Shown: positions 1 to 64,000 of the stretch, piece by piece
Layout of the letters: every line of letters starts with the position of its first letter
Position numbering within the stretch: position 1 is the stretch's first letter
Source of the DNA: Candidatus Peregrinibacteria bacterium
GTDB taxonomy: Bacteria; Patescibacteriota; Gracilibacteria; Peribacterales; Peribacteraceae
Assembly (NCBI GenBank): GCA_030649955.1
Contig: JAUSFD010000010.1
Span: 124,001 to 188,000, forward strand
DNA: 64,000 nt
Reading direction: 5' to 3'
Made by a program: the position numbers and the translations under genes
Notes under the pieces: model-generated
Told to the model about the DNA's origin: nothing
What the model saw: only the letters and a program-made list of their open reading frames with translations
The model's database searches: none

Positions 1-632
1 ATTTTCTCCACGATAAATCCCTCCTTGGTCAGACTCTCGGAGAGCTGCTCGAACGTATGGCAGTATCCGTGGAGATGGAGTTTCTTCATCATTTTCCACT
101 GATAGGGATAGTTCGCCAGATACTGCACATCTCGCGCTGGAACGTTCTCCCGAAATGGATCACCTCCGTAGGCTTGGAAGAGAGGATGGTGACAAGAAAA
201 GACATAGGTGCCTCCGCGTTTTAAGATTCGCCGTACTTCTCGGAAATGCGCGTCGATGTTCTTAAGGTAGTGCAGCATCATACTGCTCGTCACGATATCG
301 AATTCTCCTGTTTTAAGGCCTGTCTTGGCGGCAGTCCCATATTGGAAGGCAATTGGAGGATAGCTTTTACGCGCGATCCCCAGAAGTGTCTTCGAGAAAT
401 CGACTCCGACAACGCTCTTCGCTCCCCACTTGCGCAGTATATTTGTGAAAATTCCCGAGCCGCAGCCAATGTCTGCAACAGACTTCCCGCGAACAGATTT
501 GCGCAGCAACGCAGCCATGGCCGGTCGCTCGAGAACGCGATTCCATGAGCTCTCTGCTGGATCACGCATCATCGCATCGTAATGGGCTCCGAACGCGTCA
601 TATGTGGCCTGTACGGACTTGGTCCTTGCCAT
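1..632 (-). CDS. SAM-dependent methyltransferase (3' end beyond left edge)
   Basis: The reading frame starts at an ATG at 632 and stays open to the window edge, so the C-terminus is missing. The translation has a class I methyltransferase core: motif I VADIGCGSGIFTNIL, an acidic residue ending strand 2 (VVGVDFSKT), then FDIVTSSMMLHYL and a REVRRILKRGGTYVFSCHHP segment typical of UbiE/Methyltransf_11 enzymes. It presumably uses S-adenosylmethionine to methylate a small molecule or glycan intermediate. The substrate cannot be read from sequence. It is divergent from the PIG-L gene 35 bases away and lies beside glycosyltransferases, so a role in surface-glycan modification is a reasonable inference. 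Confidence 0.85.
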   Translation of the reverse strand, partial: MARTKSVQATYDAFGAHYDAMMRDPAESSWNRVLERPAMAALLRKSVRGKSVADIGCGSGIFTNILRKWGAKSVVGVDFSKTLLGIARKSYPPIAFQYGTAAKTGLKTGEFDIVTSSMMLHYLKNIDAHFREVRRILKRGGTYVFSCHHPLFQAYGGDPFRENVPARDVQYLANYPYQWKMMKKLHLHGYCHTFEQLSESLTKEGFIVEK

Positions 633-667
633 AAGTTTCGCTAGTATACGCCACTTCCTATCCCTAT

Positions 668-1273
668 ATGAAGAAACTGAGCTTCATCGGCGCACACTGT
701 GATGACGCGGAGATCTGGGCGGGCGGTACAATGCTCAAGCACCGCGACCAAGGAGAGGAGGTTTCGATCTTCCTTCCGGCCGATGCCGAGCGGGAAATGC
801 GGCATTTGGACGAGCAGAGAGCCTCCTGCGAGAAGGGCGGCTTCGCCTATTTCCTCTACGAAACGCGGAAGGATCTCATCGAGAAACTCACGGCCATCGC
901 GCCGGATATCCTCATCACCCATTGGGACGATGACACGCACCGAGATCATCGCAGGGTTTCACAAGATGTCATTGAGGCGGCCCAGCGCTGTATGCGAACA
1001 ACGGAGAAGCCGACGGAGATGTACTTCTGCACGACATATAATGGTCTTGGGCTCCACGGGGATTTCTCCCCCGATCACTACGTCAATATCGAGCCCTACA
1101 TCGACCGCAAGAACGAGCTGATCCGCTGCTTCGAGGGGAAGAGCCCTGAGCACTGGATTCGTTATGCAACGGTCCTCCACGAGCTCTACGGTTTCCGCTG
1201 TCGTTACAAGCAGGCGGAGGGATTCAAGCGCTTTGGTCTACTCGGCTACTACGGAGCTGGAAGCACGCTTTGA
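668..1273 (+). CDS. PIG-L/LmbE family N-deacetylase
   Basis: This 201-residue protein has the two metal-binding signatures of the PIG-L (LmbE-like) family: AHCDDAEI near residue 9 (the AHPDDxE motif, with Cys for Pro) and THWDDDTHRDHRRV around residues 83-96. Family members are Zn-dependent enzymes that remove acetyl groups from N-acetylglucosamine-type sugars or related amides. The length is normal and there is no signal peptide, so it should act in the cytoplasm. It faces the glycan cluster at 1.3-6.9 kb, which suggests de-N-acetylation of a sugar precursor. The exact substrate is not visible. Confidence 0.88.
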   Translation: MKKLSFIGAHCDDAEIWAGGTMLKHRDQGEEVSIFLPADAEREMRHLDEQRASCEKGGFAYFLYETRKDLIEKLTAIAPDILITHWDDDTHRDHRRVSQDVIEAAQRCMRTTEKPTEMYFCTTYNGLGLHGDFSPDHYVNIEPYIDRKNELIRCFEGKSPEHWIRYATVLHELYGFRCRYKQAEGFKRFGLLGYYGAGSTL

Positions 1274-1275
1274 CC

Positions 1276-2220
1276 TTACTTGAGCAGCGGATGCTGGTAG
1301 CAGCACCGGTCGCAGAGTTTCTTATCCAAGCCGCATTCGGAGTGCGTCTCCTGCTCGATGACCGTGAGGAATCGCCGTCTGGTCGTTCCTTCGATGATGG
1401 AACGCATGCTCTCCTGATGCAGATTGCCCATAATTTCGCTGCGGCAGACGTACACGTCGCCATTCGAGTCGATTTCCAGCTCCTTCTCCACATGATCGCA
1501 GTCGTGGGGCTGAAGAACGTAGGAGCCGGGAGACATGAATCTCGCCAGCTCTTCTACGGGCAAATTGGGACTGACGGTGAATCCTGCGCTGCGGATTTCC
1601 TCGATTGTTTGCCGGAAACGGTCGAGCGGCATCGGTGCGTGCAGACCAGGAAGGAAATCGAGGTAGAAAATGACGGGAATGCCCTTCTCTTTGCTCAACG
1701 CCATGATTGAGGAGATTTGATCAAGATTCGTTGCTGTGATGACGAAGACCATGCGCACTTCTTCCAGCGCCCCCTCGCCCTCTCTCAAGAGATCCAGACC
1801 CGTCATGGCTTTGTCGAACGCCCCCCTGAGTCCCACGATCTGGTCATGGACTTCTCCGACGCCGTGGATCGAAACGGAGACATCGCGCACATGCGCCTGC
1901 ACGTCGGCCGCGTTCCTCTTGAGTGTCGTGCCATTCGTGATGAGTTTCAGGTCGAAACCCATACTGTGGGCGAGAGCGATGATCTCCCGAAATTGCGGAT
2001 GCAAACTGGCTTCTCCCTGACCGGAGAATTTTATGCGCCGCACCACGCCCTGTACGTCCTCGAAGAGGCGCGTGAGGAGCGGAAGATCCAGTACCGTTTT
2101 CGGTATGAGCCGCAACCCCTCATTGATCACACGCCCCTCGGCTCCGTAATACGGGCAGAAAGAGCAACGTTCATTGCAATCGTTGATGAGATCGACCTTG
2201 AGAGAAGTAGGAGTATTCAT
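1276..2220 (-). CDS. Radical SAM protein
   Basis: The 314-residue protein begins with the 4Fe-4S cluster motif CNERCSFC near residue 14 (CxxxCxxC) followed by a typical radical SAM barrel (KFSGQGEASLHP, LKLITNGTTL). A C-terminal cysteine cluster (VCRSEIMG, then CGLDKKLCDRCC) resembles a SPASM/Twitch auxiliary-cluster region. It should cleave SAM to generate a 5'-deoxyadenosyl radical. SPASM members modify peptides or sugars, but the substrate is unknown here. Its ATG overlaps the stop of the phosphatase gene by four bases (ATGA at 2217-2220), so the two are translationally coupled in the glycan operon. Confidence 0.88.
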   Translation of the reverse strand: MNTPTSLKVDLINDCNERCSFCPYYGAEGRVINEGLRLIPKTVLDLPLLTRLFEDVQGVVRRIKFSGQGEASLHPQFREIIALAHSMGFDLKLITNGTTLKRNAADVQAHVRDVSVSIHGVGEVHDQIVGLRGAFDKAMTGLDLLREGEGALEEVRMVFVITATNLDQISSIMALSKEKGIPVIFYLDFLPGLHAPMPLDRFRQTIEEIRSAGFTVSPNLPVEELARFMSPGSYVLQPHDCDHVEKELEIDSNGDVYVCRSEIMGNLHQESMRSIIEGTTRRRFLTVIEQETHSECGLDKKLCDRCCYQHPLLK

Positions 2221-2798
2221 GGGAAAAGGGAGAAGATGCGCTGAAGTGAAAAGCTATCGGCAATGGAATCCATTTCCGCGATGTCGCCCTGCTGCAATGA
2301 TGGAATCTTCCCTCGTTGCTCGTCTTCAAGTTCTTCGAGGAAGATACGGATCGCTCCTCCATGGGAGATTACGCCGATGCGCGTGTCGGGAGGCAAGTTT
2401 TTCGCAGCTAAGGCTGCAAAGAACTCGCGCATTCGAGCAAGTACGGCTTCCCGTGTTTCCCCCTCTTCTGGAGTGCGTTCTGTGCGTGCCTGCGCAGCTT
2501 GCCACTCGGGATCGGTATAGGAACGCCCTTCGAAGATGCCCTGCGCACGCTCGCGCAGAAGACTGCTCACGGAGTGCGTCGTTCCCTTCAGGATCGTCAA
2601 CATCGCCTCCGCCGTCTGCACCGCGCGTGGCAGATCGCTGCTCCAGAGCTCATCGAGCCCCTCTTTTTGGAAGAACTGAGCGATCTGGACGCTCTGAGAA
2701 CGCCCCTTGTCGGTCAGGACGGATGCATCCGTCCATCCTTGCACGCGCCCCTCGCGGTTATACGTGCTCTCGCCGTGTCTAAAGAGAAATGTTTTCAT
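2217..2798 (-). CDS. Histidine phosphatase superfamily protein
   Basis: I start this gene at the ATG at 2798, because the RHG motif (FLFRHGEST) should lie within a few residues of the N-terminus; a longer in-frame start would run far into the upstream glycosyltransferase gene. An ATG at 2810 is also possible. The roughly 193-residue product has the catalytic RHGE, an LWSSDLPRAVQTAEAM segment and the second catalytic histidine in GVISHGGAIRIF, as in phosphoglycerate-mutase-like phosphatases. It probably dephosphorylates a small phosphorylated metabolite. It overlaps the 3' end of the glycosyltransferase by 20 bases and is coupled to the radical SAM gene, indicating one operon. Confidence 0.86.
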   Translation of the reverse strand: MKTFLFRHGESTYNREGRVQGWTDASVLTDKGRSQSVQIAQFFQKEGLDELWSSDLPRAVQTAEAMLTILKGTTHSVSSLLRERAQGIFEGRSYTDPEWQAAQARTERTPEEGETREAVLARMREFFAALAAKNLPPDTRIGVISHGGAIRIFLEELEDEQRGKIPSLQQGDIAEMDSIADSFSLQRIFSLFP

Positions 2799-4044
2799 GG
2801 AGTTTGGCATTGATAGCATCGACCATCTGCGCGAGCACCCGATCCCAGGAGAAATTTCTTCCATGGTAGATGCCGTTACGACTGAGCGCTTCGTAGAGTT
2901 CCTTGTTGTGAACCAGTAGTTCGAACATATCCGCAAGCCCCGTGGGGCTGCGCGGAGCGAACATCGCCGTCTCATGATGCGTCATGAATTCCTTGAATGA
3001 CGGCACATCATCAAACACAATCGTGGGCATCCCGGTTGCCATCGATTCGAGCGCGGACTTACCGAATGTTTCAAAAACGGATGGCACAATCGACACGTCC
3101 GATGCCAACATAAGGTCATTAAGTTCTTGGTGATCTTTGGGACCGGTGAATTCGAACGTGTCCATGAGGCCACGCTTGCGGATTTCCTCCAGAAAAGTCT
3201 GGCAGTACTCATTGTAGTGGGAGGAGTAACTCTCGCCGTTCACTCCTGCGATGACGATCTTGATCGGAAGCTTGCGCTTGCGGCACTCCTCAGCGAAGGG
3301 AACCAAGATGTGCTGACCCTTCTGCGGGCGCACCATGTTCGCCGAAAGAATCCGCACTGGTCGGTCTTGGGGCAAAGTGCGCTCACGAGGCAGGAGCACA
3401 TCTTGCGGATAGCCGCGATGGGTCGTGACAATCTTCGAGGGGGCAACTCCGTAGCTCTCTCGCAACGTATTCGCGTGGTCGTGCGATGGAGCCTGAATGA
3501 TTCCTACCTGCCTGAAGACTTCCCGCTCCAGATCGATGAAGTTCTCAGCAACGGGCATGTACCTCCGGTATTCTTCACCGAGCATCATGGGGAAGACGGT
3601 CGTTCGTTTCTGAGGCACGATATCACCGAGCACGAGACCAATGGCATGGGAGGTATGGAGGATTTGGACACCCACGTAGTCGCGCAGTTTGCCATCTGCA
3701 AAGTAGCTTGCCTCGGCAAAGGAGATTGCTGCCCTATTGAGGAACTTGAGACCTTTCGGATCATCCTTGTACGTCGGGAGCGCGAGCGTGGGTGGCGCGT
3801 AGCGAATGACCTGCATGCCGGAAAAATCTTCTTGTCCTGCATGCTCCATTTTGCCTTTCGATACCGCATCGCCCGAATAACAGTTCGTGGTATAGATGTC
3901 GGCTTGAACACCGCGCTGCGCGAGGAAGCGGAGATAGTTTCGCAGGAATGTCGTCGCCCCGTCGCTATCTTGAGGATACGTCGGGTCTTTGCCAGTGATC
4001 ACAGCGATCTTTTCAGAAGAATTGTTCATAGGACTGGAAGACAT
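2779..4044 (-). CDS. Glycosyltransferase family 4 protein
   Basis: The product is a GT-B glycosyltransferase of about 421 residues. The GT4 nucleotide-sugar site is visible near the C-terminus (SVFETFGKSALESMATGMP, the E-x7-E region), preceded by RILSANMVRPQKGQHILV. The start is uncertain: ATG codons at 4044 and 4029 are both plausible and neither has a clear Shine-Dalgarno. A still longer frame would run through the next gene. It overlaps the end of the upstream GT4 gene by 17-32 bases. It probably adds a sugar to a lipid-linked or surface glycan. Donor and acceptor cannot be assigned. Confidence 0.87.
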   Translation of the reverse strand: MSSSPMNNSSEKIAVITGKDPTYPQDSDGATTFLRNYLRFLAQRGVQADIYTTNCYSGDAVSKGKMEHAGQEDFSGMQVIRYAPPTLALPTYKDDPKGLKFLNRAAISFAEASYFADGKLRDYVGVQILHTSHAIGLVLGDIVPQKRTTVFPMMLGEEYRRYMPVAENFIDLEREVFRQVGIIQAPSHDHANTLRESYGVAPSKIVTTHRGYPQDVLLPRERTLPQDRPVRILSANMVRPQKGQHILVPFAEECRKRKLPIKIVIAGVNGESYSSHYNEYCQTFLEEIRKRGLMDTFEFTGPKDHQELNDLMLASDVSIVPSVFETFGKSALESMATGMPTIVFDDVPSFKEFMTHHETAMFAPRSPTGLADMFELLVHNKELYEALSRNGIYHGRNFSWDRVLAQMVDAINAKLHENISL

Positions 4045-5212
4045 GAGGCCAATCGAATTGCTTCTCCGCCCGCTCCCGTCCGCCTTGCCCCAGACGTTGC
4101 CGTAGCAAGGGATCTTGCGCCAATTGTACAAGCCGCAGTGCCGCTGCTGCCGCATCCTTATCGTTCACTAGAAAACCTGCTTGCCCCTCTTCGATCGCCT
4201 CGGGAATGCCGCCGACACTGGTGGCGACGATAGGCAATCCAGCGGCCTGCGCTTCCATGAGAGAGCGGCCCATGTGTTCGGTAGTCTCGAAGCTCCCGCC
4301 CTCCTCCTGCTGCATGACGACGGTCGACATTTGGAAATACACGTCCGCAGCCGCGTAGTACTTGTGGATCTCCGAGACGGGCACCGATTTCTTCAAGATC
4401 ACTTTTCCCTGCAAGCCCAAGTCCCGAATAGAGGCACGCACCTCATCTTCTAATGGACCGCCGCCGATGAGGAGGAAATAGAGCGGCTCCTTGGTCTGCG
4501 ATACCGCCTGTGCCATCGCGTCGAGGCAGTAGGAAATTCCTTTGACGGGAATGAAACGAGAGACGGAAAGGAGAAGAACAGCATCGGCTGGCACAGGGAT
4601 CTCGAGTTCTTCTCGAAGAGCAGCCTTCTGCTCAGCACTAGTGGGAAGAAAACGCTTCGCATCTACTCCACCGATGTAGCTTTTCATGAGTTCGTCCTCT
4701 ACGCCGAGTGCTCGGAAAGTCTCTCGGACATACTGCGTTGTGATCATTAGATGGTCGAGATTGTCGTTGAGCGCAGAGACAACATACCGCTGCCGCTCTT
4801 CGAGAGTCTCCCCCTTCCCACGGATTTTGGACTGACGGATATCCGTCCCTCCTGACCGCATGATCATCTGGAGAGAGTCGTGGGTTTTGCGGAGCGTCTC
4901 GAAAATCCGCACCCAGTAGAGGCTATTGAAAAAGATCGTATCTGTCGGATTCTTCTGGAGCCACTCATCGAGATGCTTGGCATCAAAAATGGAGTCGTAA
5001 GGCAGAACGTGCTCCACACCTTCGCAGACCTGTAGATCCTTCTGGGGTGCGACTGCGATGCTGTCCGGCGTCTCTTCGGGCAGGAAGGAGAGCGCTTGAA
5101 GGCGATAATCCTCCCGCCGTCCCTGGAAGTATTTCAGAAACTCATAGGCATGCGTTTCCATACCTCCGATATGGGGTGGGAATTTATCGGAGACGAGGAG
5201 AATGGACTTCAT
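4013..5212 (-). CDS. Glycosyltransferase family 4 protein
   Basis: This 399-residue GT-B enzyme starts with MKSILLVSDKFPPHIGGMETH, the classic N-terminal glycine-rich acceptor-side loop of GT4 proteins. The C-terminal Rossmann half shows LLSVSRFIPVKGISYCLDAM, a GGGPLE loop, and EAQAAGLPIVATSVGGIPE. Length is standard for the family and there is no membrane segment. The 76-base gap upstream separates it from the nucleotide-sugar dehydrogenase, which could supply a uronic-acid donor. It lies in the same direction as the second GT4, the phosphatase and the radical SAM gene, so all are probably expressed together. Confidence 0.9.
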   Translation of the reverse strand: MKSILLVSDKFPPHIGGMETHAYEFLKYFQGRREDYRLQALSFLPEETPDSIAVAPQKDLQVCEGVEHVLPYDSIFDAKHLDEWLQKNPTDTIFFNSLYWVRIFETLRKTHDSLQMIMRSGGTDIRQSKIRGKGETLEERQRYVVSALNDNLDHLMITTQYVRETFRALGVEDELMKSYIGGVDAKRFLPTSAEQKAALREELEIPVPADAVLLLSVSRFIPVKGISYCLDAMAQAVSQTKEPLYFLLIGGGPLEDEVRASIRDLGLQGKVILKKSVPVSEIHKYYAAADVYFQMSTVVMQQEEGGSFETTEHMGRSLMEAQAAGLPIVATSVGGIPEAIEEGQAGFLVNDKDAAAAALRLVQLAQDPLLRQRLGQGGRERAEKQFDWPHVFQSYEQFF

Positions 5213-5288
5213 GCTTGTGTGGCCGAAAGTAGCATATGATCCATAAAAAACGAGGATATGTCAATATTTCTTTGTGGGCCGGGTCTCC

Positions 5289-6869
5289 TCAGAGAGAGGC
5301 GTATTTTCTTCCTGCAGACTCAACTCTTCTCTTATCGAGAACAGATTTGAGATCATAAACGAGACCGTCCGCCGTGGTTGCTGAGAGAACCTGCTCTATG
5401 GGGAGAGAACGGTAGCTCCGGTGCGGTACGAGAAGTGCCACTCCATGATAGGTATTGGCAAGCAGCGAACCGGGGATCAGCCCCTGCACGCTCATTTCTT
5501 CAGGAGAGATATGGGGATCGTGAACCGAGACAGACGCGCCCGTCTCTTGAAGCTTCTTTGCCACTGACATTGCTTTGCTGTTGCGAATATCGGGGACATC
5601 CTCCTTGAAGGTGAGCCCGAGAACCAAGAGCTTCGCTTTATCAGCCGAAACAGGCAATGCATCCGTGATCTGTTTTGCGACATATCCGCTCATGCTGTCA
5701 TTGAGCGTCCGTGCGGCGGAGATGAGGTCCGTATGTGTGCCGAGTTGCGCCGCCTTCTCGATGAGATAGTAGGGATCGACTCCGATGCAGTGCCCGCCGA
5801 CGAGACCCGGCGTGAATCGAAGAAAATTCCACTTCGTTCCGGCCGCATCGAGTACATCGCGGATGGAAATGCCGACTTGGTGGCACAGGGTCGCGATCTC
5901 GTTCATGAAGGCGATATTCACATCGCGCTGGGCGTTCTCTACGGCCTTCGCCATCTCAGCCACTTTGATACTTGGGGCCTTGTGAATGCCAGCGGTCACA
6001 ACCGACCCATAGACGATGCTGAGCGTTTCGAGTGTCTCCCGATCCTGACCGGCCACGATCTTCACGATCCTGTCGATGGTTCTCTCTTTGTCGCCGGGAT
6101 TGATACGCTCCGGTGAGTAGCCGACTTTGAAATCCATTCCGCATTTCATACCAGAGGACTTTTCCAGGATTGGGACGCAGATTTCCTCAGTCACACCTGG
6201 ATATACCGTCGATTCGTAAACGACAATCGCGCCTTGTTTGAGATTTCTCCCGACAGTGTGCGTTGCTGATTCCAGCAACGAGAGGTCCGGCTTATTCTTC
6301 TCATCGACGGGAGTTGGAAGGGCGAGGATCACGATGTCCGCCTCCTGCAGGGTCTTCGGATCATCGCTGAAGATGATAGGAGCTTCCTTGAGTTGAGCAG
6401 GAGTCAGTTCTCCCGTGCGGTCGATCCCACTTTTCAGTTCAGAGATGCGCTTGCTACTGATGTCATACCCGTATGTTTTGTATCCCCTTCGTGCAAAGGC
6501 ATGCACGAGAGGGAGCCCGACGTACCCGAGGCCAGTGACAGCGATGATACGTTCTCGTACAGCATCCATCTCTGTATTGAGGGATGTATGTACTTCTTCA
6601 GAGAATCGTCGGAAAATTTCCAGTCTTCTACCTGTGCTGGAATCAGCCAGTGGAGCGCTGTCTGTGATGGCAGATTGTGGTTGTCTATCAAAGAGTTCCT
6701 GCGTGAGGATATCGCGTACCTCTACTTCGCACTCCCGGCACACATCGCGGATCTTCCAATGGATTTTCTCGATAGTCGTCTCATCAAGAAGTCCTTCAGC
6801 GTCGAGTAACATAGCAGACCCGACCAGCGAAGAGATGCGTTGCTCGGCTTCAGTGGGGTTTGTGAGCAT
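5289..6869 (-). CDS. Nucleotide-sugar 6-dehydrogenase with N-terminal extension
   Basis: From about residue 105 this 526-residue protein is a UDP-sugar dehydrogenase of the UDP-GlcNAc/ManNAc type: Rossmann motif AVTGLGYVGLPLVHAFA, an NADP/NAD-binding half, the catalytic loop GLVGGHCIGVDPYYL with the nucleophilic Cys, and the C-terminal UDP-binding domain (GLTFKEDVPDIRNSKA). It oxidises the sugar C6 alcohol to a carboxylate in two NAD-dependent steps, feeding surface polysaccharide synthesis. The first ~100 residues (MLTNPTEAEQRISS onward) are a helical, charged extension not seen in ordinary 420-430-residue family members. A canonical promoter lies 30 bases upstream. Confidence 0.92.
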   Translation of the reverse strand: MLTNPTEAEQRISSLVGSAMLLDAEGLLDETTIEKIHWKIRDVCRECEVEVRDILTQELFDRQPQSAITDSAPLADSSTGRRLEIFRRFSEEVHTSLNTEMDAVRERIIAVTGLGYVGLPLVHAFARRGYKTYGYDISSKRISELKSGIDRTGELTPAQLKEAPIIFSDDPKTLQEADIVILALPTPVDEKNKPDLSLLESATHTVGRNLKQGAIVVYESTVYPGVTEEICVPILEKSSGMKCGMDFKVGYSPERINPGDKERTIDRIVKIVAGQDRETLETLSIVYGSVVTAGIHKAPSIKVAEMAKAVENAQRDVNIAFMNEIATLCHQVGISIRDVLDAAGTKWNFLRFTPGLVGGHCIGVDPYYLIEKAAQLGTHTDLISAARTLNDSMSGYVAKQITDALPVSADKAKLLVLGLTFKEDVPDIRNSKAMSVAKKLQETGASVSVHDPHISPEEMSVQGLIPGSLLANTYHGVALLVPHRSYRSLPIEQVLSATTADGLVYDLKSVLDKRRVESAGRKYASL

Positions 6870-6899
6870 GCTCGCAATTGAGTAGATTTAAAGTTTCGT

Positions 6900-6928
6900 A
6901 TTATCATTCCTATACTCCGTTTGGTCAA
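6900..6928 (-). promoter_or_regulatory. Promoter of nucleotide-sugar dehydrogenase
   Basis: On the minus strand TTGACC (6928-6923) and GATAAT (6905-6900) are separated by exactly 17 bases. The predicted start of transcription gives a leader of about 24 bases before the ATG at 6869. Confidence 0.7.
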
Positions 6929-6937
6929 GGTCGGCTG

Positions 6938-6972
6938 CCTCATGTCGCAGTAGCCATCTTCTGTGCAATGGA
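6938..6972 (-). repeat. Dispersed hairpin repeat R1
   Basis: Minus strand: left arm TCCATTGCACAG, a 10-base loop AAGATGGCTA, right arm CTGCGACATGAGG. The same arm words with a 10-base loop recur at 14583-14617 and 19614-19647. The copy lies just upstream of the dehydrogenase promoter. Confidence 0.6.
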
Positions 6973-7026
6973 CTGTGGGCACCCTAATTCCCCGTCTACT
7001 CAAAAGAATAGACGGTGGAAGGGGCC

Positions 7027-8329
7027 GGTGGTCCTCTGACTGGCTGCGGAAATATTGATCGTTTATCGTATGTTACAGGGAGATTTTTTCTGGGAAGAGA
7101 ATACCGAGCTGCGTCATGATCTCGCCCCAGTTGTGGATAGCTGACGTCCACTTCCGAGCGATATCATGCTGCGCGAGCCACAGGAGCTTCAGCAAAGCGT
7201 CATCGTGCGGGAAGACCTGACTTGTCTTCGTGACTTTCCTGAACTGCCGGTTGAGGTTCTCAATGGCATTATTCGTGTAAATGATACGGCGCAGCTGCTC
7301 GGGATACCCGAAAAATGTCACGAGTTCAGGCCACTTCATCTCCCAGCTTTTTAGGTAGAGGGAGTACTGCGGCCAAGCTTTCTTCACTTCTTGAAGCGCC
7401 TGCAAACCAGCCTCCTCGGTCGGAGCGGTATAGATCTTTCTGAGATCTTCGCAGAATTGTTTCTTGTGACGGTGCGGGACGTACTTCATGGTGTGCCGGA
7501 TCTGATGCACGATGCATTGCTGGATCGTCACCTCGGGGAAGATGGCATTGATCGCATCCGAGAACCCCTTGAGACCGTCGATGCAAGAGATGAGAATCTC
7601 TTCGACGCCGCGATTCTTGATCTCATTCAGGATCTGCATCCAGAACTTTGCGCCCTCTGCTGCGCCAACCCAGATACCAAGCACTTCTTTATGCCCATCG
7701 TCATTCACGCCAAGGATGATGTACGCGCATTTGTTTACAATCTTCCCGGCATCACGCACCTTGAAGTGCACGCCGTCCAGATAGACGATTGGATACATAC
7801 GAGACAAAGGACGCACCTGCCATTCTTTGACGAGCGGAAAGACCTTGTCTGTGATCGATGAGACGGCCTCGGGTGCAAGCGGGATGCGGTAAATATCCTG
7901 CATGTAGCCTTGGATATCACGGGTTGTCATTCCTTTGGCATAGAGAGCGACGACCTTCTCTTCCATCACATCGTCGATTGTTTCGTACTTTCGGATGGTG
8001 AGAGGCTGGAGGCCGGTTTGCTGGTGCTCCACACCAGTAGTCACATCAGGGATAACTGTCCTCAGATTCTTGGGAGGACGGCCACGGCGCGGGGGAGGTG
8101 GGAGAGCGGGGGTTTCAAAGCCTGTTTGCTCGATCTGGAATTTCGCCCTCTCCGACTCGAAGACGGATTGGACGGCTGGGGTAATGAGTTCCTTCAGAAA
8201 GAGGCTCAAGTCGCCGACCGTTTTGAGACCTTTGAGCTTGCTATGAAGATTCTGTTGAGTAACGAGAGAAGTAGACATGGAAAAAGATGGAAAGAAATAG
8301 GGATGCAGCCAGTGCTGTGAAGGACCATC
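7027..8329 (-). mobile_element. IS256-family insertion sequence
   Basis: The element is defined by the transposase at 7073-8278. Candidate imperfect terminal inverted repeats share the words TGGTCCT (7029-7035 and the complement of 8321-8327) and CTGGCTGC (7040-7047 and the complement of 8305-8312), with a 4-base length difference between the two words. No convincing target-site duplication is visible, so the exact ends are uncertain. Confidence 0.55.
7073..8278 (-). CDS. IS256-family (Mutator-type) transposase
   Basis: The 401-residue protein matches the Mutator/IS256 transposase plan: an N-terminal targeting region with a basic linker (PPPPRRGRPPKN), the first catalytic Asp in YPIVYLDGVHFKVRD, the second in LISCIDGLKGFSDAI, the hallmark C2H-like QQCIVHQIRHTMKYV, and the Glu in YTNNAIENLNRQFRK. 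All DDE residues appear intact and the reading frame is uninterrupted, so the enzyme may be active. It should catalyse cut-and-paste or copy-out transposition of the element. It separates the glycan cluster from the kinase region. Confidence 0.93.
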   Translation of the reverse strand: MSTSLVTQQNLHSKLKGLKTVGDLSLFLKELITPAVQSVFESERAKFQIEQTGFETPALPPPPRRGRPPKNLRTVIPDVTTGVEHQQTGLQPLTIRKYETIDDVMEEKVVALYAKGMTTRDIQGYMQDIYRIPLAPEAVSSITDKVFPLVKEWQVRPLSRMYPIVYLDGVHFKVRDAGKIVNKCAYIILGVNDDGHKEVLGIWVGAAEGAKFWMQILNEIKNRGVEEILISCIDGLKGFSDAINAIFPEVTIQQCIVHQIRHTMKYVPHRHKKQFCEDLRKIYTAPTEEAGLQALQEVKKAWPQYSLYLKSWEMKWPELVTFFGYPEQLRRIIYTNNAIENLNRQFRKVTKTSQVFPHDDALLKLLWLAQHDIARKWTSAIHNWGEIMTQLGILFPEKISL

Positions 8330-8401
8330 GTTTTCTGCGCCGCAGATCTGCGAAAACAGCCTCCAAGAAAATGGAGGAGGAAATCCTACTGGAGCCCCCC
8401 G

Positions 8402-9859
8402 TTATTTAGCTGTCTTCTTTTCCTCTGTTGCTGCTTTGATCTCACTCGTGGCTACCGTGACGGGCAATGCTATGGAGAACGTTGTACCTTTCCCTTCAAT
8501 GCCTTCGCTCTCGAACCAAATCTTGCCGCCCTGAGCTTCAATCGCTTCTTTAGCAATATAGAGACCAAAACCATTACCTGACGAGTCAAGATTCTTCACA
8601 TTGCTCGCCCGGTACTGTTTTTCAAAGATCTTGTGTTGCTCCTCTTTCGGGATGCCACGCCCCGTATCTTTAACGGTGCAGTAGAGAGTCTTATCCCTGA
8701 TCTCGACGGTGAAATCGACGGTGCCGCCTTCCGGCGTGTACTTGATGGCGTTACCAAGAAGGTTCGAGAGAGGCATGTTCGCATATTTTCTATCAAGCAT
8801 CACAGCCGGAAGATCTGATGGGATGGATGTCTTGAAATGAACTTTCTTCTTCTCAGCCTGAATAGCATTTTCGTTCACTACCGCCTTGAAGAACTCGTTC
8901 AGGTCGAGAGGTGCACTCTCAACAGCTTTTTTAAGTTCGACGTTGGCTAAGTTTATAAGCATTTCAATGAGGTCATATAATCCGACGGTAACCCTTTGCA
9001 TTTGAGAAAACTCTTCCTTCAATTCTTTCGAAATTTTCTCGTCCATCCACGCTTCAATCTCCCATTTGATCGCAGTGACTGGACTACGCAGTTGGTGGGC
9101 AATGAATCCGAGTAGCTCAGTTTTTTTCACGTCTAGCTCTCTAAAGATTTTTACACGGCTACTCCAGATGCCAATCATAGAGGCGGTCTGCAGCGTCAAT
9201 AGCGCAAGAAACAACGCTCCTAGTATTGTGAGTGGCGTGCGCATCGCTTGGGTAAGCGCAGAGAATTGATCGACTTGTACATCAACCCCGATCACAGCTA
9301 CTGCTTCCCCAGACTTGTTTCTGATTGGTGCATAGGCGGAGAACAAAGTACCCCACTTGTCAGTATATGTATCACTTGCCGCTGTTGGTGAGGCAAGTGC
9401 GAGCCTTGCTGTAGGATTATCGCTGATGTCATAATCATCTCCAGGAAGAGGCGGTATTTCTACCTCGTCAATTTTTCCGTTTCCATCCCAATCTACGGGA
9501 TCGATCATGTCCGCATCTGCCACAAACTGAGTGAGTGTTGCCTCCTGAGTTGGACGGAGAATGTACACGTATTTTGCGTCTTTTATGTTGTTCCTTACTC
9601 TTCGCATAGAAGCTATGACGTTCTTTAGTGCGTCGCTATGTAGATCCTCCTTCGTTCTTATTTTCTCAACATCACTCGCGTCAATTTGCGTCGAGGCCAG
9701 ACCTGCGGCTACTACCATTCTTTCTCGGAGTCTATCTTTCAGAATACTCTGAGTCTGGTTGTATATGATATAGAGCACGCCGATAGCTATGCACGCTGTG
9801 ATGATGAGCGGCAGATAGCTAATGTCCAGCCATGATTTTTTTATTAATCTCAAAGCCAT
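8402..9859 (-). CDS. Membrane histidine kinase with EF-hand-like extracytoplasmic sensor
   Basis: This 485-residue sensor kinase has a TM segment at about 14-33, an extracytoplasmic domain at about 40-205, a second TM at about 208-232, a HisKA dimerisation helix with phosphoacceptor His255 in FIAHQLRSP, and an HATPase_c domain (NLLGNAIKYTP, KDTGRGIP, NGFGLYIAKEAI). The sensor domain contains a 12-residue loop, Asp123 to Glu134 (DWDGNGKIDEVE), which fits the EF-hand consensus exactly, followed by YTDKWGTLFSAYAPI. It is closely similar to the kinase at 51680-53140. No partner response regulator lies next to it. The promoter predicts a leaderless transcript. Confidence 0.9.
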   Translation of the reverse strand: MALRLIKKSWLDISYLPLIITACIAIGVLYIIYNQTQSILKDRLRERMVVAAGLASTQIDASDVEKIRTKEDLHSDALKNVIASMRRVRNNIKDAKYVYILRPTQEATLTQFVADADMIDPVDWDGNGKIDEVEIPPLPGDDYDISDNPTARLALASPTAASDTYTDKWGTLFSAYAPIRNKSGEAVAVIGVDVQVDQFSALTQAMRTPLTILGALFLALLTLQTASMIGIWSSRVKIFRELDVKKTELLGFIAHQLRSPVTAIKWEIEAWMDEKISKELKEEFSQMQRVTVGLYDLIEMLINLANVELKKAVESAPLDLNEFFKAVVNENAIQAEKKKVHFKTSIPSDLPAVMLDRKYANMPLSNLLGNAIKYTPEGGTVDFTVEIRDKTLYCTVKDTGRGIPKEEQHKIFEKQYRASNVKNLDSSGNGFGLYIAKEAIEAQGGKIWFESEGIEGKGTTFSIALPVTVATSEIKAATEEKKTAK

Positions 9860-9865
9860 CTAATA

Positions 9866-9894
9866 ATTATAGCACTTTAGGCATTTTTGTACAA
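9866..9894 (-). promoter_or_regulatory. Leaderless promoter of the histidine kinase
   Basis: Minus strand TTGTAC (9894-9889), a 17-base spacer, then TATAAT (9871-9866). Only 6 bases separate the -10 box from the ATG at 9859, so transcription should begin at or next to the start codon. Confidence 0.75.
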
Positions 9895-9952
9895 TTACAA
9901 ATGAGGCAGTCGAATCTTAAAGAAACGAATTGACTGGTTTAGTAAATCTCTT

Positions 9953-9981
9953 TTGACCCTAGAGCGCAAAAACGGTAGATT
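9953..9981 (+). promoter_or_regulatory. Promoter of PRMT-like methyltransferase
   Basis: TTGACC at 9953-9958, a 17-base spacer and TAGATT at 9976-9981. The ATG follows after 10 bases, giving a leader of only a few bases. Confidence 0.65.
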
Positions 9982-9991
9982 GTAGTGGTTT

Positions 9992-10882
9992 ATGAGTATT
10001 AGCACATATAATTACTGGGGCAGTTCTGACATGGTTTTTCAGTGTTTGATAGATAAAAAAAGGGTCTCAGCGCTTAAGAAGGCCATTTTGAAGACAGTGA
10101 AGCCAGGCGATGTTGTGGTTGATCTTGGCACCGGAACTGGGATCATGTCTACGTTCGCTATTGATGCTGGGGCAAAGAAAGTTTATGCGGTTGAAGCTGA
10201 TGCTGGTCTTTGTGAGACCTTTGAAAATAATCTGAAATCCAACGGTTATAAGGGGAAGATTGTACTGATTGAGGGCGACGCCACACAGATTAAACTTCCA
10301 GAGAAAGTAGATGTCGTGATCTGCGAGATGGTGGCTACTGGCCTCATTGATGAATCGCAGGTTCCTGTGATGAACAACGTCCTTCAATATTGTAAGCCGG
10401 GTGCGAAAATCATCATTTCTCGTATGCAGAATTTCGTTGAACTCGTGAACATAAACGATTCCTTCTACGGTCATGAACTTCAGGTTATCCAGTATGAATA
10501 TCCTTGGGACCGAGCTATTCGTTCTACGCCACTTTCCGAGAAGTACATGTATGCGGAGATCGATTTCAGCAAAAAAAACGATGGAGGAGTGGATGTGGAA
10601 GTACCTCTAAAAATCAATAAAAGCGGCAAACTCAATGGCATCAGAATCACCAATAAGACATTTCTCGCTGATGGGTCTATCCTCGGTAGCACTGCTGCGT
10701 ATTGCATGCCGCTGGTGCTCCCTATCGATCCAGTGGAGGTAAAAAAGGGTGAAGCTCTCATGCTTCGTTTGCAGTACAAGATGTGTGGGGGGATGGATCA
10801 CTTTCACCTCTCGCTGCGAAAACATGAGACGATAATGGAAAGAGGTATGCCGATTGCCAAGTCCTTGCAAGCCAACATATGA
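9992..10882 (+). CDS. PRMT-like (protein arginine methyltransferase-type) methyltransferase
   Basis: The 296-residue protein has a class I SAM-binding site (VVDLGTGTGIMSTFA, residues 42-56; acidic AVEAD near 66-70). It also has ICEMVATGLIDESQ, in which Glu112 and Glu121 are nine residues apart, the spacing of the PRMT double-E loop. The C-terminal half (MPLVLPIDPVEVKKGEAL, then HFHLSLRKH) resembles the PRMT beta-barrel. Family members methylate arginine side chains. Here the double-E spacing and barrel support that kind of fold, while the substrate is unknown. Its TGA overlaps the ATG of the lipoprotein gene, implying co-translation. Confidence 0.75.
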   Translation: MSISTYNYWGSSDMVFQCLIDKKRVSALKKAILKTVKPGDVVVDLGTGTGIMSTFAIDAGAKKVYAVEADAGLCETFENNLKSNGYKGKIVLIEGDATQIKLPEKVDVVICEMVATGLIDESQVPVMNNVLQYCKPGAKIIISRMQNFVELVNINDSFYGHELQVIQYEYPWDRAIRSTPLSEKYMYAEIDFSKKNDGGVDVEVPLKINKSGKLNGIRITNKTFLADGSILGSTAAYCMPLVLPIDPVEVKKGEALMLRLQYKMCGGMDHFHLSLRKHETIMERGMPIAKSLQANI

Positions 10883-11559
10883 AGAAAATCCCTCTAGCAT
10901 CGGCGTATCTACTGATTGTTTTTCTTGCTGCCTGTACAGGTGGAACGAAAGCGCCAACACCTACAGACGGAACTGGCAGTGGCGCAGAAAAAGCAGATGC
11001 TGCGACAGAAGAAGCGTCACAAAGAAAAAATCCTCTTTTTAACGCAAATAGCGTCATTGGTAGAAAGAATTTTTCTCTCTCTGCCCGTGGTCAGAAAGCT
11101 CTTCCTGGTTTTCTCAGCAAGATAGGTTTACCCGCTCTCTCGGGCCTTGACGAGGTTGCCGGTATGCAAAAGCTTAACCAGAAAACATGTGATTCAATAT
11201 TCAAAAAATTTAAACTGGAAAACCCGACCAGCGGAATTAAGGGGGAGCAATGCGGTTGGAATCTCAATGAGGATGGAACTTACACAGATGTAGATCCTCT
11301 TGTCTTCTCTCTAAGCGAGCTTGATGGGAAACTCTTGCTGCTTATAGATGAAGAGGGTCTCGGTGCCCCCACACTTTTCACTTATGTATACGATATGGAC
11401 AGTGGCAAAGTATCAAGTTTTTCTCGTCCTTCTCTCGGAGAGACCACTGCTTATTATCACAACGATATGCTATATTTCGTAAACGTCTCAGGATACTTGC
11501 AATTCGCGTATAACGTGAAGAATATGAGTCCCATACCCATAGAGAACCCTCCTTCCTGA
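10879..11559 (+). CDS. Putative lipoprotein
   Basis: The 226-residue product begins with a lipoprotein signal: MKK, a hydrophobic stretch and the lipobox FLAACTG, so Cys at about residue 18 should be lipidated and the protein anchored outside the membrane. A Thr/Ala/Glu-rich linker follows, then a region with alternating hydrophobic residues that looks beta-rich (LLLLIDEEGLGAPTLFTYVY). I recognise no family. The ATG overlaps the methyltransferase stop (ATGA), so both are made together. Whether the lipoprotein is related to the methyltransferase substrate is unknown. Confidence 0.75.
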   Translation: MKKIPLASAYLLIVFLAACTGGTKAPTPTDGTGSGAEKADAATEEASQRKNPLFNANSVIGRKNFSLSARGQKALPGFLSKIGLPALSGLDEVAGMQKLNQKTCDSIFKKFKLENPTSGIKGEQCGWNLNEDGTYTDVDPLVFSLSELDGKLLLLIDEEGLGAPTLFTYVYDMDSGKVSSFSRPSLGETTAYYHNDMLYFVNVSGYLQFAYNVKNMSPIPIENPPS

Positions 11560-11589
11560 CGCGATCTATGTTCTGTCTTCCCTTCTGCC

Positions 11590-12081
11590 ATGAACCATGA
11601 CAACCAAAACCATTCGGACGAAGTCGTGTTGCACCATGAACTCTTTGTTTTAGACGCAAACTTGCGTGAATTGTTGCCTGATGATGGACCGATGACCATC
11701 AAAAAAATGGTGACCGAACTTCTCGAAATTCTAAAAATGGAAAGGCTCGGTCCTCTTGAGTTATATCAAGCGACGGATGTGCGAGCACCTGGCTTCTCGT
11801 TTATTCAGCCAATTACAACCAGCCACATAAGCGGTCATTATTTTGAGAAACCGGGTAAGCATCCTCACCTTCATTTCGATATTTACAGCTGCAAAATTTT
11901 CTCTTGGAGAGATGTGATTCCATTGCTTGATCGTTACCTCTGCCTACACACTTGGAGTGCAAATTGCATCACCCGCTCGACAGATACTGATAGAAGCTAC
12001 TGTGAACTTCGAGGAGAAGGTAGGGAAATTTTGGAGGAGGTATGCCTAGCCAAGACAGCGCGGGTTGCAGTTGTTATATAG
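11590..12081 (+). CDS. SpeD-like (AdoMet decarboxylase fold) protein
   Basis: This 163-residue protein resembles the SpeD S-adenosylmethionine decarboxylase family. Around residues 76-83 it has TTSHISGH: Ser78 sits where SpeD self-cleaves to form the pyruvoyl group, His83 is five residues later as in SpeD, and Cys101 in DIYSC matches the catalytic Cys. The residue before the serine is Thr instead of the usual Glu. Two paralogues lie at 54.1-55.6 kb. SpeD homologues are known with AdoMet, ornithine or arginine decarboxylase activity, so the substrate is open. It follows the PRMT-like/lipoprotein pair after 30 bases, possibly in one operon. Confidence 0.7.
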   Translation: MNHDNQNHSDEVVLHHELFVLDANLRELLPDDGPMTIKKMVTELLEILKMERLGPLELYQATDVRAPGFSFIQPITTSHISGHYFEKPGKHPHLHFDIYSCKIFSWRDVIPLLDRYLCLHTWSANCITRSTDTDRSYCELRGEGREILEEVCLAKTARVAVVI

Positions 12082-12099
12082 TCAATAATGTTGTATAAT
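12071..12099 (+). promoter_or_regulatory. Promoter of GNAT gene
   Basis: TTGTTA at 12071-12076, a 17-base spacer and TATAAT at 12094-12099. It overlaps the end of the SpeD-like gene and gives a very short leader (about 7 bases) before the ATG at 12113. Confidence 0.7.
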
Positions 12100-12112
12100 A
12101 AATAGTAAACAC

Positions 12113-12811
12113 ATGCCAAAAATAAACGACCCACTGCCTGCGCTTACTCTCGAAAACGAGAACCTCAGCATGCTCCGAGAGGATGTGGAGTGGTGGAAAA
12201 TTTATGAGGAATCTTTTCCCATCAGTGAACGCGAATCAAAAGGGGTGATTTTTGAGAGGATTCAAAAAAACGTGGGCATGGCCATTCATGCACGTCTCGG
12301 AGAGAGAACGGTTGGTATGGCTAGTCTTCACCTATTGTATGATCCTGCCACTGTATATTTAATCTCGATTGCCATTTCACCCGAAGAACGTAAGCATCAT
12401 ATAGGAAGTTTCCTGTTTGATTATGCATGGGAATCAGGTGCTGCAAAGCTCCGTCAGACACAAAAAGAGCCAATCGGTATGGTATGGGAGGTTGAACGAC
12501 CAGAGTTGGCAAACACTCAAGAGGAAAAACAACAGCGTGAACGTCGCATCCAATTTTATGAAAGCCATGGTGGGCAAATTCTGCCATGCAATTATTTCCT
12601 TCCACCACTACAAGGAACAGACGCTATTCCCATGTACCTAATGTTTCGACCCGCAAAAAAGAACCAATTGATGGACAAAAAAAATATTATGGCACTTGTG
12701 CACTCAATGTATCTTCAAAACTACAACGCCATGAATGGTATCTCTCTTAGTGTCTTGATGCCCCTGCTTGAAAAAACCCGCCATGAGAAGACTCATGACG
12801 GGCGGGATTGA
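12113..12811 (+). CDS. GNAT-family N-acetyltransferase
   Basis: The 232-residue protein has the GNAT core order: a strand with VGMASLHLLYD, then YLISIAISPEERKHHIGSFLFDYAWE, where SPEERKHHIGSFL matches motif A (the acetyl-CoA pyrophosphate loop, Q/RxxGxG/A-like with HHIG). A later IQFYESHGGQILP segment is the usual motif B region. It should transfer an acetyl or other acyl group from CoA to an amine. The acceptor is unknown. Its last codons overlap a convergent membrane-protein gene by 19 bases, within a hairpin that acts as terminator for that gene. Confidence 0.8.
   Translation: MPKINDPLPALTLENENLSMLREDVEWWKIYEESFPISERESKGVIFERIQKNVGMAIHARLGERTVGMASLHLLYDPATVYLISIAISPEERKHHIGSFLFDYAWESGAAKLRQTQKEPIGMVWEVERPELANTQEEKQQRERRIQFYESHGGQILPCNYFLPPLQGTDAIPMYLMFRPAKKNQLMDKKNIMALVHSMYLQNYNAMNGISLSVLMPLLEKTRHEKTHDGRD
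12771..12806 (-). terminator. Rho-independent terminator in convergent overlap
   Basis: A stem of CCCGCC paired with GGCGGG plus ATGAG paired with CTCAT, with a 4-base bulge, is followed on the minus strand by six T residues (complement of 12771-12776). It ends the 12793-13389 transcript and lies inside the coding ends of both genes. Confidence 0.75.
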
Positions 12812-13389
12812 ACAGTGCTCTGTTTTCTGGGCCAACAGACAAGCGTTGCGATGATGCCGTTCCCAACAACCATGTAGATTGGGTAGACAGCAAGTTCCGC
12901 AGTCCAATGACCCACTGCGAAGAGATTGACGAAGCTACCAGCAAACCAGCACATCCATGACAAGCGGTCTTCCGTGTGGGGCCGATGGTACGCTTTGCGG
13001 ACGGTCGGCATGAGACCGAGCCAGTCCATCACTAGGTTGATGATCAATGCCGTGAGGGGTGCATTGAACAACCACCAGAGGACGCCAGCGACCGCAGCCC
13101 CCATCAGACAGGAACGGTCAAACCTCGACCATCCACCCTCTCCAAACCAGAGAGAAAAGATGGCGATGACAAGGGGGCCAACTACATAACCGATCGGAAC
13201 CCAGATCGTGTCCTTTGCACCGAGAGAGTAATAACCGCCCGCGAGCATCACCCCCACGATTAACAGAATCCACCAAGTTGCCCTATTCGGTTTCGTTTTC
13301 CCTCGAACCATCGAGATGAAATAGGGAACATAGGCGGCAAAAGTCAGGACACCTGCAAGCCAGCCGATAAGGACGGTAAACGTTGGCAT
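12793..13389 (-). CDS. Multi-TM membrane protein with two PQ-loop-like halves
   Basis: The 198-residue protein has about six or seven hydrophobic segments. Its first half (GVLTFAAYVPYFISMVRGKT, then TWWILLIVGVMLAGG) and second half (MDWLGLMPTVRKAYHRPHTE, then SWMCWFAGSFVNLF) look like an internal duplication resembling the PQ-loop/SemiSWEET plan, with proline in the helix followed by a basic loop. This suggests a small-molecule transporter, but the similarity is read by eye. It is an isolated minus-strand gene and overlaps the GNAT gene at its 3' end. Confidence 0.65.
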   Translation of the reverse strand: MPTFTVLIGWLAGVLTFAAYVPYFISMVRGKTKPNRATWWILLIVGVMLAGGYYSLGAKDTIWVPIGYVVGPLVIAIFSLWFGEGGWSRFDRSCLMGAAVAGVLWWLFNAPLTALIINLVMDWLGLMPTVRKAYHRPHTEDRLSWMCWFAGSFVNLFAVGHWTAELAVYPIYMVVGNGIIATLVCWPRKQSTVQSRPS

Positions 13390-13539
13390 AGTCTGTTCCT
13401 TTCTAGGCCAATGGAATTAAAGGACTGAGCACCTTCGCATACTATAGATTTTTCTCTTACTTTAGTCAAAAACCCCCAAAGAATGCCCCAAAAGTCGTAC
13501 TTTCTTATTTTCTATTTTTGTGCTATCATACATATACAC

Positions 13540-13788
13540 ATGGAATACACACAAAGTTTCCTAGAAAGCCCAGAATACTCGCATGAAATTGCTTGGATGC
13601 GTCGGCTTTTTCTCACGGCTTTCAGTATCTTGTTAGTTGGAGCTAGCGTGTCAGTTGGTAGTTCGATGTATATGCAAAGATCACTGAATATTCTCGAGTA
13701 CAGCGTACACAAAATTAACACTGAAGCAGGTTGCTCCTTTTGGCATGGAGTAGAGATATGCCCAAAAATCCAGTCAAAACAAAAATAG
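13540..13788 (+). CDS. Small single-TM membrane protein
   Basis: I start at the ATG at 13540, because a TATCAT -10 element lies at 13524-13529 and the longer frame would begin upstream of it. The 82-residue product has one clear TM segment (LFLTAFSILLVGASVSVGSS) after a charged 25-residue N-terminus, and a short tail with two cysteines (GCSFWHGVEICP). Nothing identifies a function. The orientation is probably type II with the cysteine-bearing tail outside, which is inference. It lies 18 bases before the receiver-like gene and could be cotranscribed with it. Confidence 0.6.
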   Translation: MEYTQSFLESPEYSHEIAWMRRLFLTAFSILLVGASVSVGSSMYMQRSLNILEYSVHKINTEAGCSFWHGVEICPKIQSKQK

Positions 13789-13806
13789 TTTTCTCCTTTC
13801 AATTCT

Positions 13807-14268
13807 ATGGATCACAAACAAACTCCAAAAATTCTAATAATCGACAGCCATGATTGCCCTGGTGTCGCTCACGGCTTCTGCAGTAAATTTCAACGTCATG
13901 GATTGGAAGTGACCCTCTCATCCGATGACACGGATAATTTCGATAAGGAGACAATGATTCTCCCCTTACTCGAAAAACAGAAGTTTGATGTGATCCTTTT
14001 CCTCTGTTCCGAAGCCTATAACTGGGATGACCAACGGTGGCAAGTCGTCACGTTCGACTGGTCTATTCTGGGATGGAAGAAGCGGTCCATCAACGCGGAC
14101 ACTCCGCTCATCGCAGTAACTACGGCTCCCGATGACGAAACCATTTCTCGTTTCAAGGAAGTCGGTGTGACCGGCGTCATCGACCGAGGGGATAAGCCCT
14201 CTGCAAAGCAAGTATCATCGAGGGTGTTTGCGGAACTCGCAATGCGGGATGTACTCGTAGCAGGATAG
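13807..14268 (+). CDS. Receiver-like protein lacking the phosphoacceptor Asp
   Basis: The 153-residue protein has the alternating beta/alpha pattern of a CheY-type receiver: PKILIIDSHD at the N-terminus, FDVILFLCSE at strand 3, TPLIAVTTAPDDE at strand 4, and GVTGVIDRGDKPS at strand 5 with the conserved Lys-Pro. The residue that should be the phosphorylated Asp at the end of strand 3 is not acidic (LFLC), so this looks like a pseudo-receiver that may signal by protein contact. No output domain is attached. A histidine kinase without an adjacent regulator lies 4 kb away, but pairing is only a guess. Confidence 0.6.
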   Translation: MDHKQTPKILIIDSHDCPGVAHGFCSKFQRHGLEVTLSSDDTDNFDKETMILPLLEKQKFDVILFLCSEAYNWDDQRWQVVTFDWSILGWKKRSINADTPLIAVTTAPDDETISRFKEVGVTGVIDRGDKPSAKQVSSRVFAELAMRDVLVAG

Positions 14269-14372
14269 GGGCGTTCCACGGTGGCATAGAACGGAAATTA
14301 TGGCTTTGGTATGGGAATATTCCGATGTACTCCAAAAAATCGCTTAGCATGCCTCTTGGCGAAAGGAGTACC

Positions 14373-14423
14373 ATGGTTCAGATTGATGGATATGAGTACC
14401 ACCACCCTCCCATTTACGGCTAA
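14373..14423 (+). CDS. Possible 16-codon upstream ORF with strong ribosome-binding site
   Basis: AAAGGAG at 14363-14369 is one of the strongest Shine-Dalgarno matches in the window and is correctly spaced from the ATG at 14373. That ATG opens a 16-codon frame (MVQIDGYEYHHPPIYG) ending at TAA 14421. It overlaps the start of the next small gene in another frame, so it may be a leader peptide that couples or limits its translation. Confidence 0.35.
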   Translation: MVQIDGYEYHHPPIYG

Positions 14424-14574
14424 TTCCGAGATCTTCCACGCCTTCCAGCGGCTCTGGCAGGAGGAACTCGGCGAAGAACTTTCTTATGAGTACGCCGAGG
14501 CAAATCCAAAACTTCTGGCTCTCGTAGGTTCAGTTGCAAGATGGAAACGCAGCCAGCAATCGCAGATTCTGTGA
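14386..14574 (+). CDS. Small hypothetical protein
   Basis: A 62-residue frame from ATG 14386 (or 14392) encodes MDMSTTTLPFTANSEIF followed by an amphipathic region rich in Glu and aromatic residues and a basic tail. I recognise no family. It overlaps the 16-codon upstream frame that carries the better ribosome-binding site. Hairpin repeat R2 begins nine bases after its stop. It may be a genuine small protein or a chance frame; the start context is the main support. Confidence 0.4.
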   Translation: MDMSTTTLPFTANSEIFHAFQRLWQEELGEELSYEYAEANPKLLALVGSVARWKRSQQSQIL

Positions 14575-14582
14575 GCCAGCTG

Positions 14583-14617
14583 TTCATTGCACAGAATACG
14601 GATACTGCGAAATGAAG
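14583..14617 (+). repeat. Dispersed hairpin repeat R2
   Basis: Left arm TTCATTGCACAG, a 10-base loop AATACGGATA, right arm CTGCGAAATGAAG. It sits between the small protein stop and the stop of the convergent PdxT-like gene, and shares arm words and loop length with R1 and R3. Confidence 0.6.
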
Positions 14618-14618
14618 C

Positions 14619-16145
14619 TCAGTCTTGCACTCCTTTCCTGCGTTTCTCTGCCTGGCTCCTCCCGAGTTCTTCCAGCCATTCGCTCTCAAGCAAAGTACTG
14701 TGGATACCAGCAGTGTAGATTGGGGGCTTTGGCCCTATCGATCTTTTTTTGAGAGCAACTGGCGCATGATCCATCGTCGTCACAAGCGGCTGGAGTTGCT
14801 CGGGATTAGGGTTGAGGAATATCGGCGCACCCACGCAGTTGGTCATGCGCTCCTCCCACGTCTCGGAACCATTATCTCCTCTTCGGAAACGCATAGGTAC
14901 TCTCCCACTCAACTTATTGTTATGAATGCCATAGTCGAGGAAGTTGCTCGGAGGATGCTTCGAGCATCCAATCCGTTCTTTTCGTGGGTTACCTGCACCA
15001 ATAGCTCCCGCGCAGGAGAACAGAACGCCCAGCCGCTCCTCTGCGATTGCCTGTCGTACAGCTTCATTGATACCCAGCCGAGGATCGTTATAGAGCATGA
15101 GCTGGGGTCCATGCCAGCCACCGGGATAAACAATGCCATGGAGGTTCTCAATCTCCTGCCTCGTATGCACCATCTTGATGCGGATATTCATCCAGGTAAG
15201 GATTTGCTGCCGTAGTTGCTTGAGCATCCAGCGCTCCACCTTCGAGGCTCCCTGCAAATTGAGAACGCCGACACGCAGCGCTCCCTCGGGAAACTCGAGC
15301 GGCTTATCATGCGCATCAGCAATACGGGTGACACGCGCATCCCAGATCCGTTGCGCATCGCTCGGTGAAAGCGGCTCCGTCACGATGTATCCGTCACAGG
15401 GATTGCCCTCGGCGAAGTTCTGCTCATTGGCAAAGAACTGCAGAAGATTCTCAGGACTCGCCTCGAGAAGGACGCTTGGCTCGGGATGGACAACTCTAGA
15501 GGCATCAATGGAAGAGGGAAGCGCTACTCCTTTCCATTCGCTCTGGAATCGCAAGAGATCTTTCACATCTTGGAAGATGAAGCCTTCTATTTCATGTGTG
15601 AGCACTCGCTCCTTTACTTCTGGCGTGAGCGCATCATCTGCACCATTAACTCGGACAATCACCGGCTGATCGAGCACCATCCCCATCATTGTGTCTTGGG
15701 GGCTTCTGCGCGTTCCAGTTGCATGTTTTCCCTTCAATGTGTGGAGATCGCCGACGGCTTCTAGCGAAGCGATGGTGACAAGGCCCGGCCCTCCGAGACG
15801 AACTCCTTCCTCCGTATCGACCTCCTGCCCGTGATGGCGTACATAGAGCGCTCCTCGATCAATGTATTCCTGCTTCTTCCGTGGATTGAAGGTGTGGAAG
15901 ACTACGCGCTGCGCGTCACGGATGAACGCAGAGACTCGCCTGCCGGTTGCGGTCATGACGACTCCTGTCGCGTTCACAGCATCCAGCTCCTCATTCGTAG
16001 GCATCTTCGATGCCGTCAGGAGGGGCGCACCATGGGCGCACTGCACGCGCATAGTGTTTTCAAGCTTTTTCGGGGAGAGGATTTCCGATGCTCCTTCCTC
16101 GGGGTCAAAAGCGCCTCCGATGTCGATTTCGTCTGGCTCTGGCAT
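14619..16145 (-). CDS. PdxT-like glutamine amidotransferase domain with ~300-residue N-terminal region
   Basis: The start is taken at ATG 16145 (MPEPDEIDIGG), because the promoter at 16215-16187 overlaps an alternative TTG start at 16187. The C-terminal ~200 residues resemble a class I glutamine amidotransferase of the PdxT type: RVGVLNLQGASKVERWM, then GIVYPGGWHGPQLMLY, the nucleophile region VLFSCAGAIGAGNP and a C-terminal IHSTLLESE in place of the usual HPE. The first ~300 residues (for example GKHATGTRRSPQDTMMGMVL) match no family I know. No PdxS synthase gene is present, so pyridoxal phosphate synthesis is not established. Confidence 0.65.
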   Translation of the reverse strand: MPEPDEIDIGGAFDPEEGASEILSPKKLENTMRVQCAHGAPLLTASKMPTNEELDAVNATGVVMTATGRRVSAFIRDAQRVVFHTFNPRKKQEYIDRGALYVRHHGQEVDTEEGVRLGGPGLVTIASLEAVGDLHTLKGKHATGTRRSPQDTMMGMVLDQPVIVRVNGADDALTPEVKERVLTHEIEGFIFQDVKDLLRFQSEWKGVALPSSIDASRVVHPEPSVLLEASPENLLQFFANEQNFAEGNPCDGYIVTEPLSPSDAQRIWDARVTRIADAHDKPLEFPEGALRVGVLNLQGASKVERWMLKQLRQQILTWMNIRIKMVHTRQEIENLHGIVYPGGWHGPQLMLYNDPRLGINEAVRQAIAEERLGVLFSCAGAIGAGNPRKERIGCSKHPPSNFLDYGIHNNKLSGRVPMRFRRGDNGSETWEERMTNCVGAPIFLNPNPEQLQPLVTTMDHAPVALKKRSIGPKPPIYTAGIHSTLLESEWLEELGRSQAEKRRKGVQD

Positions 16146-16186
16146 AAAAAGTGCGGGCACTTTAGGGATAGATGACAAATGATGCA

Positions 16187-16215
16187 ATTGTTATTTCTTT
16201 ACCTTTCTCTGTCAA
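16187..16215 (-). promoter_or_regulatory. Promoter of PdxT-like gene
   Basis: Minus strand TTGACA (16215-16210), 17-base spacer, AACAAT (16192-16187). Between it and ATG 16145 the transcript could form a small perfect hairpin, AAAGTGC paired with GCACTTT, just before the start codon. Confidence 0.55.
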
Positions 16216-16247
16216 CGAATTGCACATGGTTCGATTGGGGGAATGGC

Positions 16248-19200
16248 TCATGAACTCTCCTTTTCACTCTTGGAATTGATGTACTCCGCGACGACCGAGG
16301 AGCTGATGATCAGAAGGCCACCAATAAGGAGAATGATGGTTGGAACGATCCTGTTTAGGAGGAATGTTTCGACTGTAAAAGTGAGGAAGATCGAGATGTT
16401 GAACATGAGGAAGGCGAGGAAGCCGTCGATGCGACGGAATGCCTCGAAGTTCAGAATACGGCCGCAGCCGCTCAGGATTCCTGCACCGATCCCAAAGAGG
16501 ATCTGAGGGCCAGAGAGGTGCCAGACGGAACCAGCACCGAGCAGAGCGATGGGCGCAGTCACGATGAGTGAGAACAGAAAGATATTGAAATTGAGCTCCA
16601 CGCTCTTGTTGCTGGGAAGACTCTTCACGTACCGAATCATGGCGATAACGAGGAAGACATCGACAAGCATTGTGAGTGTTCCGAGAAAATCACCGTAGAC
16701 GTGTCCCTGAGTTGCAAACTTGATGTCGTTATAGAAAAGGAGGGTGCTCCCGAGACTCCCAAGGACGAAGGTCAGGAAAATTGCCGCAACGTACTTGTTC
16801 TTCTTGAGATACGGAATCGAATCTCGCCAGAGAATGGCTGCGATGATGAGCGCGATCACCGGCGCGAAGTTATTGAGTAGGATGACGTTTGTACTGGATG
16901 TATAGATCAGGCTCGAATTGATGAGGTAGGTGAAGAGGATCTCTCCGATAATCAGAATCGCAAAGAGCTTGTTATAAGGCAGCTTCCATTCTGCCTTCCG
17001 GCGTTGGAGCAGCGGGAAGATGAAGAAACCAATCAGAAGCGAAGGGACGAGCCCTCCAGCCGCCTTGAGGAAGACGCGGGTAGAGGGATCGATGGTATTC
17101 ACGAGGGTGTACTTGATGAAGAGCGGCTCGAGTCCCCAGATGATGACCGCGAGGAACCGCGCACCGTAACCGAGGATTTTCTGCCGCTTGCGCTCGACTG
17201 CCGTTATCGTGGTTGGGAGCGGTTTCACTCCATTTGGCAGCACCGCACGCCTCTGCAGGAAGATGTACAAGACCGCAAGACTTGAGAGGACGAGAAGCGT
17301 GAGGGGAAAGAAGAGAGAGAAGTTAAAGATATCTAATTGAAAGATGAGGAGTGTGGCCGCAAGCAGACTGATCACGAGTGCATTCACGCCGAAGACGAGG
17401 AAGATGAACCAGCGGCTGCTGCGTACGAGCGGCAGATAATTGGAGACGAAGCGGTACGCGACAAAATGCCCAAACAGCACTGGCACGACGGCAAGGTAGT
17501 TGAGAAGCGAGTGTTCACCGAGTCCAATGATCCTACTGAGAGAGAAGAGGTAAATTGCCCACATGACTCCGGCAAACGCGAGTACCGTCGCCAATTGCTT
17601 CTTAAGCGACGGCGGCATAAGAGGAATCACCGCCGACACCTGCTCTTGATCGCGCAAGGCAAGGAAGAAGGCATCGAGATTGCCTTTATCGTCAGACTGT
17701 ATCTGTAACCTCGCTTCGAACATGAGACCGTCCGCCTGCGTGAGCGAGAATCGCTGCGAGGCGATGGCATACTTCTTGCAAAGCATCCTCACGGTCTCTT
17801 GAATGGTATGACTTCCGCTTTCCTGTCCACGCACCTTGAGCCGCAGCGAAGAATCTGACGGGAAGAACTTCTCTCGGAGACGCTCCAGAAACAGCCGTGG
17901 TCGCTGCACTCCTCCTGTGTCGCTTATCTGTGTAAGAACCTCCGAAGGAAGAACAAGCCCCTCTGCAGCAAGGATGCAGAGTTCCTCGAAGCTCTCCACT
18001 CTAAAGCGTCGGATGACTGTGGTGTTTGCTGAAAGTTTTGCGGAAACCTCGCCCCGTCCGTAGCGGTCGAACTCGGTCTGGAGGAGGACTTGGCCAAGCG
18101 AAATCTTCGCTCCTCTTTCTTCCCTCTTCAGGAATGATTGCAGTTTAAGCCGCGCCTGCGTTGTGTAGAGATACGGCATCCAGTGGATTGTTGCCGTGAT
18201 GTCATCCGCGAACACAGGCTTGATCACATCGTTCTGCTCAAGTTCGTAGTAGAAGGCAGCGGGTTTCCCATTCACAAGCACACTCTCGACCTTCAGTGCT
18301 TTCTCGGGAAAGAGGAGGAAAATGGCATCGAGAGCACTGGAAGAAGAGGGTACGTATGTCTTTCCTCCCTCATGATGAATGAGGATCTTCTCCGCAAGCA
18401 TGTCCCCTTGGATCGCTTCGATGAAGCGGCTCGATTCCTTGCGAGTAGCGCGGTCGATTGTACGGAGGTGCTGAAAGAATGAGTGAAGATGTGCTGCATC
18501 GTTGAGATCGAGTGCGATGCCCTGCATGTTCCGCTCGTCCATCTCTTTGGTGAGAATATGGAAGCGAACGGCAAAGCTCCCATCCACAATCATAGATGTG
18601 TGGAGTGCTCGGTAGCCGTTGTCTTTGGACGAGGTGGTGTAATCTTTGAGTTCTCGGGTTTTGGAGGTGTAGAGGCGACCGAGTTTTGTCAGCACGCGAT
18701 AGCAGTCCTCCTCGGAAGGGACGACCAGTTTCACAAAGAACGTCTCCTCGGGACTGATCTGCTTTCCATTCCGAGCGTAGAGCCATGGAAGATCGTAATT
18801 CTGTTTCGTGACTGAGAGAATTTCTGCTGAGGAGAAGTGCCCCCTCACTGTTGCGGAAATTGAAGAGAACATCTCCACTGCGTCCTCCTTGTGCTCTTCT
18901 GTCTGGATCTGCAGTTGCTTTGCCTCTGCAGGATACAAGAAAGTAAAACAACTCTCTTCCAGATGCGTTTTCAGCTCCCAAAGACCGAGACGGGCTGCAA
19001 CCGGCACGAAGATATCCAGTGTCTCCTGCGCTTTCCTCCGCCTCTTCTCCTCATCTTTCTTCGTCTCTAAGGTGATGATGTTATGAAGCCGGTCCGCGAG
19101 CTTGATGAGAATGATGCGCACGTCCTTTTCCGCATGGCGAAACATTTTACGGATTGTTTCCTCGTTGGCGGTGAGCGTGCTGTCATCAGGGTACTCTTTA

Positions 19201-19568
19201 CTGATCTTACTGACGCCCTCGATGAGTGAAGCCACATTTTCACCGAACTCACGCCGCACGTCCGAGCGCACCGTTCTATCATTACTGTCTTCGAATGCAT
19301 CGTGAAGTATGGTGGCGATGAGTGTGTCTCTATCGGGATGATACGGAAGCAAAAGCCAAGCAACGATCAGGGGGTGTGTTAGGTAAGGAGCACCACTCTC
19401 ACGGACCTGCTCGGCATGGATTTTCTTCCCGAATTCGAAGGCCTGCCGAAGGAGATCGGTGGGTTCCTCGGAATGCTCTTTGAATCCATGAAAAAGCTTC
19501 TGTAGCAAAGCCTCAGGGGATTCTTTCTCGAATCCGAGTACCATCGAAGGAAAGAGGCCAGGGGACAT
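16248..19568 (-). CDS. RSH (RelA/SpoT-type) ppGpp hydrolase fused to EamA-type transporter domain
   Basis: The start chosen is ATG 19568, since a longer frame would run through the integrase gene. The 1106-residue protein has an HD hydrolase domain (His65, HDAFED at 89-94, LADRLHN at 157-163), all expected catalytic positions. A RelA/SpoT synthetase-like domain follows with KDYTTSSKDNGYRALHT near 308-324, but the catalytic Asp and the Glu of the VEIQIRT motif are replaced (EETFFVKLV, FAVRFHILT). A TGS-like segment (VLVNGK, YELEQND) sits near 430-450 and an ACT-like region near 590-660. From about 690 to the end there are roughly 14 TM segments, including a ten-helix EamA/DMT unit. It is probably a membrane-tethered alarmone hydrolase. 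Confidence 0.85.
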   Translation of the reverse strand: MSPGLFPSMVLGFEKESPEALLQKLFHGFKEHSEEPTDLLRQAFEFGKKIHAEQVRESGAPYLTHPLIVAWLLLPYHPDRDTLIATILHDAFEDSNDRTVRSDVRREFGENVASLIEGVSKISKEYPDDSTLTANEETIRKMFRHAEKDVRIILIKLADRLHNIITLETKKDEEKRRRKAQETLDIFVPVAARLGLWELKTHLEESCFTFLYPAEAKQLQIQTEEHKEDAVEMFSSISATVRGHFSSAEILSVTKQNYDLPWLYARNGKQISPEETFFVKLVVPSEEDCYRVLTKLGRLYTSKTRELKDYTTSSKDNGYRALHTSMIVDGSFAVRFHILTKEMDERNMQGIALDLNDAAHLHSFFQHLRTIDRATRKESSRFIEAIQGDMLAEKILIHHEGGKTYVPSSSSALDAIFLLFPEKALKVESVLVNGKPAAFYYELEQNDVIKPVFADDITATIHWMPYLYTTQARLKLQSFLKREERGAKISLGQVLLQTEFDRYGRGEVSAKLSANTTVIRRFRVESFEELCILAAEGLVLPSEVLTQISDTGGVQRPRLFLERLREKFFPSDSSLRLKVRGQESGSHTIQETVRMLCKKYAIASQRFSLTQADGLMFEARLQIQSDDKGNLDAFFLALRDQEQVSAVIPLMPPSLKKQLATVLAFAGVMWAIYLFSLSRIIGLGEHSLLNYLAVVPVLFGHFVAYRFVSNYLPLVRSSRWFIFLVFGVNALVISLLAATLLIFQLDIFNFSLFFPLTLLVLSSLAVLYIFLQRRAVLPNGVKPLPTTITAVERKRQKILGYGARFLAVIIWGLEPLFIKYTLVNTIDPSTRVFLKAAGGLVPSLLIGFFIFPLLQRRKAEWKLPYNKLFAILIIGEILFTYLINSSLIYTSSTNVILLNNFAPVIALIIAAILWRDSIPYLKKNKYVAAIFLTFVLGSLGSTLLFYNDIKFATQGHVYGDFLGTLTMLVDVFLVIAMIRYVKSLPSNKSVELNFNIFLFSLIVTAPIALLGAGSVWHLSGPQILFGIGAGILSGCGRILNFEAFRRIDGFLAFLMFNISIFLTFTVETFLLNRIVPTIILLIGGLLIISSSVVAEYINSKSEKESS

Positions 19569-19613
19569 AAGATGGAAGGATACCACGGAGATAGCCGATT
19601 CCGATGCGTTTTT

Positions 19614-19647
19614 TCCATTGCACAGAAGGACCAAACTGCGCAATGGG
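19614..19647 (+). repeat. Dispersed hairpin repeat R3
   Basis: Left arm TCCATTGCACAG, 10-base loop AAGGACCAAA, right arm CTGCGCAATGG. It is flanked by a further perfect 9-bp inverted repeat, AGCCGATTC (19593-19601) and GAATCGGCT (19660-19668), the latter inside the last codons of the recombinase gene. Confidence 0.65.
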
Positions 19648-19651
19648 TTTT

Positions 19652-20569
19652 CTATACCCGAATCGGCTGCATCATGACGGCATGATTCTTGAGACGCTCG
19701 AGATTGTGGAAGTAGCGCTGTGTGGTGGCGGGGTTCATATGTCGTGCGAAGTCCTGCGCTGCAATGAGTGTTGCTCCACCGTTGATGAGGTGGGTGATCG
19801 AGGAATGACGCAGTGAGTGTGTGCTTACGTGCGGACGGTCGATACCAAGCTGCTTGAGTCGCGTCTTCACCATGTGTTGTACATTGCGCCGCGCAATGCG
19901 GTCTTTGGCTCGGTGTGTTGTTCCGACAAACATAGAATTTTCTTCCTCCACACGGCCGCGTGTTTTGAGGTATGTCTGAATGACTCCCCGCACATCGTCG
20001 CGGATGCGAGTGTCGATGGTCTTCCCGCCTTTCCCTCGTACCCGCAGCACCCAACAACCCTCTGTCTGTACGAGATCTCCGACATTCGCTCGTGTGATCT
20101 CGCAGACGCGAAGCCCGTTGATGAGGAGGAGCGCCATGATCGCCTTGTCTCTCTTGCCACGGATAGTGTCTGTTTCAATCGATCCAAGGAGCCGGTTACA
20201 GTCTGCAAGACTCAGAATTTCCCGCGTGGTCTCGTTGGTTGTCTTCGGCAGCTTGAGACCGGCCGAGGGGTTCGTTGGGATCACTCCCTGTTCGTAGAGG
20301 AAGGTGAAGAGACGACGGATAACGGTGAGTTTCTTCGAAATTGTAATCGGTTTCAGTCCTCTGGCGTCGAGGCTTTCTCTGTACCCCAAGAGATCCTGCA
20401 ATGAGATATGCGCGGCCTTCTTCCCGACAGCGCGATAGAACAATGCGATTTCCATCCGATAATTGTGTTTCGTGTTGAAGCAGGACTGATTGCGGATGAA
20501 AGACATGATCTCTGTGACGGAAGGATCCCGAATGGGCAGTGCCGTTGGTAATATCGTTAGTTCCCGCAT
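19652..20569 (-). CDS. Tyrosine recombinase (XerC/D-like integrase)
   Basis: The 305-residue protein has the N-terminal SAM-like core-binding domain and a catalytic domain with all residues visible: Arg in LLINGLRVCEIT, Lys in RGKGGKT, His-x-x-Arg in THSLRHSSI, the second His in FARHMNPATTQRYFHN, and the nucleophilic Tyr in that same segment. It should catalyse site-specific strand exchange. It is divergent from an excisionase-like HTH gene, with paired repeats between them, which suggests an integrative cassette, not the housekeeping Xer system. Its 3' end lies at hairpin repeat R3. Confidence 0.92.
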   Translation of the reverse strand: MRELTILPTALPIRDPSVTEIMSFIRNQSCFNTKHNYRMEIALFYRAVGKKAAHISLQDLLGYRESLDARGLKPITISKKLTVIRRLFTFLYEQGVIPTNPSAGLKLPKTTNETTREILSLADCNRLLGSIETDTIRGKRDKAIMALLLINGLRVCEITRANVGDLVQTEGCWVLRVRGKGGKTIDTRIRDDVRGVIQTYLKTRGRVEEENSMFVGTTHRAKDRIARRNVQHMVKTRLKQLGIDRPHVSTHSLRHSSITHLINGGATLIAAQDFARHMNPATTQRYFHNLERLKNHAVMMQPIRV

Positions 20570-20590
20570 GGCCGTATGCTAGTACATAGG

Positions 20591-20630
20591 TGACATAATG
20601 ACAACTATAAATAAGTTGACATTACGACAA
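20591..20630 (-). promoter_or_regulatory. Paired operator-like direct repeats
   Basis: Two 14-base direct repeats, TGACATAATGACAA (20591-20604) and TGACATTACGACAA (20617-20630), match at 12 of 14 positions with 26 bases start to start. They lie between the divergent recombinase and excisionase-like genes and are likely binding sites for the HTH protein. Confidence 0.55.
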
Positions 20631-20662
20631 TAATTGCAGTTCGCCCAAACCGTAGAATCCGC

Positions 20663-20668
20663 TATAAT
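20663..20668 (+). promoter_or_regulatory. -10 element of leaderless HTH gene
   Basis: A perfect TATAAT ends 7 bases before the ATG at 20676, so the mRNA should start at the initiation codon. No good -35 box is visible at 17 bases (TTCGCC), which suggests an activator or weak promoter. Confidence 0.6.
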
Positions 20669-20675
20669 TCTCTCC

Positions 20676-20888
20676 ATGACTGACCCGATAAAAGTGATGG
20701 GTGCCCTCGATGTTGCTCAGTATTTGGGTGTGTCTCGCCAATATGTCGACCGCCTTGTGAGATCGGGCAAATTGAAGTTTCAGAAGACGTCGGCAGGGCC
20801 GATTTTCCAAGAAACAGATGTAGCGGCCTTCAAGCGCCACAGATTGCGGCAAGCCAAGCGGGATCCTCGCATTAGAATCAGGAAGTAG
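20676..20888 (+). CDS. Excisionase-like MerR-type HTH protein
   Basis: Starting at ATG 20676, the 70-residue protein has the compact helix-turn-helix/wing of the excisionase (HTH_17) family: LDVAQYLGVSRQYVDRLVRS then GKLKFQKTSAGPIFQETDV and a basic tail. Such proteins direct excision or regulate the adjacent integrase gene. The -10 box 7 bases upstream fixes the start and predicts a leaderless mRNA. It is divergent from the tyrosine recombinase, and the two direct repeats between them are its most likely binding sites. Confidence 0.82.
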   Translation: MTDPIKVMGALDVAQYLGVSRQYVDRLVRSGKLKFQKTSAGPIFQETDVAAFKRHRLRQAKRDPRIRIRK

Positions 20889-21013
20889 GCTGAGGTAGGG
20901 AAGGCTCTGCAGCTACTTTGGCTGCTTTCGTAAGTCTGCCCCGTTTTACGTATACTGCTGGCAGAGAAAGCTCTTTCACGAGGAGATAAAATCTTGGGAA
21001 CAGCACGTTACCA

Positions 21014-21042
21014 TTGACTGAAAAAATAAATATCTTTATATA
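21014..21042 (+). promoter_or_regulatory. Leaderless promoter of metalloprotease gene
   Basis: TTGACT at 21014-21019, 17-base spacer, TATATA at 21037-21042, then 6 bases to the ATG at 21049. The geometry predicts a transcript starting at the start codon. Confidence 0.72.
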
Positions 21043-21048
21043 ACAAAT

Positions 21049-21969
21049 ATGAAATTGCCGAGCCTAAAGGAAGTTCTGCTGAGTGCACCTTCAAAACATC
21101 CTGTGCAGGAGTTGTGTGATGAGGTTGACCGACAACTGGACGAGCATATTGAACGTATCCGCGACCACGCCTTCAGAGCAGTTGGCAATCGCACAGCTTA
21201 CGAGTTAGAGGAGGAAAAACTCGAGACAATCGATGTACTCTCCTACTACAAAGATCTTATAGAGAGAGCGCGAAAAGGGGGGACAACAAAAATGAAAGAA
21301 ATTATCCGCATGAGCAAGAACTGCACTTTCGAAATCATGGCGACCATCAACCCTGATAATACGGAAATGGTGGACATTCGATTCAGGCAAGGCCAGAAGG
21401 AGCGCAGGTTCGAGGAGTTTCTCAGTAATGCAGAGACGCAATTTAGAATGGATTTGAAAACAGCTTTCCATCCTGACAAAAGGAAAATCAAACTTTCGAT
21501 GTTGATGGAAACAGATACGTTCACTCCACTGTGTGTTCTTCATGAAATTGGCCATGAACATCAAGCTCACCCGAACATGTTTTCGAGTCAGGAAAGGGCC
21601 GAAGCGGAGCAATTTCGAAGCATCAACAAAACGAACAAGGCTCTCCTGAAGAAATATCATGGATTACAAATCCACTCGGGTAATGAATATTACCCTGAAT
21701 GGTATCTTCAGAAATTCTACAGAGACCGTGCTGCGAAAGAGATAGATGCTTGGCAATTCGCCTACCGAACTTTTCACAGCGTACAAAATGAGGGGTTCGA
21801 TGTTCTTGCTTCTTTCGATAAGCATGACATCCATCGTTTCATTGAAGCGAATTTGTGGTCGTATCAGAATAGCTATGATCTCAATCTCTACCTTGCAGGG
21901 GGAAAGAAGGTGCTCGATAGGAGTGAGAACGTATTTCAGTGGAATCGTAAGAAGGCCATGAGCGCTTAG
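21049..21969 (+). CDS. Putative zinc metalloprotease (HEIGHE motif)
   Basis: The 306-residue protein carries LHEIGHEHQAH near residue 166, a gluzincin-type HExxH motif extended by His/Glu, and a downstream AKEIDAWQFAYRT whose Glu could be the third zinc ligand. There is no signal peptide, so it should act in the cytoplasm. The N-terminal third is helical and charged. I cannot place it in a named peptidase family. It stands alone with its own leaderless promoter and its stop overlaps the stop of the convergent transglutaminase-like gene by four bases. Confidence 0.65.
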   Translation: MKLPSLKEVLLSAPSKHPVQELCDEVDRQLDEHIERIRDHAFRAVGNRTAYELEEEKLETIDVLSYYKDLIERARKGGTTKMKEIIRMSKNCTFEIMATINPDNTEMVDIRFRQGQKERRFEEFLSNAETQFRMDLKTAFHPDKRKIKLSMLMETDTFTPLCVLHEIGHEHQAHPNMFSSQERAEAEQFRSINKTNKALLKKYHGLQIHSGNEYYPEWYLQKFYRDRAAKEIDAWQFAYRTFHSVQNEGFDVLASFDKHDIHRFIEANLWSYQNSYDLNLYLAGGKKVLDRSENVFQWNRKKAMSA

Positions 21970-22661
21970 GCCGCCGTATTGCGGTTGTGCTCCTTTTCAT
22001 AGGCGACCAGGTCCTTGAGCGCGAGCACGGCTCCGATTTTCCGTCGTAGATCAGAGACGTCATGGTGCGAGAGCCATGTTCGACGACTGTGGAAATCACT
22101 CAGGTAGAAGTCGCCTTTCCGGGGGCCGTGTATGGAGAGGTAGGGTACGTCGAAGAGCAATTTCTCGATGCAAGCAGCGTTGTTGCCCGTCTGCCAGTTC
22201 ATCTTGATACGCCGCAGGTCGATGTGCGTGAAACCTCGTACTTCTTTGTACTCCCCGAAGCATCCTGCGAGGGAGAGGAGATCGGGGCGAAATCTCATGA
22301 TGGATTCCCCTACTGATTGATCAACAGAGCCCCACCAGCCGCTCTGGGGGCGTTGAACGAGAGCAGCGCAGTGGTCAATGCCATTGCGCTCCGCGCACAG
22401 AATCTGCGGAGGATGGCGGTGGTGACTCAGGACACTGGCCGCGAAGAGGCTGCCCTCCAAGCACTGCGCAGTTTTCGTGCGTAGCACCTGCCGGAACGTT
22501 TTCACGTGCCCCTCCCTGTTCGTGCAGTACTCGATGTGCCGGTTGATGAAGTCCTGCACATCCTCGGGCGTCGTGCAGTCCTCAATGACCTGCTCTTCCA
22601 GTGCCGTCAATCGAGGGGAGCCGTACAAGGGAGGCAGGATAATCGAGCGGAAACCGATCAT
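21966..22661 (-). CDS. Transglutaminase-like cysteine protein
   Basis: The 231-residue protein shows the transglutaminase-core triad in order: Cys in KTAQCLEGSLFAASVL, His in GIDHCAALVQR, and Asp in GWWGSVDQSVGE. This resembles prokaryotic transglutaminase-like or NlpC-related cysteine hydrolases. No signal peptide is present. It may cleave or ligate amide bonds, but the substrate is unknown. It is convergent with the putative metalloprotease, which may be coincidence. The gene is the only one on this strand between 20.6 and 25.6 kb. Confidence 0.65.
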   Translation of the reverse strand: MIGFRSIILPPLYGSPRLTALEEQVIEDCTTPEDVQDFINRHIEYCTNREGHVKTFRQVLRTKTAQCLEGSLFAASVLSHHRHPPQILCAERNGIDHCAALVQRPQSGWWGSVDQSVGESIMRFRPDLLSLAGCFGEYKEVRGFTHIDLRRIKMNWQTGNNAACIEKLLFDVPYLSIHGPRKGDFYLSDFHSRRTWLSHHDVSDLRRKIGAVLALKDLVAYEKEHNRNTAA

Positions 22662-22762
22662 GCAATAACGCTCTCGTTCTGCGCAAGCTCATAGCTCCGC
22701 ACGGCAGTACTTGATTATGGTGATGATAGTGATGGAGAATACGCCTCCTTCCCAAGTTCCGT

Positions 22763-23209
22763 ATGCCCAACGAAGCATCTGACCAGCCGCCAGACGAGAC
22801 GGAATTGGCACATCCCTTCGATAGGGAAAGGGTGGTGAGAAGGCATTTGTCTTTCCAGAAGAATCAGTTCATGAACAGACTCATTCCCTTCATCATTATC
22901 AGCGGCACATGGGTGTCAGCTGAAATGCTCCTCCCTGGAGGTCAATTACAGAATGCCCCTCTCCACAATAAGTTAAAGGTCTCGGGCATGACTGCACTGT
23001 GTGCACTTGGCTTCCTGTTAATTCGCCATGAACGAAAGCTGACGAAGGAGCAGCTCGATCGTCTCGCAGAGCAGGATCAATTGGAACCGGTCCTCCGAGA
23101 GATGATGGAGAAGTATCCAGGTCAGCGAAAAGCACTCGCAGAAGTTGGGGAGCACTACCGCATTTTTTTCCCGAGTGACGATCGGAGCGCAGCACGGGAT
23201 GATCGGTGA
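22763..23209 (+). CDS. Small two-TM membrane protein
   Basis: The 148-residue product has a charged N-terminal 40 residues, two TM segments (LIPFIIISGTWVSAEMLL and MTALCALGFLLIR), and a long charged C-terminal helix (KLTKEQLDRLAEQDQLEPVL). Both ends should be cytoplasmic. I recognise no family. The tail could form a coiled coil or bind a cytoplasmic partner. About 240 bases without a gene follow before the next start; they are AT-rich and contain no recognisable element apart from the -35-like TTGACA at 23412. Confidence 0.6.
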   Translation: MPNEASDQPPDETELAHPFDRERVVRRHLSFQKNQFMNRLIPFIIISGTWVSAEMLLPGGQLQNAPLHNKLKVSGMTALCALGFLLIRHERKLTKEQLDRLAEQDQLEPVLREMMEKYPGQRKALAEVGEHYRIFFPSDDRSAARDDR

Positions 23210-23449
23210 CGCAGAGTCCTCACAGACGAGCTGTCCGTTCTCCAGTTGTGCAACTTCGTGCATCATTCGACGTAGAGTCGAACGACCGTAAGCGAAAGAA
23301 AGGGATTCTCCTGCAGATCGAAGCTTGGAATCGAAGGATATTCCATAAATCTTTCCCAAATGCGCTCGATTTGTGGCCATTGGAAGCCAAATAATAGATA
23401 TTATGGGAATATTGACAATAATTAGAAAAATTATAAGGTAATTAGTACC

Positions 23450-24559
23450 ATGCTGGATACCACAGAGAAACATGACGTCGAACCCATACATGTTCCAAGG
23501 CCGTCCAATCCACCTACTCTTACAGAGCTCGTATCTGTCATTGAAGATACCCAGAGAAAATTGCTCAGTCTCGATACATCCATGAAAGCACTGACAAACG
23601 CAGGAGGGGATCAGAGCAGCGGCATCGAAGTACTCCGACAAACCATGGAGCACGGAAGGAAAATACTCTATCAACGATTACGATATGCTCTTGGAGATGG
23701 GGGTATGCGAGAAAAACTCTCTCCCGAGCAGCGAGCGCAATTTGTAGAAATGCACGGTGCACTCAAGCCCATTTTTCAGGAGGCTAATCGCACTGCTCTG
23801 GCAACGGTGAAAGATCAAATTCAGAGTATTCACGAAGAGTATCGGCGCGTCATGGTTGGACTGGAAGCGTCAGGAGATCTCAATGCAGTTGCAGGTCCGC
23901 GCGAACAACTATCACAGAAAGTACGAGCACTTCTAGAGATGGGCAAAAAACTCCTATCGGAATCTGATGAAACGGAGGCATTGCCGGTTCCTGAGCGCAA
24001 TAATCTCATCCGATTGAATCTCAGCATGGAGAACGAAGATCTCGATTTTGCATCAGAGTATGCATTTCGCTTTGGAGATGGGGTCATACAAACTGCGGAG
24101 TGGCAGCAGCAGAGAGCGAGGGAATTGATTGAGCGCATGAACATGCTCGTTGAGGACATCCAGAAATCATTTGCCAATCAGGATCTACTCAGTCACACGG
24201 GCGCGGGGAGTTATCCCGATGAGCCTCGATTGCGGAACGCAATTACGTTCTACGGAAAAATGATCGCGGAGGCAGGGTTCTGGCTTGGAAACTACGTGCA
24301 GTATCTTGCCTCTTCAGAAGTATTCCACAGGTATCTTTCAGAAAACGAAATACAGGCTCTCTTCCGTCTTCAGCGCCTTCTGAAGCAGGAGGACATTGTA
24401 AGTGCAACGACGCAATACGTCGCAGTGAGGGATAGCAAACAGCAGTATCTTTTTGCGTCTTTCCCAAAGGAACCGGCGGCACCCGTGGCAACGCAGATGA
24501 CTGTTCCGACGGCTCCGGCCAATCCGCAGCCGAAGAATCCTCGGAAGAAGAGGCAGTGA
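23450..24559 (+). CDS. Hypothetical helical protein
   Basis: The 369-residue protein is almost entirely predicted helix with heptad-like stretches (SVIEDTQRKLLSLDTSMKAL; ARELIERMNMLVEDIQKSF) and ends in a Pro/Ala/Lys-rich tail (APVATQMTVPTAP, then PKNPRKKRQ). There is no signal peptide or TM segment. AAGG at 23435-23438 is a weak ribosome-binding site before ATG 23450. No known domain is evident. It may be a structural or scaffolding cytoplasmic protein, which is inference only. Confidence 0.6.
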   Translation: MLDTTEKHDVEPIHVPRPSNPPTLTELVSVIEDTQRKLLSLDTSMKALTNAGGDQSSGIEVLRQTMEHGRKILYQRLRYALGDGGMREKLSPEQRAQFVEMHGALKPIFQEANRTALATVKDQIQSIHEEYRRVMVGLEASGDLNAVAGPREQLSQKVRALLEMGKKLLSESDETEALPVPERNNLIRLNLSMENEDLDFASEYAFRFGDGVIQTAEWQQQRARELIERMNMLVEDIQKSFANQDLLSHTGAGSYPDEPRLRNAITFYGKMIAEAGFWLGNYVQYLASSEVFHRYLSENEIQALFRLQRLLKQEDIVSATTQYVAVRDSKQQYLFASFPKEPAAPVATQMTVPTAPANPQPKNPRKKRQ

Positions 24560-24563
24560 ATTA

Positions 24564-24592
24564 TTGCAAGAAATAAAGAAATATTGTATAAT
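24564..24592 (+). promoter_or_regulatory. Leaderless promoter of methyltransferase-like gene
   Basis: TTGCAA at 24564-24569, a 17-base spacer and TATAAT at 24587-24592, with 7 bases to the ATG at 24600. It immediately follows the stop of the upstream gene. Confidence 0.75.
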
Positions 24593-24599
24593 ATTATTT

Positions 24600-25361
24600 A
24601 TGGCAGAGCTCTTCAAGACCATTGATCTCAGCGGAAAACCGCCAGCTCTTGATCAGTTCAAGCAGGGGATCAAAATGGTTTACGCTGGAGTGACGGAGAG
24701 GGTGAAGGGACTCCTCGGGAAACACGAGGGCATAGGGTCGACGGGGAGGATCACGCGTGACTACAGGGAGCTCCTCTTCCCGGAGCAGGAGAGTGACGAC
24801 GGCGTCATTGAACTTCTCCGCAATAAGCGCACTGTGGATGTGGGGAGTGGCGTCATCCACTCCGACGCGGAAGCGTTGCCGTCTCAACTGACGGCACGGT
24901 ACCCGAACTCGTTGTACGCGTGCGTCGAGCCTCGCTTGGGATATGAGGTCGGTCATCCGAAGGGGTTTTCCCCAGACCTGCAGCCGCTGGATGGAAACCT
25001 CTTGCAAGTCATCGGGGACTCTCGTGCTGCCCTCGTCGCGGCGACGGGGGAGAGGCTCCCCTTCGCGGATGAATCCATGGATTACTACCTTTCGTGCTAC
25101 CTCATGCCCTGGCACTTCACATCGCCGCGAGTGATCATGAACTTCCTCACAGAGCTCCGCCGAGTCCTGAAGGTGAACGGCGAGGCACGCTTGGGGCCGC
25201 TTTCAGAAGAAAACTACGATCTCCTCACGAAGAACAGGAGGCTACGTCAGTTTCTCCATGACCACTTTGAAGTGCAGGTCTTCACGAAGAACAACAGCGG
25301 AAACGATCAAATGCAGTGGGTTGGTTTCGATTACTCTCTGCGTCTCCTCCGAAAATCGTAG
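24600..25361 (+). CDS. Class I SAM methyltransferase-like protein
   Basis: The start at ATG 24600 is fixed by the TATAAT box 7 bases upstream. The 253-residue product has a degenerate methyltransferase fold: TVDVGSGVIHSDAEAL in place of motif I, YACVEPRLGYE at strand 2, ERLPFADESMDYYLSCYLMP at strand 4, and LTELRRVLKVNGEARLGPL. The binding glycines are partly altered, so SAM binding is likely but not certain. The substrate is unknown. The gene stands alone with a gap of 230 bases downstream that contains a perfect palindrome. Confidence 0.65.
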   Translation: MAELFKTIDLSGKPPALDQFKQGIKMVYAGVTERVKGLLGKHEGIGSTGRITRDYRELLFPEQESDDGVIELLRNKRTVDVGSGVIHSDAEALPSQLTARYPNSLYACVEPRLGYEVGHPKGFSPDLQPLDGNLLQVIGDSRAALVAATGERLPFADESMDYYLSCYLMPWHFTSPRVIMNFLTELRRVLKVNGEARLGPLSEENYDLLTKNRRLRQFLHDHFEVQVFTKNNSGNDQMQWVGFDYSLRLLRKS

Positions 25362-25435
25362 CGGTCTCCTCATCGTGCTCTGTGATACGGCTTAGCGATG
25401 AAAACACCATCAATGGCTGCTGCAGTACATCAGCA

Positions 25436-25461
25436 ATATCGGCGTAGCGCTACGCCGATAT
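25436..25461. repeat. Perfect 26-bp palindrome
   Basis: ATATCGGCGTAGC is followed directly by its own complement GCTACGCCGATAT with no spacer. It lies in the intergenic region between the methyltransferase-like gene and the convergent DUF218 gene. No T-tract follows on either strand, so it may be a dimer-binding site or a cruciform-type terminator. Confidence 0.7.
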
Positions 25462-25592
25462 CAGTGTTGCTCCACAGCGACATCCATGGCGTTTCTATTG
25501 CGAAGCCGTATGAGGAGTGAAAACGAAGGGGAATATGCCGTCGTCGGCGCGTTCGGGTGGATTTTCTTCTCTGCACTCTGGCTCGGTCTCCT

Positions 25593-26393
25593 CTACCCGC
25601 TCCTCCACCACCGCACGAGCGCCGAAGCGATGCGCCCCTTGCGATCGAACCACTGGAGCATGTGCAGGAGCGCTTCATTCCTCCCTGCTCGCTTCGAGAT
25701 TTTTTCGCCATGCACTTCCTTCGAGAACTCATGCCGTACTGGAGAGTCCGCGAGCGCTTCCTCCACGGAGATCACGGTGACAGGGAAGCCGTAGGCGCGG
25801 AAGTAGCGCGCCGTGCGCAGAAGGTGGCGAGCACCCGTTACGACGAGGATCTTCTCCGGGTCGAGAGCCATTCTCTTGAGCAGAGCGACGGAGTTGCGCA
25901 CGCTGTGCGCAGTATCGACGGATTCCTCCTCCGTGAGCACAGCACTCTCCGGCACGCGGAAGTGCGGACTGTGCGTGACGTACCCTTTCATCGCTTCTGC
26001 TTCCGAGATCTGGAGCTGTGGATGCGAGCGACCGCCGCAGAAGAGGAGGAGTGCATCAGGATTCTTCAGCCACACAGATGCCGCAGCCGCAGCCCGCATC
26101 CTCGTCGCTTTGCCGATCGAGTGCCACTCCGGCCCCGTCTGACGCTCTCCCGCCAATCCCGCGCCCAGGCTGACGATGAGGGTGCCTGTGTGTCGGTGCG
26201 GTGCCACGGGGGTATCGTACATACTTTCTCTGAGGGGCCGATCCCACTTCATCAACAATTGCAACAGAGTAGCACTGCTCCGCGGTGCGGTCGTCTGACG
26301 AGCGACCGTACCCGAGGACGGGTGCTGCTGGAGTTCAAGAAGCGGCAGCGAAGAGGCCAGGGGAGGTATTGACAGGAGAAGAGAATAATTCAT
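25593..26393 (-). CDS. DUF218/YdcF-like protein
   Basis: I start at ATG 26393, which has a GGAGG ribosome-binding site about six bases upstream; the much longer frame upstream would cover the divergent gene. The 266-residue protein has a DUF218 (YdcF/SanA/ElyC) domain: TLIVSLGAGLAGERQTGPEW, LLLFCGGRSHPQ, then EESVDTAHSVRNSVALL and KILVVTGARHLLRTARYF. Family members are linked to envelope biogenesis and are often membrane-anchored, but here only a short hydrophobic N-terminus is seen. Only 9 bases separate its ATG from the divergent gene. Confidence 0.82.
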   Translation of the reverse strand: MNYSLLLSIPPLASSLPLLELQQHPSSGTVARQTTAPRSSATLLQLLMKWDRPLRESMYDTPVAPHRHTGTLIVSLGAGLAGERQTGPEWHSIGKATRMRAAAAASVWLKNPDALLLFCGGRSHPQLQISEAEAMKGYVTHSPHFRVPESAVLTEEESVDTAHSVRNSVALLKRMALDPEKILVVTGARHLLRTARYFRAYGFPVTVISVEEALADSPVRHEFSKEVHGEKISKRAGRNEALLHMLQWFDRKGRIASALVRWWRSG

Positions 26394-26402
26394 AGTGCCT
26401 CC

Positions 26403-27047
26403 ATGGACCTCCCACTCCCGGAGAACAGCGGCTGGCGGATGGAAAGCGGTCCCTTCACGCTCAAGCTCGTGAATGAGAATCACCGTGCACCACGCATGGA
26501 AGTGTGGCATCGCGACAGTGGCATTTGCCTGGAGTACAACCAGTGGGCATTTCTGCGAGATGCACGTGGGGCGCTCAAGATGTACGAAACATTCGATGAA
26601 GTGTTCAGTGACATCGTGGATTGCGAGAGCGAACGCTTGGACGAGAATAGAGATGTGCAGAGAGAAATGCAGATGGATGTCGATGAAGGGCGGTTCCGGG
26701 GATGGAAGGGTCACCTCTACAAGCTCCGGGTCAATGTGCTCTCCCTCATGAACTCCGGGCGAACACTGAATGGGCTGCTCCGTCAGCGAGTGGAGACTTC
26801 AGAGTGCCGAGCGCTCTTCTATGCAGCTCTCCGGGATATTGTGAGTGAATGGTCGAGCTCGTACGCAGAACTCATAGAGGGTGTGGACGATCAGGATGTT
26901 CGTATGGCAATCGAGCACTGCTGTTTTGCACTCAACAGTATGAGCCTCACACTCTCGACGCTCAAAGTCCTCACCGATCGCGTCACAGCCGTGCGGCAGC
27001 GATCATGCGAAGTTATGCATCCCAGGAGAAAGCGGGAGAAGCGATAA
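26403..27047 (+). CDS. Hypothetical protein
   Basis: The 214-residue protein has no signal peptide or TM helix. The N-terminal half looks beta-rich (FTLKLVNENHRAPRMEVWH), and the C-terminal half is helical (ECRALFYAALRDIVSEW) with a basic end (RRKREKR). I recognise no domain. It starts nine bases from the divergent DUF218 gene, and its ATG overlaps that gene's ribosome-binding site on the other strand. It is convergent with the zinc-ribbon gene. Confidence 0.6.
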   Translation: MDLPLPENSGWRMESGPFTLKLVNENHRAPRMEVWHRDSGICLEYNQWAFLRDARGALKMYETFDEVFSDIVDCESERLDENRDVQREMQMDVDEGRFRGWKGHLYKLRVNVLSLMNSGRTLNGLLRQRVETSECRALFYAALRDIVSEWSSSYAELIEGVDDQDVRMAIEHCCFALNSMSLTLSTLKVLTDRVTAVRQRSCEVMHPRRKREKR

Positions 27048-27058
27048 CCATATCATCG

Positions 27059-27346
27059 TCATTCAATGTTCTCCCAGAAGCACGTGTGGCAGTACACGAC
27101 GTAGGGCGCTTCCTGTGGGTACACGGAGAGGATGCTCTTCTTGCACTTGTCGCACGTCCTCCGGTAGAGCTGGCGTTCGCTGCGTAGAGCCATCCGTTGG
27201 CGGTGACGACAAGCGGGGCAGTGGTCCGGGAGGGGGAGGTGCTTGTTCGCATAGAACTTCTCCTCGGAGGCGATGACGATGAACTCCTTCTTGCACTCTG
27301 TGTTCTGACAGACGAGTGACGTGGGTTCGTGCGTAGCGGTACTCAT
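27059..27346 (-). CDS. Small zinc-ribbon protein
   Basis: The 95-residue protein has four cysteine pairs: CQNTEC, CPAC, CDKC and CHTC, arranged as two zinc ribbons (residues 13-48 and 65-90). CPAC is followed by HRQRMALRSE, a basic patch. Such small treble-clef or ribbon proteins are frequent in CPR genomes next to cysteine-rich partners. The ATG overlaps the stop of the cysteine-rich gene by four bases (27343-27346), so the two are coupled and are likely to act together. Confidence 0.8.
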   Translation of the reverse strand: MSTATHEPTSLVCQNTECKKEFIVIASEEKFYANKHLPLPDHCPACRHRQRMALRSERQLYRRTCDKCKKSILSVYPQEAPYVVYCHTCFWENIE

Positions 27347-28338
27347 AGATGGGAGGGGGGAGGGAGAGTTTGGATGACGCTGTCCGTTTCCGTCGCGATG
27401 CGCTTCTGTTCGTAGTCCGATGCGAAGTACGTGAGCAAGTTGTACTGCCCCGCGGCTTGCAGCTCGGCTTTGATCCGCTGCACTTCTTTTGCGTATTCCT
27501 CTGGGGAATAGGGCTTATTGAGGATGTGGTACTCCTTGTTCTGCATATATACGCACCCGAAGCAGTTCTTCAGATTCTTCCCGAAGGCACAGAACTCGCT
27601 TTCCGAGCAGTAGTCGCAGTGAAAGCAGTAGTTGCAGTTGTAATTGAGTGGCGAGTGGATGCACTGGTAACAGAGTTCACTCTCGAAGCAGACGGTGAGG
27701 TCACAGCAGCTCTTATTCCCATTCGTCTCGATGCAGAAGAAGCAATCCTCGAGCGCGAAGTTATCGTGGCACCGGTAGCAGTTCTTGCACTCCGTGAGGT
27801 GATTGCCGACACAGTCCTCGCAGCTCATCTGGTGCACGGCGAGGTTGGGCGCCTTCGCACGGAGCGCTTCGACTCGCTCGCGGATGAGTGCACGCTGCTT
27901 TGCACTAGTGAGATCCACGGAAGCCATGCGCTTCTCGTACTCCTCGCGCGTGAGCTGCTCGTTGAACATCCGGTACTGCTTCTGGTAGAGCCCCACGCAC
28001 CCGAAGCAACTGGTGCTGCCGAAGCAGTCCTTGCAGAACTGGCATTCACGGCAGTTCTGGCAATCCTGGCATTCATCCGCCATGTAGCAGTTGGCGCAGT
28101 CGACGCATTCGCTGCACCACTCGCACCCGACGCAGAAGGTGAGCCCACTACAACTCACGCACTTCCGGGAGTAGCGCGCGTAGTAGACGTCCTCGCTGTA
28201 GAAGATCCCGAAGCAGTAGTAGCAGTTCTTCGACTTCACCGCCGTATCGGCGTAGTCGCAGTTCTCCGCGCCCACCTGCTTCAGGTTGTAGCGAGGCTTT
28301 GTACGGAGCAGGTGCCGGAATGATTCGATGAACGTCAT
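27343..28338 (-). CDS. Cysteine-rich repeat protein
   Basis: This 331-residue protein has about 38 cysteines, mostly as repeating CxxC and CxxCxxC units spaced every 8-12 residues (for example ENCDYADTAVKSKNCYYC, ECQDCQNCRECQFCKDC), interrupted by a helical middle segment around residue 125-170 (LTREEYEKRMASVD). There is no signal peptide, so the cysteines probably bind metal in the cytoplasm, not disulfides. The regular spacing suggests a solenoid. Proteins of this look are common in CPR genomes and have no assigned function to my knowledge. It is followed by a coupled zinc-ribbon gene. Confidence 0.75.
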   Translation of the reverse strand: MTFIESFRHLLRTKPRYNLKQVGAENCDYADTAVKSKNCYYCFGIFYSEDVYYARYSRKCVSCSGLTFCVGCEWCSECVDCANCYMADECQDCQNCRECQFCKDCFGSTSCFGCVGLYQKQYRMFNEQLTREEYEKRMASVDLTSAKQRALIRERVEALRAKAPNLAVHQMSCEDCVGNHLTECKNCYRCHDNFALEDCFFCIETNGNKSCCDLTVCFESELCYQCIHSPLNYNCNYCFHCDYCSESEFCAFGKNLKNCFGCVYMQNKEYHILNKPYSPEEYAKEVQRIKAELQAAGQYNLLTYFASDYEQKRIATETDSVIQTLPPPSHL

Positions 28339-28344
28339 GCGAAC

Positions 28345-28373
28345 AGTCTGCGCGTGCTTGCACTACAGGTCAA
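28345..28373 (-). promoter_or_regulatory. Candidate leaderless promoter of cysteine-rich gene
   Basis: Minus strand TTGACC (28373-28368), a 17-base spacer and a weak CAGACT -10 box (28350-28345), with 6 bases to the ATG at 28338. The -35 and spacing are good, the -10 is poor. Confidence 0.45.
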
Positions 28374-28446
28374 AATTTGATGATGCATATCCTCGTACAT
28401 TTTAAAGGATATGATATTTGCTCTACTATAAGGGAGAAATTCGTGC

Positions 28447-28472
28447 TATAATTGTGTTGATTCTCTATCAAC
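28447..28472 (+). promoter_or_regulatory. -10 box and inverted-repeat operator of TrmB-like gene
   Basis: TATAAT at 28447-28452 is followed by a perfect inverted repeat GTTGAT-TCTCT-ATCAAC (28456-28472) covering the expected transcription start. This is a plausible site for autorepression by the regulator encoded just downstream. Confidence 0.5.
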
Positions 28473-28476
28473 ATTC

Positions 28477-29268
28477 ATGCCTATTTCCCACGATCTCCCC
28501 CGCATCGTCGCCGATCTCACTCGCCTAGGATGCAATGAGAGAGAGTCAAAAATCTACGTGCAGTGTCTCCAGTTGGGCTCCGCATCTGTCCAACAGATCG
28601 CGAGTAAGCTCGGGCAGAATCGCCTCACCGTGCACAGCGCTGTAGGGCAGATGATCAAGAAAGGATTCCTCTTCGAAACGAGGAAGGGCAAGAAGCGCCT
28701 CATCGTTGCAGAGGAGCCCGTGACACTCCTGCGACTCGTCCACGAGCGCGAACAGGATGTTGCGAACCTCCGCGGGAATGTCGAACACCTCGTTTCTGTC
28801 CTCTCCTCCCTGCAGAGTACCGATCGCAGCATCCCCACCGTGAAGCTCTTCGAGGGGGTAGAGGGCTTCAAGCGAATGCTGGAGGAAACACTCTCTGCAC
28901 GGGGCGAGATCTTGGTCTTCTCCAATGTTGACCTCTTCTCCCGGCTTGTTGGGGAGGAACATCTGGAGAAGTACTTCCGCCGCAGGGCGCGAAAGGGGAT
29001 TCACACACGTCTGATTTTTCCGCCATGCTCCTTCGCTGACCGCGTGGCGAAGCGATCGAAGGAGTTCAAGATCCAGGTGCGGCTGCTGAAGACAGCTGCG
29101 CAGTGGAAGACGGGTATCTTCTCCTGGAACGACTGCATCGCCATCATGTCCTACACCGAGCAGAAGCTCACGTGCACCATCATCGAGAACCGCGACATCG
29201 CGAGCTTCTTCCGCAACATCAACTTCGACGTGATTTGGAAGCATGCGGAGCCTCCGTCTGTTCCGTAG
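28477..29268 (+). CDS. TrmB-family transcriptional regulator
   Basis: The 263-residue protein begins with a winged helix typical of TrmB (LTRLGCNERESKIYVQCLQL, then SVQQIASKLGQNRLTVHSAV) and continues with the TrmB C-terminal phospholipase-D-like domain (VKLFEGVEGFKRMLEETL; GEILVFSNVDLFSRLVGEEH). It is a cytoplasmic one-component regulator. The inducer is unknown. It is similar in plan to the first 260 residues of the membrane-fused regulator at 48099. A perfect 6-bp inverted repeat at its promoter suggests autoregulation. It is divergent from the cysteine-rich gene. Confidence 0.82.
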   Translation: MPISHDLPRIVADLTRLGCNERESKIYVQCLQLGSASVQQIASKLGQNRLTVHSAVGQMIKKGFLFETRKGKKRLIVAEEPVTLLRLVHEREQDVANLRGNVEHLVSVLSSLQSTDRSIPTVKLFEGVEGFKRMLEETLSARGEILVFSNVDLFSRLVGEEHLEKYFRRRARKGIHTRLIFPPCSFADRVAKRSKEFKIQVRLLKTAAQWKTGIFSWNDCIAIMSYTEQKLTCTIIENRDIASFFRNINFDVIWKHAEPPSVP

Positions 29269-29309
29269 TAACCCGGGCTTTTTTCTCCTGGCACTTTGAC
29301 GATAGGACA

Positions 29310-30005
29310 TCAACCGATCTCGCCGACCGTAGCCCCGAGCCGAGCCGAGGGGCGAAGGCTGGTGAGTCCCTTGATCACCGCGAACGCACGATCAACGACA
29401 GCATTCTCACAGAGGAATGTGAGCTCAGAGAAGCCAGAGACGATCTCGATGAAGTTGATACCGTGCCAGGCGAGTGCTTGGAAGAATGGGTAGTAGATGC
29501 CCGGGATGTTTGCGGTATCTGGATGGAAGCGGATGCTAATGCTCGAGAGCTTCGTGAAGCGGCGAATGAGGTGCTCTCCCCGGGTGAGCTCGGTGAGTTT
29601 GTCCTCGAGCGATGCACTCACAACGATGGCGGTTTCGAAGACGCCGCGTGCGACGTGCACGAATACGTCCTCCTCTTTCTCCGCAAGTGCTAGGAGCTTC
29701 TCGTGCACCTTGATAAACCGCTCGGAATTGCGGAATGCATGCTCAACGAGATTCGATCGAACGGTGATATTGCGAACAGTTGCTGCGACGTGCACTTTCG
29801 ATCGCTGTGCGGGAGTTGCTCGCTCCAGGCGTTTCAGTGCCATGACGATCGCCCCTTCCGTGAAGGTCTTCAAGTGCACTTTCTCGAGCTCTGGCTTCAG
29901 CTGCCGCGCGAGTGCTGAGTAGTTAATGATGCCCTGACTCAACGCCTCCGCCAGGAATGGAGAGTGCGAGAGAATTTCTCCGATAGAGTGCGACACTGTT
30001 TTCAT
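29310..30005 (-). CDS. ACT-domain-like protein
   Basis: In the last third of this 231-residue protein there is a segment that resembles an ACT domain: LSSISIRFHPDTANIPGIYY, ALAWHGINFIEIVSGFSELTF and VVDRAFAVIKGL, as in aspartate-kinase regulatory units. The first ~150 residues are helical and basic (ALKRLERATPAQRSK). No kinase domain is attached. The protein may bind an amino acid and regulate a partner. It is minus-strand and divergent from the gene at 30148, with repeats between them. Confidence 0.65.
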   Translation of the reverse strand: MKTVSHSIGEILSHSPFLAEALSQGIINYSALARQLKPELEKVHLKTFTEGAIVMALKRLERATPAQRSKVHVAATVRNITVRSNLVEHAFRNSERFIKVHEKLLALAEKEEDVFVHVARGVFETAIVVSASLEDKLTELTRGEHLIRRFTKLSSISIRFHPDTANIPGIYYPFFQALAWHGINFIEIVSGFSELTFLCENAVVDRAFAVIKGLTSLRPSARLGATVGEIG

Positions 30006-30038
30006 GCCCCCACTCTAATGTTCAGAATTTCGAATACA

Positions 30039-30066
30039 AGTGTGAAATTGAACAACAGTGTGAAAT
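30039..30066. repeat. Direct repeat pair between divergent genes
   Basis: AGTGTGAAAT occurs twice, at 30039-30048 and 30057-30066, 18 bases apart, in the intergenic region between the genes starting at 30005 (minus) and 30148 (plus). The spacing of nearly two helical turns suits a regulatory protein. Confidence 0.4.
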
Positions 30067-30147
30067 ATCGCAAATTTCTCCGGAAAAATTCCTCGATGAA
30101 GGGGATCTGCTTAGGCTCGCGTCGTTCATCTATTCCCGATAACCCCC

Positions 30148-30669
30148 ATGGAAGAACAGGAGCAGTCACCGCAGAGAATCGCCATCAAGGAGCGCAGCCT
30201 GGAAGCATGTCTCTTCCTCCAGAGAACCCTCTACAGAGCAGCATGGCAGGAGTGCAGCTTCTCGTGCCACTACCCACAGGGTATGGCAATGCCCCAGCCG
30301 AGGGTGGTCTCCGGCAACGTCGCGGCAACGGTGCAGGCAGCGCTCCTCTCGTTCATGCACCAGTACGACATCGATGACGATGTGTGGGACTGGATGCTGG
30401 CTGTGACCGCCGCGAGCTTCGAGAATCAAGCAGAGCACTGGCAGATGTGGGCTGATGGGAGCTTGCAGGATTGGAAGACTGCACAGTGGATCCGCGAGAA
30501 ACTCTCGAAGATCAAACTCGGGTGGCTCCTGGGGAAGGACGATGACTTCCATCGCGAGCAGGTGTCGGAGCACGCCATCACCGTTGCGGTAGCAGACATG
30601 ATCAAGGATGCCCTCGAGCAGTGGATAGGCGGTGGAGGGGACGATGAAGAGGAATTCGTTCCAGTGTGA
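30148..30669 (+). CDS. Hypothetical protein
   Basis: This 173-residue soluble protein is mostly helical and Trp-rich (DVWDWMLAVTAASFENQAEH, WQMWADGSLQDWKTAQW) with an acidic C-terminus (GGGGDDEEEFVPV). No family is recognised. It ends exactly where the convergent gene ends: the two stop codons are adjacent at 30667-30672 with no spacer, leaving no room for a separate terminator. Confidence 0.6.
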   Translation: MEEQEQSPQRIAIKERSLEACLFLQRTLYRAAWQECSFSCHYPQGMAMPQPRVVSGNVAATVQAALLSFMHQYDIDDDVWDWMLAVTAASFENQAEHWQMWADGSLQDWKTAQWIREKLSKIKLGWLLGKDDDFHREQVSEHAITVAVADMIKDALEQWIGGGGDDEEEFVPV

Positions 30670-31587
30670 TTACTCAGGTTTCTCTTGCTCTGCAATCGTC
30701 TTCCGAGCCTCTCTCGAGGTCTTCGAGATTGTGTCATCAACGTCCGTCTTCATTGGCCGGAAGTTCTTCTCCAAACTCACGCGGTAGGCAGTGTTCTTAT
30801 TGAGTCGCGAGCGGTCGAACTTCGCTCCAACTGAGCGCTTGCTGTAGATATACATGCGCTCATTGGGCATCCATCCCATGGGAAGTCCCTGCTCGTTGCG
30901 CAATTCTTCGTACTCGTGTTCGAGGAAGAGATCGCGGTTACCCGCGAGGATGCGCTCGAGCTTCGAGCGGTGCCGCTTCGTCATGGTGTAGCCCGCGCGG
31001 AGGAATGCGAGCAGCACTTCCGGTTGTCCCACAGAGAGGGCAATCTTCTGGGATTTCCGGAGGACATTGGCTGTCCGCTGCACTGCCTGACAGAGCGCGG
31101 GATCGACTACGGAATCGAGGATGCACTTCCCTCGGTGCTCGGGCGCGACGTAGCGATGCGCAATGCTGTGGATGTTCTCGACGTAGTTCTCGCAGTTGAA
31201 ATCGAGGATGGGTTCCATCTCCCGTACACCTTCCTTCTCTGCGAGGGTACGAGGGACGAGCAGGAAGCGGACAGACCAGGCATTCCCGTCACGTGCACTC
31301 CACAAATTCCAAGCGAGGGAGCGATCCGTTGCGCAAGGGAGTGTCACTTCCTCCGTCTGGAGTTTCACTTCCTCGAGGGGAGTGACACGCTTTGGAGGAA
31401 CGCGTTGCAGGAGAATTCCTGCGAGTTCATCGCGGAGCCCGGGCGGTACTTCCCATGGATGGCGAGGAGGGAGCGGGTCACGCTTTGGCATCCTCCCCGC
31501 GTAGAGAGCATCGAATTCCGCAAGCGTGAGCTGAGAAGGGAGTTTTTCCAAGAGAGGGAGTCTACCTCTTTTTACAGCTTCCCTCAA
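30670..31587 (-). CDS. Hypothetical protein
   Basis: The 305-residue protein has no signal or membrane segment. Its middle part (VAPEHRGKCILDSVVDPALC, ALSVGQPEVLLAFLRAGYT) resembles the acyl-CoA-binding and C-terminal strands of GNAT acetyltransferases, though the match is weak. The N-terminus is Pro-rich (KRDPLPPRHPWEVPPG) and the C-terminus basic. It lies 26 bases downstream of the pseudopilin-like gene on the same strand and may share its transcript. Confidence 0.5.
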   Translation of the reverse strand: MREAVKRGRLPLLEKLPSQLTLAEFDALYAGRMPKRDPLPPRHPWEVPPGLRDELAGILLQRVPPKRVTPLEEVKLQTEEVTLPCATDRSLAWNLWSARDGNAWSVRFLLVPRTLAEKEGVREMEPILDFNCENYVENIHSIAHRYVAPEHRGKCILDSVVDPALCQAVQRTANVLRKSQKIALSVGQPEVLLAFLRAGYTMTKRHRSKLERILAGNRDLFLEHEYEELRNEQGLPMGWMPNERMYIYSKRSVGAKFDRSRLNKNTAYRVSLEKNFRPMKTDVDDTISKTSREARKTIAEQEKPE

Positions 31588-31613
31588 TCCTCTGGTGGGC
31601 TCAACGGGCGATT

Positions 31614-32150
31614 CTACCGCGTCACACTGATCACATCGTTCTCCGCGAAGGCGGACATCACGGTGATCTGACCGTTGTCGTCCTGGCGTATGCGATAGCC
31701 GGAGATGAGAGAGGATCCATCCAGGAGAGCATCCATGGGGATTGCGACGAGGTACGGTCCAATGAGCGCGGATAGATCGATCGCATCGCAGATGGAAGCA
31801 TTGGTGTTGCAGATATCTCCGAACTCGAAGGGGATGGAAGCAGGCATGGAACCACCGTTATCAATTGAGTACTGGTACACGGCATTGAGGATAGTGTTCA
31901 CATCAGCTCTGCGCTGCGCATTGCGTACGTCCTCATCATTTTTCCCGAAGTTCTCGAATACCACACGATCGGAGTACGTGGGGGGTGGATCACGAAACGA
32001 ATCCAGTAGTGGAGAACCCGCAGGACGCTCCGGTGGTGGCGGCTGCAGCAGAATCAAACTGCCGTACCCCACAGAGGTGATGGCGACGATGATCGCAGCG
32101 GTGATGGCGATACGGAGATCGAACATGCGGAGGGAGGAAGTGCCATCCAT
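31614..32150 (-). CDS. Pseudopilin-like membrane-anchored protein
   Basis: The 178-residue protein has a hydrophobic N-terminal segment (IAITAAIIVAITSVGYGSLILL) and a downstream pattern typical of type II secretion pseudopilins: RRADVNTILNAVYQYSIDNGG followed by SMPASIP and a C-terminal beta region. No clear prepilin peptidase site (G followed by F and E at +5) precedes the helix, so processing is uncertain. It may be part of a type IV pilus-like system elsewhere in the genome. It is adjacent to lipid-synthesis genes. Confidence 0.65.
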   Translation of the reverse strand: MDGTSSLRMFDLRIAITAAIIVAITSVGYGSLILLQPPPPERPAGSPLLDSFRDPPPTYSDRVVFENFGKNDEDVRNAQRRADVNTILNAVYQYSIDNGGSMPASIPFEFGDICNTNASICDAIDLSALIGPYLVAIPMDALLDGSSLISGYRIRQDDNGQITVMSAFAENDVISVTR

Positions 32151-32211
32151 AATACACCCCTCCGCAGCGTGGGTTCGTCTACCCGCGCGGGTTCAGCGGG
32201 ATAACGCGGGA

Positions 32212-32730
32212 TTACCACCAGACGTTCTTCAGCTTCAGGTGATACGCGAGCACGTTTGTCATCAAGTGGAGGAACGGCGTGAGGAAGAGCGCCAGGAGGA
32301 ACACTTGCCACGTAAATGGGTATACGAAGATGCCGAGAGCGGTTCCCCCGAGGAGGAAATCCCACTGATCCCAGGGGGGAAAAGGTGCACCCGGGCGGAT
32401 CCCGCACTGTCGCTTTACGAGGGACTTGCAGGCATCGCCCGCCATTGCGCCGAATCCCAGGAGGAAACCGAGTGCGAGTGCTCGCGTGAGCGATGCGTTC
32501 GAGTACCATCCTGCGGAGAGGAGCCACAATCCTGCCGAGGCGAGAATCCCGCCGAGTGTGCCGCTCACCAATCCGCGGTACGTCTTGTGCGGACCAAGGA
32601 GACGCATCGCGATTGGCTTCCCCCCAGGCAGAGCGAGTCGCTGCGCAACTGGCGGTAGCAGATTCGCAATGTACACCGGCGCGTAGGCGATCAGGAGTTC
32701 CTGGAGTAGGGCGATCAGCGGAGTTTCCAT
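32212..32730 (-). CDS. CDP-archaeol synthase-like (CarS/DUF46) cytidylyltransferase
   Basis: The gene is taken from ATG 32730, giving 172 residues; upstream codons belong to the preceding gene. It has about five TM segments and the CarS signature: LLGPHKTYRGLVSGTLGG near residue 45, and GDACKSLVKRQCGI followed by PPWDQWDFLLGG near residue 105-135. Family members activate a lipid phosphate with CTP to make a CDP-lipid. In archaea the substrate is unsaturated archaetidic acid. It overlaps the CDP-alcohol phosphatidyltransferase by 16 bases, which should consume its product. Confidence 0.82.
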   Translation of the reverse strand: METPLIALLQELLIAYAPVYIANLLPPVAQRLALPGGKPIAMRLLGPHKTYRGLVSGTLGGILASAGLWLLSAGWYSNASLTRALALGFLLGFGAMAGDACKSLVKRQCGIRPGAPFPPWDQWDFLLGGTALGIFVYPFTWQVFLLALFLTPFLHLMTNVLAYHLKLKNVWW

Positions 32731-33341
32731 CGGAGGATGAGGAGGCAGACCAAGAGGACCGCAGCGTAGTAGATGCTCGCAGCCGCGAGGAAGAGATCGA
32801 GCCAAGGGGGTTCCACTACGCGGAAAACGCAGAGGGCAACGAGCAGGAAGAGGGGAAAGCGCGTGCGCAGGAGCGGGAAAGGCGGGTGCTTGCCCTGCGC
32901 GTTGCGCGAGAGGAAGTGGACGATCACGAGGATGTAGCAGACGGTGTAGAGGAGAGTCCAGAATGCGGAGAGTCCAAATGCCCACCGCGCGGCGATGACG
33001 GTTACGACGAGCGCCAGGTAATCCGCCGTGACGTCCAGGTACGCGCCCCGTGCCGTCACTCTCTGTGCGGACCGTGCCAGAGCTCCATCGAGCGCATCGA
33101 ATGTGAAGTGCAGTGCATAACCCACGAGTAGCAGTGGCGGTGATAGGAAAATTCCGATGGGTATGAGCATGAGTGACAACATGCTCAAGATGCTGAGCGC
33201 GTTTGGCGACACACCGCACCGTTGCAGGATTCTCAACACCGGCGCGAGCAATCGTTCTCGGAACTTCCGGTACCGTCTTTGGAACGGCATCTCCCGTGCG
33301 CTCCACACGTGGATGAGATGAGGATCGCGAATACTAGACAT
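32715..33341 (-). CDS. CDP-alcohol phosphatidyltransferase
   Basis: The 208-residue integral membrane protein has the complete catalytic motif of the family: DALDGALAR, eight residues, G, three residues, D, three residues, D (DALDGALARSAQRVTARG, then YLDVTAD). It binds metal and a CDP-lipid and transfers the phosphatidyl group to an alcohol such as glycerol phosphate or inositol phosphate. Around five or six TM segments are visible. GAGGAA 6-7 bases upstream supports ATG 33341. It is the first gene of the pair with the CarS-like enzyme. Confidence 0.9.
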   Translation of the reverse strand: MSSIRDPHLIHVWSAREMPFQRRYRKFRERLLAPVLRILQRCGVSPNALSILSMLSLMLIPIGIFLSPPLLLVGYALHFTFDALDGALARSAQRVTARGAYLDVTADYLALVVTVIAARWAFGLSAFWTLLYTVCYILVIVHFLSRNAQGKHPPFPLLRTRFPLFLLVALCVFRVVEPPWLDLFLAAASIYYAAVLLVCLLILRWKLR

Positions 33342-33774
33342 TGTATTCCTCTGGGGATTTTGGTCTAGAAGAGAGATCTTTTGAGGATTCTGGCGGACTT
33401 CTCTTCTTCTTGATTCGCCGAACCGCTCGGTTGTTTATCAGGGTCTTCGACAACTTCTCCTTCTTTCTCTTGTCTACCCAACAAGAGAAAGAAGCCCTTC
33501 GACGAGCTCAGGGCAAGCAAAGAAAAACCCACCACCGCCAGACCCCCTGACCGCTGACCACACCGTTTACCCTGAGCCCACCGCCCTTCGACTCGCTGCG
33601 CTCGCTCAGGGTCCTCCTCCTGCTGTGCAGTCGAAGGGTGGCGGCGGACCCCTCCACGTGGCCAGAAGGCATTTTCGCCTCCTGACCTCCTCAGGATGCG
33701 TGTTACAAAGTTCCCTCTCCCCTGTGGGAGAGGGACAGGGTGAGGGGGTCAGTGGTTCGTCGATCTCATTCTGT
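33342..33774. other. Noncoding region with intergenic repeats
   Basis: No gene is supported in these 433 bases. Two related palindromic words are present: CCCTTCGACGAGCTCAGGG (33494-33512) and a longer version (33584-33611) that begins CCCTTCGACTCG and ends GCTCAGGG; a half copy, TCGAAGGG, is at 33631. A separate hairpin pairs CCCTCTCCC (33713-33721) with GGGAGAGGG (33726-33734) downstream of the TPR gene and may act as its terminator. These look like widespread bacterial intergenic repeats. Confidence 0.6.
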
Positions 33775-35577
33775 TCAAGGTTTTGTCTCCATACTCCTCA
33801 GATTCTCCAGATGCCTCGCCGCCTGCTCATAGAGAGGATCGAGCGCAATGACCCGCTCCAGGAGCTCCTCCGCCTCCTCAACGGAGCCCTGCTCCGCGCG
33901 GATGCCGGCGAGCTTATAGAGCGCGGGGAGGTATTGCGGATCGAGGTCGATCGTCTGCACGTACGCTTCTGCCGCTTCCTCGAGGCGATTGCGCTTCTGG
34001 TAGGCGAGGCCGAGGTTGTAGTGCGCTTCGGCGAACGCGGGCCCGCGCTCTACTGCGCGCTCGAACTGCGCAATGGCTTGCGCATCATCGCCCGCTTTCT
34101 CGTACGCCTCGCCGAGGAAGTAGAATGCAGCGAATTCCTCCGGTCGCACGGATGCTTGTATGTTCAGTGCAGCGGTGACATCGGTGAGATCGCGGATTGC
34201 GCGATCGACGTTGCCGCTTTCCAGTTCGATCCTCGCGAGGTTGATCTTCGGCTCCATTCTGCGCGGATCCACCGCAATCGCCCGCTCATACATTGCGATC
34301 GCCTCTTGTGTCCTCCCCATTTTCGCCAGCACTGTTGCGAGGTTATTCGCAGCCATTCCCGATTCCGGATAGTGCTCGAGTGCATTCTCGTAGAGCGCAA
34401 TCGAGTCTTTCCACGTGAATCCCTGCGCGTACGTCAGGCTCGCGCATGTGAGGATCAGGATGGTGGCGACGAGCCCAGCACTCCATCGAATCGAACGGAT
34501 GGCACTCCGCTGAATCATCGGTGTGAGGAAGAGTGCGATCAGGAGGAACATGCCGATCACCGCGAGGTATGCATACCGATCAGACGCGAAGAAGATGTAG
34601 CGATTCTTCTGGAACGTCGTGAAGCTGGGTGCGAGCATCAGGAAATAAAAGAGGATTGCTACGGACACTGCGCGCATGCGATTCCGCAGGAGCAGAGCCA
34701 CAATGAGCATCCCGAGGACGATCAGCAGCGGAATGATGAACTCGAGCGATGCGAGAGTGATGGGTGTTGATTGTGGATAGATGGCGGTGAGGCCGGTGGG
34801 GAGGAGAATTTTCTGCAGGTAGAATACCGAACTCTTGAGGGCGAGGAGGGCATTCGTCCCCAAGGGCAGCGCATCGACGATCCCGAGTTTTCCGTAGATC
34901 GCGATGAGCCCGAATACTACGGAGAGGAGGAAGTAGGGGATTTTCTCCCGGAGCACGGGCCACGTGAATTTCCTCCCCTGGTACCAGTCAATGAGGAGGA
35001 GGACCAAGGGCAGGAGAATCACCGAGACTTTCGAGAGGAGGGCGAGGAGGAAGGCGAAGACGCTCACTGTGTACCGTGTTCGCTCGCCGCGTTCTCTCTG
35101 CAGAACGTACGTGTAGATCGATGCCAGGAAGAAGAATGCGGAGAGGACATCTTTGCGAGCAGAAGCCCAGACCACGGCTTCTACCTGGAGTGGATGCAGC
35201 GCGAAGAGGAGTGCAGTGAGTGTGGCGAGCAGACGATTCCCGGAGAGGCGGTGGATCGTGAGGAGGATCAGCACCGTGCTCCCGATGTGCAGGAGGAGGT
35301 TCGTCGTGTGGAACACGATCGGCTTCAGTCCGAAGAGCGCGTGTTCGAGCATGTAACTCACGATGGTGAGTGGCACGTAGAGCTCTGGGTCGTACGTCGT
35401 GAATGCGGTTTTTATCGACCACCACGAGAACCTCTGCACTGCCAAGTTCTGCGTGATGAGGATTCCGTCATCCAAGGCCACGAACGCGTTCCCGAGGTGC
35501 TGTGCGTAAACGAGAAACGTCGCAACGCTAATCAGTATTGCGATATCTCGAAGAGATAGGCGTTCGAATACTTTCAT
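33775..35577 (-). CDS. Polytopic membrane protein with C-terminal TPR repeats
   Basis: The start is taken at ATG 35577 (MKVFERLSLRD), because upstream codons of the open frame fall in a hairpin repeat and have poor coding character. The 600-residue protein has about eleven TM segments in its first 410 residues, with a first outer loop (FVALDDGILI) like the Tmtc/DUF1736 and PMT-type proteins, followed by five or six tetratricopeptide repeats (YPESGMAANNLATVLAKMGR; EAHYNLGLAYQKRNRLEEAA). Such proteins may be lipid-linked-sugar glycosyltransferases or envelope scaffolds. The function here is not established. Confidence 0.75.
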   Translation of the reverse strand: MKVFERLSLRDIAILISVATFLVYAQHLGNAFVALDDGILITQNLAVQRFSWWSIKTAFTTYDPELYVPLTIVSYMLEHALFGLKPIVFHTTNLLLHIGSTVLILLTIHRLSGNRLLATLTALLFALHPLQVEAVVWASARKDVLSAFFFLASIYTYVLQRERGERTRYTVSVFAFLLALLSKVSVILLPLVLLLIDWYQGRKFTWPVLREKIPYFLLSVVFGLIAIYGKLGIVDALPLGTNALLALKSSVFYLQKILLPTGLTAIYPQSTPITLASLEFIIPLLIVLGMLIVALLLRNRMRAVSVAILFYFLMLAPSFTTFQKNRYIFFASDRYAYLAVIGMFLLIALFLTPMIQRSAIRSIRWSAGLVATILILTCASLTYAQGFTWKDSIALYENALEHYPESGMAANNLATVLAKMGRTQEAIAMYERAIAVDPRRMEPKINLARIELESGNVDRAIRDLTDVTAALNIQASVRPEEFAAFYFLGEAYEKAGDDAQAIAQFERAVERGPAFAEAHYNLGLAYQKRNRLEEAAEAYVQTIDLDPQYLPALYKLAGIRAEQGSVEEAEELLERVIALDPLYEQAARHLENLRSMETKP

Positions 35578-35649
35578 CAGGGCTGATCGTATTCTTCTTT
35601 CAACGTTTCTGCAGCAATCTTGATTGCTCAATCGATGCCGACCCGCGGG

Positions 35650-35704
35650 CCAGAAAGCCCGCTCTGTGCAAAAAATTATTTTCACCACAGAGCGCACTTT
35701 CTGG
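35650..35704. repeat. Long-armed hairpin repeat
   Basis: Arms CCAGAAAGCCCGCTCTGTG (35650-35668) and CACAGAGCGCACTTTCTGG (35686-35704) pair at 17 of 19 positions around a 17-base AT-rich loop. The left-arm word CCAGAAAGCCCGCTCT recurs exactly at 60706-60721. It lies 37 bases beyond the ligA stop. Confidence 0.65.
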
Positions 35705-35741
35705 TGCGCGGGGTCGAGGGAATCTGCCCGCGGTCGCTTCG

Positions 35742-37898
35742 TCACGGTCGCTTCTTCAGCATCCTCCTGAACTCCTCCTCATCGATGATCGGCACCCCCA
35801 GCTTCTTCGCATCCTCCTCCTTCGTGCCGGTATCGGAGCCAGCGAGCACGAAGTCTGTCTTCTTGCTCACGGAGCCACTCACTTTTCCGCCGCGATCCTT
35901 GATCATCGTGCGCGCTTCCTCGCGGCTCAAGGTCGGGAGCGTTCCCGTGAGGACGAAGGTCTTCTCTGCGAAGATCTGCGGTGCGCTGGAGCCGGCGGTT
36001 TGCAGGCAGACGATGCCAGCATGATCGAATTTATGCAGGAGGTTGCGGTTATCCTCATCCGCGATCCATTCGATGAGTGCCTGGGCATTCACCTCCCCGA
36101 TGCCGGAGAGCGAGTCGAGCTCCTCTTGCGTAAGCGCATGGAGTGTCTTCTCGATGTCGTACACCGTAATCCCTTCAACCTTCACCTTCTTCGTTTCATT
36201 GCCGAAGAGCGATGTCTGCGGCGAGAGCGCGTCACGCTCCTCCACGGTGAGGGTACGTGTGGGCCATGCGATCCTCCGCGCGAGCAGGTCCGCCGTCTCC
36301 CGCCCGATGTGGCGGATGCCGAGCGCGAAGAGAAAGCGCTCGATGGGGACACGCTTTGCGTGCTCGATGGACGCGAGAAGGTTCAGCGCCTTCTTCTCTT
36401 TGAAGAGCGGAAGCTGCAGCAGATCGTCCATCGTGAGGAGGAAGATATCCGAGGGATCCACAACGAATCCCTGCGTGACGAGATCCTCGACTGTCTCGCG
36501 TCCCAGTCCCTCGATGTTGAACGCGTAGCGCGATGCCATGTGCTCGATGCGCTCCAGTTGAACAGCAGAGCACTTCGGGTTCGGGCAGCGACGAACAGCC
36601 TCTCCCTCGGGTCGCATGAGGAGGGTGCCGCAGCTTGGACAGTGCTTGGGGTAATGGAAGGGTTTGCTGCCCTTCGGGCGCAGATCCTTCAGGACCTCGA
36701 CGACCTCCGGGATAATGTCGCCCGCCTTCTGCGCAATCACCGTGTCGCCGATGCGCACATCGAGCCGCGCGATCTCATCTTCGTTGTGCAGCGTCGCCCG
36801 CGTGACCGTCGTCCCCGCGAGCTGCGTCGGCGTGAGCACGGCGACGGGCGTCACGGCGCCCGTGCGTCCCACTTGGAGGATGATCTCCAGCACTTGCGCG
36901 GTCTTCTGCTCTGCAGGGAACTTGAATGCCCGCGCCCAGCGCGGAGCTTTCGCAGTCGATCCCAGGTCACGCTGCATCGCGCGGTCATTGAGCTTGAGGA
37001 CCAGCCCGTCGATGTCGAGGGGTAACTTCTCCCTCTCCTTCTTCGCCTTCTCGTAGCGCTTCTCGATCTCTTTCGTTGAGGAGACGAGGGCGTACGATCG
37101 CTCGACGGGGATGCCGATGGAGGCGAAGAAATCCATCAACCCCTCCTGCGTCCTGAGCTCCAGCGCATCGGCGGCAACGCGGTCGAGCGCGTAGCAGAGC
37201 ATGCGCAGATCACGCTCCGCAGCCGCTCTTGGATCGAGCTGACGCACCGTCCCTGCGGCAGCGTTCCGCGGGTTCGCGAATTTCTCCGCATCGGGCAGGT
37301 CTCGGTTGAATTTCGCGAGTGACGCCTTTGGCATGTACACCTCCCCGGAGATTTCGATGAAGGTGGGGAGCGACTTGCTCTTCGGGAGTGTGAGCGTGAG
37401 GGGCAGGGATTCAATGGTGCGAACGGTATGCGTCACGTCCTCTCCCTGAATCCCATTCCCGCGTGTGAGGGCACGCACGTAGCGGTAGACAGTAACGTCC
37501 TTCTTATCCCGCTCGTAGATCAGCGAGATGTTGAGCCCGTCAATTTTGAGCTCTGTGAGAACTTCAAATGTCGCATCACTCCTTCCGAGGGATCGGCGCA
37601 TCTGATCAAACCACTCCTCCACCTCCTCAAGGGAAAAGGCATCCTGTAGCGATTCTTTGGGCGTTAGGTGTAGGACCTTCGGGAGCCTTCCGTCGAGTGG
37701 TGCTCCTACTCGCTGCGTCGGCGAATCCGGTGTGATGAGGTCTGGGAACTCCGTCTCCAACTTGATGAGTTCCTGCTTCAGGGAATCCCGCACATCCTCC
37801 GAGACATCGGTTCTGTTTTCGATGAAGTACGCCTGGTTGAATTTCCAGATTTCGCTCCGGAGTTTCTTCACCCTTTCGGCGGCAGCTGAATGATCCAT
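35742..37898 (-). CDS. ligA: NAD-dependent DNA ligase LigA
   Basis: This is a full-length bacterial ligase of 718 residues from ATG 37898 (MDHSAAAERVKKLRSEIW). In order: the Ia NAD-binding domain, the nucleotidyltransferase with adenylated lysine (ELKIDGLNISLIYE), OB fold, the four-cysteine zinc finger (CPSCGTLLMRP; CPNPKCSAVQ), helix-hairpin-helix repeats and the C-terminal BRCT domain (TFVLTGTLPTLSREEARTM). It seals nicks in replication and repair using NAD. The coding frame continues upstream to 37967, but that stretch is a hairpin repeat. A hairpin follows its stop. Confidence 0.96.
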   Translation of the reverse strand: MDHSAAAERVKKLRSEIWKFNQAYFIENRTDVSEDVRDSLKQELIKLETEFPDLITPDSPTQRVGAPLDGRLPKVLHLTPKESLQDAFSLEEVEEWFDQMRRSLGRSDATFEVLTELKIDGLNISLIYERDKKDVTVYRYVRALTRGNGIQGEDVTHTVRTIESLPLTLTLPKSKSLPTFIEISGEVYMPKASLAKFNRDLPDAEKFANPRNAAAGTVRQLDPRAAAERDLRMLCYALDRVAADALELRTQEGLMDFFASIGIPVERSYALVSSTKEIEKRYEKAKKEREKLPLDIDGLVLKLNDRAMQRDLGSTAKAPRWARAFKFPAEQKTAQVLEIILQVGRTGAVTPVAVLTPTQLAGTTVTRATLHNEDEIARLDVRIGDTVIAQKAGDIIPEVVEVLKDLRPKGSKPFHYPKHCPSCGTLLMRPEGEAVRRCPNPKCSAVQLERIEHMASRYAFNIEGLGRETVEDLVTQGFVVDPSDIFLLTMDDLLQLPLFKEKKALNLLASIEHAKRVPIERFLFALGIRHIGRETADLLARRIAWPTRTLTVEERDALSPQTSLFGNETKKVKVEGITVYDIEKTLHALTQEELDSLSGIGEVNAQALIEWIADEDNRNLLHKFDHAGIVCLQTAGSSAPQIFAEKTFVLTGTLPTLSREEARTMIKDRGGKVSGSVSKKTDFVLAGSDTGTKEEDAKKLGVPIIDEEEFRRMLKKRP

Positions 37899-37912
37899 AA
37901 CGACAGGCGTGA

Positions 37913-37982
37913 AATGTTCAATGTACAATGGAAAATGTACAATGCGAGGTTGTACAACATTGTACATTCTCCATTGAACATT
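37913..37982. repeat. Nested AT-rich hairpin upstream of ligA
   Basis: Two perfect 11-base arms are nested: AATGTTCAATG (37913-37923) with CATTGAACATT (37972-37982), and AATGTACAATG (37934-37944) with CATTGTACATT (37958-37968). It fills the ligA-SLH intergenic space and probably forms a cruciform or transcript hairpin. Confidence 0.7.
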
Positions 37983-37991
37983 TTACATTCT

Positions 37992-38750
37992 TCATTGCTC
38001 TTCCCCTGCTTCCTCCAATAGCAGCTGCGTCTTCAACTTCTGGTAAATGACCTTCGCTGCCTCCGCTCGGTTCACTCCATCATTCGGCCGAAAGGTCCCC
38101 TTTGCAGAGCCATCGACGTTGGTGTCTCCGGAGACGATGCCCAGGCTCGCAGCGTAGGCGATGTCCGCTTCGTAGGAGTGGTCGATGGTGTCGGAGAAGG
38201 TGGACACAGCGTACGGAACAGAATCCCCGAAGGAGTCGTGGATGATGACGAGCACCTCCGCGCGTGTCGCCGGTCGATCCAGATCCACACGAGTATCGAA
38301 CACGCGCATGTGGATGGTCTCTGCACACGCGACGAAGCGGGCGGACCAGTGCGTCTTCGCGTCCGCGCGCTCGGGGGAATCGGGGCACTCCTCTTCATCG
38401 ATGCCCGCCGCGCGTAGTGACATCTTCAGCATCTCCGCAACCGTCACGGAATTCCCGGGGCCAAACTCTCCCGTTGCGTTGCCTTGCGCATCTTTGTACC
38501 CCGAAGCGATGCCCCAGTCGGCCACGGCCGAGACGTACGCGGCGTACCACGCGTTCTCATCCACGTCGGTGAAGACGAGGGACTCCTCCGTGATGGAGAG
38601 TCCTTGCAGGAGCTCATCGATGGAGGTTTCCTCCACCGAGGCCGTGCCCCCCAGCTCCGCCTGCATTTCATCGAGGACGTCGAAGAATGCTCCTGCTGCG
38701 GAGGGCGACAGCAAACCGAAAACCAGAGCGAGGGAGAGGGGAGTGCGCAT
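37992..38750 (-). CDS. Secreted SLH-domain protein
   Basis: The 252-residue protein has a signal peptide (PLSLALVFGLLSPSAAGA) and at least two or three S-layer-homology modules: TDVDENAWYAAYVSAVADWG with SGYKDAQGNATGEFGPGNSVT, and SDTIDHSYEADIAYAASLG with GTFRPNDGVNRAEAAKVIYQ. SLH modules attach proteins to cell-wall glycans. There is no other domain, so it may be an S-layer anchor or adaptor. It lies upstream of ligA, and the two share orientation but are separated by the nested hairpin. Confidence 0.85.
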   Translation of the reverse strand: MRTPLSLALVFGLLSPSAAGAFFDVLDEMQAELGGTASVEETSIDELLQGLSITEESLVFTDVDENAWYAAYVSAVADWGIASGYKDAQGNATGEFGPGNSVTVAEMLKMSLRAAGIDEEECPDSPERADAKTHWSARFVACAETIHMRVFDTRVDLDRPATRAEVLVIIHDSFGDSVPYAVSTFSDTIDHSYEADIAYAASLGIVSGDTNVDGSAKGTFRPNDGVNRAEAAKVIYQKLKTQLLLEEAGEEQ

Positions 38751-38795
38751 GGGCTGATTCTACCCAAAAATGCGCTGCCGTTCCGGACAATGCGG

Positions 38796-38824
38796 TTGCC
38801 TCAAAACGCCTGTTATTCTATAAT
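38796..38824 (+). promoter_or_regulatory. Promoter of acidic secreted protein
   Basis: TTGCCT at 38796-38801, a 17-base spacer and a perfect TATAAT at 38819-38824. The leader is about 26 bases to the ATG at 38857. Confidence 0.75.
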
Positions 38825-38856
38825 GATTGAGAAGAAACACACATTCCCACCCCGCC

Positions 38857-40185
38857 ATGTCCAGCCTGCAGAGCGATGTGAAGCAGTTCGCGGTCTTCGG
38901 ACTCCTCTCCGCGATGGCGTTCGGCACTCTCGCGGGAGCCAGCGTCTCCTTCGCGCAGTACCGTGGACCCGAGGAGTTCGAGGAGGAGAACTACTACGAA
39001 GAGGATGATGGAGAAATGGACGAGTACTTCGATGGCGCGGGTGCTGATGAGTTTGATTACCAGGGTGATGGAGGGGAAGACGGAGAAGGTACTGACGAAG
39101 CATCTCCCGCGATGTCCCTGCCACCGGGCGCGACGATCCCTCCGGAGTTCCGCCAGCAGCAGAGTTCTCTGGGTACAGGGATGCGCACGACCAGTTCAGG
39201 GCTTCCTCCGTTGTGCCTCATCCCCGAAGTTTCTGGCCAAATGCGGCCGTCCTCAGACCGCGAGGAGTGTTTGCGGTTAGCAGGACAGCGTCCTGGGGGA
39301 GTTCCTGACCCCATCCTTCCAGAGCAGACGCCTCCGGAGCCGATGCCGCAGCATCCAGCTCCGTGGACGCAGGACGATGCCGCATTCCGCGAGAGGATGA
39401 AGGAGCGCTTCAGCAGGCAACAGCAATTCGAGAACACCATTGTCATGACGGCACGCACCATCATCGCTGTCCTCGAGGGGAGATTTGAGCGAGATCCCGC
39501 AGCGTCTGCACTGGTCACGCAAGCGGCAGAGGATGTGGAAGCCTACATCCGTTCGAAGGAGGAGGCTGGCACAAGCGGACAGTGGGGTGAGGGGGATGCA
39601 CAGGTTCTGCGTCAGGTTATGCAGGCGAGGCTCAACACTCTCTCCACGGTCGACCCGAACCCTGCCCACAGCGCAGGTCCGGATATCTCCGCACAGCTTC
39701 AGCGCCTCGGTACCATGATCTACACGGGCATCCCGTCCGTCATCGCACTCTTCAACGAGAGAGGGCTCCTCACGGAGGAGCAGACAGCGCAGGCGATGGG
39801 GAGTGTCTCGCAGGCGCTCTCGCTCTTCACCGTTGTGAGTGATTCCCCCTCTCCGACTCCTGAGGATATTCAGCAGATCTTCGCAGTCTTCCAGGAGATG
39901 CGCACGTGGATGGAGCCGATCATCGTGCCTGCCATGCAGGCCGATCCCGCACTCGCGCAAGCGGTCGAGGGTTTCGTCGGGAGCGCGTCACAGGGAGCGG
40001 CTCATGACAGCGCACCGTCACCAGCATTCAACAGCGTTCCGGGTCAGGGGATCCTGCTCGAGAGCTTCGATCGCCCGATGAGCGAACCGTTCATGAGCAA
40101 TAGCCCGCCGGAGTACGAGGAATTTGATGAGGAAATGGAAGTGTTCCCCGAGGAGCAGTTCGAGGGAGACTTCGAGATAGAGTAG
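38857..40185 (+). CDS. Acidic secreted protein
   Basis: From ATG 38857 the 442-residue protein has a signal peptide (FAVFGLLSAMAFGTLAGASVSFAQ). A strongly acidic, Tyr-rich stretch follows (EEFEEENYYEEDDGEMDEYF), then a Pro-rich linker, a helical domain from about 190 to 340 and an acidic tail (EEFDEEMEVFPEEQFEGDFE). No known domain is recognised. The high negative charge could bind metal ions or associate with the S-layer. It is divergent from the SLH gene, 106 bases away, and has its own canonical promoter. Confidence 0.7.
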   Translation: MSSLQSDVKQFAVFGLLSAMAFGTLAGASVSFAQYRGPEEFEEENYYEEDDGEMDEYFDGAGADEFDYQGDGGEDGEGTDEASPAMSLPPGATIPPEFRQQQSSLGTGMRTTSSGLPPLCLIPEVSGQMRPSSDREECLRLAGQRPGGVPDPILPEQTPPEPMPQHPAPWTQDDAAFRERMKERFSRQQQFENTIVMTARTIIAVLEGRFERDPAASALVTQAAEDVEAYIRSKEEAGTSGQWGEGDAQVLRQVMQARLNTLSTVDPNPAHSAGPDISAQLQRLGTMIYTGIPSVIALFNERGLLTEEQTAQAMGSVSQALSLFTVVSDSPSPTPEDIQQIFAVFQEMRTWMEPIIVPAMQADPALAQAVEGFVGSASQGAAHDSAPSPAFNSVPGQGILLESFDRPMSEPFMSNSPPEYEEFDEEMEVFPEEQFEGDFEIE

Positions 40186-40403
40186 CGACGAATGGGTTTT
40201 TTTCGCACAGGGTGCAGGCTTGCCGCCTGCGGTCCCGGTTCTCTGGCGCTGTGAATGTCTTCCTCATACCAAGTTGCAATAGAAACGCGACTATTCCGAG
40301 AACCAGATGCTCTCTCCTCTCGTACCCCATAGCGTTTGCACAAGCCAACAACCGCTTCCATCGAGCTGTCGTCGATTCATAGAGTTTTAAACGCGAAGGG
40401 GTA
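40186..40403. other. Intergenic region with small hairpin
   Basis: No gene is supported. A 6-bp hairpin, GCAGGC with GCCTGC (40214-40230), lies after a T-run and may help end the transcript of the acidic secreted protein. Confidence 0.4.
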
Positions 40404-40646
40404 TCACTCCGCGGTCTTGCAGATCTCATGCAGGCTCCTGCAGATCTTATTCGCTACAGCGGTGGACCACCCGTGCTCGTCCGCTTCCTCTTCCCAGAAG
40501 GAGAGTGAATCGGCGAGCGCGCTGGTCGCTCCCTCCTCATCCTCATCCATCGCCTCCTGGTAGAGCGCCGCACGCTGCGCGAGGAGGTCGATGATCTGCT
40601 GATCGAGTTTCGTGAGCTGTCCGCGGATGTCGTAGGCAACCGTCAT
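40404..40646 (-). CDS. Small chorismate-mutase-like (AroQ-type) helical protein
   Basis: From ATG 40646 the 80-residue protein starts MTVAYDIRGQLTKLDQQIIDLLAQR, the pattern of AroQ-type chorismate mutases (R-x-x-L-x-x-LD-x-x-I-x-x-LL-x-x-R), and continues with two more amphipathic helices. Only part of the active-site set can be seen; the second half (DEDEEGATSALADSLSFWEE) is very acidic. It may be a divergent mutase or a helical protein of other function. It is isolated between hairpin-containing gaps. Confidence 0.5.
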   Translation of the reverse strand: MTVAYDIRGQLTKLDQQIIDLLAQRAALYQEAMDEDEEGATSALADSLSFWEEEADEHGWSTAVANKICRSLHEICKTAE

Positions 40647-40731
40647 ATCGCGCGTATCTTTCCCGAACACGCGTAACTTGCAATGGATTGAAATTGACAG
40701 CAGAGCATTGCGTGGAGTGGAGAACGTTCGC

Positions 40732-40781
40732 GGGAACAGGGAACGGAATAACAGGGGCCTGTTACTCTGTCCCCGGTTCCC
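40732..40781. repeat. Long imperfect hairpin
   Basis: TAACAGG (40749-40755) pairs with CCTGTTA (40758-40764) at the centre, and GGGAAC (40732-40737) with GTTCCC (40776-40781) outside. It lies just beyond the HTTM gene stop and may end that transcript. Confidence 0.55.
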
Positions 40782-40784
40782 TCA

Positions 40785-41723
40785 TCAGCGGATCCTCCCT
40801 CCACTTCGCTTCCTCAGACGTTCATAGAATTCTTCAGGCTCAACGAAAAGAATGCACGATGGTACGAGCACGAGGAACCACCAGAACGAGAGGGTGACCG
40901 CGATACTCGTGAGGAAGAGGGTCAGGAGCCCGAATGCGAGGATGCGGATTTTCGGTATCCAGAAGCCGAAGGGGAGGAAGAACTCGAAGAACTTCACGCT
41001 GTAGACAGAGAGGTCGTAGAACCACATCGGGAGGTTCCTGTGGATTGCCCAGTACCCGATAGGCGTCGCCCACCGGCTGATGAACGAGTACGGGAGGATC
41101 TCCCCACCGGCGATCCACGCGGGCATGACGAGCTTCAGCCAGCCAGCGCCCAGGAACGTCGCCGTCACCTGCACGGCGATGAGCCGCTGGGCGAGCACGG
41201 ATGCCGGTTCCCACGCGAAGAAAGAGCCTTTTCGCCTGAGCATGCGGAGGGAGAACGCCCGGTCTGCGCCGCTGATGAGAAATGCGATGAGCATCACGAC
41301 GGTGACATGCTCCATCGTGAACCATGTGAGATGGTACGAGATCGCGTAGAAGTACGTCATCAGGAGGAGCGCTGCAACGCAGGCGATGCGCATGCAGCAT
41401 CCCAGGGTGAGCGCAGTGAAGCAGAGGAGGAGGAGCCACAGCAGCGCATTTGCCACCCACGGAGTGGGGAGTACTGAGAGAAAGGGGAGGATGGACGTCG
41501 TTGCGTCAAAACGGGGAATGCTGATGCCGCTCGTGGAGAAGAGCATCTGCGCATCGGGGAGCAGCAACCCCCAGTAGAGGACCAGGAAGCTGCCGAAGAT
41601 GATGCGGTAGAGCGCGAGGGCATGTGGGGGTGCCTGCCGGAACCACCATGCATTCCACACTTTGCTGAAGCGATGCAACGCTTCCCGGTGCGGCATGCCG
41701 AAGAGGGTGTGCGAACGTGTCAT
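40785..41723 (-). CDS. HTTM-domain membrane protein
   Basis: I start at ATG 41723, which overlaps the upstream stop (ATGA at 41720-41723). The 312-residue protein has about eight TM segments and resembles the HTTM (horizontally transferred transmembrane) domain that forms the membrane part of vitamin-K-dependent gamma-carboxylase: YRIIFGSFLVLYWGLLLPD, SYHLTWFTMEHVTVVMLIAF and WLKLVMPAWIAGGEILPYSF. The C-terminal lumenal domain of the carboxylase is lacking. The biochemical activity of bacterial HTTM proteins is unknown. It is coupled with the small protein at 41720-42223. Confidence 0.75.
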   Translation of the reverse strand: MTRSHTLFGMPHREALHRFSKVWNAWWFRQAPPHALALYRIIFGSFLVLYWGLLLPDAQMLFSTSGISIPRFDATTSILPFLSVLPTPWVANALLWLLLLCFTALTLGCCMRIACVAALLLMTYFYAISYHLTWFTMEHVTVVMLIAFLISGADRAFSLRMLRRKGSFFAWEPASVLAQRLIAVQVTATFLGAGWLKLVMPAWIAGGEILPYSFISRWATPIGYWAIHRNLPMWFYDLSVYSVKFFEFFLPFGFWIPKIRILAFGLLTLFLTSIAVTLSFWWFLVLVPSCILFVEPEEFYERLRKRSGGRIR

Positions 41724-42223
41724 GGAATGCGGACGATGAACTCCTCCTCTGTATAGGGAGGAAGGTGGAGGGCGTAGTAGCCAGCAGGGGAGCTGGGCCA
41801 CTCGTGCCAGAGCAGCTCGATGGTGTTGTACTGTTTCCCGCGTGCGTGTTCACGATCCAGGAGGAGCATCCCCAGTTCGCGGTACTTCTCGCGCAGAGCG
41901 GGCAACTCCCCAGGGCGATCTCCCTCCACGGTCTTGAATGTCCGCATGTGCATGCGGATCGTGTTCCACCCCAGGCTCTGGGGGTAGTAGCGGCTGAGGT
42001 CGATCTCCTCCGTCGTCCCATCCTCTAGGATCCCGCGCGCAATGAGGGTGTCGTTCGTCGTCGAGTACCCCTGGTACGGCGCCATCGTCGCGTAGCTGAA
42101 GTGAATGAGGCTCAGGGGGATCAGTGGCAGGTGCCACGCGGTCATCGTGAAGAGGAACCCGGAGGAGACGATGAGCAGCGCACTCACGACGACGGCATGC
42201 TGGAGAACACGCACAGGACGCAT
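41720..42223 (-). CDS. Membrane-anchored protein coupled to HTTM gene
   Basis: The 167-residue protein has an N-terminal TM anchor (HAVVVSALLIVSSGFLFTMTA), probably uncleaved, and a soluble domain expected outside the membrane (GYSTTNDTLIARGILEDGTT; LDREHARGKQYNTIELLWHE). Paired HTTM and anchored proteins are found in other bacteria, where the second is often annotated as hypothetical. The overlap with the HTTM start suggests the two form a complex. No further function can be read. Confidence 0.65.
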   Translation of the reverse strand: MRPVRVLQHAVVVSALLIVSSGFLFTMTAWHLPLIPLSLIHFSYATMAPYQGYSTTNDTLIARGILEDGTTEEIDLSRYYPQSLGWNTIRMHMRTFKTVEGDRPGELPALREKYRELGMLLLDREHARGKQYNTIELLWHEWPSSPAGYYALHLPPYTEEEFIVRIP

Positions 42224-42417
42224 GGGGAGATTCTAGTCCTCTCACGGGCGATGCAGCGAGTGACTCGGAGACGGTGGAGTTCTGAGGGGTGGCAGAACGA
42301 CTTTTTTCGCTGGAGGTTGTATGGAAGTCCGTGTGCCTTCTTTTTCGTGCGTGCGCGCATCTCCCGCCCGAGAGTCGCACGGAGTGTGATGGAGTCACTA
42401 CCTTCCCCCCTCTTCCT

Positions 42418-45400
42418 ATGAAATCGCGAGACTATATTCCCAGCTTCGAACAGCTCGAAGAGAGAACGCTCATGGATGCTGCGCCCACACCCAGTGCGCT
42501 CCTGGCAGGGCAAATGCGCACTCTCATGGAGACTTCCATGCAGGTCAGCTACGAGCAGGCTGCGGGAGCGCAGCAGCGCGAGAGCGCCTCCGTCACGCCG
42601 TCGTTCTTCCTCTCCGCCGAGGGGAATGAAATCGTGCTCTACTACACCAACATGCCGACAGGCGTGCGTTGGGAAGTCGTGCAAGCAGGTGAAACGCGGC
42701 CCGGGTACAATATGATGCAGTCCACACTGTCTTCTGGCACGGGCACTGCGAGGATGAAGCTCGTCTCCGATATCAATCGCGAAGCTGAGTCCGTCTTCGT
42801 GCGCTTGAGCACGAACGCGCAGGTGGGGCCCCGCGTCTCCTTCCGCATCAACAGTGGGCAGATGGTTCGTCCTCCCACTGCCGATGTTCGTCAGGTGCCA
42901 GAGCTCACGTACATTCCCGGTCAGGGCATCACTGCCCCCTCCACAGCATCGCTGAACGCCCTCATGGCCGATGCCTACGCGATCGACGATGCGCTGCAGG
43001 TTGCGAATACCACACTCAGCCCTGCGGTTCAGCAAGCGACCGATATCTGCCGCCAGTACAAGTTCTACAACAAGGATGGCCGGTACTACGAAAATGATGT
43101 CGTGAGCGGCTCGAAGTGGTTCCAGAGTGGCCTCGATGATCAGTGGTTCCTCATGATGCCCGATGGCAAGATCTACCGCTTCGCGGGGAGGAGCTTAGGC
43201 GAGAGCACCCTTGTGGGGCAGGTGGATAGTGCGTATCACAAGGATCTGCCGAAGTTCTTCAGCCTCGCGTCTGCGTCCTCGACGACGACTGCGGCCCCAG
43301 CAGCGACGGAAGTGCCTGCCTATGAGAAGCAGGCGCTCGCTGTTCAGCAGCAGTACAAGTTCTACAACAAGGATGGCCGGTACTATGAGAACGATGTCGT
43401 AAGCGGCTCGAAGTGGTTCCAGAGCGGTCTCGATGACCAGTGGTTCCTCATGATGCCCGATGGCAAGATTTACAAGTTCGCCGGAAGAAGCCTTGGCGAG
43501 AGCACCCTCGTTGGGCAGGTGGATAGTGCGTATCACAAGGATCTCCCCAAGTTCTTCGCCCTCAGTGGGACTGTAACCACGCCGACAGTGCAAGCTCCCG
43601 TGGAAGCAGCTCCCCTCTCTGCGCTCGAGCAAGCGAAAGCCGTGCAGACGAAGTACAAGTTCTACAACAAGGACAATCGCTGGTACGAGAATGACATCGA
43701 GAAGGGAACGAAGTGGTTCCAGAGCGGATTGGATGATCAATGGTTCGTGATGATGCCGACGGGCAAGATCTACCGTTTCGCGGGAAGGAGCTTGGGTGAA
43801 AGCACCGTTGTTGCGACGGTGGATCCCGGCTACTACCCGGACATCACACGGCTCTTCAATGGCCTCGCCCCCCTTGCTGTCTCCTCTACGACGAGCAGCA
43901 CAACAACGGTGACGGCGGAGCCCGCACCGCGCACGTACACCTACGCACCGCTCTCCACGCAGAGCCTCATGTCGACTTTCCACGGGCAGCTCATGGAGGA
44001 TCTGAAGCTCTCCTCCTTCCCGCTCACCCCTCGCGACTACGCAGCCCGTGCGTACCCACAGTTCTTCGGCGCGAGTCCTGATCTCGATGCCCAGCATATC
44101 CACAACATGGCTGTGACAACGGCTCGAGAGGATACGTACAAGATCCACGGCCTCGAGGGGTGGTACACCCGACAGAGGGATGACATGGTGAAGGGGGCAG
44201 CGGAGGCGATGCGCTACGGCTACGAGATGATCTCGAATGCTGCAGAGGCTGCCTTTGCGGAGATCTACCTCGTCCGGACGGGCAAGCCGATCGCGTATCC
44301 CAAGCGTGTCGAGGAGATGCTCTCCAACCACCCGCACGCACGGGAAGTTGGTGACTACCTCCGCGGTGCGATGCCCACTGCCGCGGATCTGCGCGCTCTC
44401 GTGAACGCGAACTTCGACAAGCTCTACGACCGGCACATGGCGCTGATCAATGCGGAGAAGGGGATGAACAAGCAGATCCAAGATGTCTCGAATGCGCTCG
44501 CACCTTCCACCCTCACCGAAGCGGAGAAAGTCGCCCGCCTCCAAGAACTCAATCGCAACCAGATTTCCCTGGCCTGGCAGCAGATGCTCGCCTCTGGTCA
44601 AACACCACCCACATCGGGCACTGGTGAGACTGTCGCTACTGCACCGGCGGAGGATCCCCTCGATCAGCTCATGAAGTCGCTTACAGAAGCAGGGAAAGCC
44701 CAGCTCTTCAACCGCTTCAGCCAAGAATTGAATGCATTGGTGAGTATGCAGGTTGTGGGGACGGAGACCGTGGCGGGATTGGAGGGGGCAGCGGGGAATT
44801 TTTGTTCCCTTGTGAAAGATTCTTTTGCGAAAGCATTTAAGTCCCTTGACGGCAAAGCATTTCTCACGGGAGCAGTGGCCCTAGATGCGGCGATTCCGGG
44901 CCCTAGTGTGCAATTTTCTGCGAAGTTCCTCAATGCTCTGCTGAAGTCCAGTGTTGCAGAGTATTTTGTTACCGTTGGAAAAATGAGGGATTTAGCTGTG
45001 AAGAATGCAGTCCTGAGGAATGGAGCGAACCTCAATAGCCAAGAAGATTTGCTGAAGTATCACACCATTGGGTTCAGCAAATCAGTTCAAGAAATCACTC
45101 CAGAGTTTTTGCAGAGTAGTGAACTCCGATCAAAAGTATTCCTACACGTGAAGCCCAACAACACAGCAACTGTTGGCAAGATCGTCTTTGTTTTCCTTGG
45201 GAACTCTCAAACGCTTGGGGATGTGAATGCTGGAGTGTTTCAGCAAGCAGTGCTTCAAGCAAAATCAACTGGTGTGGAGACACTTATTTTCCGAGTGGGT
45301 AACTTAACGAATGAGCTCAAGAGCAATCTTGGTTTAGATGCGACCTTCAGTCTCCATCCAGAAGTGATTTTCAGTCATACGAAAAATATTGTTCAAGATA

Positions 45401-45855
45401 GACTCGCAAGACGTGGTGTATTTTCAGCTATGTCTCAGGCTCAAGAAGTCAATTGCGTTGCTTACAGTTGGGGAGTGGGGACAGCCGATAGACTGTTTGG
45501 TAATGAGAATGACAAGAAAGCACTGCTCGGGAGTGCAGTTTTGAATTCAGCAGCGTACATCGATGGTGTGTTACTGGGAATGGATGGCAGAGCGCAATCT
45601 GTGAGTCGCAGGCCTGCCGCGAACCATTTCTTCAATGTTTACCAACAGCACACAGCTACAGTGGAATACGATTTCGACCAAGCAAAGGAGATCGCCTACT
45701 TCGATATCTTGCAAGGTGAGCCAGCTAGAGGAGATTTCATTGCGGGTGCAGAGAATGCGCAGCAAAGTATGGGACTACAGTACACACACAACTCGATTGA
45801 TGAAGAAATGGGAGACGATGCCTTTCGGTTCATTATGGCTTCAATAAAACCTTAA
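42418..45855 (+). CDS. Large surface protein with LEERxL N-terminus and triple repeat
   Basis: From ATG 42418 the 1145-residue protein starts with a short basic leader and FEQLEERTLM (residues 10-19), very like the LExRxLL motif at the start of many planctomycete surface proteins. There is no ordinary signal peptide. Residues ~210-480 hold three repeats of about 70 residues (KFYNKDGRYYENDVVSG, KWFQSGLDDQWF, GKIYRFAGRSLGE). A helical region follows, and the last ~250 residues contain VNCVAYSWGVGTADRL, a lipase-like nucleophile-elbow sequence (not a strict GxSxG). Base composition becomes AT-richer from about 44750. Surface location is inferred. Confidence 0.75.
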   Translation: MKSRDYIPSFEQLEERTLMDAAPTPSALLAGQMRTLMETSMQVSYEQAAGAQQRESASVTPSFFLSAEGNEIVLYYTNMPTGVRWEVVQAGETRPGYNMMQSTLSSGTGTARMKLVSDINREAESVFVRLSTNAQVGPRVSFRINSGQMVRPPTADVRQVPELTYIPGQGITAPSTASLNALMADAYAIDDALQVANTTLSPAVQQATDICRQYKFYNKDGRYYENDVVSGSKWFQSGLDDQWFLMMPDGKIYRFAGRSLGESTLVGQVDSAYHKDLPKFFSLASASSTTTAAPAATEVPAYEKQALAVQQQYKFYNKDGRYYENDVVSGSKWFQSGLDDQWFLMMPDGKIYKFAGRSLGESTLVGQVDSAYHKDLPKFFALSGTVTTPTVQAPVEAAPLSALEQAKAVQTKYKFYNKDNRWYENDIEKGTKWFQSGLDDQWFVMMPTGKIYRFAGRSLGESTVVATVDPGYYPDITRLFNGLAPLAVSSTTSSTTTVTAEPAPRTYTYAPLSTQSLMSTFHGQLMEDLKLSSFPLTPRDYAARAYPQFFGASPDLDAQHIHNMAVTTAREDTYKIHGLEGWYTRQRDDMVKGAAEAMRYGYEMISNAAEAAFAEIYLVRTGKPIAYPKRVEEMLSNHPHAREVGDYLRGAMPTAADLRALVNANFDKLYDRHMALINAEKGMNKQIQDVSNALAPSTLTEAEKVARLQELNRNQISLAWQQMLASGQTPPTSGTGETVATAPAEDPLDQLMKSLTEAGKAQLFNRFSQELNALVSMQVVGTETVAGLEGAAGNFCSLVKDSFAKAFKSLDGKAFLTGAVALDAAIPGPSVQFSAKFLNALLKSSVAEYFVTVGKMRDLAVKNAVLRNGANLNSQEDLLKYHTIGFSKSVQEITPEFLQSSELRSKVFLHVKPNNTATVGKIVFVFLGNSQTLGDVNAGVFQQAVLQAKSTGVETLIFRVGNLTNELKSNLGLDATFSLHPEVIFSHTKNIVQDRLARRGVFSAMSQAQEVNCVAYSWGVGTADRLFGNENDKKALLGSAVLNSAAYIDGVLLGMDGRAQSVSRRPAANHFFNVYQQHTATVEYDFDQAKEIAYFDILQGEPARGDFIAGAENAQQSMGLQYTHNSIDEEMGDDAFRFIMASIKP
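43053..43860 (+). repeat. Three in-gene tandem-like repeats
   Basis: The 210-220-base unit beginning at the codons for KFYNKD occurs three times with spacers of roughly 80 bases. Copies one and two are nearly identical, including many synonymous positions, while the third is more diverged. This suggests recent duplication or gene conversion of the first two. Confidence 0.8.
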
Positions 45856-45892
45856 CAATGTCTCATTACGTGATACATTTTTGCTTTTCGCC

Positions 45893-45922
45893 GCGGTGGT
45901 CAGGGGCATCCCTGACCACCGC
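45893..45922. repeat. 13-bp perfect hairpin downstream of surface protein
   Basis: GCGGTGGTCAGGG (45893-45905), loop GCAT, CCCTGACCACCGC (45910-45922). The stem is perfect and GC-rich but has no T-tract on either side. It is about 37 bases beyond the stop at 45855. Confidence 0.65.
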
Positions 45923-45987
45923 CTGGGTTGGGAGAAGAATAGTGTTGTTCTCTTCCTACAATCCGCAATGATATTTTTTGCATCTGC

Positions 45988-48012
45988 ATGAAAAAGCTTT
46001 CACTCTCTACACTTTCGGGATCAATAATAGGCGCAGCGTCTGGTTATTTTCTTGCACCTATCCTCTGGAGTTACATTGTCGTGGACAATTTCTCCTTTGC
46101 TTTTCGCCTAGCCTGGACGCCATTCGCACATCTTTTTCTATGGGCTGGTTGCACATATATTGGAGTTGAATGGGCACAGTACATTGGATTGAAATTTGAG
46201 ATGCTTAAGGAATACGTATCATCTTCAAAGTGTCACATGAGGAAGGAGAAAAAATCTGCGATTATCTACAAATGCATTCTGGTCGCTATTGGGATTGTTT
46301 TGTATTTCCCAGTAGGGATTCTTATTCAAAGGAGAATGAAATTAGCCATTTGGATGTTTATCCAAGGAGACACGCCACTATCACTTATACAAGCAATCGG
46401 GCTTCTGCTCTTTGTTCTCTTGTTAACAAGCATTTTGGTTTATGCCTTCGTCAAACTTATTCACAATTTGTGTGTAGCAATTTGGCGTAAAGAAATTGCG
46501 AAGCTTCGACCACATTTCAGCCCAACTATGGTCAGCAACGTCGTTATATTATTACTGCTCGCTCGAGACAGTTACTCCGGAGTAAGAGTGTTTGCACTAC
46601 ATGTTTTGCAACAACAAAGCACAATACCATTATCGGACAGTCAAAGTAGAGCAGAAGCAGAACCGGTGCTTTCTGTGGAGGATTCAAGGAGAATATTCTT
46701 TGATCCATCAGAACAACCAAGTGCGTGGTTTAGTAGTGATTGTTCGATTGCAGCCTATGTCAGTAAGGATGAAAAAGATGATAGAGAGCTTATCGTTTTC
46801 TCAGACGGCAGTAGGAGCAAAAAATATCAGAAAATAGTCTTTGGCCCGATCTTCAATGAAGATGGTTCTCAATATGCTTTTGTTGCAGCGAAACAAACTG
46901 TCACCAGTCTGACCATCGTAACAAATCAGGGAGAGGGACCGTCTTTTAAGGATTTTGATGTACTGCCGTATTTCACTCCGCATGATCAACTAGTCTACGT
47001 GGGCAGATTGCATGACGACAGCGAAGTCTTGTACGTCAATTCTCTGCAGCAAGCCCACTATGACGATATCAATTCGAACTTCCAACCCGCGCATATATTC
47101 ATGACAGAAAACGAAAAGATACTCGCATTTGGCGGGAGTCGTGGAGATGAAAGATTTCTTGTGGTTGGTGAGCAAACAGAGAAAGGCTATTCGATGAAAG
47201 AAATGTACAAGCAAATTGTGAAGGATAATGAGTACACAGCTTTCGGGAATGTCGCTGTGAATGAAGAAAACACCTTTGTGGTAAACACAATTTACTCGTC
47301 AAAGGGATCCTCACTCATGATTAATGGGAAAATACAGGATACATTTGGGAAAGATTGGAGAGAAATTCGAGAACTTCTATTAGCTGAACGAACCAATGCA
47401 GTGGGTTATGTTGCAGAAGATAGCGAGGGGTATTTTTCTGTCGTATGGAATGAAAAGCTCATTGGAAAGTTTAATGGTGAGGCGGAAATCGCGATAAACA
47501 GCAATGGAACAGAATTAGCGTATTCCTACTACAATGTCCCCCGGAGTTTTCAGCTGGATTACTACGTTGTTCATGGTTGGCGGACCTATGGTCCGTATGA
47601 AAGAGTTCACGATCTTCAGTACATTCCCAATACAAACGAGATTGCGTTTGTATTTGAAATGAACGATCAGAGTTACACATTTTTTAGAGGCAAGATCTAT
47701 GGCCCCCACGGGAGAACTGTATTGCTTCAAGTAAGCCCTGGCGGGGAGATTTTTGCTCATCTTTCTACCGAGGATAACGCAAGTGGATTTGGTGTAAATA
47801 ACTACAATAGCTTCCATCCTGGCTACCATTCCAACTCGCAAGCATTGCTTGTTGCGGGGGCAGCTAAGAGGAAGAGTTTCAATGATGCAGCTCGCAGCTT
47901 CTATCACATACATTTTTCTCCCGATGCTAAATCTCTTCATTATTGTTCTTTTGCTGAGAACAAACTTTGGAAAGTACGTGAACCAGTTGATCCTTCAATC
48001 TCGGAGAGCTAG
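45988..48012 (+). CDS. Membrane protein with beta-propeller-like C-terminal domain
   Basis: The 674-residue protein has four or five TM helices in the first ~200 residues (GSIIGAASGYFLAPILWSYI; AIGLLLFVLLLTSILVYAFV). From about 240 to the end it is a series of short repeating beta blades of the WD40/PD40 or TolB look (GPIFNEDGSQYAFVAAK, SPGGEIFAHLSTEDN, HFSPDAKSLHYCSFAENK), which should lie on one side of the membrane as a propeller. The function is not evident. The gene is AT-richer than its 5' neighbour, suggesting transfer. Confidence 0.65.
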   Translation: MKKLSLSTLSGSIIGAASGYFLAPILWSYIVVDNFSFAFRLAWTPFAHLFLWAGCTYIGVEWAQYIGLKFEMLKEYVSSSKCHMRKEKKSAIIYKCILVAIGIVLYFPVGILIQRRMKLAIWMFIQGDTPLSLIQAIGLLLFVLLLTSILVYAFVKLIHNLCVAIWRKEIAKLRPHFSPTMVSNVVILLLLARDSYSGVRVFALHVLQQQSTIPLSDSQSRAEAEPVLSVEDSRRIFFDPSEQPSAWFSSDCSIAAYVSKDEKDDRELIVFSDGSRSKKYQKIVFGPIFNEDGSQYAFVAAKQTVTSLTIVTNQGEGPSFKDFDVLPYFTPHDQLVYVGRLHDDSEVLYVNSLQQAHYDDINSNFQPAHIFMTENEKILAFGGSRGDERFLVVGEQTEKGYSMKEMYKQIVKDNEYTAFGNVAVNEENTFVVNTIYSSKGSSLMINGKIQDTFGKDWREIRELLLAERTNAVGYVAEDSEGYFSVVWNEKLIGKFNGEAEIAINSNGTELAYSYYNVPRSFQLDYYVVHGWRTYGPYERVHDLQYIPNTNEIAFVFEMNDQSYTFFRGKIYGPHGRTVLLQVSPGGEIFAHLSTEDNASGFGVNNYNSFHPGYHSNSQALLVAGAAKRKSFNDAARSFYHIHFSPDAKSLHYCSFAENKLWKVREPVDPSISES

Positions 48013-48098
48013 TATTGTATGAAATGCCATTATTCCTCAAAGTAAGCCAAAATTTTAATGTGTACAAAGTGAAATAATGAAGTAAAGTGAATGTTTGC

Positions 48099-50366
48099 AT
48101 GGAATCCCTGCCCAGCAGCATCGAAACCTACCTTCTTGAGGCAGGGTTCTCTGGTACCGAGCTTGTCATTCTGAAGAAGCTTATGGAGGGTGAAGCGATG
48201 ACCTTGCGTGAGATCGCAGCGAAGACAGGAAAGAGTACGGGAGTCCTGGATCAAGCGATGAAGAAGCTCTTACAGAAGAAGATCGTCACAAAGGAGTGGA
48301 TCAACGATACGAATAAGTATGCTCTACGCTCGATCACAGCGATTGCGGAGTGGATCAACCAAGATATTACGCAGAAACATGCACTCATTGTGCGTAAGCA
48401 GCAGAACTTCGAATCCTTCATTGCGACTCTCAAGCGAGACCAGACACGACCGGAGATGGAGTACTTCGAGGGAGAGGAAGGGATGAAGAAGGCCTACATG
48501 CAGCTCCTGGAGATGGGCGAGGAGATGCTGCATTACTTCCCAGTGAAGACAACTGCAGAAGAAGATCCCCTACGAGATTTCCGTGTCGACTTCTTCCGTG
48601 ATCGACGTCGTCGTGGCATCTTCGCTCGTTACATCGTGCACAACACGCCACTGGGCAGACGTTTCCAATCGCGTGATCCTTTTGAGTACCGGAAGACAGT
48701 TCTCGTTTCCTCAGAGGAGTATCCCTTCACCTTCGAGCAGGTCATCGTGGGCAATACCTTCGCTTGCTTCAATCACGAAGAGAAGAAGGTGTGTTTCGTC
48801 CACTTCGCAGAACTCGCTCAGACAGAGCGGATCTTCTTCAAAGCGATTTGGAAGTTGCATACGGAACGCAATCCCCAAATGGAAGAGGCTCCAATCGTAA
48901 GAGATTTCGAACCAGAGAAGCCAGTAGTCCCCCTTCAAACGCGAACGCTGTCAGGAGTGCGAGAGTTTTTCTTGAGCAGGAAGAGCATTGCAACATTTTC
49001 AGGATTATTTCTTCTTGCAGCGATTATTACGTACGGTTTGTATCTAAACAACAAACGAATAATCACTCAAAGAATTCGAGATCAAATAACGTCAATTGCG
49101 GCAACAGGGGCATTACAGTTTTCTGCAACCGATCTTGATACATTACGTTCCGTGAATGATGTAACACGGATTGAATACAAGAAAGTGGTTGATCAGCTCA
49201 ACGCTATCAGGAATCAGAACAAAAATATTGTGTATGTGTATCTCATTCGTCCGACTACTGACCCTGCTTTTTTTGAATTCGTAGCCGACGCAGATGCTGT
49301 TGACCCCTATAAAGATGTGGATACGAACAAGGATGGAAAAATAGATGATGCAGATACTCTTGGGCTTCCAGGCATGAAATACGATATAGCTGGAATGGAT
49401 GTCTTAGAGGCAGGTGAATATGATGTACCAACTGCAAACCACAAACCCTACACAGATAAATGGGGGTCATTTGTTACCGGATATGCCCCAGTTGTTGATG
49501 ATAAGGGAAATATTTCAGCTCTGCTGAGCGTAGATGTATGGGCAGACGAGATACAACGTGTAAATGATAATACTTTTGTACCTTTACTGTACTTCATTGG
49601 ATTTTTTACTCTTTTTGTTTTCATCCGATTTGCGGCATTTAATAAGTCTCTTGCTAAAGAGTTAATTTACATTCTTCAGTTGAGGAAATTTGTAATCGTG
49701 TTATCATTTTGCGTCATGTTTTCACTATTGGTGACGTATGGAATATACCTAAAAACATTGGAATTAATGAAAAATGAAATTGGTGAAAGACTCATGTCGA
49801 TAGCAGCAACTGCAGCACCAACAATCGATGGAGAACAATTAGAAAATATTCGATTACCAAGAGATATGAGATCAGCAGCGTACCAGAAGATTTTCGACAA
49901 ACTGAATGAAATTCGTGATCACAATAAAGACATCAAATACGTCTATATTCTGCGTAAAACTGATGATCCAGAAGTATTCGAATTTGTTGTAGATGCAGAT
50001 TCAAATTACAACTTGCCTTTTCTTCAGGATAACAATCATGATGGAATACTCGATGAGGCAGATGAAGCTGTTGCACCAGGTGTTCGATATTATGACTCTC
50101 AAGAGAATTCTAACTTTTTACAAGGCTTCGAACATCCTTCTTATGAGAAAGATTTCTTTTCGGATCAATGGGGAACATTCTTGTCCGGATACGCCCCCAT
50201 CTTTTTCCAGGATGAAGCTGTGGCTGCCCTCGAAGTTGACATGGAGATAACAGATGCGATTCGATTGCTCCAAAATAGATTCACACCTTGGTTCTGGTTC
50301 CTTTCGATATTAGGTTCACTATTAGTAGTCTACTTTCTACTACAATATTTCTTAAGCAAACACTAA
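48099..50366 (+). CDS. Membrane-anchored TrmB-type regulator with two EF-hand-like sensor domains
   Basis: From ATG 48099 the 755-residue protein has a TrmB winged helix (residues ~5-75), a TrmB-like PLD-type domain (~115-260), a TM helix (~297-316), sensor domain 1 (~320-485), two TM helices (~493-515 and ~530-550), sensor domain 2 (~552-725) and a last TM helix. Sensor 1 has the loop D408-D419 (DTNKDGKIDDAD) and sensor 2 D644-D655 (DNNHDGILDEAD), both fitting the 12-residue EF-hand pattern. The sensors match those of the kinases at 8402 and 51680. The DNA-binding part is GC-richer than the sensor part. Confidence 0.85.
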   Translation: MESLPSSIETYLLEAGFSGTELVILKKLMEGEAMTLREIAAKTGKSTGVLDQAMKKLLQKKIVTKEWINDTNKYALRSITAIAEWINQDITQKHALIVRKQQNFESFIATLKRDQTRPEMEYFEGEEGMKKAYMQLLEMGEEMLHYFPVKTTAEEDPLRDFRVDFFRDRRRRGIFARYIVHNTPLGRRFQSRDPFEYRKTVLVSSEEYPFTFEQVIVGNTFACFNHEEKKVCFVHFAELAQTERIFFKAIWKLHTERNPQMEEAPIVRDFEPEKPVVPLQTRTLSGVREFFLSRKSIATFSGLFLLAAIITYGLYLNNKRIITQRIRDQITSIAATGALQFSATDLDTLRSVNDVTRIEYKKVVDQLNAIRNQNKNIVYVYLIRPTTDPAFFEFVADADAVDPYKDVDTNKDGKIDDADTLGLPGMKYDIAGMDVLEAGEYDVPTANHKPYTDKWGSFVTGYAPVVDDKGNISALLSVDVWADEIQRVNDNTFVPLLYFIGFFTLFVFIRFAAFNKSLAKELIYILQLRKFVIVLSFCVMFSLLVTYGIYLKTLELMKNEIGERLMSIAATAAPTIDGEQLENIRLPRDMRSAAYQKIFDKLNEIRDHNKDIKYVYILRKTDDPEVFEFVVDADSNYNLPFLQDNNHDGILDEADEAVAPGVRYYDSQENSNFLQGFEHPSYEKDFFSDQWGTFLSGYAPIFFQDEAVAALEVDMEITDAIRLLQNRFTPWFWFLSILGSLLVVYFLLQYFLSKH

Positions 50367-50422
50367 GTGCCGTAAACTTCTTTAAGAGCAACACGATGGT
50401 GTTGAGTGCGACTCTTTGCTAG

Positions 50423-51614
50423 GGAACCTCTGAAAAATATCTTCTCCGCATAACACAGCCACAATCACAGAGATTTGCATTCAGAATTTGAGGAAGGCGA
50501 TGCTAGAATTGCTGCATCCTCTTCCCCAAATACCGATGTCTGCCCAAGCCTCTTTTCTCTCGATTGCGCATCAGAAGAAACTCAAATGCGAGAAGTTTCT
50601 CAACGAGATGGAGCAGGTGATGCCTTGGAGGGAAATGCTCAGCGCCATCGCACCGTTCTACGTCGAGAAGCAGTTCGGACGGAAGCACAAGGAATTGAAG
50701 ATGATGCTCAAGATCTACTTCCTGCAGCAGTGGTACGACCTGAGCGATCCGGGGATGGAAGAGTCCATCTACGACCGCAATTCCTTCCAGAAGTTTTTGG
50801 AGATTGACCTGCTCGGCGACACCGTTCCCGATGAGACGACGATCCTGAACTTTCGTCATCTTCTGGGGGAGCATGAGCTCCAAGAACAGTTTCTGATCAT
50901 CGTGAACGACATTCTTGAGCAGAAAGGAATCACCGTGAAGCACGGCACCATCACCGATGCCACGATCATTGCCGCTCCACCGAGTACGAAGAACAAGGAG
51001 AAGAAGCGTGACCCCGAAATGCATCAGACGAAGAAAGGCAACCAGTGGTACTTCGGCATGAAGGCGCACATCGGCACGGACACGAAGGGATTCGTGCATA
51101 CCATCGAAGTCACCAAGGCCTCTGTTCACGATGGAGAGGTGCAAGACCGTCTCTACCACGGCGAAGAGAAGGCGAAGTTCGGGGACTCCGCCTACCAGAG
51201 CAGGGAGAAGAAGCAGAAGGCGCGGAAGGCAAGGATCTTCTGGGGCGTGGCCAACAAGGCGGCGCGCAACCATCCGCTGTCCCGTTCACAGAAGAAACGC
51301 AACCACCAGACATCGGGGGTTCGTTCCTTCGTGGAGCATCCCTTCCAGGTTCTCAAGTGCCAGTGGCATCACCGGAAGGTGCGTTACCGTGGACTCCAAA
51401 AGAACGGCCTCCAATTCACCAGTCTCTTCGCTCTCTGCAATCTGTTCCGCGCCCGCAAGGCGCTCCTCGCCATGGCGTAGAAGGGGTTGCTGTGCCTGAT
51501 GACGGAAAAAGGGCACCGGAATCCTTCCACAATCTCCTCGCACAAGAGGCCAAAGCTAAAAAACGACAAGAATCTCGTCACACCCGCTCAGAAATTGAAA
51601 TGTTCAGAGGTTCC
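50423..51614 (+). mobile_element. IS5-family insertion sequence
   Basis: The ~1.19-kb element is bounded by perfect inverted repeats beginning GGAACCTCTGAA (left, 50423-50434; the matching right copy ends at 51614). CTAG on the left and CTAA on the right fit the YTAR target of IS5-type elements with one mismatch. It sits between the TrmB-sensor gene and the second sensor kinase without breaking either. Confidence 0.85.
50536..51480 (+). CDS. IS5-family transposase
   Basis: From ATG 50536 the 314-residue protein is a DDE transposase of the IS5 group: an N-terminal DUF772-like region (YFLQQWYDLSDPGMEESIYD, then VPDETTILNFRHLL), the first Asp in HGTITDATIIAAP, GMKAHIGTDTKGFVHT, the second Asp in KFGDSAYQSREK, and the Glu in FVEHPFQVLKCQW. 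The frame is intact. With its perfect terminal repeats the element may still be mobile. It is GC-richer than the AT-rich flanking sensor genes, consistent with recent arrival. Confidence 0.9.
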   Translation: MSAQASFLSIAHQKKLKCEKFLNEMEQVMPWREMLSAIAPFYVEKQFGRKHKELKMMLKIYFLQQWYDLSDPGMEESIYDRNSFQKFLEIDLLGDTVPDETTILNFRHLLGEHELQEQFLIIVNDILEQKGITVKHGTITDATIIAAPPSTKNKEKKRDPEMHQTKKGNQWYFGMKAHIGTDTKGFVHTIEVTKASVHDGEVQDRLYHGEEKAKFGDSAYQSREKKQKARKARIFWGVANKAARNHPLSRSQKKRNHQTSGVRSFVEHPFQVLKCQWHHRKVRYRGLQKNGLQFTSLFALCNLFRARKALLAMA

Positions 51615-51644
51615 CTAAGCTCTCTCAAAGGCTTAAAGGTTCGA

Positions 51645-51673
51645 TTTACATTCACTAAGAAATTTGGTAGAGT
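51645..51673 (+). promoter_or_regulatory. Leaderless promoter of second sensor kinase
   Basis: TTTACA at 51645-51650, a 17-base spacer and TAGAGT at 51668-51673, 6 bases before ATG 51680. It lies 30 bases inside the right flank of the IS5 element, so the insertion did not remove it. Confidence 0.6.
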
Positions 51674-51679
51674 ATAGAG

Positions 51680-53140
51680 ATGGTTGAGAGACAAAAAAAG
51701 AAATGGCTATTCATTGATGCCAGTTACATTCCACTCATATTTGGAGCGATTGTGACAATAGTATGTGTCATTATCGTCTATAACCAAACACAAGGCATTT
51801 TGAAAGAAAGACTAAGAGAAAGGATTACTTCAATTGTATCGACAGCAGTATTAAGTATTGATGCAGAGGAGGTTAAAAGATTGATAAAACTCGAGAGAGC
51901 CGATTCTGATGTCGCGCTTAAAAGTAAAGAACTAATAAATATTATTTCTTACATTAGGAAAGTTAGGGATGCAAATAGAAATATCAGATATATCTATATT
52001 TTAGATAGAAACGATCTTTCTGAAAATGTTAATTTCACAGCTGATGCTGAAATGATTGATCCAATAGATATTGATGGTAACGGCAAAATTGAGGATGTTG
52101 AAATACCACCTGCACCCGGAGAAGATTACGATGTTTCCGATGTCGATGTAGTTAGTGAGATTTTCGTTCATCCTATTGCAGCCCACGATCTTTACACAGA
52201 TAAGTGGGGATCATTTTTATCTGGGTACGCTCCAATACAAGATTCATCGGGCAAAGTAATTGCGGCCTTGGCAATTGATGTGCAAGTTGACGATTTTACT
52301 AAACTTGTTCAGGCAACACTCATCCCATTTTCGGTTCTTGCGCTGATACTGTTGACAATGCTTACAGTTCAGACTGTTACATTGGTGAAAATTTGGGGTA
52401 ATCGTGTTGAAATATTTAAAGAGCTAGATCGACAGAAAGATGAGCTTATTAGTATCGTTAGCCATCAACTTGCAACACCGGTGTCTTCTGTAAAATGGTA
52501 CTTGGGAATGATGGTAGATGGCGATTTTGGAAAAATATCGGATGAACTGACAAAACACGTGCATTCGATGCAATCAGTAGTGAGCGATCTTGCAGATTTG
52601 GTGAGTACGATCTTGGATGTTTCCAGAATTCAATTGGGTCGCATGAAGGTGGATCGGACTGATTTGGACTTGAATGAATTCTTCCAGAGCATCCTTGAGG
52701 TCATCGAACCGAAAGCTCAAGAAAGAAAAGTTGAGCTTACGGTTTCAATACCGAAGGACTTGCCGGTCGGATATCTTGATAAGCGCCTTATGAGAATGAC
52801 GCTGGAAAACCTGTTGAGTAATGCAGTGAAATACTCAGATGAAAAGACTGGTAAAGTGAAATTCGTTGTTTCGGTCACAAATGATGTTCTTTCCTACTTT
52901 GTTAAGGATAATGGATGTGGCATTCCAAAAGGTGAACAGGATAAAATATTCGGAAAGCTTTTCAGAGCCAGTAACGTGAGAAAAGTTGATGGAAATGGTT
53001 TCGGTCTTTATGCAGCAAAAGGTGCGATTGAGGCGCAATCTGGATCAATAAGATTTGAAAGCGAAGAGGGGAAGGGAACTACTTTTTACGTTCAGGTTCC
53101 ATTGGAAAAAGCAAAATTAGCAATTAATGGGAGCAGTTGA
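51680..53140 (+). CDS. Membrane histidine kinase with EF-hand-like sensor (paralogue)
   Basis: This 486-residue kinase has the same plan as the one at 8402: TM at ~15-34, an extracytoplasmic sensor (~40-210), TM at ~213-236, His262 in IVSHQLATPVSS, and an HATPase_c domain (NLLSNAVKYSDEK, KDNGCGIPKGEQ, NGFGLYAAKGAI). The sensor holds a loop D130-E141 (DIDGNGKIEDVE) fitting the EF-hand pattern, and YTDKWGSFLSGYAPI. It lies next to the TrmB-sensor gene with an IS5 element between. No response regulator is adjacent, so the target may be distant or the pair may be functionally joined. Confidence 0.88.
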   Translation: MVERQKKKWLFIDASYIPLIFGAIVTIVCVIIVYNQTQGILKERLRERITSIVSTAVLSIDAEEVKRLIKLERADSDVALKSKELINIISYIRKVRDANRNIRYIYILDRNDLSENVNFTADAEMIDPIDIDGNGKIEDVEIPPAPGEDYDVSDVDVVSEIFVHPIAAHDLYTDKWGSFLSGYAPIQDSSGKVIAALAIDVQVDDFTKLVQATLIPFSVLALILLTMLTVQTVTLVKIWGNRVEIFKELDRQKDELISIVSHQLATPVSSVKWYLGMMVDGDFGKISDELTKHVHSMQSVVSDLADLVSTILDVSRIQLGRMKVDRTDLDLNEFFQSILEVIEPKAQERKVELTVSIPKDLPVGYLDKRLMRMTLENLLSNAVKYSDEKTGKVKFVVSVTNDVLSYFVKDNGCGIPKGEQDKIFGKLFRASNVRKVDGNGFGLYAAKGAIEAQSGSIRFESEEGKGTTFYVQVPLEKAKLAINGSS

Positions 53141-53181
53141 AAGTGCAAAGTGTAAGCGGATAGTATAGTTTTAATATTCCA

Positions 53182-54069
53182 TCAACTAAATTTAGCTAGC
53201 ATTCCAAGTCCTATAGACATCACTAATATTAGCAATATTTTTCGACTAAAGTTATCAGTTCGTGCAAAACCTTCTTCACTAAATTTTGGTGAAAAGCTCA
53301 GAGAGAAGCACATTATGAATACTATTGCAGGGTAAGTACTCATTACAGAAGTGACAAGCGCGGGGTGGCCAATACTAAGTGCATAAGTTCCTGCAATCAA
53401 AGCTAGTACATTTCCGATTTCAATAAGACTTAAATGCGGGAGAATGTTTTTTATTTTATGCCAATTAAGTAAAAAACTTATTCTTTCTTTCTTACTTAAA
53501 ATAAAAGGAGAAAGTCCAAACAGCACAATCCCAATGCTGTAAGGAGCATAGAAAGATAAGAAGGGTATTCCTTTTAATGTGTAATTTACTAGAATTCCAT
53601 GAGCTGAAAGAAAAATTATGTCTGCAGCAATAAAGATAAAGAACTTTGCATCCCAGCAGATCTTTCTATTAATTGTAAGTCCAAGAATGGCACTTACAAC
53701 AATAAGTATTCCAACAATCTCGGAAAGTTTTAAGAAATGACCAAGATAAATAGAAATAATTGCAACAAGAACTGGATAAGTACTTTCAATGGCGCTTAAA
53801 TCGCCCGCCTCTTCTGCATACCCCATGGATACGAAATAGCATGCCTGCGCAGCTTGCAGAAAAATACCTGATAGCAAAGACAGAAGAAAAATTCTAGGAC
53901 TTGGCCATGTGACTATTGGGGACACTGCAATAAGTAATGCAATTGATGCTGGCACTGTCATAAACATGCCCTGCAATGGCCTAGTAAAAACACCGACAAT
54001 TGTGAACCTGTCAAAAACTATTACGATCGAAAGCAGCAGTGCATATGTAAATGCAAACAGAAACCACAT
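53182..54069 (-). CDS. EamA/DMT-family transporter
   Basis: The 295-residue protein has about ten TM segments in the two five-helix halves of the EamA (drug/metabolite transporter) family; the first half has the usual GYAEEAGDLSAIESTYPVLV motif and the second half GTYALSIGHPALVTSVMSTY. It is AT-rich. It is 37 bases downstream of the DHS/SpeD-like gene on the same strand, so it may share its transcript and could export or import a polyamine or amino acid. That link is inference from context. Confidence 0.82.
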   Translation of the reverse strand: MWFLFAFTYALLLSIVIVFDRFTIVGVFTRPLQGMFMTVPASIALLIAVSPIVTWPSPRIFLLSLLSGIFLQAAQACYFVSMGYAEEAGDLSAIESTYPVLVAIISIYLGHFLKLSEIVGILIVVSAILGLTINRKICWDAKFFIFIAADIIFLSAHGILVNYTLKGIPFLSFYAPYSIGIVLFGLSPFILSKKERISFLLNWHKIKNILPHLSLIEIGNVLALIAGTYALSIGHPALVTSVMSTYPAIVFIMCFSLSFSPKFSEEGFARTDNFSRKILLILVMSIGLGMLAKFS

Positions 54070-54106
54070 GTCTCAATTCTAGTGGAAAAGCCATTACAAG
54101 CGAATT

Positions 54107-55007
54107 CTAAACACGAATACCAATAACCTCCCTCTTCGCCTTATTCGCAATCTTCCGCACATCCACTAAGTGCTTAGAATGATCGAGCAGATCGATTTCC
54201 TCAAGGATCAAATCCCCATCCCCCGAAAAATGCATTGCAGCCCTGTCGCGCTCATCGATTTGTCTGTCGATGAAGGTAGCTTTCCACATTCCCATGTGCA
54301 GATGTTCGTCGCACACTCTTACGATCTTCCTCCAGTTGATGGAGGCGCAGCTGTAGAAGTCCATCCGGATGTGCGGGTGTTTCCCGGGCTTCTCGAAGTA
54401 GTGGCCGCTGAAGTGGCTGGTCGTGATGGGTTGGATGAAGGACCACCCCGGCGCACGCAAGTCGGTGGCGGGATAGAGTTGCAGGGGGGCCCAATTCTTC
54501 CATGTGAAGCGCAGCCAGTACGGCATCGACAAACCTTCTCGTCCAGGATTCCATTTGCGACTGTCGAGCGCCTTCTTGAGATAGGCGTCGAGGATGAAGA
54601 TTTCGTGCTCGGAGATGAAGGTATCGTAGATGCGGTCGATGTTCAGCTGGCGCAGAACTTCATCGTCAGCCCGGGGATCGCCGATGTAGTGGCGGAAGCC
54701 GAGTGCTTCGAAGAAATCCATGTCGACCATGTTCGCTCCGGTCGAAACAATGCAGTCGATCATGTTCGTCTCGATCAAGGTGAAGAGCGTCTTCTTCAAG
54801 TCCCGCACTGATGAGCGAGCCGGCCATCGTGAGGATAGCGGTGCAGTCCTTCTCCTCCACCATGCGGTTGAAAATCTTCGAAGCTCTAGCAAGGTTGCGG
54901 CTCTGGAAGGCCATGTGCTGCATGGCATCGATGAGCGGCACGGAGTTGAAGCTCCGGATGTCGAGGTGTTCCACGGTGCCCTGCAGGTAATCGGATTGCT
55001 TGGCCAT
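54107..55007 (-). pseudogene. Truncated deoxyhypusine-synthase-like domain fused to SpeD-like domain, with frameshifts
   Basis: From ATG 55007 the frame reads MAKQSDYLQGTVEHLD to LTMAGSLISAGL, then shifts near 54797 and continues as KKTLFTLIETNMIDCIVSTG and GFRHYIGDPRADDEVLR. This is the N-terminal half of a deoxyhypusine synthase (NAD-binding part). Its C-terminal half, including the catalytic Lys region, is absent. A SpeD-like domain follows (TTSHFSGHYFEKPGKHPH, Cys in DFYSC). Within it two more compensating indels are needed: at the AAA near 54554 and at the six-C run 54484-54489. With these corrected it aligns over its length with the two SpeD-like paralogues. Either a pseudogene or sequence error. 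Confidence 0.65.
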
Positions 55008-55013
55008 GGGGAT

Positions 55014-55565
55014 TTAGGAGTGGACGGGAACTTTGACCTGCTTCCTCACGACGGGGAGCTTGATCTTCGTTGGCGAGAGGACGTTCACTTCCTGAACGTC
55101 GTTGCCGATACCGGCCATCATCCAGACGGTGCGCTTGCGCAGTTCCATATCCCTGTGGAAGAAGTTCGCGTACCAGTCATCAATCTTGCAGTGCCTCTCG
55201 AGGATCTCGATCGCCTTGCGCCAGTCGAAACCCATGCAGCTGTAGATATCCATGTGGATGTGGGGCTTCAGACCCGGCTTCTCGAAATAGTGAGCGGAGA
55301 TGTGGCTCGTCGTGATGGGCTGGATGAAGGACCAGCCCGGAGCGCGCAGATCAGTGGCTGAGTAGAGCTCGAGTTTCCCGAGTTCACTCATTCCCAGGGC
55401 GATCAGCAAATCTGCCACGAGGGACATCGTCTCGGAGTACTTCGATTCTTCATTGAGCGGCATGCGCAGATTCGCATCGATCATGAAGTGCTCGTGCTGC
55501 AGAGATAGGCCGTCCTCTGGAACTATTGCGGACACGGAATAGTAATCTACCGGAAATTTTTGCAT
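55014..55565 (-). CDS. SpeD-like (AdoMet decarboxylase fold) protein
   Basis: The 183-residue protein is similar to the SpeD-like protein at 11590 and to the C-terminal part of the neighbouring fusion. Ser87 (in PITTSHISAHYFEKP), His92 and Cys110 (in DIYSC) match the pyruvoyl-forming Ser, His and Cys of S-adenosylmethionine decarboxylase; the residue before the Ser is Thr, not Glu. It has an N-terminal extension of about 20 residues. Decarboxylation of AdoMet, ornithine or arginine for polyamine synthesis is plausible. The gene precedes the deoxyhypusine-synthase/SpeD fusion by 6 bases. Confidence 0.72.
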   Translation of the reverse strand: MQKFPVDYYSVSAIVPEDGLSLQHEHFMIDANLRMPLNEESKYSETMSLVADLLIALGMSELGKLELYSATDLRAPGWSFIQPITTSHISAHYFEKPGLKPHIHMDIYSCMGFDWRKAIEILERHCKIDDWYANFFHRDMELRKRTVWMMAGIGNDVQEVNVLSPTKIKLPVVRKQVKVPVHS

Positions 55566-55699
55566 TGTAAAGTATACTATGCACTATCACTTGATTGCCT
55601 AGAGGAACGATTGCGTGGCATCTGTAAGGATCTTCGCATGAACAATTTCCAGAAATCCACGAAAAACGGGATAGGGGAGATTCCACGGTGATTGGTATC

Positions 55700-56254
55700 T
55701 CAATTCGCCTCCGCTGACGCTCGTAGGGTGCGTTCGAGGGTGGAGAGGAGCATGGAATAGGAGCGGAGGTGCGCGTACGAACTCTTCGGAAGGTGCCCCC
55801 GGAAGAACGGGAGGGAGAGCTCTCCCGTTTCCTTCACGAGACAGCGTCGCTGCGACGCGTCCAGAGTGCTCGCGGATTCCAGCGCATGCATGCGGGATGC
55901 CATCGCGAGATGGAGAATGTAGGGATAGCGCCCGCATACGATGGCGAGGGACTCGAGGTATCGCCGCTCGCGTTCCGCCGGAGGAGCTGCGTAGTAGAAG
56001 ATGTCCCGCGTCAGCGAGCTCGCCATAGCCGCCGCATCACTCCCCGCGAGAGCTTCGCTCTCTTCGACGGTGACGACGCCCTGTTCGAGCGCGGGGTGGA
56101 GCAGTGCTGCCGCGTACGTCTCGGACGGGAGGTCCAGTCCCGCGCGCAGGAGGATCTCCAGCACTGATGCATTGTATGTCGCATGGGGAACAGTACGCAT
56201 CACCGGCAATTGCTCGGTACGTGCGCTGCGGGAATGGAGGGGGACTCTGGCCAT
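55700..56254 (-). CDS. Hypothetical protein
   Basis: The 184-residue protein is almost entirely helical, with no signal peptide or membrane segment. Segments such as RDIFYYAAPPAERERRYLES and AIVCGRYPYILHLAMASRM resemble the helices of HD-domain proteins, but no HD motif is present. I recognise no family. It is GC-rich like the flanking surface-protein region and lies alone between the SpeD-like locus and the Calx-beta gene. About 225 gene-free bases follow to its right; I see no element in them. Confidence 0.5.
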   Translation of the reverse strand: MARVPLHSRSARTEQLPVMRTVPHATYNASVLEILLRAGLDLPSETYAAALLHPALEQGVVTVEESEALAGSDAAAMASSLTRDIFYYAAPPAERERRYLESLAIVCGRYPYILHLAMASRMHALESASTLDASQRRCLVKETGELSLPFFRGHLPKSSYAHLRSYSMLLSTLERTLRASAEAN

Positions 56255-56479
56255 TGCCTCAGTACAGCGGACGGCATGAAGTTGCGGAATACCTCAGTGA
56301 TGCTCCCGTAGTACTGCTGCTGTATTTTTGGCTTCGACATGAGGAAAGAAACGTTCTGCCGGAGGGGAGAACGCTGAAGATGGCCCTTCTCTCACGGTGC
56401 ACTGTTTCCCCCCTCCCTGTCTATTGAATTCACCATTCTCTGTTCCCATACTCCCCGTAATCCCTTCCCTCCTTCTTCC

Positions 56480-57940
56480 ATGAAGACTCCTCTTCGCGCT
56501 GTCCAGCGCTTCATTTCCGTTCCGCTGATCGTCGGCATGATGCTCGGCTCCTTTGCTACAGCCGTCGGCGCTGCGGTGAAGGGCTCCGTTATCTTCTCCG
56601 ATGTGCAGCCAGGATCCTTCTACGATGACGCCGTAGGCGAGATGTACGAGCTCGGGGTGATCAAAGGGTACGAGGATGGGAAGTTCGGGCCCAATGACTA
56701 CGTGACACGCGGACAGCTTGCCGTGATGTTCTCCCGGTTCCGGGGTGAAGCCGGAGCAGAGGTCTCTTCCAGCCGCCGCGCACGCAGCTCCAGCAGCGCG
56801 GATGAAGGGGAACTCGAGGAGGACAGTTCTTCCTCCACAGCGGAGAGCAATGCCTCCGTGGGTGCGCAGGGCGCTATCCGGTTCACGACGACCACGTTCC
56901 TCATGAGCGAGGCGGGGCGGACGGCGACGGTGAGTGTGATCCGCACAGGGGGCAAGACGGGGGCGGTATCAGTGGAGTACACGACGTCCGATGGGACGGC
57001 GACGGCGGGAACGGACTACGAGGCGACATCCGGCAAGATCGAGTACGCAGATGGGGAGACGACGAAGAGCATCACGATTCCCATCAAGGAAGACACAAAT
57101 GGGGAGGGGAACGAGACGTTCAACATTTCACTCTCCTCACCGGGTGGCGGCGCTGTCCTTGGTACACCCAAGGATGCGAAGCTGACGATCGTGGATAACG
57201 ATGCCACTGCGGGCGGCGGCTCCTCCACAACGTCGTCGATTGGCGCCACGACGCCGGGGGCGGGTGTCTTCTCCTTCAATGCCACGGGCTACGGAGCCAT
57301 GGAGAATGCTGGTACCGCGACGATCACCGTGCAGCGGACGGGCGGCACAACGGGTGCGGTGACGATCAACTACGCGACGAGCAACGGGACCGCGACGAGT
57401 GCGGATTACTCAACCACGAACGGGACGCTCAATTTCGCTGCGGGGGAGAGTACGAAGACCTTCAGCGTGACGGTCGTCGACGACGCGACCATCGACGGCA
57501 ACAAGTCCGTGAACTTGACCCTTACGAGCCCCGGAGGCGGCGCAGGCCTGGGGGTGCCGTCGACGGCGCTCCTGACGATCGTCGACAACGAGACGACGTC
57601 TACGGGGACGGGCTCGTTCAAGTTCTCCGCGGAGACCTTCATCGTCGTCGAGTCCTCTGGGACGGCGACGATCACCGTGCAGCGCGTGGGGGGACACCAG
57701 GGAACGGTGTCCGTCGCGTACGTCACGAGCAACGGCACGGCCACCTCCGGATCGGACTTTACGGCGACGAACGGCACGCTCACCTTTCTCGCGGGCGAGG
57801 TCGCGAAGACCTTCACTATTCCCATCCTCAAGGATACGATCGCTGAGGAGGAAGAGACCGTGACCCTCAACCTGAACTCGCCCACGAACGGCGCGGACAT
57901 CATGAGCCCGAGCAGCGCGACCTTGAAGATTCAGAGCTAG
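56480..57940 (+). CDS. Surface protein with SLH module and three Calx-beta repeats
   Basis: The 486-residue protein has a signal peptide (VPLIVGMMLGSFATAVGAAV), one SLH module (FSDVQPGSFYDDAVGEMYEL, YEDGKFGPNDYVTRGQLAVM), an Arg/Ser/Glu-rich linker, and three Calx-beta repeats, each with the GTAT-DY and FTIPI or SITIPI strands and a terminal LTIVDND or LTIVDNE. Calx-beta domains bind calcium and are common in secreted adhesins. It should be attached to the cell wall by the SLH module. A rho-independent terminator follows. Confidence 0.92.
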   Translation: MKTPLRAVQRFISVPLIVGMMLGSFATAVGAAVKGSVIFSDVQPGSFYDDAVGEMYELGVIKGYEDGKFGPNDYVTRGQLAVMFSRFRGEAGAEVSSSRRARSSSSADEGELEEDSSSSTAESNASVGAQGAIRFTTTTFLMSEAGRTATVSVIRTGGKTGAVSVEYTTSDGTATAGTDYEATSGKIEYADGETTKSITIPIKEDTNGEGNETFNISLSSPGGGAVLGTPKDAKLTIVDNDATAGGGSSTTSSIGATTPGAGVFSFNATGYGAMENAGTATITVQRTGGTTGAVTINYATSNGTATSADYSTTNGTLNFAAGESTKTFSVTVVDDATIDGNKSVNLTLTSPGGGAGLGVPSTALLTIVDNETTSTGTGSFKFSAETFIVVESSGTATITVQRVGGHQGTVSVAYVTSNGTATSGSDFTATNGTLTFLAGEVAKTFTIPILKDTIAEEEETVTLNLNSPTNGADIMSPSSATLKIQS

Positions 57941-57962
57941 CACGTTCCCTTCTACGGATCTC

Positions 57963-57992
57963 AAGCGGCGGGCTCGTCTCGCCGCTTTTTTC
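57963..57992 (+). terminator. Rho-independent terminator
   Basis: AAGCGGCG pairs with CGCCGCTT across a 9-base loop and the stem runs into TTTTTT, 23 bases after the Calx-beta gene stop. Confidence 0.88.
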
Positions 57993-58107
57993 GTTGATTC
58001 GTGTCCTCGTTGATTCGTATTTTCCCCTTCAATCGCCTGCGGGCAAGTATGCCCGCGCTCATGGACGGGGGATCGAATAAATGCATCAACAAGGAAGCGA
58101 ATCAACG
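57991..58107. repeat. Intergenic CGTTGATTCG repeat cluster
   Basis: TCGTTGATTCGT occurs as exact direct copies at 57991-58002 and 58007-58018, with an inverted copy CGAATCAACG at 58098-58107. Between them is a hairpin, GCGGGC with GCCCGC (58039-58056). The same word recurs near 60661. Confidence 0.6.
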
Positions 58108-58116
58108 TTCGGGATG

Positions 58117-58122
58117 TATACT
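58117..58122 (+). promoter_or_regulatory. -10 element of ogt
   Basis: TATACT ends 6 bases before the ATG at 58129, matching the leaderless geometry seen elsewhere in the window. No -35 box is evident. Confidence 0.5.
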
Positions 58123-58128
58123 GCTCGC

Positions 58129-58605
58129 ATGCTCGAACTCCAGCGCGCCTGGTACCCCTCCCGCATCGGTACGATCGAAATCGCCGCAACGGAGAAGGGG
58201 ATCGTCGACATCTCCTTCGTCGAGGAGCAGCGAGGGGACAATGCAGAGCTCCCGCACCTCCACCTCTGCCTCTTGCAGCTCAAGGAGTACTTCGAGGAGG
58301 GCCGCAGGCAGTTCGACACACTCCCCCTGGCATTCATCGGAACGGACTTCCAGACGCGTGTCTGGGAGGAGACCATGAAGATCCCCTTCGGCGAAACCGT
58401 CACCTACGGCAAACTCGCCGAACTCGGCGGCTTCGGCGCAGCCACCCGCGCTGTGGGGACCGCGCTTGGCCGGAACAAGCTCGCGATCCTCGTCCCCTGT
58501 CATCGCATCATTCCCGCTTCTGCATCTGGTCCGAAGAGTGGCGAATATGCCTGGGGTGCCTGGCGCAAGGAGTGGCTTTTGCACCATGAACGAGATGAGC
58601 GGTGA
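58129..58605 (+). CDS. ogt: Methylated-DNA-protein-cysteine methyltransferase (Ogt/AGT family)
   Basis: I start at ATG 58129 (MLELQRAWYPS), because the -10 box lies upstream of it and the longer frame runs into a repeat. The 158-residue protein has the helix-turn-helix (PFGETVTYGKLAEL), the invariant active-site VPCHRIIPA and the downstream Asn-substituted region SGEYAWGAWRKEWLL. It removes alkyl groups from O6-alkylguanine in DNA by transfer to its cysteine. Length is typical for bacterial Ogt. It probably stands as a single gene. Confidence 0.9.
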   Translation: MLELQRAWYPSRIGTIEIAATEKGIVDISFVEEQRGDNAELPHLHLCLLQLKEYFEEGRRQFDTLPLAFIGTDFQTRVWEETMKIPFGETVTYGKLAELGGFGAATRAVGTALGRNKLAILVPCHRIIPASASGPKSGEYAWGAWRKEWLLHHERDER

Positions 58606-58663
58606 GCTTTGAGCGATGAACAATGAAATTATGCCAAAGCTCATAGCTCACAGCCCAAAGCTC
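58602..58663. repeat. AAAGCTC-type palindromic intergenic repeat
   Basis: GTGAGCTTTG starts inside the ogt stop region and pairs with parts of AAAGCTCATAGCTCAC (58636-58651); CAAAGCTC recurs at 58656-58663. The array could form alternative hairpins in the ogt transcript tail. Confidence 0.45.
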
Positions 58664-58774
58664 CTCTCTTCACCAGTACCCTAGCTCCATTGCGTATTCT
58701 GATGTACAATAGTAGGATGCTCAGCACTGTCCCTCGGTCTGCTGACCGACGGGCGTTCTCACCCTGCGTGAACC

Positions 58775-60586
<1,812 letters not shown>

Positions 60587-60610
60587 TCAACGGTAAAGTA
60601 CTCGAACTCT

Positions 60611-60721
60611 TCCGTTGATTGGTTTACTCGTTTACTCGATTTCTCATCCATTCGAATAAACGAATCAACGAGTAAACGAATAAACGATTGCCCGTCCTCC
60701 GCGCCCCAGAAAGCCCGCTCT
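60611..60721. repeat. Inverted repeat cluster between typA and surface-protein gene
   Basis: Words CGTTGATTGG, CGTTTACTCG and TTTACTCG on one side are mirrored by CGAATCAACG (60661-60670), CGAGTAAACG (60669-60678) and CGAATAAACG. CCAGAAAGCCCGCTCT at 60706-60721 repeats the arm at 35650. Confidence 0.55.
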
Positions 60722-60732
60722 AACAGGTTAGG

Positions 60733-63700
60733 CTATCGCTTTCTGCGTCGTCTCATCCATGCGAATCCTGCCGCCGCTCCTCCTGCCATCACCGCAACAG
60801 CTGCAGGTCCCTCATCAGAGAGGCGGCCCCCGGTCCCAGGAGTGTTCACGTTCCCCTCCAGGGGCGAGCCATCCCGCGTTCCCAGAGGGAAGCCCAGGAA
60901 TCCTGGAACATCGACGGAGAGCACAGGCACATCGACGATGCTCGCACCCACGGGGGACGCTGCGCTCAGTTCTTTCTTGCAGTACCGATCACACCCATCC
61001 CCACTCACCCTGTTCCCATCGTCGCAGAGCTCCGCACGATCCAGTGTCCCATCCCCGCAACGCGGCAGACTGCAGTCCGTCCTGCACGTCCTGTCCGGCA
61101 GATCACTGTTTCGCGTCCCCTCATCGCACTCCTCCCCGGGGTTCACGACGCCATTCCCACAGGAGCGGTGCGTGAAGCGGCACTTCTCAGGATCGCACCC
61201 GTAAGGGAGTGCAGAGTCATGGAGCGTGGGTTCACACTGTTCGTTGAGCAACCGTTGCACGATCCCGTCGCCGCAAATCCCCGCCTCCAGGAGGCACCCC
61301 GCCGAGCACCCATCCCCTTCGCGCACGTTACGGTCATCACACTCCTCCCCCGCGGTGATCATGCCATCGCCGCAGCGAAGAGGATCATCAGTGTCGAGTC
61401 TGCAGTCCGGCGAGCAACCGTCGCCCGGCGCAGTGCCGCCGTCCTCGCACTCCTCCGGAGACTCCAGCACGCCGTTGCCGCACACCTGATAGTCTCCGGC
61501 GTTCCCATCTGTCCTGTCTGTACACACTCCGCCAATGCACACCCCCGGAGCGCACTCCAGATCACTCGTGCACGCACGGCAGCTCCCATCGACGCAGAGG
61601 CCGCTTGGGCACTGATCGTGCGAGGAGCAGGCGATGCACTGACCGTTCTGGCACAGGCCTGTCTCGCAGTCGCTGTGCTGCCTGCACGAGACGCAGACTC
61701 CTGAAACGCACTGGCCACCGTTGCACTCGGCATCGGAGGAACAGGGGAAGCACCGGCCGTTCTCACACCGCTGACCATTGAGACAGATGCCGCTCGCGGG
61801 ACACGTGCAGGCACCGTTCTGGCACAAGCCGGAGAGACACTGGTTATTGTCGGTACAGGATTGGCAGCGTCCGTTCGTGCAAATCTGTCCGCTGGGACAG
61901 TCATCTTCCTCCTCGCACAAACATTCACCGTCTCTGCACGGGTTGCAGCGCTGGTCCCTACAGACTTGTCCCACGGGGCACTGGTTCGTCGAATCGCATT
62001 CGCATCTGCCATTCCTGCAGATGCCGCTGGGGCACTGATTACCACTCGTACACTCCTCGCAGCGCCTGCGGATGCAGACGAGCCCGGTCGGGCACCCATC
62101 GGTGTTGTCGCAGGAGCACTCACTGCCGGTGCAGTCCACACACCGACCGTTGCGGCACACCTCATCCGCCGGGCAGTCGTCATCGTCGGTGCACTGCGGC
62201 GTACTCGACCAGTGCGAGGCACTAGAGGATCGCGAACTCCCGCTGGAGGGGGTAGATGCATCCGTGTGTGTTGAGCTTGAGGAGGAGCGAGAGGAAGCGG
62301 AGGAAGAGGTGCACTGTGGCAGGACCTCGTAGAGCAGGCGGAAGGTGTCGTGGTGAGGGCGAACTGCCATGTAGAACGGGACGATCGTCGCTCCTACACT
62401 CGCGAATACTTCATCGTTGTGATTCGCGCCGTAGATGCCATCACCCTGTGATTCGAGGGGGCCAATTTTGTCGTTCTCGAATCCCACGACCTTCACGCCA
62501 TCGAACTCGATCACTCCATACGCCTTCTCAAGGGCATGAGATTGCCGTGGCGGAGTTCCTGGAAGCTGCGATCGGGGCGGATGGTGACCGTACAGTGAGA
62601 CTTCCACTTCGCGGTCTTTCCTGCTCACGGAGAGCCCAGGAACATCTATAGATCTCGGCGGATCGATGAGGGATGTCGTAGCATTCATGATGTCGAACCA
62701 CTCTTCGGGCGCGCGAGTTGTTCCATCGCCCAGGAAGATGCGAGGCTGAACGTTGCCGGTACTATCGGTGTTGTAGAGCTCCGAGAAGACTAAGCGCATG
62801 CGGGCAGCCCCATTCCTGCATGTCGACGGAGAGCTCGCACTGCTCGAGGAGGAAGAGCTCGCTCCCAGCACGGAGCAGCGGTAGAGATTGAGTGTGACTG
62901 CACCCCTGTTGTCCGTGTGGGAAGGATCCTTGAGGTAAAGGTGCGCGTTCGCAGCACCGTTCGGGGGATCGAGGGCGAAGGACGTCGTCTGACCCTGGGC
63001 AGAGCTCTGTGCGGTACTCGCGGTCTGCGCGAAGGTCGCCGCTCCTGTGGGGAGCGCATCATCGACCGTGGCTCCTGCCGTTCGTCGCGTGATGTCCGTG
63101 TGGACCGTCCAGGCGCCATTGGGCGCTTGAGCATCCGTTGCCACCGGGCTCCACGCGTCCCTGATGTAGCGCATACCATACTCACCTCCAGAGAGGAGGA
63201 CAGCGTTCCGCGGCGTGGGACCGGAGTGAGCGGGGCTCGTCGCACTGAGCTCGATTTCACTCAGGAGAGTTCCCCCTTTGCCCGGTCCGCAGACCTGCAG
63301 ATCGAGACCGCAGGTAGCGGACTTGTCAGAGCAGGAGCAGAACCGGTTCTCGACGGCGTTCGTCTGGAAGCTCAGACCATCGGTGAAGGTGACTGTTGCT
63401 TGGTTACGGATCACCGTTCCGATCGGGCAGTCTGCACGGGGCCAGATCATGAAGGATACCATCATCACGTTCTCGTCCCTCGTGACGCGCAGGTTCTCGC
63501 AGGTGATCACGCGACCCTCGACTTTGCAGCTCTCGGGCTCGAGGAGCGTAATGGTGCTGGGATCGAGGCAGGGGTGAAGTTCGTCGCGGAAGGTGAAGAC
63601 TCCTCCCGCTCTGTTCGTCTGGTGCCCAACAGCGTGGATGTAGAGGAGACCGTCCGCTTTGCAGATCGGCCCCTGCGGTGAGACAACTTTGCTCTGACAC

Positions 63701-64000
63701 GCGTTCGTGAACGTCTCTGTCACCGTGTTGTTCGCGAGGTTGGGATCCGTGGACTGCGGTGTGCGCACGGTCGTCGTGCGCGTGCTGCCCGGTGGCCCAG
63801 ACATCTTCGGCCACGAGGCGAAGTCCGAGTTCGGTGGCATGGCGATACCGTTCGTATCCCAGATGATCGTGTTGCCCACACGCGTCACCTTGCCGTGGCC
63901 CAGCATCTGCTTCATATGTCCTCTCTGCCCAATGACGGGGCCCATGATGTCACCCTGGTACTCGACTCCCTCTCCGAGGGCGACCTCCACGATCGCGGAG
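60733..64000 (-). CDS. Giant cysteine-rich surface protein (5' end beyond right edge)
   Basis: The frame is open to the right edge, so the N-terminus is missing; at least 1085 residues are visible. The first part has DUF11-like segments (STDPNLANNTVTETFTNAC). A Ser-rich linker near residue 580 leads to more than ten short cysteine modules (CRNGRCVDC, CPSGICRNGRC, CVSGVCVSC) and about five myxococcal-type repeats (CGNGVLESPEEC, CGDGMITAGEEC, CGDGTLDRAELC). The end has a hydrophobic stretch (AAVAVMAGGAAAGFAWM) and a basic tail RRRRKR, which looks like a membrane or sorting anchor. A secreted, disulfide-stabilised surface protein is likely. Confidence 0.85.
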   Translation of the reverse strand, partial: SAIVEVALGEGVEYQGDIMGPVIGQRGHMKQMLGHGKVTRVGNTIIWDTNGIAMPPNSDFASWPKMSGPPGSTRTTTVRTPQSTDPNLANNTVTETFTNACQSKVVSPQGPICKADGLLYIHAVGHQTNRAGGVFTFRDELHPCLDPSTITLLEPESCKVEGRVITCENLRVTRDENVMMVSFMIWPRADCPIGTVIRNQATVTFTDGLSFQTNAVENRFCSCSDKSATCGLDLQVCGPGKGGTLLSEIELSATSPAHSGPTPRNAVLLSGGEYGMRYIRDAWSPVATDAQAPNGAWTVHTDITRRTAGATVDDALPTGAATFAQTASTAQSSAQGQTTSFALDPPNGAANAHLYLKDPSHTDNRGAVTLNLYRCSVLGASSSSSSSASSPSTCRNGAARMRLVFSELYNTDSTGNVQPRIFLGDGTTRAPEEWFDIMNATTSLIDPPRSIDVPGLSVSRKDREVEVSLYGHHPPRSQLPGTPPRQSHALEKAYGVIEFDGVKVVGFENDKIGPLESQGDGIYGANHNDEVFASVGATIVPFYMAVRPHHDTFRLLYEVLPQCTSSSASSRSSSSSTHTDASTPSSGSSRSSSASHWSSTPQCTDDDDCPADEVCRNGRCVDCTGSECSCDNTDGCPTGLVCIRRRCEECTSGNQCPSGICRNGRCECDSTNQCPVGQVCRDQRCNPCRDGECLCEEEDDCPSGQICTNGRCQSCTDNNQCLSGLCQNGACTCPASGICLNGQRCENGRCFPCSSDAECNGGQCVSGVCVSCRQHSDCETGLCQNGQCIACSSHDQCPSGLCVDGSCRACTSDLECAPGVCIGGVCTDRTDGNAGDYQVCGNGVLESPEECEDGGTAPGDGCSPDCRLDTDDPLRCGDGMITAGEECDDRNVREGDGCSAGCLLEAGICGDGIVQRLLNEQCEPTLHDSALPYGCDPEKCRFTHRSCGNGVVNPGEECDEGTRNSDLPDRTCRTDCSLPRCGDGTLDRAELCDDGNRVSGDGCDRYCKKELSAASPVGASIVDVPVLSVDVPGFLGFPLGTRDGSPLEGNVNTPGTGGRLSDEGPAAVAVMAGGAAAGFAWMRRRRKR

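Follow-up and report, generated by a model that had tools for sequence, protein, structure and literature searches.

A predicted hydrolase-type RSH protein fused to an EamA/DMT transporter-fold unit in the bacterial order Peribacterales

Long RSH proteins confined to the hydrolysis of the starvation signal (p)ppGpp are already known, as exemplified by Acinetobacter SpoT. The protein from A. baumannii (PMC9974481; structure 7qpr) combines an active HD domain with a pseudo-synthetase domain and acts next to a separate synthetase; its C-terminal domains stimulate the HD domain by way of the Core and the TGS domain. It is soluble, contains a zinc finger and an RRM/ACT domain and has no transmembrane (TM) helices. 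The Rel proteins of S. aureus and B. subtilis (7oiw and 6yxa, respectively) are bifunctional and soluble. Arabidopsis RSH1 (PMC5633626), also a long RSH, has a putative C-terminal TM region that was proposed to serve as a membrane anchor. However, this region comprises two putative helices only, and the protein localizes to the chloroplast and carries no transporter fold. Conversely, YddG (5i20) and LicB (7paf, 7b0k) display the complete ten-TM fold of the DMT superfamily, but are stand-alone proteins. Our searches of the open-access literature yielded no description of a DMT-fused RSH or of another polytopic bacterial RSH.

The window, i.e., the whole stretch of 64,000 nucleotides analysed here, contains a gene whose product resembles A. 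baumannii SpoT in its predicted pairing of an active HD domain with a pseudo-synthetase, in its separate synthetase partner and in a structural model that aligns with 7qpr. However, it stems from an unrelated lineage, lacks the zinc-finger CC motif after its helical region and adds a four-TM block and an EamA unit. The frame translates to 1106 aa with no internal stop, in agreement with the earlier note, which had proposed a single frame joining RSH and membrane parts. Its domains follow each other in the order HD, degenerate synthetase, TGS, helical region, ACT-like, four TM helices and ten-TM EamA/DMT unit:

16248-19568, minus strand: whole gene, 1106-aa predicted RSH hydrolase with four-TM block and EamA unit (type A fusion, see below); from the open frame, Pfam, homologues and model
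18978-19442, minus strand: HD hydrolase domain, aa 43-197; from HD_4 (E 2.3e-35) and the residue check
18489-18836, minus strand: degenerate synthetase domain, aa 245-360; from RelA_SpoT (36.3 bits at aa 279-354), catalytic residues gone
18204-18395, minus strand: TGS-like beta-grasp, aa 392-455; from the model and the B. subtilis Rel alignment
17919-18197, minus strand: helical region, aa 458-550; from the model and a RelA_AH_RIS match in homologues, with no zinc-finger CC motif after it
17613-17855, minus strand: ACT-like fold, aa 572-652; beta-alpha-beta-beta-alpha-beta in the model
17241-17612, minus strand: four-TM block, aa 653-776; from hydropathy and the model at low confidence
16254-17201, minus strand: EamA/DMT unit with ten TM helices, aa 790-1105; from Pfam, structure matches and a separate model

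The frame stays open upstream to 20057, where it would overlap a phage-integrase-family gene at 19652-20569, and homologues align from about aa 20-40 onward only. Thus, a start near 19568 is reasonable. The gene directly downstream of the fusion (window 14619-16187, minus strand) encodes a protein whose C-terminal half is weakly similar to PdxT glutaminase (E 6e-4); a Pfam search of this product gave no match. At 7 of 16 other loci, the type A fusion likewise has a relative of this gene beside it. Elsewhere in the window, another EamA-like match (53674-54069, minus strand) lies in a 296-aa frame and scores under the Pfam cut-off.

We favour the reading, with a probability of roughly 0.55, that the protein would be a hydrolase-only long RSH that is anchored in the membrane, is probably tuned via its transporter-fold module and is paired with a soluble, probably ribosome-linked synthetase. 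This explanation draws on metagenome assemblies of tiny uncultured bacteria, by way of sequence and prediction. Points against it are the 20 hydrolase-type proteins of the order that have no TM helices, the low conservation of the type B EamA unit, and the weak conservation and low-confidence modelling of the ACT-like and four-TM parts. Its starting points, read directly from the sequences, are the architecture, the kept and lost catalytic residues, the partition of RSH types across the order and the topology signal.

Within the catalytic half, Pfam HD_4 matched aa 43-197 with 122.1 bits (cut-off 27.2) and RelA_SpoT matched aa 279-354 with an E-value of 7.6e-9 (cut-off 27 bits), while the NCBIfam model TIGR00691 (spoT_relA) aligned to aa 43-545 with 329 bits, under its cut-off of 499.2. 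Alignment with other RSHs revealed equivalents of all eight RelSeq HD residues that were checked (R44, H53, H77, D78, E81, D82, D144 and N148). The synthetase RxKxxYS loop (R241/K243/S247), by contrast, is absent; at the D264 position the residue is E or T, according to which alignment is used, and R occupies the E323 position. The RelSeq numbering of all of these residues was transferred to the protein by motif. The expectation of intact HD catalytic residues next to replaced synthetase Asp and Glu positions was therefore borne out, with the loss of the loop in addition, and the protein lacks the synthetase catalytic residues that define a bifunctional Rel/SpoT. Most other type A members keep the Glu and some keep the Asp, but the nucleotide-binding loop is gone; within type A, loop loss is thus a more general mark of a putatively dead synthetase than Asp/Glu replacement. 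The closest structures to the catalytic half of the model are S. aureus Rel (7oiw; Z 34.0, r.m.s.d. 1.9 over 321 residues) and B. subtilis Rel (6yxa; Z 33.9), both of them bifunctional. Judging from the residue pattern, a hydrolase-only long RSH similar to Acinetobacter SpoT is the best reading of the protein, with hydrolysis as its predicted activity.

The region between the catalytic and the membrane half was assigned from the AlphaFold2 model. A TGS-like beta-grasp is formed at approximately aa 394-453, and the alignment to B. subtilis Rel continues through aa 501; together, these two observations identify the TGS domain. An ACT-like fold at aa 574-650 is recognizable by its secondary structure in a part of the model that has low confidence. 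Hence, the proposed TGS- and ACT-like parts are both seen as folds in the model, but Pfam reported neither a TGS nor an ACT match in the 1106-aa protein.

To describe the RSH repertoire of the order, we classified 148 RSH proteins from 72 Peribacterales genomes by eight HD and twelve synthetase residues, with TM helices estimated from approximate hydropathy. In hydrolase-type proteins (73 of 148), all eight HD residues are present and the synthetase site is gone. Synthetase-type proteins (71 of 148) have lost the HD residues, possess all twelve synthetase residues and are all soluble. The other four are fragments, and not a single bifunctional RSH was found among the 148 classified proteins. 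By hydropathy, 53 of the 73 hydrolase-type proteins have at least three TM helices and 20 have none, and all 53 classified membrane-fused RSHs, which occur in 46 of the 72 genomes, fall on the hydrolase side. A zinc-finger CC motif is present in 61/73 synthetase-side rows and 0/73 hydrolase-side rows, a split made on the HD motif alone, by which fragments count as synthetase-side. The soluble synthetase-side partner is probably ribosome-linked. Eight genomes were checked because the hydrolase-type protein was missing or fragmentary; in seven of them, HD_4 frames were present besides the synthetase-type protein, several being partial or small. G025 (81% complete) had no HD_4 frame besides its synthetase-type protein. 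In the wider class this partner rule is looser: in one genome (G281), an RSH that carries a TM tail is bifunctional, and in another (G099) the partner RSH of the fusion has a nearly intact HD site.

The fusions come in two types, namely type A (~1100 aa), to which the protein of the window belongs, and the shorter type B (~920 aa), which is devoid of the four-TM block. The full-length AlphaFold2 model of the type A protein (mean pLDDT 74, pTM 0.45, 15 sequences) does not fix the relative placement of the two halves. It shows four TM helices at aa 653-776 and ten at aa 790-1105, amounting to 14. Pfam EamA matched in two stretches, the better one at aa 800-919 (E 1.1e-9, 39.1 bits, cut-off 28.2), and the unit modelled alone reached a pLDDT of 84.5 and a pTM of 0.84. 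This model matches chains A-E of 5i20 with a TMt of 0.76-0.82, and the C-terminal half superposes with YddG (Z 25.4, r.m.s.d. 3.2 over 276 residues) and LicB (7paf, 7b0k; Z 24.1). Profile, two repeats and ten TM helices thus place the unit in the EamA/DMT superfamily, and the roughly 14 TM helices with a DMT/EamA unit that the earlier note had counted are supported by Pfam, the model and the YddG match. The loops contain ten K+R residues on the inner side and one on the outer side. This positive-inside pattern is consistent with a cytosolic location of both termini and the RSH part.

Mean pairwise identity within type A amounts to 54% for HD, 46% for EamA and 39% for the degenerate synthetase; ACT and 4TM stand at 29%. 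The EamA units of this type share invariant charged and polar residues inside their TM helices. Identity of the EamA unit within type B is only 28%, compared with 51% for the degenerate synthetase. From these differences, we read the type A EamA as a unit that has putatively retained a solute-specific function, and that of type B as a possible anchor or a unit of drifting specificity.

It is unlikely, in our estimate, that the EamA and four-TM parts do no more than anchor the hydrolase in the membrane, with no solute being sensed or moved. The poor conservation of type B EamA would fit such an anchor, as would the soluble hydrolase-type proteins that stand in for the fusion in some genomes; the 20 hydrolase-type proteins of the order without TM helices suggest that the membrane part is dispensable for the hydrolase role. 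Furthermore, bifunctional long RSHs are frequent in the class and often end in a four-TM block alone, so that the premise of the earlier note that RSH proteins are normally soluble fails here. Nevertheless, type A EamA is a complete ten-TM DMT fold, nearly as conserved as HD, and its invariant charged and polar TM residues argue against a mere anchor. Among further long RSHs that end in a TM block of about four helices (L172-L183, L109, L124), most keep both catalytic sites. Another bifunctional-looking RSH with four TM helices (L136:1806-5114, plus strand) carries an extra C-terminal part, whose CGPEPG stretch points to a methyltransferase-like fold.

Control could also run in reverse, with (p)ppGpp on the HD or the degenerate synthetase domain gating the transporter and hydrolysis resetting it. 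We regard this as rather improbable. The retention of the degenerate synthetase domain in both types and the presence of both parts in a single chain would agree with it. However, the degenerate domain is only a putative nucleotide binder, and the synthetase-side RSH needs a hydrolase partner; in most genomes of the order, no hydrolase-type RSH other than the fused type was found.

A search of 74 Peribacterales genomes for the same architecture identified full-length type A fusions in 13, i.e., that of the window and 12 others, and type B in many more. The genome of the window (G000) encodes one type A protein, one type B protein (922 aa, on contig C20) and a soluble RSH on C11. Most of the named records that contain the type A fusion are MAGs of Peribacterales/Peregrinibacteria. 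Full-length fusions also occur outside the order in five families of the same class (f5, f6, f15, f21 and f31). Outside the class, there was none among the matches listed from about 220 other genomes of the phylum, where the longest RSH frame listed had 753 aa. One fusion filed under Lloydbacteria (L148) was rejected: its contig is probably mis-binned, as the protein matches Peribacteria L017/L145 and carries a run of N. Separate-gene homologues, a frameshift or an assembly join were looked for and not found; within the order, type A EamA was encountered only fused, and where short frames occur (G016, G017, G064 and G065), they are located at the ends of contigs. A chimaera of two genes joined through an assembly error or a missed stop can be dismissed, since the unbroken frame sits inside a long contig, the 12 other genomes and independent named records share the full-length architecture, and the genome of the window harbours a second fusion; the fusion is real.

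In a tree of the catalytic region, built by a quick method and with many open forks, most fusions stand apart from the synthetase-type and bifunctional proteins. One protein (L007) combines a type B catalytic half with a type A membrane half that is 66% identical to the EamA unit of the window, which implies that halves have been exchanged between paralogues. A common origin of the type A and type B EamA units was considered and rejected: in the EamA tree, whose rooting is unsure, they belong to separate clades, between which stand-alone transporters from the same genomes are placed. A stand-alone EamA on a contig filed as Gammaproteobacteria (L150:5252-6199, plus strand) is 47% identical to the fused unit and nests inside the type A clade.

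In the hydrolase-only reading that we favour, (p)ppGpp would be made, probably on ribosomes, by the soluble RSH, which usually bears a zinc finger and combines a dead HD domain with an intact synthetase; the fused RSH-EamA protein would remove it on the inner side of the membrane. The unit with the transporter fold would most likely bind or move a small solute and relay its own state by way of the ACT-like part, the helical region and TGS to the HD site; the rate of hydrolysis would then track solute supply. By analogy with the C-terminal stimulation of A. baumannii SpoT, the ACT-like domain could relay the state of EamA to HD. In Ca. P. riflensis, genes for amino acid biosynthesis are few (PMC4736985), which renders uptake-linked control plausible. 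More generally, and with somewhat less than even odds, the fusions might represent a device of mutual control, built as one chain from an alarmone hydrolase and a DMT transporter or transceptor. Solute traffic would then directly set the removal of (p)ppGpp, or the alarmone would set transport, and two different EamA subfamilies would have been joined to hydrolase-type RSHs within one class.

If true, the fusion would tie a membrane transporter fold physically and directly to the stringent response, in bacteria that possess few genes for amino acid biosynthesis. Across an order far from the Proteobacteria, the synthesis of (p)ppGpp would be completely separated from its hydrolysis. With the fusion, the way in which alarmone levels are set by nutrient supply at the membrane becomes open to testing. 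Taken together, removal of the signal in Peribacterales appears to be tied to the membrane, and the signal-making parts sit in a separate, soluble protein.
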